A stretch of 64,000 bases of DNA from Taxawa tesnikishii (nom. ined.) (taxonomy: Eukaryota; Ascomycota; Dothideomycetes; Dothideales), in NCBI GenBank assembly GCA_030247885.1, contig JAPDRO010000017.1, positions 310,001-374,000 of the forward strand. Reading direction: 5' to 3'. The first letter of the stretch is position 1, and each line of letters opens with the position of its first letter. Shown here in pieces: positions 1 to 64,000 of the stretch. The notes beneath the pieces are model-generated. The model searched no databases and was not told the DNA's origin. It saw only the letters and a list, made by a program, of their open reading frames with translations. The translations under genes and the position numbers were made by a program.

Positions 1-491
1 GGGCAGAAGGATCAGCCGTGCTTGCATGTACATCGGTTTTATGCAATGAGCACAACGATCCTACGTTTTCTCTTCTGGCGGATTAAAAACGAGTATGAGC
101 GTAATCGTATCGGATAACCTTGTGACAGTGTCTCCTCTTCGTCATCAGAATGTGAACTGTTCTCATCTGTTTCTTTACTACTTTCACCGTCGTCACGCCC
201 TCGTTTTCCTCGTACTACCGATTTACATCACCAACCTTTCATCTCCACTTACTCAACTCTCACTTCATATTCCCACTTTCTCTTGACCACCTTTCACACT
301 CCACACAGCAGATTTGCCTAATTAAGTCTCCCGAAATTAGTCATCAAAAGCCTGCCCGCGGCTTGTCACAATCCTCTGTATCACCTCCTCTAGTCTCAAC
401 AGTCCCTAATCACTTGCTACAACCGACACGGCACCCTCTCCCTGAGAACCAGGTCACACTCCCACCGCTCCGGTATCTCCTAGTATAGTCG

Positions 492-1242
492 ATGAGCAAG
501 AACGATCTCATCAGAATGACTTGTCGTTCTCAAAGCGGGTCCGGTCCATACAAGGATTGCCCGGGCGTGGTCAAAGACTCTACCCGAACACCATGCATGT
601 GTGGAGACGTACGCGGAGAACAACACCATCAAAGCAGTGCATCCTCTGTTGTTGTGATCAGAAGTAAGTCAATCTCTCTAGTAAGCAAGATGAAAGTGTT
701 CCTGCTGTTTCCCGAAATGGGGGATTTCATCCCGAGACCAGCTGCCGGCGGGATTGGTGGCGAAACATTTCCCGATCAACGGCCTTCTACACGATGTATC
801 GGATTCGCTGTTCTCCGCTGCCAGGTGTACAATGGCCTCGGGATAGAGGCGTGTCCAAGGCCCTGCTCCAGATCGTCTGTCTTGCTTCGATACCGTGGCG
901 GTCTTCTCTATCGCTGTCACACGGAAAGTCAGTCAGAAGACAAGTGTCGCGTGATGAGATCCGCTCGCCCTGGAGACGCGCTCGGCGTTGCTGACAGGCT
1001 ACAGTTCGCTGCAAGAACACTCACTCTCTTCGAGCTCCCTGGTCACGGAGTCCATACTAGGCTTGTACAAGATCCATCACAGACGCCGAGTCCACCAATC
1101 GGACCCAGATCAGGTCTTGAAACTGCGCCGTGCCTCCGCAAGCAATCGTGCAGTGACGCTAAACGAGTCTGTCTTCGCAGCCCGATCCTCGGTGGATATA
1201 ATCAGGGAGTTACACCTTGATGTCCGACACATCAACGAATAA
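492..1242 (+). CDS. doubtful ORF region, possible decayed or mis-sequenced gene
   Basis: An open frame of 242 codons (492-1220) follows a CT-rich leader. Its composition (many Arg, Ser, Cys, Pro) is not convincing. A second frame at 988-1242 reads more like protein towards its end (LKLRRASASNRAVTLNE, then a C-terminus RHINE). A strong donor-like GTAAGT lies near 665, so a spliced gene is possible. No domain is recognisable and I assign no function. It could equally be chance ORFs in GC-rich DNA. Confidence 0.15.
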
Positions 1243-1748
1243 AAACACTGCTTACGGTTTCAATTAAACGCTCTTCCCTCTCGAGGCCCGTGTGCACAAG
1301 AGATGCTGATGCTGTCATGAACAGATACGAAGAGTTGCACTCTAGCAGTGGCCTTCGCCGGAAGGGGGTTTTTTAGCACAATAGAGAAATTAAGTTTAGG
1401 TTCGTTTTATCTGATTTTCCTTTCCTCCGCTAGGTCCTCCTGCGAGTTCTCGATCTCTCCATTAGACGTTTTTTTTCTTTCTTTTTTGCAAATTGGCCCT
1501 GATAGGAAATGTTCCAGCTGTCCCTCCTCTTGCGTTCCACAATCAAGTCCTCCGTCAAGGGCAAGAATACCTCAGTATTTTCCTCCTCTTGCATTTGTCC
1601 GCGGCTGCTCCGTACTTTTCCCTTGGACCGCTTGAAGCTTCCTCCTGTATGCTAAACGTTTGTACCTCTGCTCAGGTTTCCGAAGAAATCCTCTGCCCTT
1701 GCTACGATCGGCTGTTCGATCGTGGGTGAATGAAGCAGACCCGACCGG

Positions 1749-2520
1749 TCACAACAGGAGCAACGGCTTGCTCCGGTTGTTACTGTTGACTGCGATGGAG
1801 CGGCGGAAACAATCGCCGACGAAGCCACTTCCTCGTGCTGGCTCTCTGTACTGTTTGTGTTCCCGAAAAGCTGGCTTCCTGGCCTGGCTTATGCTGTCGC
1901 TCCGCCGAAGCCGAAAAAGGGAGCGACTATTCTGCTCTTGATACGGAACGTAGACACGCTTCCGAATGGACCCCGGTCTGGATCCGGTTGTCGGGCTTGC
2001 TCCAACCGAAGACACCGCCAGTTTCTTGAGCTCGCATGGCTGGGGGTTCTGTAGCCGCTGAAGGGTCCGCTTCCCCGTGTTCGTGTTGCCGTTACTTTCT
2101 GCTCCATTCTGCCCCATTCTGCCAGTAACGACATCCCATCGGGCACTGTGAGTGATCTCAGAAGCAAAAAGCGCATACAGCAGGACACTGTGGGCTCTGC
2201 TCGACTGCGGCCTTTGTTGTGTCAGTCGCAAGTAGAAGTAATCAACATCACAACGGATTAACTTACTGTCGTGTTCGCGGATTAGCTGACTGCTGCCTTT
2301 TGACGTCCCTTGCTTGACGCCATCAAACATCTCTTTCAGTTTCCGGCATCGGCTGCTCTTTGACGCGTTGAGCGACTTGGTCGGCGAATTGCTGGATCTC
2401 TGCTTCGGTCCATGGCTCCCGCCTTGAGGGTGATGGTATCCTGCGCAGAGCTAGGCATAGTCTGCAAGTTTGTTAGAGATTGATGGAGGCTCTTGACCTC
2501 CTTCTCTAATACGAAAGGTA
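1749..2520 (-). other. possible spliced minus-strand transcript with a short coding frame
   Basis: On the minus strand a branch-like CTAAC and CAG acceptor (about 2475-2462) precede an ATG near 2459 (MPSSAQDTITLKAG). Shortly after, in another frame, comes a protein-like run (EPWTEAEIQQFADQVAQRV) that stops near 2331. Further on, a GTAAGT...CTGAC...CAG unit of about 62 bp looks like a typical fungal intron. The pieces do not form one clean frame. It may be a very small gene of about 45 residues with a frame change, or a non-coding RNA. Confidence 0.2.
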
Positions 2521-2654
2521 TCGGATACGAACGGTTTTTGTAAAAGGAGGTTCGAGCGGGGGCGAGACGGCGTGGTCTGAGGCGGGAGAGAGGCTTGAGA
2601 GATGTGAAGGTAAGGCGTAGGTGAGGGGTTGACAAGGAGTAGATGAGACGTAGA

Positions 2655-2747
2655 CAGAGCTGCCAATAGATAGATGTCCGGCCGAGTCGAGCTCTTATCA
2701 TGTGACGATGCTGAGATTCGAGTAGACTCGATCTATTGGCAGCTCTG
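2655..2747. repeat. 17-bp perfect inverted repeat
   Basis: CAGAGCTGCCAATAGAT at 2655-2671 is repeated in exact inverted form at 2731-2747, with 59 bp between the arms. It lies in non-coding DNA upstream of the possible minus-strand transcript. It could form a hairpin in RNA or mark the remnant of a small inverted-repeat element. Confidence 0.7.
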
Positions 2748-3663
2748 GATGTAGGTGAGAAGTGGGTAAGAATAGAAAAGGAAGAGCAACACAGCCTGCG
2801 AAGATGAACACTTATATATCTAGGCAGCAGCGTGTAAAAGGTCTGTAATGTCTCAAGAGAGAGAGGAAATTTTTCTGGACAGCCCAAAGCTTGGTCTTCC
2901 ACGGACAGACAACAGACGACCCATCAGGCAGGACGCTTGTCGACAGCGTAAGTTAAGAGAGTTTGTGCAACTCGCTAGCACTACACTGTGCAACCCATTT
3001 CTAGAGGCTTTGACGCCTATTCCGTCCGCGGAATCGCTACCGTAAGCACGAGGGAGCTAGATGCTAACTCTGCTTATACAGCTGCCGCCAGGGACTAATG
3101 GTAAGTACGATATATCTAGGCTCCGTATATCGTTGCGGGTGTGCGAAGGAGCTGGCGATGGGGTTGCGTTACGACAGCGGTCAGTCATCCGTTCGAACTA
3201 ACTGTTTGAGAATACTGAGCACTGAGCGTGGTTGTGCTTGCTCGCCATGCCTAGTCGGAAGGGCGCGCATTTGATCCGTTTCAGCAGATAATCCATGCTG
3301 CTAGAGCTGGCATCCGGTTTCTTAGTCCACCGTCCACGTGCACATAACAATCCTTCTCGATGTAGCCGAGTAGAGCGAAAAACCCGATTGAATCCAAACT
3401 CGCTCACTCGCTGGTTTGCTTGTGTGCGCTAAGCCTTGATGGCCGCTTCTCGTATTGTCCTGAACCGCAAGTACGGCCCGTCACGGCCCCAGCTTTACTT
3501 GACACATTCGAATGGCTATTCGTTCAGTAGAGAAATCTCGTTTAGCGTCATCTCAGGGGTCTACATGAAAGGTAGGAATATAGTTACAAGGGATTAAAGT
3601 CAACAACGCTCGCGTACCATCGCTCCTAAGCAAGTAAATAAGCAACACGCACGCCGGCGGCCC

Positions 3664-5648
3664 TCAGTCAATCTTGAGCGACCCGTAGATCTTGTACACG
3701 AACATCCAAGTGGCAAAGAACCCGATCGTCCCTGTTCAGCATTAGCATTGCTGGCCTCGCATCTCTAATGATGCCGAATAACGATGGACTTACCTGTCAA
3801 AACAAACCAAAGGGAACTAATCAGCAAACTGTAGCCCAAGTACAGCACGCCGCTCGTCCAGCTGGTGAAGCTCAGCGTCCGGACCCAGTAGAGCATCGCG
3901 TAAGCGAAGACGTATCCTGCACTTGCGCCGCTTGTGCAAAAGCTGCGCCATTGCCAGTGATAGTTCTCGGCACAGAGCAGGAAGTAGATCATGAGCACGG
4001 TGACGGCGGCGCTGGTAACAATCATAAGGCCGTAACAGAGGAAGAGGAAACCAAACATGTAGTAGATCTTGCTGAACCAGATGCTGTTCATGATGAAATA
4101 GAGCTCGACGAAGATAGCGCCGAAGGGGAGAACGCCGACCAGGAGCATAGACGGCAGAGGGCGCAGGTAGCCGGTTGACGGAGGAATCTGGCGCGGGATC
4201 TGGTTCGTCTTGACTGGTGATGGCGCCTCAGATGATTTGAACCCAAGCCAGGACCCTGCGACAGAGAGGGGTACGGATATGACGAACCAGATACCCACGA
4301 TGACGAGCATGGTAGTAAAGGGAACCGCTCCTGAAGATTGCCGTGCCCACACGAAGAGGTTCAGGAGGAAGAAAATGGCGAAAACAACTCCTGGTATGGC
4401 GAGGGGTGTGTAGGTGAAGTTCTGCTTCCACTTGTCGCCTTGGAAGAACTTATAGGTGCGAGCGGACGCGTAACCGCCCACGAATCCGAAAAGGGTGTAC
4501 AGCAAGACCATGACGGTAGCCAGGGAGCCGCGATTGGAGGGAGAGAGGAATCCGAGCAGCGCGAAGGCGATGGTGAAACCCGTCATCATGAAGAGTTGAG
4601 CCCCGTTTCCGACTAGGACCGACAAAAGCATAGGGTTCTTTGGAGGCCTGAAGACATCGCCATGCACGAGCTTCCATCCAGAGTCCTCTTGCACGGTATC
4701 TTCCAAACTGGTTCCGCCGAAATCATCCAATCCCAGCTGATCCAGACGGTTATACCTGGCAATATCCTTGCGCAACGTCCTGACAAGGATGGTCGACACC
4801 ATTCCAATCAAGAACACAACAATGACCGCTGAGTTGACCAGTGAAAACCAGTGAATCTTCGGATCGTAAACGTGCAGGTACTTGTCCCAACGCGTTGCAA
4901 ACGACGTCTTGGAAGGCCGCCAGTAGATACTGTAGGTGAAGAGGACGTCCGTGTTGTCCTTCTCCGAGAGCACCACAGGCACGCTGGTGGTTCCGCATTC
5001 TGCCTTCCCATCCACAACCTTCGAATCCTTGATCGAAACTGGCTCAACCAGTATTCCCACGACCCTGTACGTGTCCTTACTCGCCTGATGGTATTCGACT
5101 AGAATATCGTAGTGATTGTTCAGCCTGGGTACGTCATCCTTGACTTCTCCGAGCGCAAAGCCAGGGCTGTAGAATTCCGTGTTGGTATTGGGGTCGAATT
5201 GCAGCTGACCGGCAGGAAGTCCATCGACGAGCCAATTGAGGTTGTAATTCTGGTATATCCTCCGGTTCGTGAACTTTGCGTCTCTTGGCTCGAAAGTCTG
5301 TTGTCCGCACACAGCCTTGCACGTTTCATTCTTTCCCATGAACAGCTCAAACGGAGATGTCTGAATCCGGTCGCCAAACAGTATGCTTCCCAACGACTCC
5401 GAGACGTATTTCGGTCCGCCCTCCGGAGGACAGAAGTGGAAGGCATGGTGGTAGTAGTCGAATGAGAAGACTGATCGGACCTGCGTGTCTGATTGCGACT
5501 GCTCTGGCGTGAGGGAGTTGACCAAAAGCGGGACCCTGTCGCCGATCTTGTAGTTTGTAGGCGCAACACCGGGGAGATAGAAGGACAGTGTCGGAGACGG
5601 GAGGAGCAAGAGGACCGAGAGAGGGAGGGAGAGACCGTGTAAGCGCAT
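3664..5648 (-). CDS. TM9 superfamily (nonaspanin) endomembrane protein, EMP70-like
   Basis: The product is 640 aa from two exons (5648-3794, 3731-3664) with one 62-bp intron (GTAAGT...AACAG). The N-terminus MRLHGLSLPLSVLLLLP is a signal peptide. It is followed by a lumenal domain of about 270 residues with paired cysteines, then about nine hydrophobic segments (first near residue 275, the rest from about 345 to the end). The final exon restores the family C-terminus, ending KIYGSLKID. This type of tail is known to sort TM9 proteins in the Golgi and endosomes. Yeast Emp70/Tmn relatives act in endosome-Golgi trafficking, adhesion and metal homeostasis. Length and topology match TM9SF2/4-type proteins. 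Without the last exon the ORF would end in an unrelated tail, so the intron is well supported. Which TM9 paralogue it represents is less certain. Confidence 0.93.
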
Positions 5649-6192
5649 TGCGGTGATGGCGGGCGTCCTATAACATGGAGGTAGCGCCGGAATAGATTGC
5701 CTGTAAGGTTGGAATTTCTAGGCCTTGTCGGTGAGTCGCTTGACAGGCACTCGCAGCAACGTGAAGCTGGATCCGATAGAGTCCAAGGTGTATTGTGTTT
5801 CCCAATGTATCGTGGGTTTCAGTCTATCGGTGATGCACAACGCACAAGTAGTTGATCAGGGGAATCTTGGGAAGCTGGACAGATCCGAGCTCCGTCAGCC
5901 GCGCATGCCATGCATGTGACATCAAAGTGCAACGGACAAAGAGATATCACACAACAGCAAGCACCACACGAAAGCTTTGAAGACATTTCCGAATGCAGCT
6001 CAGATACCAGTGCTATCGTCAGGTTCGCCATGATTCATCAGGTCTCAGGGTGGCCCTTGGCCCCATCCGTCAGTGTACAACCCCCCCCCCCCTAACGCCT
6101 GCAGTATCTCCATGAATGCCTAGGGGAATCGAACGCAAATGCAAATGACCGCACAACGAGAGTAGCTCTCGCAGCCAGCTCGCTTGGTCGCA
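5649..6192. other. intergenic region
   Basis: This stretch holds the upstream flank of the TM9 gene and the downstream flank of the calcium-sensor gene, both on the minus strand. A run of 12 C residues lies near 6080-6092. I see no coding frame. Confidence 0.6.
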
Positions 6193-7340
6193 TCAAACAA
6201 GCCCATCGTAGAGTGAGAGCGCCGAGACAATCGTCTCGTCCCGCTGAGAACCCTCCTTGAACTCCTGCAAATCCAGACTGCCGTTCTCGTCTTTGTCCAT
6301 CATGCGGAAGATCTTGCGCACGCGTTTCTCCGGAGTGTCTTCGTCCTCGGGAAGCTTGACCATGGAGCCAACCTGATCGCGAATGTTAGCACGCTTCGTG
6401 CATGTGATTTGGCAGCAATTGCGCTCACCATTTTGTATATCGCTTCAACAATCTGCAACATCTCGTCGAAGCTGATCTTGCCGTCGCCGTCGATGTCGTA
6501 CAGCTGGAACGCCCAAGCCAACTTGTCCTCCGTCTTGCCCCTACTAGTGACGCTGAGCGCGCAGATGAATTCTTTGAAGTCGATGAATCCCGATTTGTCC
6601 GCATCGAAGACTTTGAAGACATAATCTGCGAAAGACGACGGATCTCCGAACGGGAAGAACTGCTTGTATATCCTTTGGAACTCTTCTTTTGACAGCATGC
6701 CGGACGGACAATCCTTCAGGAAGCCTGCAGTGAGAGTGATCAATATCCGGCATTTTGCATTCCGCGCAAGACAATCGCTACACACCCTTGTACCACGCCT
6801 GTAGCTCGTTGCGAGAGAAGTGTGTGGCTTTGGAGAGCTCGTTGAGCTCTTGCTGAGAGAGCTTGCTCTGACTACGCGGGTGCAGTGTCAGCGTCTCGTT
6901 ATGTATGGTAATGTGTGACACGGTGCTGAATGCTCCGAGCTCTTGCTCCAGATTGTGGACTGCTGCGCGGAAGGCTGTTTGCTTCTGTCTCTTGAAGGCG
7001 GCATAGCCGCCCGAGGTGTGCCGTGGAATGTGCTTGGGGCGCGGTCTGGCGTGGTTGATGGCGCCGGGGAGGCCGATTGCTTCGTCGATGCTAAAGTCGA
7101 CATCTATCGGACTGTGGCCTTTGAGATCGTGCTTCATGTTGACTGAGCGGTATTCGCGCCGACGGTGAGGTGGTGGGACCGGTGGTGGGATTGTTCGGTA
7201 GAATGGGCGTTGTGGTTTCCGGCAGCGGTCCAGCAGAGGTTCACGTTGAGGGCATTCATTGTCCCAGTTGGCGTTTCACGGGTACGAGCGAGTGAAGGGG
7301 GAGGGGCAGCAGGTAAGCAGGTCACTCACGACTTCCCCAT
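6193..7340 (-). CDS. ncs1: neuronal calcium sensor 1 / frequenin (Frq1) homologue
   Basis: Four exons (7340-7330, 6871-6786, 6724-6429, 6372-6193) give exactly 190 aa, the family length. The first exon encodes only MGK plus two bases and splices over a long intron (about 458 bp) to give [18 protein letters not shown]. Gly2 fits N-myristoylation. There are four EF-hand regions. Hand 1 is degenerate, as in the family; hands 2-4 carry loops [26 protein letters not shown] and [13 protein letters not shown]. Frq1/NCS-1 is a membrane-tethered Ca2+ sensor that in yeast activates the phosphatidylinositol 4-kinase Pik1 and in filamentous fungi affects Ca2+ tolerance and growth. The start was chosen because only the upstream ATG gives the myristoylation signal. 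Confidence is high. Confidence 0.95.
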
Positions 7341-8263
7341 TCTTCAGTGGTGGTTCCCCCTCTTTGTTTGTCACGGATAGCGCAATGGCCAGGCTGTAGC
7401 AGGGGTAGGGTTATGCGAGCCAGCGGAGAGCGTTTCGAGCGTTTGTCTTGGGCTCTTCTCTTGGAACCTGGACTAGAGGCGATCCGAATCGAATGGTCAG
7501 AGGGAGAAATAGGAATAACGAGCAACAAGTCGTAAGTATCAAGCTTTTTGGGGGGGGGGAAGGCATTGGATCACAACGAGGTACTCAAATGGGTTGTAGC
7601 AGTTCACTAGCGCGGGGTGTGGGCGGTGGCTGTGCATCGCCATCTGGCGCCGTTAACAGGCTTCCTATACGTTGGTTACATGAACAAAGGCTCCTTCACC
7701 CATGCTGGCACAGGAAGTGTGCGGAAAGGAAGCCCGACAGCAAAACAAGCATCTTACACGCTCTCACTCGCCCAAGACAGTCTAGGAACGCGAATGCATC
7801 CGACGAGACAGTCGCGTGAGAGCTTGGTGTAAGTGGAATGACGTAGTTGGACAAACAAAGCGTCGGGAAGCGCCGGCTGTCAGCATTCACGATTCTGTTC
7901 CAGGACGGACAATCGCTTGTGCTTGACTTACACTTCACCTGGACTAGACTTGATTTCAAGTTTACTTCAGCATCATCTAAGCTTCAATGGAACTCTCCTA
8001 GACTGTGGACTTCTGCTTCTCAGCGGCCAAGGATTGCACCGCAGATACGTAGACGGCAGACAGATGCAAAGCCTCTCTGTGTACACGAAGAACCTCGTGA
8101 AACATCTACGGACCGTTCAAGCGCGACTATAGTCAGCCTTGTAAGCGTTGAATTGGTTTTAAAACGGCGGTCTATCGCTTTTGTGTCTGCAAGCAAGCGA
8201 CTGTCTAACCAAAAACTGCCATATCACCCCAACATCACACATCACCAAGCCCCATGAAAACGT
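7341..8263. other. intergenic region
   Basis: This is promoter-side DNA of the calcium-sensor gene and the 3' flank of the siderophore transporter. A G9 run lies near 7549-7558. ORFs on both strands here are short and of random composition. Confidence 0.6.
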
Positions 8264-10172
8264 TTAGACGACACGACCCTTGACCTGTTTGAAATCCTTC
8301 ACCTTGATGTCCCTCCAGAATGCGACAGCCACCCAGGAGATGACCATGACAGCAGTGCTCGCAATGAGCATATCCTTCTGCGCATCGCCGTAAGCATGGT
8401 TGATGGCGTCACGAGTTGGACTTCCCACAGGGTACGACGTCTGGACGGTAATATCGCCGTATATGGAGGCCAGGTCAGCCTGAGCGTCTGCAGGGAGATA
8501 CGCAGCGAGTTTCTGAGGGAAGACGTTGGTCCAGATGGCAGCGGCGATGGCCAGACCGACGGCGCCGCCAATGCTGGTGAACATAGACTCGCAGGCAAGG
8601 GTGACGGCGACGTCCTGCTGTTGCACAGCCGCCATGGCGGCGATCTGTTCACAGATGACCCCGGCACCTCCGGCCACGGCAATGAAGATCTGACACATGA
8701 CGATGTATCCAATGTTGACGTCGGGCTGGCGGAAGTGGATCATAAGGCCAATACCCAAAGCGGTGACTGGGACAGCGAAGTAAAGGGCGATCCACTTGAA
8801 GCGCCCAGTGCGTCGGATGAGGTACCCAACAACGAAGGAGAACAAACAAGACCCCATCGTGTAAGTGTTTGTGATGTAGGTGGCGAACGTGACGCTCTGG
8901 TTCGTGACCACAACCAAGAAGGAGTAGAAGTAGCTGTCCCAGATGTAGAATTCGACGTAGAGACTTGCGGAGAAGACGTATGCTCCCATAACGGTCCGAT
9001 CGAGCAGAACGTTCCATGGAATGAAGGTCTTCGGGGCAAGGTGCTTCTCGTAGAAAGCGAATCCGACAATAAGAAGACCGCCCACGACGATAAAGCCGAT
9101 GAACAAGCCGGACTTGTAGCCCTTAGCCTGGTAAGCTTCCAGACTGAAGGATAAGAGGAACAAGGCAAGACCGGTCATGAAGATGAGCATTCCGAGGAGG
9201 TCGAATTCGATAGCATAGTATTTCAGGGATTGGGTCCAGGTACGGCCACTGTTGCGCTCAGGGATGAGACCAGCCTTCTTGGCCTTCCTATAGTTGTAGG
9301 TAAAGAGCGCCCATAGGGGAAAGCAGACGATAGGCTGAAGGATGGCGAATACACCGAAGCCCCATCTGAAACCCATGCCGGATAGGATGCTCTGTGCAGC
9401 CGGTCCTCCAATCCATGTCGTAACGAGATATGGCGAGGAAACGAAGGCGAGCATCAGACCACGGTTCTTGAGGTGAGACGTGTCCGCAATGAAGATAGAC
9501 ATCGTGTAGTCGATACCGTTAGCTCCAACCCAGTAGAACACCTGAGCGGCCGCGTACGTCTCCACGTTATTGCATCCCGCCTGCCGTGTGTTAGCACCGG
9601 TTCAAAGAGATGCCTGCTCTGCTACTGACCATCATGATGATTCCAACAGTCATCAAAAAGACGACGATCGCGAAACCCTGTGGCCTTCCCCACACGTCCA
9701 ATATCTTCGCAAGTGGCAGTTTGCTGAGGCCTCCAATGAGCTGTGACAAGATACTCGTAGTGGCGGTCAACGAATGGAGCTGGAAGGAGCTTGTAACGTA
9801 TGGCGTCAAGGTACTGTAGATAGACTGTTGAAGGGCGTCGATGAAGTAGATCATCAGGATGCTGAGTTCTGTCAGCACGTGCGTACCTACACGCATCCGA
9901 TACCTATTCACTTACAGGCAATACGCGAGAATCAAATCCCGCTTGCTCCACACACTAGTAATCGCCTGCATGTTCTGTACACCCGCTTGGGCATCGTCTG
10001 AGACGTGTTTGCTGTCTATATCAAGCGACGCCGCAGCAGCAGCAGCCGAGACTCCACCGTTCTTAATGACATCGGTAGGGAGGGCAGCCTCGTCGTCGAC
10101 TTTGCGAGTCTCTTCTGCGACAGGAACCACTCCACCCTTGGTGGGGTCAAAGGCGGCCTTGAGAAACTTCAT
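8264..10172 (-). CDS. siderophore-iron MFS transporter (MirB/Sit1/ARN type)
   Basis: Three exons (10172-9916, 9861-9630, 9580-8264; introns 54 and 49 bp) give 601 aa, the usual size for fungal siderophore transporters of about 14 membrane spans. The N-terminus is a hydrophilic cytosolic arm of about 80 residues. It is followed by family-like stretches such as IYFIDALQQSIYSTLTPYVT, FYWVGANGIDYTMSIFIADT and GGAGVICEQIAAMAAVQQQD. These proteins are proton symporters that import ferric-siderophore complexes at the plasma membrane or vesicles. The substrate cannot be read from sequence. An ATG 33 bp further upstream is possible, but MKFLKAAFDP is a sensible start. A GATA element of the iron-repressor type lies about 400 bp upstream. 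No siderophore synthetase is in the window. Confidence 0.92.
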
Positions 10173-11866
10173 GGTAAGGTGAACGATCCAGTAACCAAAG
10201 CACAAAGGAAAGGCTGCAAACGTATGAAGAGTCTGCTGTACTCACTGTAAAACATGACGAGCGGGACAACGCTTGGATTTAATGCCGTGGCCCTTCACGA
10301 GGTTAGCGACAAGCGCCTCAGCATCAGACGAGCATTCTTGTGGGCCGAACGAGTGTGGACCTGCAGTACCGGCGCATGGTGAGATGATTTCCACGCCTCG
10401 GCGATTCTAGAGTCGCGAACCTCGATTACATTGAGTCAGTTGGAAAGCATACCAGAGCTTGTATTGGCGGGAACATGCAGCCCTGCAACAACTGTCCAGT
10501 AACAATGATTCAAGGAGCGAAAAGGGAAGTACTATTGTAACCAGATGCAGTTAAAGCAACGGAAAGGTAGATCTTATCTGATGACATGATTGATGATAAT
10601 TCGATGATCAGATACGATAGTCAGGCCGAAGGATCAAATCGACAGGTCTTAGACCAAGCCACATGTCTATGAGGGGAAACCGCGTCGCTTCCTCGCATCG
10701 GAGCCGCCGTGGTAGCGGTGCCAAGGCGCCGATGCCGCTTTGCTGGGTGTTCAGTGCATATAAGAGTGGATCGGATGGTGTTGCGCTGGTGCATTGACTT
10801 CGCGAGGATTCGCCGAAGCATACGCAAAGGGTGGAAAAGGAAAGGGAACGGTATTGCTGGGCAGAAACAGCAGCCGATCAAGCTCGTCAAAGCAGCCTGG
10901 GCAGGCGGACAAGCGTCGTAGGGCACAACATCCGGTCGGAACGGAAAAGATTCTTACAATTTGTTGTTTGGTCTCCGCTAGCGGGCTCGGCGGGACTAGC
11001 GGAGGTTGATAACTCTGCCAAGACAACCGGGCGGATCTGATAGGTGTGCAGGTGTTCAGGTTAAGGGATGGCTTTCCCACCAATTCGAACCTGGTCCCCC
11101 TGCATAACGCTATCAATGCTATCGCGAACTAGAGGCTCGACTGTTGAGAGCCATCATGAGGCTCTGCCTTTCTCCCACCGGCACAGAGCGGTCTTGGCGG
11201 ATCAATGATGACTTCCTGCTGTAGGAGAACAACAACAGAAGAAAAGAAAGGAAGGTATACACGAACTGAACAGCACCGCTGGTGCTCGTTAGTAGGCCGT
11301 GAAGCACTCCGGCTCGAGTCGAAACGGTCATCTTTGCGATGGATGGCATGGCATACCTTGTCATCGTCAACCATATGAACCATCACACTGGCCGAGTGAG
11401 TACTCCGGTGAGCGGACTCGGTTAGCGGGTGGTAACTATGACCTGCTGTCTCCTCAAGCCATGGATGTCGCAGTAGCGACGTTGTTGCAGTTCGCTATTG
11501 TACGGACCGCTCGGCGTGGAAGTGTCAGTGGATTGAAGCTATCTTGAGCAGGTCACTGACCTGTTTGTCGTGTTTGCACCGAAGAGCTAACGAGCTGGCT
11601 CGCTAGCTCTTTAGTTCCGTTTGAAGTGAATGTTCATGTTCATGTTCATGCGCGTTAAGCTGTCTTGCGCGACCTGTACAACACCATCTACCCACCATTT
11701 CTGTCGCCCCGCCTTCTACATCCTCCGTCACCTCTATCCAGTGTCCTGTTTTCAAAGGGTGACGATTCACCAGCACTAACGTGCACAACCCATAAGGCGA
11801 TCGCTTTCTTCACCATCAGCTAGAGCGCGCAGTCATAGTGTCTAAGAGAGATCGAAAGGATTCAAC
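10173..11866. other. intergenic region, divergent promoters
   Basis: About 1.7 kb separates the siderophore transporter (minus) from the Rna15-like gene (plus). It contains the GATA element listed separately and a (TTCATG)3 stretch near 11632-11650. Several short ORFs on both strands have no protein character. I see no further gene. Confidence 0.6.
10574..10615. promoter_or_regulatory. GATA motifs of the SreA/Sre1 iron-repressor type
   Basis: TTATCTGAT at 10574-10582 is, on the minus strand, ATCAGATAA. This is an exact match to the ATCWGATAA consensus bound by fungal iron-responsive GATA repressors (SreA, Urbs1, Sre1). A second copy, ATCAGATAC at 10607-10615, differs at one base. The perfect site lies about 400 bp upstream of the siderophore transporter start and in its orientation. 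That this gene is repressed by iron through the site is inference. Confidence 0.6.
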
Positions 11867-12844
11867 ATGGCGCCGGAAAAGGGTGGACGCGTGGTTTTCA
11901 TCGGAAACATCCCATACGGTAAGTGCACCATCACATAACTATAGTGCCATACATGGCTAATTGATACTTCAGGTGTGAGCGAGCAACAAATCGAAGATAT
12001 ATTTAGTCGCGTTGGCCAAGTCTTGAACTTCAGATTGGTCCATGACAAGGAGACCGGCAGGCCGAAAGGGTTTGGATTCCTCGAGTATGCGGACCCCGAC
12101 GCTGCAGCATCCGCCGTGCGCAACCTCAACGACCACGAGATCATGGGAAGGAAATTGAGGGTAGACTGGTCGAACGATAACAGCGGTGGAGGCGGAGGCG
12201 GAGGAGACGGTGGGCAACAGAACCAACAATCAAATGTAATGGACGGCCAAGGACAGCAATCAGGAGCTATACCACAACTCCCAGCAGGCGTGGATCTCCC
12301 GGCAGGTCTGACATGCCCGGACGCCATTTCGAAAACCCTCAGCGTAATGCCCACACCACAACTTCTTGACATGGTCTCCCAAGTGAAGAGTCTGGTCGTG
12401 GACAACCCTGCTCAAGCGCTCACTCTGTTTCAACAAGCTCCGCAATTCACATATGCCACATTCCAAGCACTCCTACTCCTGGGTCTTGTGGACGCCAACA
12501 CGCTCGGCGCGATCATCCAAGGTAGCAACCCCCAGGCACAGACAGCAGCTCCACCTGCTGCACCACTACCTCAACCTCAATATGCTCCTCCGCCTCAAGC
12601 AGCGTATCCCGGTTACCCTCCGCACATGCAACAGCAGATGCACGTACCGACGCCGCCAGCGCAGCAACCGGTATACCAACCTCCGCCGGCCCAACCGGCG
12701 CCCGCTCAACTGAACGATCCAAACGCGCAGGCTCTCATAAGGCAAGTGATGGCGATGACAGCGGAGCAAATCCATGCAATTCCGGACATGAACACGAGAA
12801 GTCAGCTCATTACACTGCGGGCTCAGCTTGGTGCGCCTGTGTGA
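11867..12844 (+). CDS. CstF-64 / Rna15-like mRNA 3'-end processing factor
   Basis: Two exons (11867-11918, 11973-12844; 54-bp intron) give 307 aa. An RRM occupies residues about 8-86, with RNP2 VVFIGNIPYG and RNP1 KGFGFLEY. A glycine run (about 100-107) leads to the hinge region (about 140-195, TPQLLDMVSQVKSLVVDNP) that in CstF-64/Rna15 binds CstF-77/Rna14. A Pro/Gln-rich linker follows, then the C-terminal helical domain (about 268-307, ALIRQVMAMTAEQIHAIP) known to contact Pcf11-type partners. The protein recognises U/GU-rich or A-rich elements in pre-mRNA during cleavage and polyadenylation in the nucleus. All domains are present in the family order. Confidence 0.94.
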
Positions 12845-14256
12845 TGATTTCAACAGATTGGGGGAGGATGGCATAGCGAAGGAGTTTTGAGGCGTTAGGA
12901 AAAGCGATTCTAGTGGCAATGGAAGGGGTTGCGAAAAGATGACATTGGCCCATGTTAAGCACGTTTGTATTTTTAGATGCGACATCACGAGAAAGACGTG
13001 CCCTCGAAGTACTTGTGTTTTGTGCTCATAAGACCATTTCAATGCTTGTGTTCCTTGCGTATGTATCTATGTCCTCCTGTCCTATTATCCATACATGATG
13101 ACAAGAGGACAATAGTGAGACGAACATCAGGCTAAAGACGCACGAAGCCGGAAGCAGAGGGCTCGCGTACGACTCTTGGGACTGACCCACACCGCTGTTG
13201 ACAGCTCTACCATCGGTCCGGACAACCAAGGTTGTTTAGACGGTACAACACGACAGATACTGTGCATCTGCGTCACGTGTAGCTCCTTAACATGATTGTG
13301 TGCGTTTTGTTGTTCCTTTCAGTGATTTCTGAGCTGCGGTTGCGGCCAACGACGACGACGACGACGGAATTTGTACAGAAGCTGCCTTGAACGATGTTTG
13401 CTGGAGTCACCCTTGGTGAGTTACTTGTGCCTTTGTCTCATTGTTTCTTAGAAACCTCGTGGATCTGTGGTGTTCTCGTAACGAAGATGAAACCTGTGTG
13501 TATCCCAAAAAGAGTTATTCGGCGGATCTGAGGACCCGTCAAGCCTCCAGGATTCAAGTCATGGCAGAAGTTTCTCAGCACGCCAGTCAACACCGCCTTG
13601 GTTAGTGCGGGTTGTGGGGTTGTAAGATCGTGCATACGAGTGTTCCTGCCATATGCTTGTCGATGATCTGAACGAACTCAGTGGACTATCCTTTACGAGC
13701 TGCGAACCGCTGCATTCGCTCCGCTGTGCTGCTCATCTGGATCTTTCCCATGGCCTTTTGATGATAAACGAAACAATGCGCCAAAGACCTTCCTATATGA
13801 TGCACAGGGCAGCTACCAGTTGTTCAGCGGGAAGTGGATTACTTCAACCTTGCTAGCAAAAGCAGAGCTTGGAAATGAGGACGTGACTCTCAAGTCCACG
13901 CTGTAATCAATTCTTTCAAGCAAACTACTCGATTCGCAGCTGCATCTCCGTAGCAAAGCGAAGAGTTGTCCAACCATGTGGTAAGCGGCAACTGCAAAGA
14001 TATGGGCCCACTGCTTAGACTACCGTGGCTCTCGCGAACAGTTTTCATGTCAGCGAAGGTCAGGCTGTTATGCCCATGCGGCTTTACAGGGTGTGACTAC
14101 TGTTCCATGAGCACGGAGAAGCCAGCTCACTTACTCGTTGAGAACGGGAACTCTCTTGATTTTGCATTGACCGCCAATTGTGGAACCTTCTACTACACAT
14201 TCACATCCGCCTTTCCATCTTTGTACATTTCGTCTTTAGTCTCTACAAAATCCGCG
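12845..14256. other. intergenic region
   Basis: About 1.4 kb separates two plus-strand genes. There is a (CGA)n run near 13350-13366. Short ORFs lie at 13438-13635 (minus) and 13653-13856 (plus). An ATG near 13393 is quickly followed by a donor-like GTGAGT, but the apparent 36-bp intron is too short for comfort. No product is recognisable. Confidence 0.5.
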
Positions 14257-16156
14257 ATGCAAGCACAAAACGCTGCCGCCATGGCTTTCTTTCCGAAGCT
14301 TCTGACTTCTTGCTTCCCTCTGCGCCGTCGGGGTACGAACACGCAACTACCGTAGTTCTGTGCGCAAAAGGCTATCATGGAAAGGAGGCTAACGATTGCA
14401 TCTACAGGCAACGGCTATGTGGCATGGGAAGTCGAACGCTTGCCGCCTGCACATGCCACGCCAGTCGTCTTCCCAGCCTATGAGCTGCCGGCAGAATGGA
14501 GCGCAGTAGATTGGTCTCCAGACCAGCTGCCTCCGAGATTCCGCGAACTGTTCAGTACCCTACGACAATTCTCCCGTCTTACAGAAGACCACGCCAGGGC
14601 CATCAACATCACCCTCTTACCACACTGCACACCAGCCGAACTCCTTCCTCACACCCAACCCACGTCAGCAGATCCCGACAAAACATACCAAAAGCGCCTT
14701 GCAGAGTTGGAGATCGACAACAACACCGTCTTCCGGATCATCACTGGAGCACTCGGACCACGCCATGATGGAGAGAAACCACCTCGCATCGCGTACTTGC
14801 GCAACTTCTTCATCGGGTTGGAGAGCATGAGCCAGTACTGGGACACAAGCCTAGACCACTATTATCAAGTCAATAGCAACAACGAGGAGGACGGGCAGCG
14901 CGACGCGACCGAGCACTGCCAGGCACGTACTGCAGACAGCGACGACGAACCCAACAAGCGTATGAAGCTAGGCTCAGACCCCTCTCCCCCAGCGCCCGAT
15001 AGCACCTCCGCGAGCGCACCCCAGCCCGTTACTCAGCCCCAAGCCCAACATTCCGGCGACGGCACCGACGCAGCATCCACACAGACCATGCACTCCTCGT
15101 CCTCTCCCCTCCCACCCACTCTCCGCTACCGCGGCCGCCGCATCGACACGGGCGCCAAGATGCCACCCCAACACCGCCTCGACACCATCAACGGCCTCCT
15201 CCAAGCCGTCTCGTTCCCCTTCGGCTGCCGCACCTCGTCCGCCGCGCGCGCGCCTCTGCCTCTCCGTCGCCGGCCTCGCCATCCCCGTCCGCCCCTCCAT
15301 CGTCGTGTACCAGAACCCGCGCGACCGGAAGCTGGCGCGCGAGGGCGTGCTGGTCGGGCCCGTGATGGGCGCGTTCGTGCGCTCGCAGACGGGGTTCGGG
15401 GACGGAGACGAGGGCGAGAGGCGGGCGAAGGCGCGGCAGGACCTCGTGCTCGGCGAGGCCGGGGCGTGCTTGGTCATGGCGCAGGAAAGGAATAGGCAAG
15501 GGAAGGTGGAGAGGAAGCCCGGGGAGGGCTTGTGGTGGACTGAGAGGCCCAGGTTCGGAGCCGGTGGGGGGAGGTGGATGTGGCCAAGGTGGAAGGGAGG
15601 GAGAGGGAGAGGAAGAAGAGCGTGGATTTGATTGCTAGGTTTAGGGGTAAGGAGGGGTCGAGGAAGGATAGGGAGAAGACGGATGAGGAGAGGTTGGAGG
15701 AGGCCAGGGCGCGTGCGTACGAGAAGTGGGAGAAGATGGCCCCGCCGCAGGGGTTTGGGATCCCAAGACGGTATACAAGGCCGTAGGCAAGCAGGCGGAC
15801 AGTGACTGGGATCAGGTATGCTGGCCCCATTTTCCTTTCCCTCACTGTATTTTTTTTTTTTTTTTGCAGATATGGGTTGTGAGAGGCGAAGGAGAAAAGA
15901 CGGAGGCTGACGGGACGAGCAGATATTCTTGGCTTCCTCGCTCAACCACCACGTCTCCATTGTCAAGTTCACCGTCCATAGCGCCTACGTCGATTACTGG
16001 ACGACAGGGGTCCTACCTGATCCTCTACCGAGCGACAAGGACTGGTGTCGTCCGAAGATACAAAGGACACGCTGGTTCGATCTGTTCGACGTCGAAGAAC
16101 GCAAAGAGGTCTTTGTGGGGCTGTGGGAGATCATGGCATACCTGACGAGGGGATAG
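14257..16156 (+). CDS. uncharacterised protein, frame interrupted
   Basis: The start ATG at 14257 (or 14281, in a strong GCCGCCATGG context) begins a short exon. It splices (GTACGA...CTAAC...CAG, to about 14408) into a long coding stretch with protein-like runs such as NGYVAWEVERLPPAHATP and ITGALGPRHDGEKPPRIAYL. The last exon reads IFLASSLNHHVSIVKFTVHS and ends at 16156. Between about 15230 and 15760 the coding sense moves through three frames: near a CGCGCGCG repeat (15240-15252), near a G6 run (about 15570) and near 15750. The final intron starts at 15816. An acceptor at 15922 keeps the frame, whereas one at 15869 after a T16 tract does not. I do not recognise the family and assign no function. 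Either the assembly has indels in this GC-rich tract or the gene is decaying. Confidence 0.6.
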
Positions 16157-16371
16157 ATCGTGCGCGAGGCGCACTTTGGCTGAATGTGAAGATCATGGAA
16201 GGAGAACGCGGCAGAGCACAATTGTGCGCACGTTTGACGCTGGCTTTGACACAACAAAGCCCTTTTTCATTTCTCTTCATAGAAAGATGGTCGGTCCCTT
16301 ACACGGGCGGCCTGTCGCTCATCTCGCATGGAGAAATCGAGGGGAATCCAAAATCAGTATCCCAGCGACCA

Positions 16372-17783
16372 TTACCTCTCGCCACGGTTTCTCCTGAAGT
16401 CCTCTATCCACTTCGCCGCCTTCGCCTTGGGCAGGACGTTGACCTTGAGCAACCCGTCTACGATTTCCACTTTCCCACTACTCAGTATCCTCAGCAACGC
16501 CATCTTCTTGCCGGCCTTGATCAAGCCGCCAGAAAGGGTCTCCACATAGCACTCCACGCCCTCGGGCATGTATTCGTGCTGTTCGTCCCACGGCAAAGGC
16601 ATGATGTACGTCAGATGCTGGCCCACGCTCTCGTCCTCACGGAACGATTTGATGAAGTCGCTCTGCAAGTGCAGAGGGTAGAGCAGCAACACGGGGAACG
16701 CAAGCGTCGAGGCCGGGTTCAGCGGCTCCTCGAGACAGATGACCGCGTCCTCCATCTCGGGCGGCTTGGACGTCGTTCTCGTGGGAATATTGCGGGATTT
16801 CAGGGCCGACTTCAGCGCCGCCTCCTCGTTCCGTTTGCGCTCCTCGCGTTCGCGTCGCGTCCGCTCCAAGTCTTCGAGGTGCTTCTTCCTCTTTGCGATT
16901 TTTGTCGAGAGCGTCTTGAGTGCTGCGTTCTGAGGATCCACCTCCAGTCCCCGGCTGCATGCGTCTTCGGCTTCGGGGATCTTGTCGAGCGCGAAGCAGG
17001 CGGTTGCGGAGCGGTACCACGCCTTTACGTTGCGTGGGTTCATGCGCAACGCTGCTGCGCAGTCTCGGTTGCAGGAGCCATAATTTCCTACGGAGAAGGA
17101 AAATTAGCCGGGAGACGGAGGAGTGTGCAGTGCCTGGTTCAGCTCGGGGCGTTGATACTCATCTCAAGGTTGCAGAGCGCCCGGTTCGTATAGGATGCCT
17201 CTTCGATCTCCTTCTCCTTCCTGGATTCCTCTTCCTCGTCCACCTCCACGACCTCCATATCCGACGGTCCCTCCTCTTTGTCCTGTGGCTTGCGCGGCAT
17301 CTTCATCGCCCCAATGGCTTTGGTGTAGTATTCTCGCGCATCGACCCATTGCTTCGCCCGCGCCATCTCGTTGCCCTGTTCCCGGAAGTTGCCCGCGATC
17401 TCGGCGCGTGTACCCTCGTAAGCCAGGGCCTTGATGGCCTCAAGTGCCATATTCTCGCCTTCTTCGCCGTCGGTCTCGTCGAGCGAGGTCATGAACAGAG
17501 GTACCCGGTTCATCATGGCCAGGACCTCGTCCGCGGTGTGCTGTTTCACGGACTCCATGGCAGGCGGCATGGCCGCACCGGGTTGCGAAGGATCGCCAGA
17601 TGGAGGGGCGTCATGCTCTTTGGGAGGGAAAGCAGGCATTTGCGACAACATGGACTCTAGGGAACCGGCTGGCATGCCATCTAGTGGTGGTGGTGGTGGT
17701 GGTGGTTGAGATGCTGGCTGTTTGTTCAAGTCGGTCTTCTCGTCGAAGTCGTCAGGCAGCTCCTCAATCTTCGGGTTGGCCAT
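16372..17783 (-). CDS. cns1: Hsp90/Hsp70 co-chaperone Cns1 / TTC4 homologue
   Basis: Two exons (17783-17159, 17087-16372; 71-bp intron with GCTAAT branch) give 446 aa. A disordered acidic and proline-rich N-terminus (with PPPPPPPL near residue 27) precedes a three-motif TPR domain (about 120-265, including NFREQGNEMARAKQWVDARE and NPRNVKAWYRSATACFALDK). A charged helix and the C-terminal TTC4/Cns1 wheel domain follow. In yeast Cns1 is essential, binds the C-termini of Hsp90 and Hsp70, and supports translation elongation factor 2 folding. The intron falls in the middle of the TPR and its removal joins CNLEM to RNYGSCNRDC, restoring the repeat. Confidence 0.93.
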
Positions 17784-19825
17784 GGTGGGTGGTATGTTCT
17801 GTCAGCGACCGAGGTGAGTACGGCTCGGATTCCCTCCTTCTAATGTCTATACAAAAACTCGCTCCTGCCAGAAGATTGTACCCCACGTCTTATCGACTAG
17901 ATAAGATCATCTTATCTAGCCGCCTCGGTTCGGCGAGCTGTGGTAAGATCGTCATCCGCGGGATTAGATAACCAAAGTCTTGGGATTCCGGGGTCTGCCT
18001 CAAATGATGGTAACTGGGGCTCCTCAGCGCGAGGGATCTCCGATCTGAATTGTCGTCTACCATAAGACAATGATTACAGGACTACTAGAGCCGACTATAG
18101 ATCTGGAGATGGCGTCCGCTCTGTTGCTCTCTGTGTTAGAGGAGCCTTCAGTCCCCTGGATGACATCGACGATAAAGGCTACGCAGCAATGACTTCGACT
18201 TGCGGATTACTATAGACGCTACAGGTTTCCGTGCTCCATTCCGAGACATCTACATACCTGGAACAGGGCAATTTCTAGGAATGCACGTTGACTCGCTATA
18301 CTCCATTGTGGTACTGCGCGGACCCCTTCCTATATGCAGCAATGGCGTGAGATGCCCAAAAGAGCGGATACGGTCGGTTACTAGCTTCACCCGGCGTCAT
18401 TGTCTGCACGCAAAGACCCGAATCTGGCCTTGCAATGGCGACAGAGACTGGAGGATGAGGAGTGGATGGATAGCGCGGACGTCGGCAGCCGCGACCCTTA
18501 ATTCGACTAGCCGACGACGATGAAACGCGCGGGAAGGCCTTCCGTGAGGCAGTTCTTGCTTACTCGCTCTGCTGAAAGTTAGGCGGCTTTCTGCAACGCG
18601 AGATAGTCAGATGCGGATGGCTTGAACACGGTTGCGGCCCTGCACCATGGCTGCATCAGCGCTGCAGAGAGTACGAGATCGCAATGCGCCAGATGGGTCT
18701 CGTCGCAAGCCACTACACTCTAATTGTTGCTTCTTCGATTGGATCGTATTTGCTGATTTTCAGGAACGCATGGAGCAGCCCACTAGTGAACACGCCACTT
18801 AGGGAGAGGATCGTGTTGATCGCTGCGGAAGTCTGCAGTTGCCGAGACAGAGTGACGGGCTCAGAGGTCGAGCGGCAGCAGACTGTTGCTCGTCAGATAC
18901 GGAAGGAATGCGACGCGCACTGTCGCATGTGGTAAACGTCTACTGGAGAAGACTCGTGGCGAGGCGAGGTCAGGTAGAAGAGACTACTACCGGTGATGGA
19001 GACGAGCGTTGAATGAATGTGCCGCGCCGGCGTTGTGATGGACAAGGACCATTCAGGGGTTCGAGCTCACTCCTTTGCCGCTGCACGCTATGCGCTGCAC
19101 GCTCAAACACGCTAGCCAATCGGTGGCTATACATGGATAGAGAGCTGGTGGGGCCCGAACAAACCTCCATGCGTGCATGGACCATGACTTCGTTAAATTG
19201 AACTGTATCAACTTCGCGCTTTTCCGCCGTAAATCGCTAGATGCACAATTCTCATTCGCCGACCTGCTGGGCATTCGCGGCTTACAGGGATCGCTCCACC
19301 AGTCATGCCATCTCCAGCTCAATCCTCAGCGGGCGGGGCACACGTTCCTGCGAACCTAATCTGCCTACACTACGCCGCTTGGACGCTCGCGCAGGCTGCA
19401 CAAGTACGAGCACAAGCACCAAACTCTTGTGTAGCTGGTTCTCAGTGATCGACGCTCCTTGGACGCTACTTCTCCTCTTCTCTGCTCGCTTCTGCTTTGT
19501 GCTTGTGCTATGCTGCTCTGTCGTGCCTTGTCGTTGCTCGTACATGTTGACATGAGCCTGCCTGTCCTTACACTAATTGCATAGATTGACAACAATCTCA
19601 ACGAGGGAGAGAGATTCTTCGTCTTACGTTGCAAGACAGCTTCTTGGTCTCATCTCATTTCGGATCTCTACTCCTGGTTCCAGCACGCACGCACGCACTG
19701 CACATGCTTGGCTGCCTCCTTCGCTGAGAAACCCACTCGCCGGCCTCAGCATCCGGGTACAGAACTCTCATTGTTTGGGATATACCTTCTGTGTTTGTTG
19801 CCAAAAGGCCGCACCGTGGGACGAC
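17784..19825. other. intergenic region, divergent promoters
   Basis: Two kilobases separate Cns1 (minus) from ApsA (plus). A striking GATA palindrome lies near the Cns1 side and is listed separately. ORFs at 18200-18523 and in the 19000-19560 stretch have no protein character. The ApsA frame stays open upstream to 19577, but the start was placed at 19826. Confidence 0.55.
17897..17919. promoter_or_regulatory. palindromic double GATA element
   Basis: The arms CTAGATAAGAT (17897-17907) and ATCTTATCTAG (17909-17919) are an exact palindrome around one C, so GATAAG is present once on each strand. A third TTATC lies at 17890-17894 and GATAA again near 17967. The element is about 115 bp upstream of the Cns1 start. 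Paired GATA sites are typical targets of fungal zinc-finger GATA factors. Which factor binds is unknown. Confidence 0.55.
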
Positions 19826-22800
19826 ATGGCGGCTACAGATGACTATTTTAGCAATTACCAGTCCTTCATTGGAGCCAAACCTCTACCCTCGCCCGCCGAC
19901 ACGCCATACGAGACGCCCGGTCTGAGATCACGAAGGTCTTCTCGCAGTCGCAGAACTCCAACTCGAGGCCCTTCGAATTCTCCACCACCGCTCCCTACCG
20001 ATGCAGCTGAGTGGCAGGATGGTAAGCTTTCTGCCATGGATCCCAGACACTTCACGCCAACATTGCACGCTAGTCTTGTGTCTGAGATCCTCAGCCTGCG
20101 CAGAGAGCTTGATTTGAAGCATGGCTACATCGACGGTCTGGAGGCTACGCTGCAGAGAGAAAAGGCGGAGAACGAGCTGCTGGCAGGCAAGCTTCAAGAG
20201 AGTACCAAGGAATCAAGGCTTGCTCAGAAGCAGCTGAACCATGTAGAGCGCGGCACACTGGACGCTGTGGAGGATCTGCTGAGGGAGCGGGACAGTGCAG
20301 CCATTGCCAACGAAGACCTCAGGAGCAAGATGGATGCTCTCACCAAGAAAGCTCGTAGACAGGAAGAGGAAGCCTTGCAATCATACAACTTGTGGGAGAG
20401 GGAAAAGCAGAGCTGGGACAACGAGCGCCGACAGCTGGAGCGGAGAGTCCACGTCACCGAAAGCCGGTTGCGCGCCTTCGTCGAAGAGATGAGCATGCAG
20501 CAAGCGGACAACGAGAAGCCGGACCAGAATCCAGACAGCGGAGCAGAAGAGACGTTCAAGGATAGCGGCTTGGGCAACGAAAGCGACACTGCGAGCTTGA
20601 CATCTTACAGGACGCTGAGAAGGCATCGCAGGAACAGGAGCAGCCTCAGCTTGCGTAGCAATCCTCGTTCCAGCCATGGTTTTGGATCTCCGGCCAAGGG
20701 CAATGTCTTCTCGCTTGCTGATGAGCTAAAGTTTGACGAAGAGGACGAATATCATGTTGCTGAGTCTGACCATGAAGACGACGACCTTTTGTACGACCGG
20801 CGAGCGCGTGTACTGGAGTCCCGACAACCGTCGCATTATGGAGGTGCTGATGCAAAGGCAAAGAAGATTCTGGGCTTGACATGCGATTCTGGCGACGGTG
20901 TCCTTGGCCCAGAAAGCGATGTCTCTAAGAACAACCGACGGCTGAGTATCTTTGACGGGGAAGTATCCAAAGAAAAGCCGTCTACCTCCGAGGCAGCCAA
21001 CTCGTTAAGCTCAGAACCGGTGGAAGATCTGCAGGCGTCAAGACCAAGTCACCAATATGTGGACAGGGGCATACAACCCTCTCCAAGATCTTCAATAATA
21101 TTCGCCGACGGCAGCAAAGTCATGCCAGAGGGCGGCAAAGACGAGGCTCCGGAAGCACATGTGCACATTATCCCAGAGGGCTTGCACATCGACACTGATG
21201 TATCCGCAAGCTCGAAACAAACTGATGTGATGGTCTCTGTCGCCTCACAGACTGCTGAATTGCCTATCAGCCCTCCCTCAACACCAAGAATAGCCGCTGA
21301 GGAACCGACAGAGCGATTCAGCTCCGTGCAGTTGCCAGAATATTTTTCTACTTCCACACAGACAGACTTGCCGCCACCTAGGGCCGAGGTTGCTGAGCCT
21401 GTATTGCGACTGCCTCTCCCAGTACCCTCTATAGCCATTCATCCTCCTGTTTCTACACCTCCGTCACCCAGGAACTCTACTGTCCTGCCTCCAAACACGA
21501 AGAGTGCGAGCAGCCAGACAGATTGGGTTCTCAGTCAGTCAACCTGCGACGTGTCTGTCCAAACAGAAGAGATCAGAATCGATCGCCGACCTGTCAAGCT
21601 ACCGCCTCATCTATTGCCGAGCGCTCTTGTGACTGTTCTCTCTCCGAGAACAGACAGCGTCGTGGACAAGTCCATCACAGAAAGTGCCAGAGCGCCAAGA
21701 TCACCGACATTACCTACCCAGGAATCTGCGACTTACTCCTCACGTACGAACAGCAGCAGGGATCTCCGCTCACTTCCCCTCAAGGCTCTTCCGATACCGC
21801 GCCCGGTTCTCTCTCCAACGGAAGAAAAGCCCCCGAGCGTCAAGGAAAAAGGTCCTGTCAACAGAGCCGTACAATATGGGGTTTCTAACCCCATGCGATC
21901 GAGCACCTTCCTGGCGGATCTCCAGGACGATTCTGAAGACAGCGATCGCTACACAGAGGGTTTCAGCGACGTGGAGCCAAGAGACCTCTATGGTAACACG
22001 CCTTCGCTCGCGCGGCCGGTGGCGCGCTCGACTTACGTAGGACTGCCCAAGACCGTCCCTGAAGACAAAGAGGTTTCTCCAGGAAACGGCAGCCATTCGA
22101 CGTTCCGAATGGAGGCCGCATCTTCGGAAGCCTCCGAGCTCACTTACAGCACGTCAATCAGAGAACGTCGCGTAAACGGCATGCACTCTTCGCGAAGCAA
22201 CCAGATGCGTTCACGCACGCCAAGTGTAACAAGCGTAGGATCGTCCAGCATGCAGTCAGCGAAACCTCCGTTCCCCATCCCAAAGCGGTCCAGCTCCCGC
22301 GTTCTGGAACAGCCCCAGAGTGAAGGCTCACCAAGCCCCACGCCGTGTGACGGGCAGTCTGTCACTTCCAGACGTACTGAGAGGGCACCGGCGTCGGCGC
22401 CAGCGCGTCGGGTCCCGCTGCGCAAGGTGCAATCTGCGACGGCGATGAGGCAGAACCAAACGTCCCCTAGACGAAGACGTCGTGCGCCACAGCTCACCCC
22501 TATCCAGTCCATGGCCTTCGAAAGCCCTGCTGCTACCAGGTTTCCCATCCCGGATCTTCCGGCTTCTCCACGGCCCCCAACTTTCAACAACGCAGACAAC
22601 GGAGATGGTCACGCGGCAGACCCGATCACTGACGCAGTACATGAGGACGCGCTTGCTGACAACGCGCAAGACACGTCCCTGGTGGATGCCATCGCTGCAA
22701 CAATGGTTGGCGAGTGGATGTGGAAGTACGTCCGGCGCAGGAAGTCGTTCGGTGTTTCCGAGCATGATTTTTCAAAGGACGATGGCGGCGCACACGGCGT

Positions 22801-23874
22801 CAGGCACAAGCGTTGGGTTTGGTTGTCCCCTTATGAACGCACCATCATGTGGAGCACCAAGCAGCCCGTTACTGGATCCGCGTTACTGGGCAAAAGTGGG
22901 CGCAAACGTAGGTTAACACCCCAAGAGAACGTGCACAATGAAACTGACTCCTCGCAGTCGTGATCAAATCCGTCCTCGACGTCCGAGATGAGGGCCCGCT
23001 TCCTAAAGGCGCAACTGCGGACGAGGTTTTCAAGAGGTCCATTCTAATACTCACTCCAGCACGGGCGCTGAAGTTTACCGCTCCATCGCGCGAGCGCCAT
23101 TACCTCTGGCTCACAGCGCTGTCCTTCCTCGCCCACCCCAACCGCGGCCCACCCCAAGTGCCGCGCGTGCCCGCCGTGCCACCTCAGGAAGCGGACGTGG
23201 CCCAACACCTCCAAGGTGGATTACTCCGCCGCGCGCCCGTCCGGGACTCTGTGCGCGTGGCCAAAATCCGCGCCAGCCGGCCAGCGCCCCTGAAGCTGGC
23301 CGACGCGAGCGCGCTGCCCGAAGCCCCCGACATGCCGCTGACGGCCCAAACCGCCGTCTCGGACACGACGGTGACGTCGGCCGCCGAGGCACCCTCGATC
23401 CCGCGCCTGTACGTGCAACGCGGGCAGCACCACGCGCGCAAGCGCTCCAACACGGGTCCCGCGATCCCGACCCCGCTGCACGGCTTCCGCTCCCTCTCCT
23501 CCTCGGCCGCGCCGCCGCCGTCGTCGCACTCGCACGCAAAGGCCGCGCTCGCGCCCACCGTCGCCCGCGCGCCCTCGTCCTTCAGCGGCGCCCCCGCCGC
23601 CGCCGCCTCAAAGCCCCCTCGAGCAGCCGCCGCACCTCGGTCGCCAGCCCCGACCGGCCCAACTTCTTCGAGGCCGTGGGAACGGTCCGCATGGAGGCGT
23701 TTGTCGAGCCGGGCCTGCAGGACGGCGTGCTGTACGTGCCGGCCCCGCCCCGGGCACGGTGGTGCAGAGGAGGCGCAGGAGGGGGATAGTCAGCTCAGCG
23801 TCGGCACGGCGGAGAAGAGGAGGGCGGGCTACGTTTTTGATGAGGATGGCGAGGACCCCTTCAAGGGGTTCTGA
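19826..23874 (+). CDS. apsA: ApsA/Num1/Mcp5-type cortical anchor with PH domain
   Basis: Two exons (19826-22907, 22958-23874; 50-bp intron inside the PH domain) give about 1,332 aa. A coiled coil spans about residues 80-226, followed by a long disordered Ser/Pro-rich region. The Mcp5-type PH domain is at about 955-1090 (EWMWKYVRRRKSFG, RHKRWVWLSPYERTIMW, LKFTAPSRERHYLWLTALSF). The family binds PI(4,5)P2 at the cell cortex and captures dynein for nuclear migration (Num1, Aspergillus ApsA). Five QT motifs at residues about 465-580 resemble dynein light-chain LC8 sites. Near the C-terminus the frame leaves and rejoins the correct one. The stretch around 23610-23740 reads sensibly in another frame (RPNFFEAVGTVRMEAF), while the end YVFDEDGEDPFKGF is in the original frame. 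The start at 19826 (MAATDDYF) was chosen over the longer upstream frame because the conserved part begins there. Confidence 0.9.
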
Positions 23875-24451
23875 GTGTGCCTGTGATCTCCCTCTCTCTC
23901 TCTCTTTCTTTTCTTTCTCCCCTGTTCTTTGATGCCGGTTTAGCGACGGAGTTTGGGATGGTTGGCAGCAACGCATATGCTCTTGTTGTGTTGGTAGAGC
24001 GTGGGCGTGGAAGGTGCCTTTTCAGATTGGCTTGATTTAGATTGCTGGCCGCCCCTTTTTTTGTTCCTTTCGTTGGAAAGGAGGTATGTATGATGGCAGC
24101 CCCCTGCGGTTGATATAATCCGTAACGACGGTACTCTGGCCTTCACCTCGGTTGCTCCGTACGTTTTATGCTATGAAAGTTTTGGTCTGAACCCGTTTTT
24201 GCCTTCTCAAAAGGCTACTAGCCTTGTGGTGCTGGATGCCTTGCTGTCAAACGTACTTCGACATCTGGATTGGGGGAAGGGGGAGGGAGGGGGGAGGGTT
24301 CCCGTTTCGAAGCAAAGGTTGTTCACCCTCTGCGATTTGTCACCAGGATCGTCAGGGCAATGGATGTGGAGGTGATTAGAAAAATAGTGAATGGAGAATG
24401 GCGACTTTTGCCTCCCGGGCATTGCGTTTTCCTATACATGAATGTACTGTA
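23875..24451. other. convergent intergenic region
   Basis: This is shared 3' flank of the ApsA gene (plus) and the FKBP-STIMATE gene (minus). It contains a CT-rich tract (about 23890-23930) and a G-rich tract (about 24270-24300). I see no gene. Confidence 0.6.
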
Positions 24452-26036
24452 CTATTCATCACCACTGCTATTCTTTGCTCCGTCTTTCGAGCCTTGACTG
24501 CTGCTCTCGCCATCACTGTTCGACTCGTAGACTGGTACAGGCACAGGGTTTGCCTCTGCCAGATGCTCCTTGGTGCTGGCCTTGACACCCTTCCCGCCGC
24601 GGCCCGCTTCCTCTCCAACACTGTCCTCGCTTCCCCTCCGGTAATCATCGTCATCGGCATCGCCATCGTGACTCTCCTCGCTCGGCACCCGCTCGAAGCC
24701 TTCTCTGTCGCCAGTCTCCTTCTTCTTGATGAACGAATCGATGATGTAGTATTGTATGGCGTTCATGGCGACGGGGAATATGAACATGACAAAGGCAATC
24801 TGCAACGCTTCGCTGCCTTCGGTCCAGCGTAAGGCCCAGTCGCCCACCCAGGCAAGCCATGGCATTGCTTGGAACAAGAAGAAGACGAAGAGCTTCATAC
24901 AGAATAGACCGATGAAGTAGATAAGCGCTTGTTTCATCCACCATGTGTAGTGGTACGGAGGTTCGCCGTAGTTGCCGGACTTGATGGATTCGGGCGGATT
25001 GGCTAGCGGCGTTCTTAGGAAGAGACCGTGGAGCACGCGCAGCAAAATCACAAGGACAGGGATACCAATGGTTGTCTGCGAAGTTGTCAGTCCATGTACA
25101 ACCGTTCAAAGTCAAGGCAACTCACATCGATAGCAAGGTTGAGGAGGTAGAACGAGCATGGGTTAGGTCTTCTTCCATCAGCTGCCTGCACCGTGCTGGA
25201 AGATGCCTGAACGGCGTTTTCCGCATCAAGGTTTCCGGAAGAGAACATGGACAGCCCCAGATTGGCCAAGTGGAGTAGGAATGTACCAAGGACCTGCTTG
25301 GAGACGTCGAAGAACCAGACCTTGACCGGTCTCCGTGGCCGTTCCCGCCAGCGCTTGAAGACCAGAGACAACAACGCGATCGCTCCCAAAGCAGCCTGCA
25401 CAACAAGTGCGAATGGTCCCAGCAAGCGGCATTCGCCGCTGGCGTTGTCCTGCTCCTCTTGACCTTTAGGCCCGGCTTCTGAACCTTCGGTGGGAACAGG
25501 TGTAACTGCAGCTGTGGGTGTCGAGACGACGGAGGAGTTGCTCGCAGTTGTTGTTATTGTTGTTGTTGTTGCAGGGGACGTCGATTGCAAAGTCTCAACA
25601 GGCACTCCCTTTATGCCCATGAGCTCCGTCTCGAAGACGAGCGTGCTGCCGGCCGGTATGGTGCCAACCCTGCTGTTCCCGTAGGCCATCGACGGGGGAT
25701 GACCAGCTTCCGGCCTTCTCCGACGCACATGTTCAACAGGCCTTTGTCCCATCCGGTAATGACCTGCCCAGCTCCTAGTTTGAAGGAAAAGGGTGCTCCA
25801 CGCTTGTACGACTCGTCGAATTCGGTGCCGTCCGACTGCAGCGTGCCACGGTAGTGCACACTGATATAGTCACCGGGTTGGGTCGGACGCGAGCAGGTTA
25901 CGGGTTTCGTGACTTCGACAACAAACCCGTCGGTCGTGTCTATGTGTGGGTTTGCCCATGCTGTCGGGATAGTACTGGCTGAGAGGAGGAGTAGCAGCGA
26001 CGCGGGAAGCGCATGAAGGCGCTGAGAGCTCCGCAT
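24452..26036 (-). CDS. FKBP-type prolyl isomerase fused to a STIMATE/YPL162C-like membrane protein
   Basis: Two exons (26036-25126, 25075-24452; 50-bp intron) cover both parts, about 511 aa allowing for one lost base. Residues 1-28 are a signal peptide. Residues about 35-140 are an FKBP domain ([57 protein letters not shown]), which catalyses prolyl cis-trans isomerisation in the secretory lumen. A Thr/Ser-rich linker leads directly to a multi-span domain of the STIMATE (TMEM110)/vacuolar membrane protein family ([49 protein letters not shown]) and an acidic tail. No stop codon or new start separates the parts. The frame changes once at a five-G run (25694-25698), where the FKBP expects a sixth. 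Alternatives are two adjacent genes merged by an error, or a start at the internal MGIKG for the membrane part. Confidence 0.75.
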
Positions 26037-26630
26037 TAGGCTGGACTAGGTGGATCGAGTACTGCGATCTTGTTTCGTTTGTTTGAACACAGCGACCTCC
26101 CTTGAGGCGTGGTAATCGAGTGTATGCTGAGCGGAGCGTGATGTAATAGAGGCGAATGCGGCTTCTGTACAAAGATAAGCTGCTGATTCAAGCGCTAGCG
26201 TCAAGTCGCAGGCTCGAGGAAGAGCTGCCAAAAGGGCCAACGACACTCTTGACGATAGACAGGCAAACACAAAGAGAGCAAGATGTATACAAGATGTATA
26301 CAAGATGTATACAAAATGTATATAGGATCACAGAGGAGGAGGGAAGTTCACGGAGCGAATGGCGGAGTGCACTGTGCCTCACTGTGCCTCAGCGCTGATC
26401 GGCAAAGATGGGGAAAGAACGACTGGACTGGGCTCGGCAAGAATCTCCGTTTGAAGCGATGAAACGCCTCGCGTGGCTTGTGTGAGACATCCCTTCGTCT
26501 GCAGCCGCATCAATTTGTTGCTATTATTGTAATATCGTAACACCACAGCTGGCAGGCATGAGAGGAACCGACGCGTAACAACAGATACAGCTGTCAACCT
26601 CCGCAGTGCCGTGCTTGTATACCGTACAAC
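26037..26630. other. divergent promoter region
   Basis: This lies between the FKBP-STIMATE gene (minus) and the kinase gene (plus). Apart from the 11-bp tandem repeat it holds no coding sequence that I can support. Confidence 0.55.
26279..26322 (+). repeat. 11-bp tandem repeat, four copies
   Basis: The unit CAAGATGTATA occurs three times exactly, followed by a fourth copy with one change (CAAAATGTATA). It lies in the divergent promoter region. It is a minisatellite and useful as a strain marker. No function is evident. Confidence 0.8.
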
Positions 26631-28079
26631 ATGACGGCTGCATGGCAGGCGTCGTTGAGCTTTTCTGAACGGTTCGCGAACATCACGAAAATGCAAGTAG
26701 GTTGCCTTTTGCATTGATCGCAACACTCTACTCTCAAGTGCCACCATGAGCATGTTGCTCAAACCAACTCAACAGACAAAGCGCTTACCGAATTGCATTC
26801 CCGCATCTATCAGCGAGCGAAGCCCAAAAGCAGAGCAAGGCGTTGGAGAATGAGGCGCTCAAGCAAGCATCAACACTGGTAGGAACATACCGGAAGGCAA
26901 GCAGTCATGCCATGTATTGACAAGGATCCGTCCAGGAAAGCTACAATACCGCCGTAGCAGAGGACATTCAGCGGCTGCAGTCGACCACGAAGATAAGCCA
27001 GGACGCCGAATCACCATCGGAAGAGTCCTTCTTCAACAATCTGCCTGCCGAAGGATTGACGTTGGGCCGCTATGAAAACGCTCATCATTACAAGGATGGC
27101 TTGTTCTCCACTGTCTTCGTCGCCAGGATGCCGCTCGGATCTTCTCAGGCTCAAAGAGATATGGCCAGCCAAGCATCTGCGGTTGCGCTTAAAGTAACGA
27201 CCCCGTCCATGATGGAAGCACCCCATGATTCCGAACGAGAATGCCGCCTTCTCCGCAGAGCAAAATCACCCAATGTGATTCCATTGTTCGAAGAATTCAA
27301 GCAAGCGGGCGGCCGTCTGGTGCTCGCATTTCCGTTCATGCCTTACGATCTAGAACAGCTCCTTCGTGAGGGGAAGATGAGTGAAGCACAGAAGAAGTCC
27401 TGTCTGCGAGACCTCTTGACCGGCCTTGACCACATACACGGTGTTGGCGTTGTACATCGTGACATCAAACCCTCAAACGTCCTACTCCGTACGCCTTCTG
27501 GCCCAGCGTACGTCGCAGACTTTGGTATAGCATGGTGTGAAGACGATGCTTTTTCCGAGCCCGCAGCAAAGAAGATTCTTGATGTGGGAACGACCAGTTA
27601 CCGGCCTCCCGAGCTACTGTTCGGAAATTCAAGCTATGGTTCTAGCCTTGATCTATGGGCCACGGGATGTGTTGCTGCGCAAGTGGTGAGCCTAGGCGCG
27701 GAAACCCTGTTTGACTCTGGCGACCTGGGAAGTGAGCTGGCCTTGATCAAGAGCATTTTTCAATCGTTGGGTACACCGACTCTGGAGGTATGGCCGGTAA
27801 GTATAAGCACCACGCTTTCTGACGCATTCGCTCATTGCTCGATAGGAAGCTGCAACGCTGCCTGACTGGGGCAAGATGGCGTTCCACAAGTATCCAACAA
27901 AACCGTGGTCGGAATTGCTGCCTGATGCTTCAGACCAAGCTAGGGATTTCGTAGCACGTATGGTCCGGTTCGAAAGCAAGGATCGTATGACCGCGAGAAA
28001 TGCAAGGACTTATTCGTCGTGACTGACAAAGTACGAGTGCTGATGAACACAGGCACTCAAGCATCCCTACCTCGTATAA
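26631..28079 (+). CDS. CDK-like serine/threonine kinase (possible CDK-activating kinase)
   Basis: Exons at 26631-26700, 26776-26878, 26936-27796, 27846-28001 and 28053-28079 give about 405 aa, allowing one lost base in exon 2 at an A4 run near 26825. The N-terminus (MTAAWQASLSFSERFANITK) is helical. The kinase domain starts near residue 100. The glycine loop is poor (KDGLFSTVF), the ATP-binding lysine is in VALKV, the catalytic loop is HRDIKPSNVLL, the metal site is DFG, and the activation segment ends GTTSYRPPELLFG. This is CMGC/CDK-like. The atypical loop and overall form suggest a Csk1/Cak-type kinase, which is a family guess. The last intron appears to use a GC donor (GCAAGG at 28002), which alone yields the natural ending ARNALKHPYLV. 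Confidence 0.8.
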
Positions 28080-28636
28080 GAATCCGACATCCAAACCAGA
28101 AGAGTCTATACCATACGCGGCGTCCATACGAACTCGTTCAATATGTCCGTACACGACCATATCGGCATTGCTCTGGCGGCCGGTATAGATGGCCCCATGA
28201 AATAATCGTTACTCTTGTTCTTCTGACCACGTGCACTCAAATAGCGCATGTAGTGTGTGTACGTTATAGTCCTGTCAGGTGGACAGATAATCAAATTGCT
28301 TCAGCCGTATACGTAGACGCGACAGAAAGCTTATTGATTTAAGATGAGAGGAGAGTTCTAGACCTCTCATACGCTAGCGTGTTTGAGCTCTGATCCCCGC
28401 GCTCCCGGTGAGATGACCCTTGTTTGCCCCACAGTTAACCTTCTGTTTATCGATCTCTCGTTGGACGGTTGTTCCTGCGTCAAGGGTTTCCCATTGACCT
28501 ACACTTGCTTTCCCTTACCGGGCATTGTTGACTTTTCTTGAACGTATCGAGCATTGCTTACTATCCTGCCCGTTTGCTTGGATTCCTCGCATGATATCGA
28601 GATCCTTGGAGTGCTCAGCAGAGCTCCGTCAGCGCC
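28080..28636. other. intergenic region
   Basis: This is the 3' flank of the kinase gene and the promoter side of HymA. No coding frame is supported. Confidence 0.6.
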
Positions 28637-30048
28637 ATGGCTTTCCTATTTGCTCGAAACAAGACCAGGTCGAGCCAAGAGCTCACTAGGTCGACCAAAG
28701 AGCTGATGCTCCGATTGATTGCTGAGGACAAGCCGGCCCCAAAGGTGTGCGCATACATGGCCTTGTGGACTTAGAAGTGCTGACACCACCGCCGCAGGTT
28801 GAAGAAGAGATCGCTCGAAATCTTCAACAGATGAAGATCATGCTTCAGGGTACTCCAGGTAAGAAAGATGATTTCGCAAGAGTGTTTGACGTCTCTCTCT
28901 GCTCTGCTCTGTTCTGCCCTGCCCGACTCTGCCTCTCACACGGCGTAGCCTGCACGCTACGGTTGCTAAACCATTCCAGAGATCGAAGTCAGTCCAGATC
29001 AAGTCTACCAGCTCTGCAACCTCCTTGTGACCGAGGACCTCCTACAACTTCTTGCCGAGAACATATATCGGCTCCCGTTCGAAGCACGCAAAGATACGCA
29101 GGCCATCATATCCAATGTTTTCCGGTTTAAGGATCCGGGCAGCACCTCGCCAGAACCGCTTGCTCTTCAGTACGTTGTAGCGCACCGACCCGCAATCATT
29201 ATCGCGCTTTGCAACGGGTACGACAGGAGGGAGAGTGCCATGCCCTGTGGTGGAATTTTGAAAGAGGCGTTGAAGCACGATGCTGTCACGGCACTTATAC
29301 TGTACGATGAACCGAGCAATCATGGAAAGCCGCTGGACTTGGGGAGCATTGATACCTCGCAACCCTCGTCAGGGCACGGAGTGTTTTGGAAATTCTTCGA
29401 TTGGATAGACAAAGCAGCGTTTGAAATCAGCACAGATGCATTCGATACGTTCAGGGTGTGTTCGTATGAGCAGAAGACGAAGCAGAATCGCTAACGGCAA
29501 GACAGCAAATCCTCATTAGGCACAAAGCCATGGTCGCAAAATACATCGATACCAACTTTGACCTCTTCTTCGACAAGTACAACAACACCCTCATCAAGTC
29601 GCAGAGCTACGTGACAAAGAGGCAGTCGATCAAGCTGCTCGGCGAGGTATTGCTCGATCGGCAGTTCTACGAGATCATGACCCGATACGTTGAGTCTGGA
29701 AACAACCTCAAGCTCATCATGATGCAGCTGAAAGATGATCGGAAGATGGTGCAATACGAAGGGTTCCACGTCTTCAAAGTATGAATCCGTAGAGGCGCCC
29801 GAGATTTTTCTGTATAAGCTGACTGAGCCCAGATCTTCGCAGCAAACCCGAACAAGTCGCCCGAAGTACGCAAGCTTCTGATCATGAACCGACAGCGCTT
29901 GCTCGATTTCCTCCCAGACTTCCTGGCAGACCGCACCGAAGACGACCAATTCTCCGACGAGAAGTCGTACCTCATCAAACAGATCAAGGCATTGCCCAGT
30001 ACGGTACCGCCTGCTCAACAAACCAACGGAAGCAACGCAGCGAGGTGA
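28637..30048 (+). CDS. hymA: HymA / Hym1 / Mo25 scaffold protein
   Basis: Five exons (28637-28744, 28798-28858, 28980-29455, 29506-29778, 29833-30048) give 377 aa with no frame break. The protein is an all-helical Mo25 repeat protein. Family-like runs include MAFLFARNKTRSSQELTRST, QLLAENIYRLPFEARKD, DTNFDLFFDKYNNTLIKS, SGNNLKLIMMQLKDDRKM and FHVFKIFAANPNK. Mo25/Hym1 activates STE20/GC-kinases and belongs to the RAM/MOR network for polarised growth and cell separation. Aspergillus hymA mutants are defective in conidiophore development. Intron sizes (50-121 bp) and junctions are canonical. Confidence 0.96.
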
Positions 30049-31816
30049 AGCAATCCCAGAAGTTTGTTACGGGAGAGCTCGTGACAGTGTGGGAGACGAT
30101 TCGGTTGTTATGCAGAACTTCAAAACTGCTTACAATTCGCGAGTAGGGCGAGGGTTGAACAGTGTATCATATCACGCTGGCCAGGTGATGGGACAAGGAT
30201 CGGGCCCCGTGCCAGTCCGTCCGTGGTGTGATGAACAAGTCGGAATGGGCAAGACACGGGATCGGGAGACGTGGTCAGCTGCATGAGAAGCGAAATTCGG
30301 GAAGGTATGCCGTGGCTAGGTGTGCCGTGGCCAGGTAGTTGAAGCGCAGCCGGCGGATTAGTTTTGACGATTGTTATTCACGGTGGGCCCACGACACGGC
30401 ACGACAGTTGACAGCGGCCGAGACAAGCTTGCTCGGTGGGGTCCACTTTTCCTTTTGAAAGTAAAAGAGCCAATGAAGGATGACGAGAGCTACGAATAAG
30501 AAACCAGCAAATTATTCAGATTGTGCAGGAGACGAACGGATGAGGTGTGGACGGTTCATGCCAAGCCGGCGTGACCGGGATTCGGACACGGAAAACTCGC
30601 GGCGCCTTTGCAGCTTCACTTCGGTTGTGCACGGGGTCTGATCGCTCTCTATATGGCAGGTGATTGTGGTTCGCGAGTGACAGACATCTGATGGCTAAGC
30701 AGAAAGATATCGGAGATGGCGTATTGTTGAGATGGACGGGATCGCAGCAAGTCTACACGAGATGCCTTCATGGATGTATCTCGGGGAACCATGCAAAACC
30801 CAAATGCGACTCCGGGATGGAAGAGAAGGACCTTCTCCCCACGTGGCACAGATGCGCTAGCGAAAAGGACGGGTTTTGGATGGTGACGAGAACATGATGC
30901 TGGGAACGGAGCACAAAGACAGGTTTTGCGAGGTTGACCAGTTGGCGGCGGCTCGAGTTGTCCGTCAATGTCTTGGCAAGCCAAGTCAAGCCCGTTTGAC
31001 GCGGGTCTTGAAAGTGAAGTGCGTGGACCGCGTTCTTAGCAGCTGCAAGCCAGACACTGTTGGGCTGTAACGCTACCGCCAAGGCCGAATCCGTTCGAGC
31101 TGCGCGCGGCCGGCTCACGAGGGCTCTTAGAAATGGTGTCGGGCGTCGAGACTGTTTGCGGACGCCTGCATCTGTGTTGATTGTGTGGGCGGCCGCGTCT
31201 GTGTTGATTTGAGTACGAATAGTGTTGCTCTCAGTGTTTGAGAGGGACGTTCTTGAATGTTTTGCGTTGCAGCGGCGGTCTGGACTGGACCCGGCAAGTG
31301 CCTGACATATGCATGGCTGGCTGCCCCGTGTGTGGACACTCCCTGCAGCCAATCAAGTGAAGCGGCAACGGCAACAAGAAGCAGCAGCGACAGCAACATG
31401 TCTCGTGCGAACGGCTGTACACTTCCATCCCTCCTCGTGCATACAAACAAACACACCTGTCCTCTACAGCGCGCGTGATTAGCGAGGCAGGAGTGCCCGG
31501 CGATACCGCTAGCTAAGTTTAGACCAGGGCGTGTCGATCGCCTTTCCTTTCGAACCCTCTGTCGTCATAGGGCAAATTCGGGACGAACGCCCGTGTGGTC
31601 CTTAGTCCTTTCGCAACACCCGCACTGCAAGCACTGCCCGGACAGAGCAGAGCAGAGCACACGCACACGCACACGCAGCTGCACATCGCCAGGACCTTGC
31701 ATCCGACACACTGACTCCTGCCCATCTCCCGCCTGCTAGCAACTGATGTCCCTCCCGACCCAGAAAAGGCGTGCGCACTCCCATACCATCGTCGCCAAGC
31801 TGCAGAACGAGGGCGG
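30049..31816. other. intergenic region, long leader of the histidine kinase gene
   Basis: About 1.8 kb separates two plus-strand genes. It includes short (AGAGC)n and (ACGCAC)n repeats near 31645-31680, just upstream of the histidine kinase. ORFs on both strands are short and not protein-like. Confidence 0.55.
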
Positions 31817-34800
31817 ATGCCGTCCGCGATGAAATCGTCCTTACCAACAAACCCGCCTTCCAGAGCACCACCTCAACAAAACAAGCACTCTCCGCAGCCC
31901 TCGCCCACCACAACAGCGCCTAATCGCCCTGTCGACAACGTCCGCACATTGTCGACGCGTCCGTCGCTCGTCCGCTCGCCCCCTGAGCCCTCGCAGAGAG
32001 CCCCACGGTCCGTCGCGCGGGAACACACCGACAACAGCGCCTCGAATGACAGCAATGGAGAGAGCGAGGAGGGTGGGAATGGGTCGACGGCGGACAACGG
32101 GAGCGGCAGTGGCAGCGAGCAGGCCGACAAATCCACCAAAGGTCAGAAAACCGCCCATTCTACTGAAGCCGAGATAGCGAGACTGAAGGCGGCAGTCAAC
32201 GCCCGATTGCTGCAAAAACAGTATCGACCGCCAATAGCCAGTCACGCATCCTCGCCAGGACCCCTCAGCAACGCTGCAGGTCGCAGGCCCTCACCTATCA
32301 AAGAGGAATCCCCAAATGCCCCACCCGCGGTAAGCTCAACAGTTGGCAGTCCCCTTGCTACGACGCAGACGTCGTCCACCGAATCGACAAACTCTTCGTC
32401 GAGGACTATCCGGGGCAGTATGCCCGCTACACCTGCTGCTGGGGTTCCTTTGCGCACGCCTTCTTATCCTTTCCCGTATATTCCGGGAACGCCACGCGCA
32501 TGGTCCTCTTCATTCCATCAGCCTTTTACCGCATTGTCGCCAACAGTATCAGCAACACGATCAGGCGAAACCGTCACGCCCGGTGGAAGCGCCATGTCCG
32601 GAGCAAGCACGCCTGCCGCGACTGCAGCGGGGTTTATACCTCCGGGAGGCGCTTACCCTCCTGGTCCGGAAGACCCGCGTTATCCTACTCCCAATCTGTA
32701 TGAAATGGTTCTGCGTCTTGGCGCTGAGCCAGGATTGGAAGCATGGTGGTATACTGTGGCGAAGATTATGCGCGATGCATACAAAGCCGACAGAGTGGCG
32801 CTTGCCCTTCCTGCTGATACTAACGATATCGAAAACGTTCCCTGGGGCCAAAAAGCGACTTTCAACATCGCCGGAACTCTCGAACCCAGCGACGAATCGT
32901 CCTCGTCTTCAGACCAGTCTGCCAATCCTCCCAGATTCGAGTTCCCAGCGGAAGCACGTACCCCTGGTGTGCCGCCAACGTCGTCTCGTCCAGCGCTTCA
33001 GTTGCGTCACTCTTATGCAGGCCACAGTCTTCGAGAAGGCCTTTCAGAGCTCCCCAATAGAGCTGAGGGCTCTTTGCGTCCATCAATGCCATCGAGGACT
33101 GCAAGCCATGCGCCCAGTCTGCTTGGTGGACGACGCGATCTCCCACACTCGCCCTTACCTGAGAACGTACCACATGTTAACGTGCGGCATAGTTCGATGA
33201 GCGATCCCGAATTTAGCAGTGTCGGAGGCGAAATTCCCGCAACGCCCTTGATCGCCGTTTTCCCAGTGCTGAAAGCTCTTGATCATGAAGTTGACGGTTT
33301 GATAGATACCGCCGGCGTGAATAGAGTTCTCGAGCGGGGCAAGCTTGTGACATTGACAAGAGACTACACTTCAGATGCTTCGGATACGGGAAGGACTAGT
33401 CAAACGAGTGGTGAAACGCCGACACCCACAGCACAACCACCTACTCCGGCCGATACTACCAGCCAACGCCCTCCAGCTCGAGTACCTGGAATGCTTGGGA
33501 GTTATCGCAGCATCTTCTCGGCAATGGAAGCCAGTGGTCAGCGCCGGGGCTCAGGGTATGAAGAGTACGAGCAATATCCGCCTTCTCCGTGGGCTCAGTC
33601 ACCTGCGCCATCGCCTGCGATTCAAGCCGACGAAGAGACGAATCCGTTCTTTGCATCTGAAGGGAGCGTGGAAGAGTCCTTCAACCCATCAGCTCCGACG
33701 CAGGACTACACACAGTTCGAGGCGGTTGAAGCCATCGGTGTTGACCGAGCCAGTACAGTCATTCATCTGCCCTTGATCCATCCCATACTCTCCATGCCTA
33801 TGGAACCGGTACCTACGTCTCCAGATCAACCGCCATCAGGAAAGACGAATTCAGAAAGACGAGCACCTATAGCAATACTGTCTGTTCTCAGCCCGGCTGT
33901 CCCGTATCCGCAAAACTTGACGCATTCCCTGCAGCTTCTTGGGCCACACCTGGCTACTTCATACTACATGGCTCAACAGTACACGTCCACTCATACCCAG
34001 GCGATGGGTATCCGTCATCGGCGAACTGCTTCTGGCCATAACGTGGGCTTTGCACCTTTGTCGCTCGAACCCGCAAACCTGGACGATCTGATACGTGCAG
34101 ATCTGGATTTGGCAGGGTCCATTTCTGGAAGCATGACCAGCCCTTCTGACTACTCCGGTCGCTCAAGGCACAGTCCTACAGGCTCACTTGTCGGTACACC
34201 TGGCTGGGACCCCGCCGCTTACGGATTAACTACGAGCAAATCTGTTGCTGGCACACCTGTCGTATCCGGAACGGAGATGATTGATAGTTATTTCGATGCG
34301 AAGAAGCGGACGTCCTTGCATCGTTCCACGAGTACCACCGCGGGGCCTGCATCGCAACATGCAACCCCTGCGCGGAGCGGTCGACGGTCTCCTTCGCACG
34401 ATGCCAGGTCGACTGGCAAGTTGCCTGTTCCTTCACCTGGAGGTGAAGATGCACCAACTCCAAGGAGTGAGCGCAAGCCTAGGATGCATATCTTCAAGGA
34501 TAAATCACCACTCAGACCGTCGGTCGGTAGGGAGACAAGCCCCACTCGTCACGCTGACGTCTCCTCGCCGCGCAGGCCGACCTTCCGGAGCACACCGTCA
34601 CAAGCACCTGATGCCTCGGATCGCAGGCATTCACTTTTACATTCGTATGGCGCGGATTTCAGCTCTTCCTTCCAGGGACTTCCTGCTGCAACAACGCCTT
34701 TGCCGCGTACGCCGGCTCTTGTGCATGCCAGACAGCCATCGGTTTCGGAGACTGCAGATATGCCGCCGCCATCGGAACGCTTGCTACGTACCATTATAGA

Positions 34801-37800
34801 TTCTTTACCGGTCCAGATCTTTACAGCTTCGCCAGGGACGGGTGCTCTTACGTGGGTCAACTCAAAGTTTCTGGTGTACCGTGGGCAAGATTCCCGTCAA
34901 GTTCTAAGGGAACCATGGCAGGCCATTCATCCCGAAGATCGCAGTACCTACATGGACACTTGGAATCGTTCGCTACGGACTGGCCAGCAATTACAACAAA
35001 AGGTTCGCCTGCAGCGGTTCGATGGGAACTATAGGTGGTTCTACGTTCGTGCAGCACCGTTAAAAGATAAGCGTCAGAACATTGTACATTGGATAGGCAC
35101 CAATATGGATGTTCACGAACAGCACCTTGCCGAACTTAACTCTGCAAAACAACAAGAGACGGCGGCGTCGGAGGCCAAGTATCGTGCCTTGGCAAACTCC
35201 AGTCCGCAGGTCGTCTTTACCGTGAACAAGACCAAGGGCGTCACCTTCTGCAATTCGCAATGGTTGAACTATTCCGGACAAACGGAGGCGCAAGCACTTG
35301 GTCTTGGGTTTATGGAGCACGTACACCCCGACGACATTGTCAAGTGCAGACTGCCGACGTTCGAAGAGGGTATGTCGCAGCCTACAAACGTACCGACATC
35401 GCTACCCACGGAACCTCGTCGTACAAAATCCTCTTCCGCCGCGTCATCGAGTGGTTCTTCCGATACCGAGAGGGGTCCTACAAGCCCCCTCTACAACTCT
35501 CCGACCACGCAGTTGCCGCAGGCGAAGCTTTCCCAGCTTGCATCTACCGGTATCCTCAAAGTCAGCCGCGATGCCGACGGAAGACCTTCATATTCTACGG
35601 AAGTTCGCCTTCGGTCGAAAGACGGGGAGTATCGTTGGCACCTGGTCCGCGTTCTCCTCGCCGAACAAGCCTTGCAACAAGAGGGTGAAGAGGAAACATG
35701 GTACGGCACGTGTACCGACATCAACGACCACAAGGCTCTTGAGCGTGATCTGAAGGAGACAATGGACGAGAAGTCTCGTTTCCTAAGCAACATGTCACAC
35801 GAGATCCGGACTCCACTCAACGGCATCACTGGTATGGTCAACTTCTTGATCGACAGTAGTCTGTCAGCGGAGCAGATGGAACACGTGAACATTATCCGCG
35901 CTTCTACTGAAGGCCTTCGAGGGTTGATCAACGATATTCTTGACCTCTCCAAAGCGGAAGCGGGAATGATCCAACTGAACATGGATTGGCTTCACGTCCG
36001 CTCTCTGATAGAAGAAGTCAACGACCTAACCTCCGCTATGGCTATCGACAAGGGCTTGGAACTCAACTACCTGGTCGAGCACAACGTTCCACCGCAGATT
36101 AAGGGCGATCGATTCCGCATACGTCAAATTCTTCTCAACGTCATCGGAAACGCCATCAAGTTCACACCTACCGGCGAGGTTTTTGTGCGATGTAAGGTGA
36201 TGAAAGACGATGGAGATGAGTTGTCGTCCACCGAGATGTTCATCCAGTTTGAGGTCATCGACACTGGCCGAGGTTTCACGGATAAAGAAGCCCAGTATCT
36301 CTTTAAGCGTTTCAGTCAGATCGACGGCAGCAGCACGAGGCAGCACGGTGGTACCGGCTTGGGCTTGGTCATTTCTCGCCAGCTTGCGCAACTGCATGGC
36401 GGTGATATGGCGGCAAAGGGTGTTCCCGGTAAAGGAGCTACTTTCACCTTTTACATCAAGACAACTCTCCCATCGGTTGACGACAGACCACCGGTACCTC
36501 CGGGAACGCCAGGTGCTGCAATGCTGCCTCTAACGCCCCTCACGCCTGCGCTCACCCAGTCGCCGAGCACAACGCCCTCTCTATTTGCACCCGGAGCACC
36601 CGGAATCCCTCTGCAACTGAAGGGCAGAGCTGCATCGCCAAGGATGAGCCCAGACGTTTCTCAGATACCGTCTCCGCTGTCGTCTTCGCCCAGCTCTGGT
36701 GCCAAGTCAGTGGTATCCTCGGCCAGTTCAGATCCATCAATCCGCACTCGGGGAACGAGCGTGCGGTCAGAACGTTCTTCCGCATCGTCGTACGTGCCTG
36801 ATCCTTCCCTTACACAAGGACCACAGTCCCCTATCAAGCTCTCGATACCAGCTGATGCTCGGCCTGGTAGATCCGAAGGGAAACCACCGACGGGTGTATC
36901 GGTAGGACCAAACCCATCAATAGCGAGCGCGGAGACTCTTGGGACTTCATCAGTAGTGAGGATGATATCGCCCGGCGGTACTCTGTCACCTCCGATGTAC
37001 TCGATTCTGGTTGTCTGTCCGTTGAAGTACAGTCGAGAAGCGACGGTGCAGCACATGGATATGACGTTGCCGAAGAACATCCCTCATCAGATCACTGCGC
37101 GGGAAAATCTATTCGAGTGCCAAAAGATGATCGGGGCGAAAACCCTGTTATTTTCTCGCACGTTGTGCTTGTCCTGCAGGAAGTCGTCGATATCATCGCT
37201 TTCATGGACCAGATCTTGAACTCTCCACCGCATTCACAAACTCAGCTCGTTCTCATCACCGACCTGGCGCAGAGGCGCAAGATCATGGAACAGGCGCCCA
37301 AGTATGATTACGACCAGTTGGGCAAGGATCGCAGAATCCGGTTCATCTTTAAGCCACTGAAGCCGTCCAAGTTCGCCGTCATCTTCGACCCACAGAAGGA
37401 GCGCGAGATGAGTACGGATCGCAACCAGGACAGCGCACAGCAAGTCGCAGTCAGCCAGAAACAGGTCTACGAGGAGATGACAAGGCGGTTGGGCAATAAG
37501 GACAACAGAGTTTTGCTGGTCGAAGACAATCGTGTCAACCAAATGGTAAGCCATGCAGCAAGTGTTGCCTAGAGCGTGTCGTGCTGATTACATGCTTCCA
37601 GGTCCTCCTCAAGTTTCTTAGCAAGGTCGCTATCCAAGTCGAAGTCGTCGTCGATGGCGTACAATGCACAGAAAAGATATACTCCAAGCCCCATGGGTAC
37701 TATTCTATCATTCTTGTAAGTTTTCGGCACATATTTTCGTGTTGCTCTGCTCCGCTCTATCCTGCTCGGGGCCAGTTCTGTCCGATCTGTGCCGTAAGTC

Positions 37801-38099
37801 TCCAAATAATCCTTGTTGACCATTCGCAGTGCGATCTTCACATGCCAAACAAGGACGGTTATCAGACCTGCCGCGAAATCCGCAAATGGGAGAAGAAGAA
37901 CAATTACCCCTACCTCCCCATTATCGCGCTCTCAGCCAACGTCCTTGGAGATGTCTACTCGAAGTGCGTTGAAGCAGGCTTCAACAGCTACGTGACGAAG
38001 CCGGTCGACTTCAAGGAACTCAGCACGGTCATGTTGACCTTCCTCGACCCGGCGGAACCGGGCAAGCCGATTGAGTTTATGAGGCGGAAAAAGACCTGA
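31817..38099 (+). CDS. large hybrid histidine kinase with PAS domains
   Basis: Three exons (31817-37545, 37602-37715, 37830-38099; introns 56 and 114 bp) give about 2,037 aa. A disordered N-terminus (1-280) is followed by a GAF-like region (about 285-660), two PAS domains (about 985-1110 and 1120-1300), a dimerisation domain with the phospho-acceptor His near 1328 (SNMSHEIRTPLNG), an ATPase domain (about 1425-1560; NVIGNAIKFTP, DTGRGF, GGTGLGLVIS), a Ser/Pro-rich linker, and a receiver domain with Asp near 1950 (CDLHMPNKDG) and Lys in TKPVD. Such kinases feed the Ypd1-Ssk1/Skn7 phosphorelay for stress, light or redox sensing. The signal is unknown. The frame changes once at a G4 run (37133-37136), where one more G joins the linker to the receiver part. 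No transmembrane segment is seen, so it is probably cytosolic. Confidence 0.9.
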
Positions 38100-38878
38100 A
38101 ATTGGGGCGGAACATTAACGGCTGAATGGACGAAAGCGCGTAATGAACATCGCGGGGTTTCTTTGGGAAATGGGGGCAGGGCATACTAACAGGGAGTGGC
38201 GATGCATGCCAACGGCGTTCTTTGATGCTTTTCTGTTTTTTTCTTTCCTTGGAAGGGTGAAGGGATGGTGTTCGATGTGGCCATCAAAGCATGGCGCGGT
38301 TAAAGGGTAACAACAACGAGTTTGAGCTGTTTTAGCGTTGGTGGGATAACATCTACGGTATTCGTGTGCGTTATGAGTGTTTTCTGTTGCTTGCTGACTG
38401 CATTGCGATCGGCGCTCTATCCTTTCAAGGTGCTGCTGCTGCTGCTGCTGCTACTACTACTCTACTAGTACACTTTGTTCTTCTTCTTCTTTCTCTGTTT
38501 TGGGGGTTCTCTCTTTGGCCCTGGTGGAAGCTGGCATTGGGTGGAACCAGGTTTCCTATGTGCTATGCAACATGTTTGCAGTACACATGCGGAGGCTGGG
38601 TTTGAGAGGGTCGCAGTTCGGCGGGCTTTCGTTCTGACGATAGATATAATCACAACATTACACATGTTAGAAGTGTCTTCGTCTAGTCGGGCATTGTTTC
38701 CTGCACTTGTGCATAGTCAGCGGCAAGCCTCGTACTTCCCCGCCATCCATCCTTGTCAAGCCACCAGTCCAGCCCACTTTCCGTCACTGCCACGCTCCAT
38801 CGTCCTCTCAGCTTGCTGCCTGTCCGCCTGTTTCGACACGCTCTTGATGCCCGTTCGGACTTTTACATATTACTCACA
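38100..38878. other. intergenic region with (CTG)n microsatellite
   Basis: This is the 3' flank of the histidine kinase and the promoter side of Ist1. A run of about seven CTG units, followed by CTA units, lies near 38431-38466. No coding frame is supported. Confidence 0.6.
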
Positions 38879-39960
38879 ATGGCGCCAGCATCTTCTTTAG
38901 TAGTGAGTAACCCTGGAATAAAGCCATCATCCCACATGCTTTGGCTCACTAAGTACCCAGAACAAGCTCAAAGTGCAGCTCAAGCTGTCAATTTCACGGC
39001 TACGCATGGTGCAGCAGAAGGACACAGCAATCGCCAAGCAGCAGCGAAGAGCCATGGCACAATTACTCGAGGTACGATCTTACCCTCTCGTTTCCCCCCC
39101 CCTAGCGAGCCTCTCCCATCCACGTACTCTCTACAACTCACAAAAGCGCTCACATCCCACGAAACACGTCCGCCGGGCTGACATCTCACGCAATCGAACA
39201 GCAAGGCAAAGACGAATCAGCACGCATACGAGTCGAGAACATCATCCGATCCGACCTCACGACCGAACTCCTCGAGATCCTCGAACTCTACTGCGAGCTC
39301 CTGCTTGCGCGGGCGGGCCTACTCGAACAGCGCGAGTGCGACCCAGGCCTCGAAGAAGCGGTCCAATCGCTCATATACGCCGCTCCGCGCACGGAAGTGA
39401 AGGAGCTGCAGACGGTGCGGGCGCTCCTGGCCGAGAAGTTTGGGAAGGAATACGCGCTGGCTGCGACGGAGAACAGCGAAGGCAAAGTCGCGCAGAGAGT
39501 ACTGGATAAGCTCAAGGTCGAGCCGCCGAAGAGGGAGCTCGTGGATGGATACCTGTCCGCCATCGCGGAGGCGTATGGCGTGCAGTGGCCGCGGAAAGCC
39601 AAGGGCGAGGAAGAGGACGAAGATGAGGATGATGAGGACGACGACGACCCGAGCGGAGGGCGGAAAGTCAGGGCCTTAGAGGCGCCGCTGGAGGCTGAGG
39701 ACCTGAGCAGAGCGACGCCACCCAGGGACATTGGTGGAGGGCCCAAGAGTCCTGTGAGCGTAGTCCCGCCGAGCCCGAGGACGGATAATGTGGCGCCTAA
39801 GATCAAGCTGCCGGGTCCGCCGGAGCTGAAGCCGTCGAACAAGATGAAGAAGAGCACTGAGGTCAATGGTGTTGCGCCTGCGGCGAAGAAAGATGGACCT
39901 GGAGGCAAGATCCCGGATGTGGACGAGTTGGCGAAGAGGTTTGCGCAGCTGAAGAGGTAG
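38879..39960 (+). CDS. ist1: ESCRT-III-associated protein Ist1
   Basis: Three exons (38879-38902, 38961-39071, 39202-39960; introns 58 and 130 bp) give 297 aa. The first exon holds only eight codons. The Ist1 helical domain spans about residues 9-190 (NKLKVQLKLSISRLRMVQQK, RVENIIRSDLTTELLEILEL, LEEAVQSLIYAAPRTEVKEL). An acidic Glu/Asp run (about 193-207) follows, then a linker and a C-terminal motif VDELAKRFAQLKR that matches MIM1 motifs binding the MIT domain of Vps4. Ist1 regulates Vps4 and ESCRT-III at endosomes and in membrane scission. A second possible donor three bases earlier would drop one residue. Confidence 0.94.
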
Positions 39961-40448
39961 CATTTGCTATCACGCTTACGCCTCTTTGAGAGGTGGGGTT
40001 TTGGTGCGATGCTTTTATGATGATACCACGAAGTACAGGTTTTTCAATCGTTTTGCGCCGCGTCGTTATCTACTACATGCTGCGGACGCTACGATACTCA
40101 AAGACTCGCAATTGACTCCAATCCACGCCGACTGCGAAAGAGTTTCGGTCTTTGGACGGATCCCTAGTTATCGGTAAAGACAAGAAGAGTGTTGCGAGTG
40201 TTGCTGCATGTGAATATGCATTTAACTTCCCCGCATCCATCCATCCTCCAACAGAATCCTCATTATTCTACAATGAACAAGCTTTCCATCTTTCTCTCTC
40301 AAATCTCGTCCGTCATACATAAGGATGTTCGGCCTTTCTTCTATCCATCACTTACCGACTCAGTTTCGTCGCATCACGACATTAACGTCTTCACACAACA
40401 ACAGCACCGTGCAGCTTCACGCACTCCATCGTCCACACCTTCGCCACC
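39961..40448. other. intergenic region
   Basis: This is the 3' flank of Ist1 and the leader of the orphan gene. CT-rich, ATG-poor leader sequence lies just before 40449. There is nothing else to report. Confidence 0.6.
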
Positions 40449-41825
40449 ATGACATCATTTCATGAGCTTTCCAGTGATTTTAATCATCAAACAACGACCA
40501 ACATCCTTTCGGAGAGCGAAGTCGAGAGCGAATCGAGCTTACTGAAACCCGAGAGCCGCAAAGTCAACCACCGCTCGAGATGGGTGGTTTGCGCCGATGT
40601 AGCGGAATACGACTCAGCAAGGGTGAGGATCGGGCAGGAGTGGGCGAAGGCGCAATTTCAAAGAGCTATCTCAGATACCACCAAAATCAAGGCTTTGCTT
40701 ACCGTCTACTCCGAGACCTGTCTGTCCTATCAGCACGCGACCAACAATGCCAGCCGCGACAAATTCGCCAGACTCATCTGGGCGTACGAGCGGGACTTTC
40801 AAGATGTTGCCTGTGTGGACACAATCCCGCCTCCATCGATTCAGAGGCTGGAGCGGGAGATGGTGAATCTCAAACGTCTAGCGTACCTGGCGAGATACGG
40901 GAACTATACCGCACTCTGCATCAAGGAGCTACAAGAAAACGGGCTGTGCAAGTCCATCGATCAATGGCCGACGGCTCCGAGCCAATACGACTGGACTGCC
41001 ATTTCCGGAAATCTCAAGAAGGAAGCATGCTACTTCGCGTCCACGGACGACGATGGATTCGGAGGGCCGACGATTGATATGATTAGACATGTCTGCGAGA
41101 ACACCGGATTCGACTACGCGTCCACAGTCAATCTCATCCACATGTGTGCCGATAGCACCTTCCATTTGTACAACGACATGGAACATTTGTTGAAGGAGGG
41201 CGGGTGGCGTACCCTCGCTACAACGCTCCACCAAGACCTGTACGAGCTGCAATTCGCTGGCTGCGGCTGCGATGAGTACACAGCAATCACGATGACCGTC
41301 GTCGGTGTATTGAAAGATCGCTGGTTCGACCCGTACTTTTTCCCCGAGAAGCCCAGGTCCTGGAGCCGGACGAAGCAGCTTGACCAGAAGTTGCAAGCGC
41401 TACAAGCCTCGCAAGCACCGTTGAGTTCGCAAGTCAGCAGTTCGGAACCAGGCGAGGAATCAGCTTCTTCGTGCCATATGACTGCATCCGCGCAATTCAT
41501 GCCCAGACCAGCCGACCTGGAAGAAGTAGTGGCGGAGGTAGTCCGTGAATTGCGGGGACATTCGAGGAACACTGCGTTGATCCGCCAGCTGCAAAACCCA
41601 GAGCCCTCAAAAGCGCAGCTCGATTGGCCTTCTGCTGACCAGCGGAAGTATTTCAAGGAAATCGAATCGCGGGATGGGAGACCGCCACAGCTGGCTCCTG
41701 GACAGGTGGCCAAGGGTCTGGGCAAGAAGGAGGCGAGGAAAAGAGTCGAGAGGATGCTCAAGACGGCCATTCTTGTGAGGAAGCACCAACGATTCTCGAC
41801 AATGGCCGCAATCGAGACAACGTAA
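40449..41825 (+). CDS. uncharacterised intronless protein
   Basis: This is a single open frame of 458 codons. I do not recognise a family. It is mostly helical and charged, with a Ser/Glu-rich N-terminus (to about residue 40), a central part with many aromatic residues and Cys (CADSTFHLYNDMEHLLKEGG, LQFAGCGCDEYTAITMTVVG), a Gln/Ser-rich linker (about 310-345) and a basic helical C-terminus (KGLGKKEARKRVERMLKTAI). There is no signal peptide or membrane span. Codon usage and the good leader with ATG context (CACCATGA) support a real gene. A long antisense ORF overlaps its 3' half but looks like a shadow. Confidence 0.7.
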   Translation: MTSFHELSSDFNHQTTTNILSESEVESESSLLKPESRKVNHRSRWVVCADVAEYDSARVRIGQEWAKAQFQRAISDTTKIKALLTVYSETCLSYQHATNNASRDKFARLIWAYERDFQDVACVDTIPPPSIQRLEREMVNLKRLAYLARYGNYTALCIKELQENGLCKSIDQWPTAPSQYDWTAISGNLKKEACYFASTDDDGFGGPTIDMIRHVCENTGFDYASTVNLIHMCADSTFHLYNDMEHLLKEGGWRTLATTLHQDLYELQFAGCGCDEYTAITMTVVGVLKDRWFDPYFFPEKPRSWSRTKQLDQKLQALQASQAPLSSQVSSSEPGEESASSCHMTASAQFMPRPADLEEVVAEVVRELRGHSRNTALIRQLQNPEPSKAQLDWPSADQRKYFKEIESRDGRPPQLAPGQVAKGLGKKEARKRVERMLKTAILVRKHQRFSTMAAIETT

Positions 41826-42937
41826 TAGTAGCGCAGAAGCAATGGCAAGATTACAGAATATTGAAAATTTGGTAAAGAAATTTGTCGCAGATGATGAGGC
41901 AGAGCGCGCCGTACTGTCTGAAGTTTAGCTCGTCGAGCAGGGGTTGGGGTTTCGGTTATGCTTTTTCTGACGATACCCGCCATGAACAGGGCTCTTTTCG
42001 ATCGCACTTGGCGCGTCGATACCTGCGTTACTCCTACCCGCGAAGGCTTTCTCTGCCTCTGGTCCTCTTGAGGACGTTCTGCGTTTAACGTGCGCTGTCT
42101 TCCAAACTTGGTACGGCGACCATGCCACACACTGCCCTTCGAATGCTGCGAGAAAAGATCGGACCGGGCCAATGGCATCGAGCCGTGGGAGAACTCGAGC
42201 GATATGGATATCGACTCGCAAAGCTGGCAAAACCCCCTCTTTCCCAGGAACCAGTGGAAAGAGCAGCTCGAACCGAAAGGGCAACTCACCACCGATCGAG
42301 GTGACGTACGACGATACGTTCCGCGACCGCGAAACGGATCCGCTAGCTGGTGCGCTTGGCGAAAGCAAAAAATAATAATAATAATTCTACGGTCTGACCC
42401 GAAATGAATCCATCAAAGTCCTGTGTGGAGCTTTCGATTTTCGTCGGGAACGACGAGTAAACACAGCGATCATCATGAGCACCGTATGATTCTTTTCTCT
42501 CAGCTACTTTGCTTCTTTCGGAGATTGAGACTCTTGCCAAGCAGGTCTTGCAAGAAGTAGCTGCCTTCAAAGAAAGGGTAGGAGCTCATCGTATTGGTAT
42601 GTATGTCTAATCTCTGTTCTCAACTTACTTTGTTTGACCTATGGACAAGTGAAGCAAACGATCAGAAAGGAGAATGGCCGTGTTAAGCAGGAAGGAGACA
42701 GTGGATAGTAAGGGTAAGGGTGAGGGTAAAGGTGAGGGTAAGTGAGTCAGTTAAGCAGGACACCCGACGCTTCCGGAAACGCAAGGCTGCTGCCGCGCAA
42801 CCGCACCCACTCGGGATTCCTATCGATGCGTCACAATCGAAACCGTCGTAAGGGAGGCGGACAATCGGTCTAGATTTCGTACGTACGACAAGCTTTTATC
42901 GTCTCGAACGCCAACCAGTATCCACGAAGGTCCACTA
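41826..42937. other. intergenic region
   Basis: About 1.1 kb between the orphan gene and protoporphyrinogen oxidase (convergent). It holds the telomere-like tract listed separately. An antisense ORF (41114-42292) crosses into it but shows no protein character outside the overlap. Confidence 0.55.
42682..42760 (+). repeat. degenerate telomere-like tract flanked by 11-bp direct repeats
   Basis: A run of G-rich units (GGGTAA, GGGTGA, GGGTAAA) covers about 42707-42745. The 11-mer GTTAAGCAGGA stands on both sides, at 42682-42692 and 42750-42760. The units resemble but do not equal TTAGGG repeats. The pattern could reflect a repaired break, a small insertion with duplicated flank, or a local minisatellite. 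Confidence 0.55.
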
Positions 42938-44812
42938 CTACTCTTGCCTTGTCTTCCTCTTCTCCGGAGGCTTGATCCTCACCCAAGTCTTATCTTCCAC
43001 AACCGGCTCAAGCCCCGTCTTCCCCTCATCCCTCAACTCCCTCACGACATCCCATGCACTCCTGAGGCAATCGTTGACGCCCACGCCTCTGGCCCAATTC
43101 CCAGCCACTCTCAATCTCCCGTGGAAGCCCTCCGCCAGCCCCTTGTGGATCTGCCGCAATCTGTCCTCGTGGCCCACAGTGTACTGCGGAATGCAGTCTT
43201 GCTGCAGGTTAACCGCATACGCGGCCGGCTCTTCGGTGATCCCAAGGTGGCGCGCCAGGATCGATTTGGCCATCTGCAGACCCTCCTCCTCGGTGGGATA
43301 CATAGGCCAGCCGCTCCAGTAGTGCCCGCCGAGCATGACGGTCAGCTTCGTGCCGCGCTGGCTGACGGTGTCCTGGGTGGGTCCTACCATGCCGTCCGGG
43401 TCGGGGGCTGAGGCGTGCGACGAGTACGAGGTGTCGAAGACGACGCCGAGTGCCATCTCCGGGTTCTGTTCCAGGGGCGTGGCGAGCGGGATCAGGTAGC
43501 CGAAACCTGCCGGGTGCAGGCCGGGGGTTCGGAAGTAGAGGTTCACCGTCATGACGGTCACGGAGTCGATCTTCTGCAGAGGGCTGGGGTTCCAAGGCAG
43601 CGATGAGCGCGAGGGAGTGATTGCCATTGAGCCCAGCTTTCCCGGCCCAAGCGTGGAAATCACGTGCGTATGTGATGCGACCGAGTTTTCTGTCGTGTTT
43701 TCCTTGAACTCGAGGTTGATGTTACCGTCTTCAGCAGTGCTGATGCCCATGGCAGGTGCGTTGGTAGTGAATGTCACGTTTCCAGTGCTGCGAAGTTTCT
43801 CCACCAGCGCATCGATCAATTGGTTCAACCCGTGTCGAAATGTGTAAACGCTGGCTGACCTGTAGTTCTCTTTGAAGTCCTTGTTGAATGGATAAGGGCT
43901 CTTCATCATCTCCATAAAGCTCCTTTCGCGTGTCGTCATCTCTGGTCCATCGATAGTGCTTTTGAGAATTCCCTCCATGATGCTTCCTTGCTGGCCCTCG
44001 TCCCTCCACTGTGTAGGGAACAAGCTCTTTGCACTCAGTTTCCACACGTCGCCGGCATAGATTCCGTGAATGACAGCTGAAATCAGGCGGTTCACCAGAT
44101 CCCGGCTCAGTCGTCGGGAAAGGAACTCTCCAATCGATTCATCCTTTATGCTGGAATCTCTGGGGTGCCAAATGCCTTCCAGAGGCATACGCCAAACCGC
44201 GCCCTTGAACGCAGGCTCGCCCAAGACAGTGCTGACTATGCTGAGTAAGGATACTTCGGGCGAGGGCGAAGGCACTCGCACGATATGGTCCGGGTAGTAG
44301 ATGAAGCGGTTGAGAGCGGCCGGTGACTTCTTAGACGTAAAGATTGTTTCGTCGCTTAGACCGAGCTCGTGAATCTATTCCCCTTCGGTGTCAATGCCGT
44401 CTCTTCCATTACTAGCTAGTGGACCGACGTACCAGCCTCGCCCCAAGTGCGCCATTTCCGACAGGCCTCAGTGTCCGGGGACCTGCCTCGAACAGGACGG
44501 TGCCATCATCTACGTCTACTCTTTTCGACAATAGCCAGCCCCCAATGCGTGGACCAGCTTCGTATATGGTGATTTTGGCGCTCGGGATAATCTGCGAAGG
44601 TAGTAGGCGCTAGCCAGTCCGGTGATACCTCCACCAAGGATAGCTACGTCGCGAGGTTCAGACGAGGTCGAGCTGTACAGCCTGTCGTACCATCGTCAGC
44701 CATTGTGATCGCAGCGGTAGACTATATCGTACCTGACATGGCGTGCTGAAGCAGGTGCTACGGCAGGTCTAGCAGCTGTGATTCTCCTTAACCCATAGTG
44801 GCCACGAAGCAT
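42938..44812 (-). CDS. HEM14: protoporphyrinogen oxidase (haem biosynthesis)
   Basis: Three exons (44812-44733, 44681-44433, 44374-42938; introns 51 and 58 bp) give about 588 aa. The N-terminus MLRGHYGLRRITAARPA is an Arg-rich mitochondrial targeting signal. The FAD dinucleotide motif follows (VAILGGGITGLASAYYL, Gly at about 43-48), then FEAGPRTLRPVGNGA and, after intron 2, LGLSDETIFTSKKSPAALNR. The C-terminal FAD-contact region contains VAGNWARGVGVNDCL. The enzyme oxidises protoporphyrinogen IX to protoporphyrin IX on the inner mitochondrial membrane, the penultimate haem step. The frame changes once in exon 2, between SAYYLRR and IIPSAKITIYEAG (near 44600), consistent with one lost base. 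All other family features are intact, so I judge it functional. Confidence 0.9.
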
Positions 44813-45278
44813 CGCTGCATTGCCTGTCCACGCACACCGGCAGGCGTAGTCGCAAGCGGCATGGGCGATTGAAGCCGGCATGCGATCAATATCCGGACGG
44901 TATGCAATGAGAGATGGAGGTTGTGTATGAGAGTACAACCAATCAGAGAAGCCGCATCAGCCCTACAGCACTTCCGTTTCGCATCTCACTCCGAAGCATC
45001 CACTACTTGTACAACTTAGTAGCTACTGTGCACGCAGGGATGACTAGTCTCCGCAGACGGAGAAATCGCTTAGGATCTTCCAATGTTTAGTTAATAGACG
45101 ATCAAGTTGCATTCGTTACCGGCTTCTTGTTACGGTCAGGCCAGCCACTGCGGCTGACTTGCATGTGATCAATCAAATCCACTTGGGCTTCCTTTCTCTC
45201 ATCTCCCTCTTCGAACGCAAAGACTGAAGTCCAGCGGAGCTTGTGCCTTGTTTCCTGTAACCCGATATAGACGCAACT
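44813..45278. other. divergent promoter region
   Basis: This lies between the protoporphyrinogen oxidase gene (minus) and the transcription-factor-like gene (plus). No supported feature was seen. Confidence 0.55.
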
Positions 45279-47020
45279 ATGCGAGACCGGACCAGTACCG
45301 CCATCAGACAAGCTCCTCTAACGCCTGAATCCGTCACCGACTTTGTCTGCCCGCTCTGGATCCAACCCATCGTAAGCTCACTTGCGTACAAGACGCGTGA
45401 ACCATCCCAAAGAAAGCGTAAGAGACGGATTGTTGCGACAGGTTGTGTTTCTTGCCTGTAGGTTCAGCACGCCTTGCCCGAGTCCTTGCTCGATTGCGAC
45501 TAACAGTCCTTTGCAAGGGCAAGGGAGTGAAATGCGTAAGAGGTGAATTAAGATGTGCCGCAAGCGTGACCAAAGGTTGGAAAAGCAACAAATCAGCTCC
45601 GCAAAGAGGGAGGCAAGATGGTATGTATCGGTCAAACTGTTGTTTTACTGTTCAAAAAAGTCTTCGAAACACACATTCTGCCTTTTGTACAGAATGACTC
45701 CCGCTGACCCTGTTATACAATTCAACTCTTATTGGTATTTTTCCCCTATCGCTGACCACACTGAATGATTTCTCCCGTTCGAAACGGACTGATTGACATG
45801 GATACAGATCCCTCCGGTGCCTCCACTCCAACGGATGCCGAAAGCCCATACACATCAAGTTCCGGAATGCTTTTTGCTCCTCCAACCGAGCTTGAACACC
45901 TAGCCTTGGGAGCAGACACCCACTGGCGCGAACGGCAAAGCTTCCACTTCTACATCAACATCACCTCGCCGCAAGTCGGAGGCTTCTTCGGTAGCTGCTT
46001 CTGGGGCGACCTCCTCATTCGCGCCTCATACTACGATTCAGCACTACGACACGTCCTGATCGCGATCGGCGCGCTTCACGAGGCCATCCTTCGAAGGCGT
46101 CACGACTACTCGAAAGGGGTCGATGTGGCACCCGAGTTCTCCCTGCGGCACTGCAACAGCGCGATAGCGCTTGTGTCCGAGGTACAGTCACCGCAGGCTT
46201 CCGGTGCTGCGATATCGCTGCTGACCATCTGTCTGGCCATCACATTATTCGAAGCCGTCCAAGCCCGGAGTATCGAGGCCATGTCCCACGCTCTCCAGGG
46301 CGTACGCCTGATGGACCAGTTTAGAGACGCGACTACTACCGCAACAGCGCGAACCCATTGCCAACCACCGCATGCAATCGATCCGCACGTCTTGGCTGTG
46401 GTGCTATCGCAAGTCTGCTATGCCATACGAGGAAGATCCGGCACGCCCGTCCTCGACGACAGCATCGAGAGCATCGAGCTCCAAGACCCGTCGGGGATCG
46501 ACAGCATCCAGACAGCCTGTGGCCTGCTCGAGCTGGCCCGGAACAAAATCGTCACATATTGCCTCTCGGACCTAGCCAAAGACTCGAGTTTCGAAGCCGT
46601 CTGCGAGACGTCGGCAAAGAAACACGGATACAAGGTATGGCTGCAAATTTGGGAGCAGGCATTCACGTCTTTCCTCTCTCGGAAAGCACGGCGCCAAGCG
46701 AGCATGACATCAAGCGAGGAATGGTGCTGAAAGCCAACCATCTCTACGCGCTGGCACTCGTCGAGGGCAGGCAGCACGAATGTTCGGACGCGTACAAAGG
46801 ACTCGATTCGCTATTCCGCGCCATTGTAAATCTGTCGGCGGAGGTGTTGAAGACGCACAGGAAGCCTACTATATACGGCACCACTCTTGCGCCTTTCGAC
46901 AAGATCTGCTCGCCGTACCGGCTTTGGGTGGCGCAGCCATTGCGCCTAGTCCGGTCCGGATGTTTGAACGCTAAGGTCAGGGAAAATGCTGTACATCTGT
47001 TGAGGGTTTACAATCTATAG
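45279..47020 (+). CDS. fungal transcription-factor-like protein with degenerate Zn2Cys6 cluster
   Basis: A basic lead (KRKRRIVATGCVSC, to 45457) is followed by an intron-like 49-bp unit (45458-45506, GTAGGT...GACTAACAG). The rest of a zinc cluster follows, CKGKGVKCVRGELRCAAS. The fifth and sixth metal ligands appear as Ser (45563-45565 and 45584-45586), with Cys spacing otherwise kept. The first junction does not stay in frame with canonical splice sites. After a 187-bp intron (45621-45807) comes a long region like the fungal-specific regulatory domain (DPSGASTPTDAESPY, SYYDSALRHVLIAIGALHEA, PYRLWVAQPLRLVRSG). The frame changes once near 46680-46700. The downstream regulatory part looks real. 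DNA binding through a normal Zn2Cys6 is doubtful. The protein could be a cofactor without DNA binding, or a decaying regulator. Confidence 0.65.
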
Positions 47021-47671
47021 GATGGTATAGGATGGTGGAAGTCTGAAGCGGCGGTCACGTCCTTGGGCTCTTCCTCCCGTTGCTCTTGATGGACCATCGC
47101 ATCAACATGCGGATATTTCAAGAGTTAAAAGATACAAGGGCAAAAACGTTCAACAACCAGGATTCCCATATGGTCACCCACTATAGTACTAACTGGTCGG
47201 TCGACTGCTTGTGTATGGCAGAGCGGACGGGATGCCCAATATTCAGCCGCCTATGGTCGAACGTGACGAATATTTTCATTTGTCAAATAATATCATAAAT
47301 CTACGTCCCATCTCCTGCGACGCATCCTATCATCGCGGGCCCACCAGGTCGGGATCATGGTATATTATAATACAAGCTCGTTCACAAAAACAGAGGAGGA
47401 GATCATGCGTAGTTGACATCCCGATTCGGAATGATGACACAATGATGGAAAGGGTAGGCGAAGGAGACTGTGAGACTGAAGTTCATTTGCTTATACATTC
47501 ACTATCGAAGTTCGCAGTCGGCGATATGTCATGACCCGTCTGCTACTCAAGTGCCAGAAGTTTGGAGACAGTCTCCAATCGTTCAGAGCTTCGACTCCTT
47601 GTTTACTGGTTGCGCCCTGTTTGACCAACACGATTAGCCTTTACCACCCAGCGGACCAAAGGGGGATAAGT
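47021..47671. other. convergent intergenic region
   Basis: This is shared 3' flank of the transcription-factor-like gene and the BLI-3-like gene. It is slightly AT-rich around 47270-47400. No gene is supported. Confidence 0.55.
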
Positions 47672-48490
47672 TTACCTACATTGCTTGATTTCGTTCTCAT
47701 CCAGGTGTCTGAGCTTGTTCACGGCTGGTGCGGAGCCAGTGACAACACCCTTGGCGAACTCGGTGAAGCCGCCAATCGATGTGCTCTGCCTGCTGATGGC
47801 GTATTGTGCGGTGGCGGTGTTGACCTTGATGAGGCAGATTCTTGGGTCCTCTGGGCCACCGTCGTGCGTACCATCACCGAGATCTCCGATCCAGGCCTTC
47901 AGACCGGTGGAGTAATACTTGCGGACCTTCTCGCGGTCGGTCTCGATGGTGACCCTGCCGGAGATGGAGGCCCACTCGCCGGAGGAGTTGTAGAAGGCAA
48001 GGTTGACGTCGGGGTCGTTCTTGAGGTCGTCGGTCTTGCCAGACTCGGTGTTGGCGTGGAAAAGAAAGTCGATGTTGTTATCCTCCTGGGATCGATGTGT
48101 CAGTGACTGTATGTCGCGCCACCCAGGCAATTGGGGGCTTACCTTTGCGGCCAGAGCCATGCAGCGGGAGGCGAGCAGACCGTCCTGTGTCCGTGTGACC
48201 ATCATGCAGAACTTGCTCTTGTCGACGAAGTTCACAAGGTCCTCAACCTTCTCCTTCAGCGAAGGCTCCTCGAAATTCTTCTGGGTGTACGGGTCGGCGG
48301 TCTTGCTGCCGGTGTCGGCGTTGCTGTACGACATTTTTGCGGTGGTGTGTGAGATTAGTCTGGTATTGGTTGATTGAGCTGGTTTGGGGATCGAGAATCT
48401 GGAGCATGTGAGTAGTGTTCTCGAGCGACGCGGAGTCGTATGCAGTGAGGTGCGAGCAAGGCGGGCAAACACAGAAGCCGAGAGTGACAT
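47672..48490 (-). CDS. bli-3: BLI-3-like flavin-binding (pyridoxamine oxidase-fold) protein
   Basis: Two exons (48490-48143 and about 48085-47672), with an intron of 57 bp that happens to stay in frame, give about 253 aa. The fold is the split-barrel FMN-binding type related to pyridoxamine 5'-phosphate oxidases. Family-like runs are DPYTQKNFEEPSLKEKVEDL, CMMVTRTQDGLLASRCMALA, NIDFLFHANTESGKTDDLKN and EWASISGRVTIETDREKVRK. The Neurospora orthologue is blue-light inducible; its reaction is not known. An internal Met at residue 53 (MSYSNADTGSK) matches the usual family start. The 52 residues before it are Arg/Ser-rich like a mitochondrial targeting signal. A probable 5'-UTR intron (donor GTAAGT at 48567, acceptor near 48495) suggests the upstream start is transcribed. 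Confidence 0.88.
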   Translation of the reverse strand: MSLSASVFARLARTSLHTTPRRSRTLLTCSRFSIPKPAQSTNTRLISHTTAKMSYSNADTGSKTADPYTQKNFEEPSLKEKVEDLVNFVDKSKFCMMVTRTQDGLLASRCMALAAKVSPQLPGWRDIQSLTHRSQEDNNIDFLFHANTESGKTDDLKNDPDVNLAFYNSSGEWASISGRVTIETDREKVRKYYSTGLKAWIGDLGDGTHDGGPEDPRICLIKVNTATAQYAISRQSTSIGGFTEFAKGVVTGSAPAVNKLRHLDENEIKQCR

Positions 48491-49068
48491 CCTTCTGGCC
48501 GTGTGTTGTAGGGGATATTGACTACAAAGTACTCAATTGAACGAAGTCAGGGATGAAGGAGACTTACCAGAGAAAGATTCAGAGGGAGAGAGGAGATGTG
48601 CTGATGAGGAAGAGGTGCAAGGAACGAGAACCCTGGCGTGTTTAAAGAGCAATGCCATGATGACTGCCCCACCGCACGCAATGACATCACAAGCTCACCA
48701 CCGCCGACGCGCGGGTGGCCTTCTCCAACACGACTACTGCTTCGGCTTGTGAAAGCGGCGAAGACGACTTGGCGGGGACAACAAAGTGAAAACACGAGAC
48801 GGGCAAAGAATTGCCATGTCCGGACGGAGGACTTGGTTATTGCCTCATCGAGGCTTCGTCGCATACCGCTTTTGATCCTCTAACACAGATGTGATGCGTC
48901 TGCGCTCTCAAACTGAATCGATTGTGCCTGGACTGGAGATCGGCTCGGCGCCTCTCTCTCCACCGAACTCCGAATCCCCGTCCCCTCCCCTCCCTCCCCC
49001 TCGCTAGAAAATGCCATCCCCCCCCAAACGCCCATAACCCTTTGTCCCGCGGCTTGATGCACTACGCG
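48491..49068. other. upstream region of the BLI-3-like gene
   Basis: This holds the promoter and probable 5'-UTR intron (about 48495-48567) of the BLI-3-like gene and the 3' flank of Prp1. A C-rich tract lies near 48965-49030. No additional gene is supported. Confidence 0.55.
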
Positions 49069-51955
49069 TCACTCCAGCTTGCTAGCCACCAGCTTCAGAA
49101 TCTCCTCCGTCCCCAAAGATGCATTCTCCGGTGCCTTGGCCACGCTCTGCCACACCTCGCCATGCCTGGGCTCGTTAAGCACGCACTTGCTGATGATCTC
49201 TTCCTTCTTCCCTTCCGTGCCATGCTGGAGGAGGAACTTGTACCACCAAGCCCAGGTGTCGCCCCAATCCGGGTCGAGGATGGCGGCTTTCTGGAACCAA
49301 GTCGCTGCCTTCTCGAGCCGGCGCTCGCCCCAGAAGATACGTGCCACTGTGACGAACAGAATGGGGTCGTTGTCGACCTTCTTGATCGCCTCCAGACTGC
49401 GTGGCTTCCGCTGGGTGCGTGCTTCCAGATGCCAGATCTTCTCGCTCCACAACAGACCGCTGGTAGGACACTCCTGCAACGCCTGCGCCATCTTCTGGTT
49501 GGCGGCAGGCAGATTGCCCGCTCTTCGCTCCAGCCGCACTGATTCGCACCACAAATCCGGGTTCTTCGGCACGGCGAGACGTGCGCGATCCAGGATACTT
49601 CTTGCCTTGACCATCACACCAGCCTTCTCTTCAATGCGAGAGGCCAGTAGCCAAAGTGGAACGCTCTTGGGACAGGCGCGTGTTCCAGTGTTGTATGCCT
49701 CTCGCGCCTGTGGTATCATGCCCTTGCTTTCGTAGATCTGTCCCTTCATCATCCAGAGCTTATCTGCCTTCGGATACAGCTGCAGACCCTGGTTGACGAG
49801 GTCAAGTGCTGCATCCTTCTCACCTCGCTGCCGCTCGAAAGCCACACTCTTGATCCAGACACGGTCCGTCCCTGCTTCGTTACGTGCCGTGGCCAGAAGC
49901 TCGCGCGCTTGATCATACTGTCCGTTGTCTGCTTCCAGCTTGACGGCCGCAAGCCAGATGTCTTCGTTGTTGGGATTTTGCTGGAACGCCTTACCCAAAA
50001 CCCTTCTCGCATCGTCGATGTCGCCGGTCGTCCATTTTTCACGTGCGAGCTGCATCCACAAAACTTCATTTGTAGGGCATGCCTCGACGGACTTCTCCAG
50101 CAATTCGGACAGTGACTGTTTGGTACCGTGGTTCCGCTCCATGTCCGCAGCGGCGAGCCATATGCTTGCGCTTGAGGGAAAAACACGTAACGCATAAGCA
50201 TACATGGAGCGAGCCGTCTGGTAACGGCCACGGCCGATTGATCCTTTTGCGTCGTCAAGCCAGATCTTCTTGCGATCGTCGTCCTCGTCCAACTCCCATC
50301 CAAGCGTGTGTTCAATGATGGCGTTGCAGGTCAGTGGTGCACCCTCTTCTTCGCATGTTTCAGCTTCCGTAATCCACTCCTCCCGCTTGAGCATAGCAGA
50401 TTCCTTGGCAAGAGCCTTCACACCACGCTCGATAACCTTGGAAATGAGGGGCTTGTTGCCAATCTGCTCCTGGAGACGTGCAGCGGCAATCCAAATCTCG
50501 TAAGACGTGGGAATGGCTTTCCGTGCTTTGTTCAACACAACCTGGGCATTTTCCGGGGTCTCCAAACGTGCCAGTGCCAGCCATAGCTCGACTGACAATG
50601 GAATGATCTCAGTCGCCTTGGCAAGTAGCAGACGCGCATCCGCAGGATCCTCCTCGAGATTGACAGCTTCCTTCCAGATGGCCACCGATTGCGGGATGTG
50701 ATCGAGGGCTTGTCGTAGAACCCTCTTCTTAGCCGCTGGCAACTGCTCCAGCTTCATGGCTTCAACCCAAAGGCGCACAGACCGGTTGTTGTTCTTGATA
50801 GCATTTGCCGCAATGATTTTGGCATTGTGGTTGTCGTTAAGGCGAATGGCTTCCAGCCAGACATCCTCGCTCTTCGGACAGTGCTCACATCCCCGTGCAA
50901 TCACGTTACGTGCAGCAACAATCTTTCCAGCATACTCTTCGAGACGCGCCGCAGCGATCCAACCAGGCCCGTGCTTCATGTTCGTCTTGATGACAGACTC
51001 CAGCAGCGTTCGCGCACGCGCAATGTCCGCGACCGGAATTTCTCCAGCTTTGATCTCGGACTTTGTCAGCGCAGTCATGTAACCCTTCGGGTCGATGCTT
51101 GTAGCTGTCCCAGAGACCGATTCTTGGCCGGAACCCTGGGCTGCCTGATCCAAGCGCACTTGAAGAACCTTGTCGCGTGCTGCTCCAATATCCGCAAAAT
51201 TGGTCATGGTACCATCCAGGCCGTCCGCTGCTCCGTTGGCCGCCGCTCCATCTTCGCTGATTGTGGTATCAAACTGTGTCGAATCTCTTGCTCCCGCCAG
51301 TACGCTGTCGGGTACCGCATAGAACCTTTGCCGCAAGTGCTGCTTCGACCGCCTGTTCTTGCCCGTCAAGTCGCCGACCTCGGGTATGGCCGCCCATTCC
51401 TCATCCGTGACACCACCAAGAGCTCGCTTGAGGTCTGCAAACTGCTGTTGGATCTTGGGATTGTTTCGCTCGTATTCTTCTCGTTCTGCTTTCTCGCGCG
51501 CTTCCCTGGAAGGAGGTTCTACGTCGGTATTCTGCCAATCTAAACGGTGTGCTCGGAAAGGGAGAGCAGAGGGGAATGGGGAAATGTACTAACCTTCGTT
51601 GTCTGCGCCGCTTGTCCATCTTCTCGTCCACCTCCTGGTATATCCGATCTGCCTCGTCGTCGTCGCGGTCGTAGTTGCCCGTCGCAAATAAACCAGTCTC
51701 GTTCTCCGGGTCTTGAAAGCGTTCGTCGTCATCGTCGTCGTCCTCTTTCTTGCCGCTTACACCGTATGCTGTTGGAGGCGCGTTGCCCAGTTGTGCGGCG
51801 CGCTTGGCGAGCGCTTCCTTGATCTGTTCTTCACTGGGTCCTTCTCTTGCCGGACCCAAATCTGAACGCGTCGTGAAACCAGTCGCACCTCTACCCAGAC
51901 CTGCAACGTAGTTTTCTGGAGCAGGCATGCTCAAGAAATCCTTGCGGCCCGCCAT
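49069..51955 (-). CDS. prp1: pre-mRNA splicing factor Prp1/Prp6 (U4/U6.U5 tri-snRNP)
   Basis: Two exons (51955-51594, 51505-49069; 88-bp intron) give 932 aa, the family length. The N-terminal PRP1 domain (1-160) begins MAGRKDFLSMPAPENYVAGL and contains GLFATGNYDRDDDEADRIY. Many half-a-TPR (HAT) repeats run from about residue 270 to the end, typified by ESVIKTNMKHGPGWIAAARL, IWLAAADMERNHGTKQSL and GDTWAWWYKFLLQHGTEGKK. Prp6/Prp1 bridges U5 and U4/U6 snRNPs in the spliceosome. The acceptor at 51506 was chosen because it gives QRREAREKAEREEYERN, restoring the helix typical of the family. An alternative acceptor upstream would meet a stop. No frame problem is seen. Confidence 0.96.
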
Positions 51956-52542
51956 CTTGTGTTGCGCTGCCTTCCTGGCAGGGTCCGATCGGGAGTGAAG
52001 AAGAAAATACGGCCCGGGTGGTTTGATTCGATGCGCAAGCTCTTCTTCCCTTGAGCGAGCGGAGGCGACTGCAGGAAAGCTTGAATGCCTTCAGTTCTCC
52101 GAAGATGGAAGATGGACTTCTGGATGCGCGAGTCATGCAGGGCTTCGGGAAACTTCCGAGGAGGACAGGAGAGAGCCTCATCACTCGCAGTTCAGCGTGC
52201 CTGATCACACCTCAACTACCCTATCAATCCTCTGGCCTTGACCTTTTGAATTATCCACATAACGCTAGTCGGTCTATCAGGCGCGAAGCGAACCCGGCTG
52301 TCATCTCTCTGTCATGTTTGAAACAATCCACCACGACCGCTCGGGGTAGCAATACTAGGAAAAGCCGGCTACAGCCGCTGGGCTGAAGGATGGAAGAGGG
52401 TGTTGTTATTCACTCAAATAGGCCAACGACTACTTGAAACAGACGCAATGCACGTCACTTCATGCCCAGCTACTACGTACCTCCGCTATACTATTGTTCC
52501 TTCCTTCTCCTTTCCGTCTAACGCGTGCAGTCAACATGCCGC
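51956..52542. other. intergenic region
   Basis: This is the promoter side of Prp1 and the 3' flank of 5-oxoprolinase, both on the minus strand. Short ORFs have no protein character. Confidence 0.6.
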
Positions 52543-55500
52543 CTACGCACTCGCCTCCGCCTCCGCCTGTCTACTCGCCACACTACCACCTCTCCAGGCA
52601 TGCTTAGGATCCTGCCAGAGATGCTTGTTGGTCTCACTCTCCTTACCCTTCGGACCCCATCCGCCACCACCAGGCGTCATAACAATAATCCTCTCACCAG
52701 CTTTCATACTTGCCGTGTTCTTTCCTCCCATGTTGATATACCTGACCTCCTCTCCCGCATCACCCTCTACTTGAGAAGCAGGGTTACTCGGCGTCGCCGT
52801 GCCCGAATTGGGATTGCTAGATTTGTCTGCATCGCTCCCCTTAGCCTTTGGCACGCGGCGGACCCAAATGTTCTGTCCGCACTGCGCGTCCTCGCCGCCC
52901 TCGAGGCCGTAGGGGTGGTACACGCGGCGCTCGCTGAGGATGGAGGCTTGCACGGGAATGCGGAACTCGATGTCGCGGACCACGCCGTCGCCGCCAGGAT
53001 GCTGACCGTCGCCTCTGCTGCCTGCACGCAGGCTGAACTCGCGCAGGATGACCGGGTAGCGCCGCTCGAAGACTTCGGAGTCCGTGATGCGTGTGTTGGT
53101 CATGTGTGTATGCACACCAGAGGTGCCGTTCCAGGTGGGCCCGGCACCGCTGCCGCCGGCGATGGTTTCATAGTACCCAAAGCCACGGACGGCTTCTTCG
53201 CCCTCGACGTTGCCGCCGAAACCGAAAGTCAGGTTATTGCAGTCGCCTTGTGAGGCTGCGCAGGCTTGGAAGGCTTTGAGCACGACATCAGTTACACGCT
53301 GAGAGGTCAGTACGTTTCCGCCGACCACGGCCGCAGTGGCGGACGGGGAGAGGAAGGACTTCTTGGGAATGATGACGTTGATAGGTTTGAGGCAGCCTTG
53401 GTTGAGTGGAATGTCTTCACTAATCAGGCACCGTAGACAGTAGATGATGGCACTGTAGGTAACGGCTTCCGGCGCGTTGATGTTGCCGTAGACTTCTGGG
53501 CCGGTGCCCGTGAAGTCGAAGACCGCTTCGCCTTTGTCGGCGTCGATGTGCACTTTGAGTTTAATCGGACTACCGTCGTCCATGTAATCGGTTGCAGAGA
53601 GGTCCTGGCCCTCGAAGCGCTTGCTGACATCCTTGAGCAAGTTCTTGACGCTTAGCTCCGCATTGTCCTGAATGTTGCGCATGTAGAACTGTACAACGTC
53701 CTCGCCGTAATCGTCGATGAGCGTGCTGATCAGGTTGATGCCCTTCTGGTTTGCCGCAATCTGCGCCTTCAGGTCATTGAGGTTGTCAGCCAGGCAGCGG
53801 GTGCCACTGCATCCTGGATACTTAGCCGGCTCGTGCAGCAAAAGCTCCGTGATTCTCTCCTCGTTAAACTTGCCCTCCTCGACTAGTTTCTCTGTCTTGA
53901 TAGACGCGCCTTCCTGAAAGAGCTCACGGGAATGCGGAGGCATGGATCCGGGTAAGATACCGCCGATATCCGCGTGATGGGCACGGGAAGCGACATAGAA
54001 AACGATGTTGTCGCCGCTGAAAGCGGGCGTGATGACCGTGATGTCCGGAAGATGAGTGCCGCCGTACATCGGATGGTTTGATACGAGTACGTCGCCTTTC
54101 TTCAGTTTACCTCTCCAGATCTCGGCCTGCTTCTTCACGCATGTGGACATACTGCCCAGATGTACAGGAAGATGTGGAGCTGCGTTCGTCAGTGACAACT
54201 CAAGGAACAAAGACTGGCAAACTCACCATTTGCGACGAGCCCGCCATCAGCATCGAAAAGCGCGCACGAATAGTCCAATCGTTCCTTGACGTTGGTGCTG
54301 ACACTGGTCTTCTGCAGAGCTCTACCCATCTGCTCCGCAATTGCCATGAAACGGTGGGCGAAAATACTTAGCATGATTGGATCCACGTTCTCTGTGGTAA
54401 CCTTCTTGTCTTGCGAACCCTCGCCAATATTGATGATGACATGGGTATCGATGATTAAAGCGGAGGCACCAGGCGTAACAACAATGGTCTGTGTGCCGTC
54501 CGCGATGATCGCGGGCCCTGGTAGTCGGTCACCAGTCTTCAAATCCTCGAGCTTGTAGATCGAAGTGTCCTGACGACCGCCTTCAAAGTAAACCTTTTCT
54601 GTTCGGTAGACCTTCTCGCCCTTGCCCAGGTCTTTTGGCTTAACCTCTTTGAGTTGCTGGTCAACAGTCTTTTCCAGCCCTTCGAAGGTCTTACCGATGC
54701 CTCTTGCGCGGACATCGTCGACGATGATATCCCTGTCCGGAAGGGTGAAGCCAAACTCCTGCTCATGCTGCTTGATAAAGGCTTTGCCGAACGACCATTG
54801 CTCGCCGCCATATTCCTTGTCAGCTTCTTCTTTGGTGGGCTTGATAACCATCAGAGCGGATTCAGTTCCTCTGTATCTCATGTTGAGATATTCCTCGAAG
54901 TGAATTGCACTCTCGTCAAAGCCCTGGTCGTTGAGCGTAGCCTTCGACTTCTTCTTAAGATCCTCCATCTTCTCTCGCAAGTACTTCTTGATGCCCTCAT
55001 CGCTGTCGGACCATACTTTCGAGTCTGGTTCTTGCCTTTCGTCAACAACATCGGCGAGAGCCATGCCGTACGCTGATAGCACAGAGGAGTAACGGTGGAT
55101 GAGAATCTGGCTGATACCAAGTGCTTCCGCAATGGCCACTGCGTGTTGACCGCCCGCGCCACCGAACGTCGCCAGCCTGTGTTTTGAGGTGTCATGCCCT
55201 CGTGCCTCTGTCAGCGAACGAATGGGTCGAGTCATGGTCTCGTTGGCGATCTTGATAAAGCCGTATGCCACTTCATCCATGGACATCTTCTCAGAGACTT
55301 CCTTGTTGATCTGCTCTGTGAGCTCTTCGAACAGTTTCTTGCTTGCTTCAACGTCGAGTCCCTCGTCCTCGTTCTTGCCGAAGATTTTGGGGAAGAAATC
55401 TGGGATAAGACGGCCAAGGAAAAGGTTTGCATCAGTGATGGCTAGAGGACCGCCTTTCCTGTAGCAGGCCGGGCCAGGGTGTGCGCTTGCGGATTCAGGT

Positions 55501-56763
55501 CCTACGACAAACAAACCGTTCTTCCAGAATAACCGTGATCCACCACCAGCAGCCACCGTATTAATATCAAGTTGAGGAGATTGTATCGTGACACCTGCTG
55601 TGGTGGTCTCGAAAACGTGGTCATAACGTCCTTCGCCATATCGACTCACATCGGTACTGGTGCCACCCTGGAACACGATCAATCTCTCGAAAATAGTTGA
55701 TCCTCTGTGTGTCGCTTACCATGTCGAAACCAATGACCGGTATCTTCGTCTCTGGATCATAGGATGTAAGTGCATAGCCCACGACACCGCCAGCTGGTCC
55801 GGAGAGGATGGCTTTCAAGCCAGAGAAGATGTCGACATCCACCAACCCTCCGTCTGACTGCATGAACTCGCATCTTGCGCCTTTGTCACCCTTTTCCTCC
55901 TTGACACTCTGAGTGCCGAGTCCGCCCTCGAAGCCCTTCTGGAAGCCGTTGATGTACTTTCTGATGGCTGGAGTAAGATATGCATCCGCGCATACAGAAG
56001 TCGCTCGGGGAACAAGCTTAATCATAGGCATAAGCTCATGACTCAGACTGACGTGTTCGAACCCAATCTCTTTTGCGATCTTGCCGATCAGAGCCTCGTG
56101 CTGCGTGTATGTGTAGCCGTGCATCAAGCATACAGCTATACTCCTAAGACCGGAATCATACACTTCCTGCAGCTGCTTCCGTATCTGCTCATGATCTGCC
56201 CTCTTCAATATCCGTACCGCCTCACCACTTATGCCCCTCACCAATTGCGCGTCCTCACCGGCCTCCTCGATCGACTTCGCCTTTGTCTCGTGCCTTTCCG
56301 GATCTTCTGCATAATCCTCCAGCGTGACTCTTTCGTCAATCTCGACCACCGTCTTGTACAACACATCTGGTTTCCTGATTCCCAGGTCGAAGATGTTCGG
56401 TCTGCTCTGGTTTCCAATCTCCAAGCAATCCTTGAAGCCCTTTGTCACCACCATAGCAATGTCCTCTCCCTTCCGTTCTAGCAATGCGTTCGTGGCTACT
56501 GTGGTGCCCATGCGTATGCTCTCGATCTTTGTCGTGTCCAATGGCTTGCCTCGAGGAATGTCCTCACCGCTGAACTTCTCGAGCAAGCGACGGATGCCCT
56601 CTAGCGGCGCATCGTCGTAGTTGGCAGGATCGACGGAAAGGAGTTTGATCAGTACATCGTCTTCCATCTTGCCAGTACCTGGGTTGCCTACGCAGTCGGT
56701 AAAGGTACCGCCGCGATCAATGGCGATGCGGATACCGCGCTCACTCTTCTTCTCCGAAGCCAT
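52543..56763 (-). CDS. OXP1: 5-oxoprolinase (ATP-hydrolysing)
   Basis: Three exons (56763-55720, 55667-54227, 54179-52543; introns 52 and 47 bp) give 1,373 aa. A hydantoinase A type N-terminal domain begins with the ATP-binding motif [20 protein letters not shown]. The hydantoinase A part follows ([15 protein letters not shown] across intron 1, [13 protein letters not shown]). The hydantoinase B part starts after intron 2 ([54 protein letters not shown]). The enzyme converts 5-oxo-L-proline to glutamate with ATP in the gamma-glutamyl cycle of glutathione turnover. It is a cytosolic homodimer in yeast. All splice junctions restore conserved sequence and no frame change is needed. Confidence 0.96.
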
Positions 56764-57546
56764 GATGTGAGGGTGGCAAAGAAAAGATGGGTTATTGGGT
56801 CGACCACCCTGGACGATCGAAGGTGTACAGCTGGTCCTGACAGAGAGAGATGTATAGAAACACGCGCTGAGATTGACGAAGGAAAAGAGGAGCCCTCGGA
56901 AAGGTCGAGTACTAGCGCAATTGATATCTGGTCACCGGAAGAAAGACGTATGTCTGACAAGGGGGTATCACAATTGCATCTTGATGAGGCACGGAAGAAA
57001 CATCAAATACGAATGGCATCCAATCATTCCCCGCTTCACCATAGTGGGGTGGAGATGACGTTCGTCGCGATAGGGAGCACGCGCCGAAGAGAAGTGCGGT
57101 CAGATATCGTCGTCCTTGAGCAGATCGGCCTGCTGCTCCGAGACACTGTGGAGATGCTGCAGCCTCACCAGAGCCGCACAACTTCTGGAGTGTCGGCATT
57201 GTAGTGCGATACCAGGTCAAGATTGGAGTTTGTGAGGCTGCGTTTGTCGAAGGTGTATGAAACAGCTTCCGAGCGTTCTGACCTGACCCGCCCCGTTCGA
57301 AGCAAGCACCACCGCGCACATGCATGCGTCGTTGAAGTGACAGTTGTGCTTTGTCTGCACAACCAAACAACATGCGCATGCACATGCACATGCACATCGA
57401 ACTGGCAGAGACTCGACCATTCGATATACACTTCCCTTGTTCGGCCACAATAACCCTGTGGTAGGAAGTACTAGGCATTCCTCTATGATGCAAAGAAACG
57501 AAGCACACCTCTCCCGGCAAGCTACACGATAAACTCCGCATCCGCC
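56764..57546. other. divergent promoter region with (GCACAT)n repeat
   Basis: This lies between 5-oxoprolinase (minus) and the ankyrin-DIL gene (plus). A GCACAT-type hexamer repeat stands near 57367-57396. ORFs are random in look. Confidence 0.6.
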
Positions 57547-60092
57547 ATGGATCACGAAGACCACGACGACGACTACCAGAACGGCTTCGGAGAGAAGCCT
57601 GAAAAGCCTCGAGAACTACCAGCTGATCTACCGCGATCACTCGATGACAGGAGGAATTTCCCCAGCTATGGAGCAGAGACGGAGATGTACGACGCCTGGC
57701 AGGGTAGGCAGTAGTCTCCAGGCGCGTCGGTTCGTATCGCAATGCTAACAAACACCAGGCCAGTCTCAATTCCTCACCGCCCCAACACTAGCAACTCCAA
57801 CCAACTTCAATCTCTCTCTACACGAACCGGACTTCTACGACGCGCATAATGCTCACGACTTGGCCGACGATGACAGCAGACTGGCGCAGATGCTGGCGAC
57901 GCAGGCCAGGGTTTCTCGGAATGATACAGCTGAAGATGCAGGAGACGAGGTTTTGGGAGACAGCAAATTGTCCGACGAGCAGAAGAAGCAGATGCTGCAA
58001 GACTTTCTATTCATGGCCGCTAGCAACGGAGATGCACAGAGGGTGCAGCGGTTAGTCCGAGGAAAAGCGTCGTCATACGTCGACGTCAATGAGGTGGACT
58101 CGGAAGGAACGCCTCCCTTGGTGTATGCAAGCTGCTTCGGTCACAAAGACGTGGTGCTCGCTCTGCTGGACGCTGGTGCCATGGTAGACAAGCAAGACAG
58201 GAACCAATGGAGTGCTCTCATGTGGGCAATGACCAATCGGCACAAGGATATCGCAAAGACTCTGCTTGACCATGGCGCATCTACGGAGATCAAATCATCT
58301 ACAGGAAGAACCGCTCTGGACTTCCTCGCACCCGGCAGCGAGATGTCCGAGTACTTGCACGACAGTGGATACAGTATCGGCAACGCCGGTGTTGCTGATG
58401 ATTTCTATAATCCAGGGTTCGATCAGGACCGGTTCGAGGAAGAATTGGCCGAGAATGAGATGAAGCGCCGCATGATGATGGAATCAGCCGCGAACTTGGA
58501 GGTCGACCTAGGAAATCTGGGTTTGGACGAGCCCCTCGAGGTACGTGTTCTACGTGGTCAGAACAGTAGCGAGATACTGATTAGTGCAGGAGCCGGACGA
58601 GTTTGACGAAACCCAAGAATTTGTATGGGATAGGTGCTTGAACGATCAAATGTTCGTTTTTCAAGAGAACGACATAGAGCGTATCCTGAACATCATTATC
58701 ACGGACATGACGCCCCAAAGATCACCTTCGCAAAAGCCGGTGCCGGCCAACATCATCTTTCTTGGGGCGCGTTACGCACATTACCATGCGAATCAGGAGT
58801 TGTTGCTGGAATGGTTGGAGTCGGCACAGGAGAAGATATACGCAGTCGTGGATCGCCACCAATGGGACATGACCATGCTAGCCTTCTGGATCTCAAACGC
58901 AACTCTACTACTATACTATCTCAAAAAAGACACAGGATTGACAGAGGCAACAACACGATTCCAAGCACAGATGGCCGAACAGGTTCACGAAATATACATT
59001 CTCATCATTCGTGATGCTGAGCGGCGCATGGACAAAGTACTGGACCAAGCTATGCTCGATCACGAGACGATTCCAGGCTTCGAAGACATCCATTTCCAGA
59101 ACGAATGGAATTTTCTTCGTAAGAGTTCCAAGGTCAAAGCTCCGGAACCCATTGAGAAGCGCTTTCGTCCACCGTCACCAAAAAGACGAGCTCAGGTTTC
59201 ACCACGCAATATTACTTCGTTACTATCTTCAACGCTCTTTGTACTCGACCTCTACGATATCCATTCGGTGATTACAACACAAATCCTCTCGCAGCTGCTG
59301 TACTGGCTCGGAGCGGAGATATTCAACCGCATCATGTCGAACAAGCGTTACCTGGCACGCACGAAGGCGATGCAAATCCGAATGAACATCTCGCAGCTGG
59401 AGGATTGGGCGAGAAGCAACAACCGACAGCCCGAACATTACGAGAACGGCTCGATGGCGTCGACAGGAGAGAACACCGTTGATGCCGCAAGACGCCATCT
59501 AGCCCCAGTTGTGCAACTTCTCCAGTGGTTACAATGTTTCTCCTCGCTTGGCGAAGATCACGAAGCTATCGACACGACTCTGCAACAATTACCGCAGCTG
59601 TCGTCCAAGCAGCTTGTGCACACTGTCAAGCATTACCGTGCCGAAGTTGGTGAGAAGGTTCTCTCAAAAAGTGAACTGAAGTATGTACAGGGGAGAAAGA
59701 AGGAATTGGCTGCCCAATTGAGGAACAATGCAGCTGTTCCACAAGGTGACACAACCTCGACCGTACCCTTGACGCCTGCTGGGTCCCCGAGCAAGAGCAA
59801 GCCTGCTCAACCCGCCACACCTCTCGCGAAGGACGAAGAGGACGCTCCCGAGGGAAATTTGCTGAACCCGGCCCTTTTACTACCATTCCACCTGCCGACC
59901 GGTACAGACATGCTGGTCAGTTACGGTGCCGGCTTCGGAGGCGTCAACCGGGAGCGAGAACGCAGGTACATACCCACCGTTCCGCCCGAGTTCTTCGAGA
60001 AGCTTGAACCCGCTGGCCGTTCAAATTCTCGCAGCAATATCTATGAAGATGCTAGGTTCAGCGACGACGACACCGGGAGCAGGGGCGAGTAG
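57547..60092 (+). CDS. ankyrin-repeat and DIL-domain protein
   Basis: Three exons (57547-57703, 57759-58540, 58590-60092; introns 55 and 49 bp) give 813 aa. An acidic N-terminus is followed by ankyrin repeats at about residues 134-250 (DVNEVDSEGTPPLVYASCFG, KQDRNQWSALMWAMTNRHKD). A DIL (dilute) domain spans about 400-660 (TMLAFWISNATLLLYYLKKD, LYDIHSVITTQILSQLLYWL, GAEIFNRIMSNKRYLARTKA). The Ser/Pro-rich tail ends in charged sequence. DIL domains form the cargo-binding tail of class V myosins. Here there is no motor, and in animals afadin has a similar motor-less DIL. Fungal members with ankyrin repeats exist but their role is poorly known. A scaffold role in polarity or transport is inference. 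Confidence 0.9.
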
Positions 60093-60470
60093 TCGGTTAA
60101 GCCGCGACTAGATTGCGATATTCCATCGTCACGAGCAACGTTCTGGCGCCTGTATGATACCCACAATCCCTTCAAGTTGCAGCTATCATTTGCGCCACCC
60201 TTGTCCCGAAAAACGACCTTTCCGACGTCTTACTCGATATTTATTCGATTAAATCGAGCAATTTTCAAAAATCCTATCAATCCCCCACAGGCTTGGCGAA
60301 TGGCGGGGCGCTCCGGTCCCGCTTTCGGAGCTCTACCCTGGCCGCGTGTTTGCATCGAGTAATAGTCGATAGCACTGATGAACTGGTGAAACACCTCTCG
60401 TGCCAACAGTTTCTGAGCATCTTCAACCTGCGAGTCTCACGCATTCTTTCAGCAGTCAATTGCAGCTACA
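60093..60470. promoter_or_regulatory. allantoicase upstream region with HGATAR sites
   Basis: Two HGATAR sites are visible: TGATAG on the minus strand (CTATCA at 60183-60188) and CGATAG on the plus strand (60367-60372). HGATAR is the core site of AreA/NIT2-type nitrogen regulators, and purine catabolism genes are common targets. Regulation of this gene by such a factor is inference. No gene is supported here. Confidence 0.4.
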
Positions 60471-61628
60471 ATGGAGACACCGATATCCCTCGACGGCATC
60501 AAAGACATCGTCAAGAGTGTCACTCACACCCAAGCAGTGACCCCAGTGTCAGTGGAAGACATTCAAGCAACGTTTGGCTCCGATAGCATTGGCCAGTTTT
60601 GCATTCACCTTGCGAAACACTCCTGTCCTAATCGATAATACAGACCTCATCAGCAAGCCTCTCGGGTCACGCATCCTTGGCTTTTCTGACGAATGGTTCG
60701 CGGCCGCCGACAACCTGACCACACCGACCCCTCCGATTCGCAAACCAGGCGTTTTCACCTATGCCGGCGCCTGGTATGATGGCTGGGAGACCCGCCGTCA
60801 CAATCCCGAGCCATTCGATTGGGTCGTCTTCCGTCTTGGAGTCTCCTCAGGCCGCGTCAAGGGCGTCGAGATCGACACGGCCTTCTTCAACGGCAACCAC
60901 GCACCCGAAGTCGCCGTGCAGGGCTGCTTCGCACCCGACTCAAGGGAGGAAGAGATCAAGAGCAAGGACTTTGCAGAATGGGAGACGATATTGCCAAAGC
61001 AGGAGTGCGGACCCAGCCAACGGCACGCCTGGCTCCTGAAAACTGAGTCCGGCAAGGCGTACACGCACGTGCGGCTGCAGATGTTCCCCGACGGCGGCAT
61101 CGCGCGCTTCAGGCTCTACGGGACCGTGCAGGCCGTGCTGCCGCAGGATCTGAACGAGGTATTCGATCTGGCCGCGACCGTCAACGGCGGCGTGGCCGTT
61201 AAGTGCTCAGACCAGCATTTCGGAACAAAAGACAACCTGCTCCTGCCTGGCAGGGGCAAGGACATGGGCGACGGCTGGGAGACGAAGCGTACGCGCGGCG
61301 AGCACGTCGACTGGGTCATCGTCAAGTTGGGCGTGCACGGTGAGATCGACCGCTTGGTCGTCGATACCGCGCACTTCCGCGGCAACTTCCCGCAAAAGTA
61401 CAGCTCTTTGCCGCTGCAACGGAGACCGCGCCGGAGCACGACAGTAGTGACTGGATCGAGGTTTTGGAGCCGCAGAAGACGGGCCCGGATAAGGAACATG
61501 AGTATGCTGGGGATGTGCTGAAGAGCGTGAGGGGCAAGGGCTATGGGTTTGTGAAGATGGTGATTATTCCGGATGGCGGGGTTAAGAGGTTGAGGGTTTT
61601 TGGTAGGAGACATAACTTGGAGAAGTAG
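60471..61628 (+). CDS. DAL2: allantoicase (purine catabolism)
   Basis: Two exons (60471-60591, 60644-61628) give about 368 aa. Two allantoicase repeats are clear: repeat 1 from about residue 45 (LGFSDEWFAAADNLT, YDGWETRRHNPEPFDWVV, IDTAFFNGNHAPEVAVQGCF) and repeat 2 from about 210 (KCSDQHFGTKDNLLLPGRGK, GDGWETKRTRGEHVDWVIVK, DTAHFRGNFPQ). The enzyme splits allantoate to ureidoglycolate and urea in the cytosol. The intron (60592-60643) has a GC donor (GCCAGT) with a CTAAT branch and ATACAG acceptor. It gives QATFGSDSIDLISKPLGSR, the natural N-terminal form, while reading on meets a stop. The frame changes once at an A4 run (61394-61397), where one more A gives KVQLFAAATETAPEHDSSDW and the conserved ending. 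I judge the gene functional and the break an assembly error. Confidence 0.9.
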
Positions 61629-61908
61629 ACAATCGGGTGCATCGTCGAAGATGTTTCACCACAAAATCAAAGTGCTCACATGTGTCCCAGGATTGTTCTT
61701 GATATACCGTTGCTTGGCTGTCTCATAAAAGCGACAAATACAAGGACATACCCCTCCATTGAAGGCTTGCCCAGCCCGCGGCGCAAAGTCATAGCTCCCA
61801 GTTCTTGGTAGAGATCACCCACACTATCTCACTGTAGCAAAGCGCAAAAATACTTCGCACCCACATCTGCGCTGGTATGTCTGTTTCACCCGATTCTCGA
61901 CCCAAGCA

Positions 61909-64000
61909 ATGCTGTGTTCCCTCTGCACCGAGTTCACCCGGGATTTGCTCCGATACTATGAAGGCGCGCTATTGCCTGAAAGGTGGCGCATTATACGAAA
62001 CCAGCATGTCTTCCTGCATGCCACGAACTATGAAGCCCTGGACAGTTCTGCAAGGGAAGGCTGTTGCTTATGCCAACTTGTGACAAGCGTATGGAATAAC
62101 GAACGAGACAGCACGTGCGATTTGCAATGCCATAGGCCGCAGAAGCAAATTGTGATAATGTCTTCGACCGCATACAGCCGCCATGAAGCTTGCTGGTCGG
62201 GATTTGCTGTGGGATATCTCGTTTCTCGGGTTATTGAACCAATCGACGGATGGCCACGATTTGAGATTTTCTTAGACAGAGCCTGGGTGCCTCCTCTCGA
62301 TGAAATCTGGCCGGGTATGCAACGTGATTCCACAGGAAACCCAGACTGTTATCCTCGAGGGATGTCGAAAAATTTTCACCAATCAAATACAGCCATGCGT
62401 TGGTTGCAACACTGTGAATCCAATCACAAAACATGCAAGAATCGAACGACTTCACGTCTACCTACTCGGGTCATCGATGTCGGTCCGGCAAATGGTTCAC
62501 GTGAGCCATTCCTTAAGATCACCAGGGTGATCTTGGTCAGTATGCGGCGTTGAGTCATTGCTGGGGGCCCAAAGGCCCGTCTATCAAAACTACCACGGAC
62601 ACATATGACCAGCGGTGCTCAGGGATGTCAATGAACGAGCTACCAGAGACTTTCAGAGATGCGATACAGATCACCCGTGCATTGGGAATTCGGTATCTCT
62701 GGATAGATGCGCTCTGCATTGTCCAAGGCGACAAGGAGGATTGGACAAGAGAAGCCGCGGCTATGGCTGCCGTATACGGCAGCTCGCGCGTGACGATATC
62801 AGCGCTTGACTCCGAAGACAGTATGAAGGGCTTGTTTCTAACGAAACAGAAGACCGTGTGGGGCGTTGGTCCGTTACCACACTGTACAGATGCAGCAGGC
62901 TTCGACGCATACGTCCGTTCAGCGCAACGGACACTCGATTCGGTCGTTGAGCGGGCTCCGCTTAACCAGCGTGGCTGGGCATTACAAGAACGCATAGTTG
63001 CGCCGAGGGTCCTTCATTTCAGCAAACAACAAGTTTTCTGGGAATGCCGGACTCGCTACTACGCCGAAAGTGGAGACAGCGCGACAGTGAAGCCGCTTCT
63101 CAAGACCATGTACGGCTGGTTACCCGGTCTTCTGGGAGATCTTATCGACAGTGACCTTTACCTGTCGTGGTATGCGCTAGTAGAAGATTATACCATGCGT
63201 GAGCTGACCTACGACACGGACAAGCTGCCAGCTGTCCTTGCTTTGGCTGTTGAATTCGAGGCAAGACTCGATTGCGCCTATATTCATGGATTGTGGAATG
63301 CGGATCTGAACCGGGGCCTGCTCTGGCACACCAACGCTCCCCATAGAATCCGGTCACGCCGTCGCTCGGTTCCAGAGCCACTGAGGGCCCCCGCCACCAT
63401 ATAGCTCCGAGCTGGAGTTGGGCTTCCGTCGCCAACCCTGTAACTTGGGAATGGCTTACGAAACGCAACATGCAAGCAGTTCCCACACCATACGACTGCC
63501 AAGTGGAAACACAGAGACTGAGGCACAGCCACCCTGGCCTTGGAGAGATGCTCCGCTCACTACCTTGCCGCGGCTTTCTCGTAAGAGTCAAGTATCTCTC
63601 GGGCATAGCCTCGGAGGACGGCGCTTGGAGCAGTAGCATAGAGGGATTCCCTCCGTCTACGTATGCTGGAATGATTATATTCCGGAAGGGCACCACTGCT
63701 GGGCTTTACGAATGAGCACATGGTACGGGGCGGAAGACACTGACTTCTCACGGGCCTCCATCCATACACACCGGACGATTACCTACTACCTACTTCTAGA
63801 TATTGTTGCAGGGCGGGAACGCACTTATCGCCGCATTGGGTTTGCAAAGTCGTTGGATGGCACAGCCCACAAGCTCTGTGACATCTGCGGTGTCCGAGTC
63901 ATCTCGGTGTACTGGCATTGCGATATCTGTTCCGACGGAGACTTTGATGTTTGCAACGCTTGCAGAGAGAAAGGTGCATCGTGCCTGCATGACTCCCACC
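61909..64000 (+). CDS. HET-domain protein with C-terminal ZZ-type zinc finger (partial)
   Basis: The gene starts at 61909 (MLCSLCTEFTRDLLRYYEGA) and runs off the right edge. Heterokaryon-incompatibility domain features are present in order: a central part beginning YAALSHCWGPKG, then LPETFRDAIQITRALGIRYL, LWIDALCIVQGDKEDW and the downstream motif APSWSWASV. Near the edge lies a ZZ-type zinc-finger sequence, CDICGVRVISVYWHCDICSD followed by CNAC. HET proteins mediate recognition of non-self and cell death after fusion of unlike strains, and are often variable within species. As it stands the reading frame is interrupted in about three places. Whether that is assembly error, as suspected elsewhere in the window, or true decay common in this family cannot be told. 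The ZZ finger could belong to this gene or to a neighbour. Confidence 0.75.

Follow-up and report, generated by a model that had tools for sequence, protein, structure and literature searches.

A secretory FKBP2-type domain apparently fused to a STIMATE-family membrane protein in a dothideomycete fungus

Results

The window, by which we mean the whole stretch of 64,000 nucleotides that was analysed (positions 310,001 to 374,000 of contig JAPDRO010000017.1, assembly GCA_030247885.1) from Taxawa tesnikishii, carries on its minus strand a unit that runs from 26036 to 24452, with an ATG at 26036 and the stop codon at 24454-24452, and thus bears out the limits (24452..26036) of the original prediction. 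In minus-strand order the unit comprises a leader, an FKBP2-type domain, a linker and a STIMATE-family membrane protein, with the following features.

25953..26036, minus strand: start codon and signal-peptide-like leader of 28 residues with a hydrophobic core (hydropathy; cleavage point by eye)
25695..25952, minus strand: main part of the FKBP2-type domain, in the upstream frame (FKBP_C, 4.4e-24)
25694..25698, minus strand: run of five identical bases where the reading frame shifts by one base (sequence)
25612..25689, minus strand: final strands of the FKBP domain, read in the downstream frame (sub-cut-off FKBP_C match; identity to ER FKBP2)
25414..25611, minus strand: linker with a Thr/Ser/Pro-rich core, two N-X-S sequons, no stop and no Met (translation)
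25547..25571, minus strand: triplet microsatellite coding for the Thr run of the linker (repeat)
25126..25413, minus strand: STIMATE-family exon 1, with TM1, a positively charged loop, TM2 and the beginning of the STIMATE profile (hydropathy and profile)
25413-25357, minus strand: TM1 (hydropathy)
about 25293-25237, minus strand: TM2 (hydropathy)
25076..25125, minus strand: intron of 50 nt, GTGAGT...CTGAC...CAG, between whole codons (profile match extended by its removal)
24452..25075, minus strand: STIMATE-family exon 2, with TM3-TM5, an acidic tail and the stop codon (STIMATE, 4.3e-37; hydropathy)

As assembled, these parts fall into two open frames (26045-25611 and 25869-25087), the upstream one (frame 0) being closed by a stop at 25613-25611. 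The parts had been proposed to form one unit with no stop between them; this holds for the downstream frame, which is stop-free from 25869 to 25090 and counts 188 codons from the ATG at 25689 to the intron, but the assembled sequence splits the unit in two.

A signal peptide had been predicted, and a hydrophobic leader is indeed present, with a 10-residue hydropathy maximum of 2.4 at residue 9 (assigned by hydropathy, with the cleavage point set by eye). The piece before the frame change matches FKBP_C at 4.4e-24 (85.1 bits against a curated cut-off of 21.1, profile positions 2-78). The end of the domain lies in the downstream frame, where the FKBP_C match stays below the cut-off both for the long frame (0.0069) and for the frame cut at the ATG 25689 (0.16), so that the FKBP fold described as complete in the original prediction becomes complete only when read across 25694-25698. 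When the FKBP piece is cut at the frame change, its best solved relative is human FKBP2 (9.4e-20), in agreement with the FKBP2 type proposed beforehand; with the whole stop-to-stop frame as query, two wheat FKBPs rank above FKBP2 among the solved relatives. For the piece after the frame change the solved relatives were only FKBP ends (E 0.16-0.92), and the NCBIfam profiles gave only FKBP-type or trigger-factor matches, all below their cut-offs.

A profile search of the genome returned four FKBP_C matches, the other three of which were typed by eye as an acidic Fpr3/4-like protein (L001), an ER FKBP2 (L002) and an FKBP12-like gene (L004). L002 has the usual make-up of an ER FKBP2, with a leader peptide, two introns (about 100 and 89 nt) and a KKDEL end. 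The main FKBP piece of the window shares 39 of 59 residues with L002, 36 of 80 with L001 and 33 of 83 with L004, and its end piece shares 11 of 16 and 10 of 17 with two pieces of L002, 11 of 27 with L001 and 8 of 17 with L004. Judged by these identities, the genome has in the fused FKBP an additional paralogue of its ER FKBP2. The fused copy contains neither of the two L002 introns nor a KDEL-type end: an ER retrieval signal is absent from the C-terminus, as the FKBP domain continues as linker and the last residues of the whole frame are NSSGDE. As a guess, the intron-less FKBP copy upstream of STIMATE could have originated as a retrocopy.

The linker between the two domains is about 66 residues long and carries two N-X-S sequons; 20 of the 51 residues of its core are Ser or Thr, as the predicted Thr/Ser-rich linker would have it. 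The microsatellite at 25547-25571 encodes its Thr run, so the length of the linker may differ among isolates.

The multi-pass STIMATE part was recovered as predicted, except that it is split by the 50-nt intron at 25125-25076. Exon 2 alone matches the STIMATE profile at 4.3e-37 (positions 11-124), and with the intron removed both exons together match it at 1e-42 (145.9 bits against a cut-off of 22) over positions 1-124 of 124. In the genome the profile search gave a single STIMATE match, that of the window itself, and no second STIMATE gene; scans of prokaryote and viral contig collections gave no relative, and the search for a solved relative of exon 2 gave no significant one (nine rows, all at E 0.68 or worse). 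Five hydrophobic segments were recognized, of which TM2 is weak and becomes visible only with the hydropathy threshold lowered to 0.9. The loop after TM1 holds six Lys and Arg against one Asp or Glu, whereas the linker side of TM1 holds two against seven. Because of this charge pattern and the positive-inside rule, the N-terminus with the FKBP domain is predicted to face the lumen and the tail the cytosol, as would suit a secreted FKBP at the N-terminus; this supports the earlier placement of the isomerase on the lumenal face. The tail, with one NSS sequon, begins with SFIKKK yet is acidic overall (13 Lys and Arg, 25 Asp and Glu); since the tail is acidic and TM2 is seen only at the threshold of 0.9, the topology is given as a prediction.

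Both other frames carry stops within the linker. In the frame that enters STIMATE, the FKBP domain itself holds ATG codons at 25689 and 25620, and another follows at 25248, past the first span; none occurs from 25620 to 25248, so that the way from the FKBP domain to TM1 is free of them. None of the three candidate start ATGs has a purine at -3. The claim that there is no plausible new start between the domains is accordingly upheld for the linker, but a product made of STIMATE alone could begin at ATG 25689 or 25620, both within the FKBP domain. The roughly 200 nt from the end of the FKBP domain to TM1 leave little space for a 3' end, a promoter and a start.

A strict intron scan of 26036-24452 gave 17 donor-acceptor pairs, of which a single one, the STIMATE intron, had a branch point. 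The strict criteria overlook an AAG acceptor such as that of intron 1 of L002 and were therefore relaxed, which gave 24 pairs, nine of them near the junction. Seven of these nine reach a stop within 105-140 residues; the remaining two (25724 to 25609 or 25594, with the poor donor GTCGGA) skip the frame change and enter STIMATE while deleting the conserved FKBP end. A frame finder based on codon statistics, a weak model in which introns and frame changes are indistinguishable, called only 24499-25011 coding and did not call the FKBP domain, the linker or exon 1. Given the open frame, the lack of an ATG in the linker, the gap of about 200 nt and the location of the strict-scan intron in STIMATE only, separate FKBP and STIMATE genes would have to overlap. 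Chance juxtaposition of unrelated open frames was rejected in view of the strong family matches of both parts. Thus an FKBP-STIMATE fusion is supported at the DNA level, and from the DNA we infer a single transcript.

The frame change at the five-base run, which the original prediction had singled out as needing explanation, was approached through a comparison set of Cpn60/TCP1, HSP70 and proteasome genes. Matches lying no more than 1 kb apart on the same strand were counted as one gene and each interval between neighbouring matches as a junction, by which 68 genome matches gave 34 genes, 34 junctions and 34,551 matched nt. At 32 junctions the excess length was 38-410 nt, as for introns or insertions. 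The other two, in a chaperonin subunit gene (L022, G000:C1:528261) and an HSP70-like gene (L035, G000:C3:494622), were exactly one base short with a frame change, both at short homopolymer runs. Two breaks in 34,551 matched nt are a lower bound, as breaks close to where a match ends escape this count. Since yeast cannot live without its CCT subunits, a dead chaperonin gene is unlikely, and the assembly probably carries single-base homopolymer errors in coding sequence. As the chaperonin and HSP70-like genes show the same one-base shortfall, the break in the FKBP domain fits this type of error; a likely cause has thus been found, and an assembly error is the probable source of the frame change at 25694-25698 too, the evidence being circumstantial for that particular site. 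Because the downstream frame keeps FKBP2 residues, the two frames were one until recently, and a true break would be a recent one. Programmed frameshifting was also considered and, by eye, thought unlikely.

Read by eye, a further frame change seems to occur elsewhere in the window, near 23500-23790 in an Mcp5_PH gene (22948-23874, plus strand), without space for an intron; the Mcp5_PH domain matches lie within 22196-22960 and 22948-23871.

Discussion

We consider it probable that the locus holds one gene, which encodes a leader, an FKBP2-type domain, a flexible linker with sequons and a five-span protein of the STIMATE/YPL162C type, that its product is a membrane-tethered lumenal paralogue of the ER FKBP, and that the frame change is an error of the assembly. 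An assembly error is not required if two overlapping genes are present instead, namely an FKBP ending early at the stop 25613-25611 and a separate STIMATE starting from ATG 25689 or 25620, with a promoter inside the FKBP coding region or an upstream alternative exon. The STIMATE part can be read in frame from either ATG, and as only one STIMATE gene was found a working STIMATE protein is presumably made. Nevertheless, we regard such an arrangement as unlikely, since the FKBP would lose its last strands, yet their residues persist in the other frame, and the region of the junction contains no intron by the strict criteria, the relaxed pairs there either running into a stop (seven of nine, within 105-140 residues) or costing the FKBP its end (two of nine).

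The FKBP part could also be decaying, the fusion having once existed; the frame change would then be a genuine mutation, and all that is made now would be STIMATE-like. The frame is broken as assembled, and the canonical ER FKBP2 in the genome means that the fused copy may be dispensable; we nonetheless find decay quite unlikely, because, save for that single frame change, the FKBP frame is open and its sequence well conserved, and the same type of lesion occurs in the chaperonin subunit gene and the HSP70-like gene. Two products, a full-length FKBP-STIMATE protein and a STIMATE-only form arising by internal initiation or alternative splicing, would make use of the in-frame ATGs at 25689 and 25620 and would fit a genome in which no second STIMATE gene was found; with no purine at -3 of either ATG, we judge this very improbable.

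For the single fused gene, the leader would take the FKBP domain into the lumen, and TM1 of the STIMATE part would pass from the lumen to the cytosol, so that the FKBP stays lumenal and the acidic tail cytosolic. The FKBP would be retained by the membrane part instead of a KDEL-type end, and its putative isomerase (or adaptor) activity would thus be concentrated at one membrane. By analogy with FKBP11, the fused FKBP would no longer diffuse freely or depend on KDEL retrieval but would be held in place at a membrane. The tethered FKBP might help to fold the partners of the protein itself or nearby lumenal segments; this client side is conjecture.

Both halves of the putative protein belong to known families, and it is their combination, together with its Rosetta-stone hint of a function shared by secretory FKBPs and STIMATE proteins, that is new. 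With FKBP2/FKBP13 and fungal Fpr2, the ER FKBPs of Group C of Pemberton 2006, it has in common the signal-peptide-like leader and the FKBP2-type domain; unlike them it lacks a KDEL-type end and continues into a linker and a membrane protein, and it is without the two introns of L002. With STIMATE/TMEM110 and yeast YPL162C it shares the full Pfam STIMATE profile (PF12400) and five hydrophobic segments, a likeness by family profile rather than direct alignment, but it has a secreted FKBP domain and a linker in front. In animals STIMATE has a STIM-linked role at ER-plasma membrane junctions with STIM/Orai, a role that a fungal protein would not be expected to have. In its manner of working the putative protein would come closest to human FKBP11, likewise a secretory FKBP with a membrane anchor; the likeness is drawn for the FKBP domain. 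The anchor of FKBP11 is a single C-terminal span, in place of which the window protein has a multi-span STIMATE-family protein. Neurospora NcFKBP3 (FKBP22) is also a fungal secretory FKBP with a C-terminal extension.

According to passages of the survey of sixteen fungi by Pemberton, the NcFKBP3 extension is charged, with a predicted amphipathic helix and an HNEL end (PMC1618848), in contrast to the membrane protein found here. The same passages place one ER FKBP group in all but five of the fungi and add another for N. crassa and G. zeae, and the section on the ER group mentions no membrane fusions of ER FKBPs (PMC1618848). Excerpts on Penicillium species list one ER FKBP orthogroup (PMC8192932), and those on Septoria two FKBP_C proteins predicted to be secreted, with 179 and 148 residues, which are too short for the fusion and may be ordinary FKBPs (PMC11196620). 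For FKBP11, the passages at hand describe a transmembrane protein bound to ribosome-associated secretory translocons, and the authors argue there that it is an adaptor and not an isomerase of nascent chains (PMC12804085). An excerpt reports Ypl162c of yeast at the vacuole rim (PMC8176713), so the vacuole is possible as well as the ER as the membrane of the fused protein; in the passages at hand YPL162C appears only in lists of vacuolar membrane proteins. The passages of a study of the STIMATE family across 69 animal species make no mention of fungi, a fusion or an isomerase (PMC5627428), and the open-licence PMC literature, mostly as titles and abstracts, names no FKBP-STIMATE protein.

We found no described function for a fungal STIMATE-family protein, and fusion to a lumenal isomerase offers an inexpensive clue, open to testing, to its partner or surroundings. 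As a tentative and rather doubtful extension, the fusion may be conserved and expressed in a fungal lineage and act as a Rosetta stone, indicating that across the fungi secretory FKBPs and STIMATE/YPL162C proteins cooperate at the lumenal side of the ER or vacuole membrane. If this were true, the STIMATE family would gain a function outside calcium entry. The fusion would, moreover, be a fungal counterpart of the membrane-anchored design of FKBP11.

Upstream of the FKBP-STIMATE gene, at 26279-26322 of the window, an 11-base unit (CAAGATGTATA) occurs in four tandem copies.
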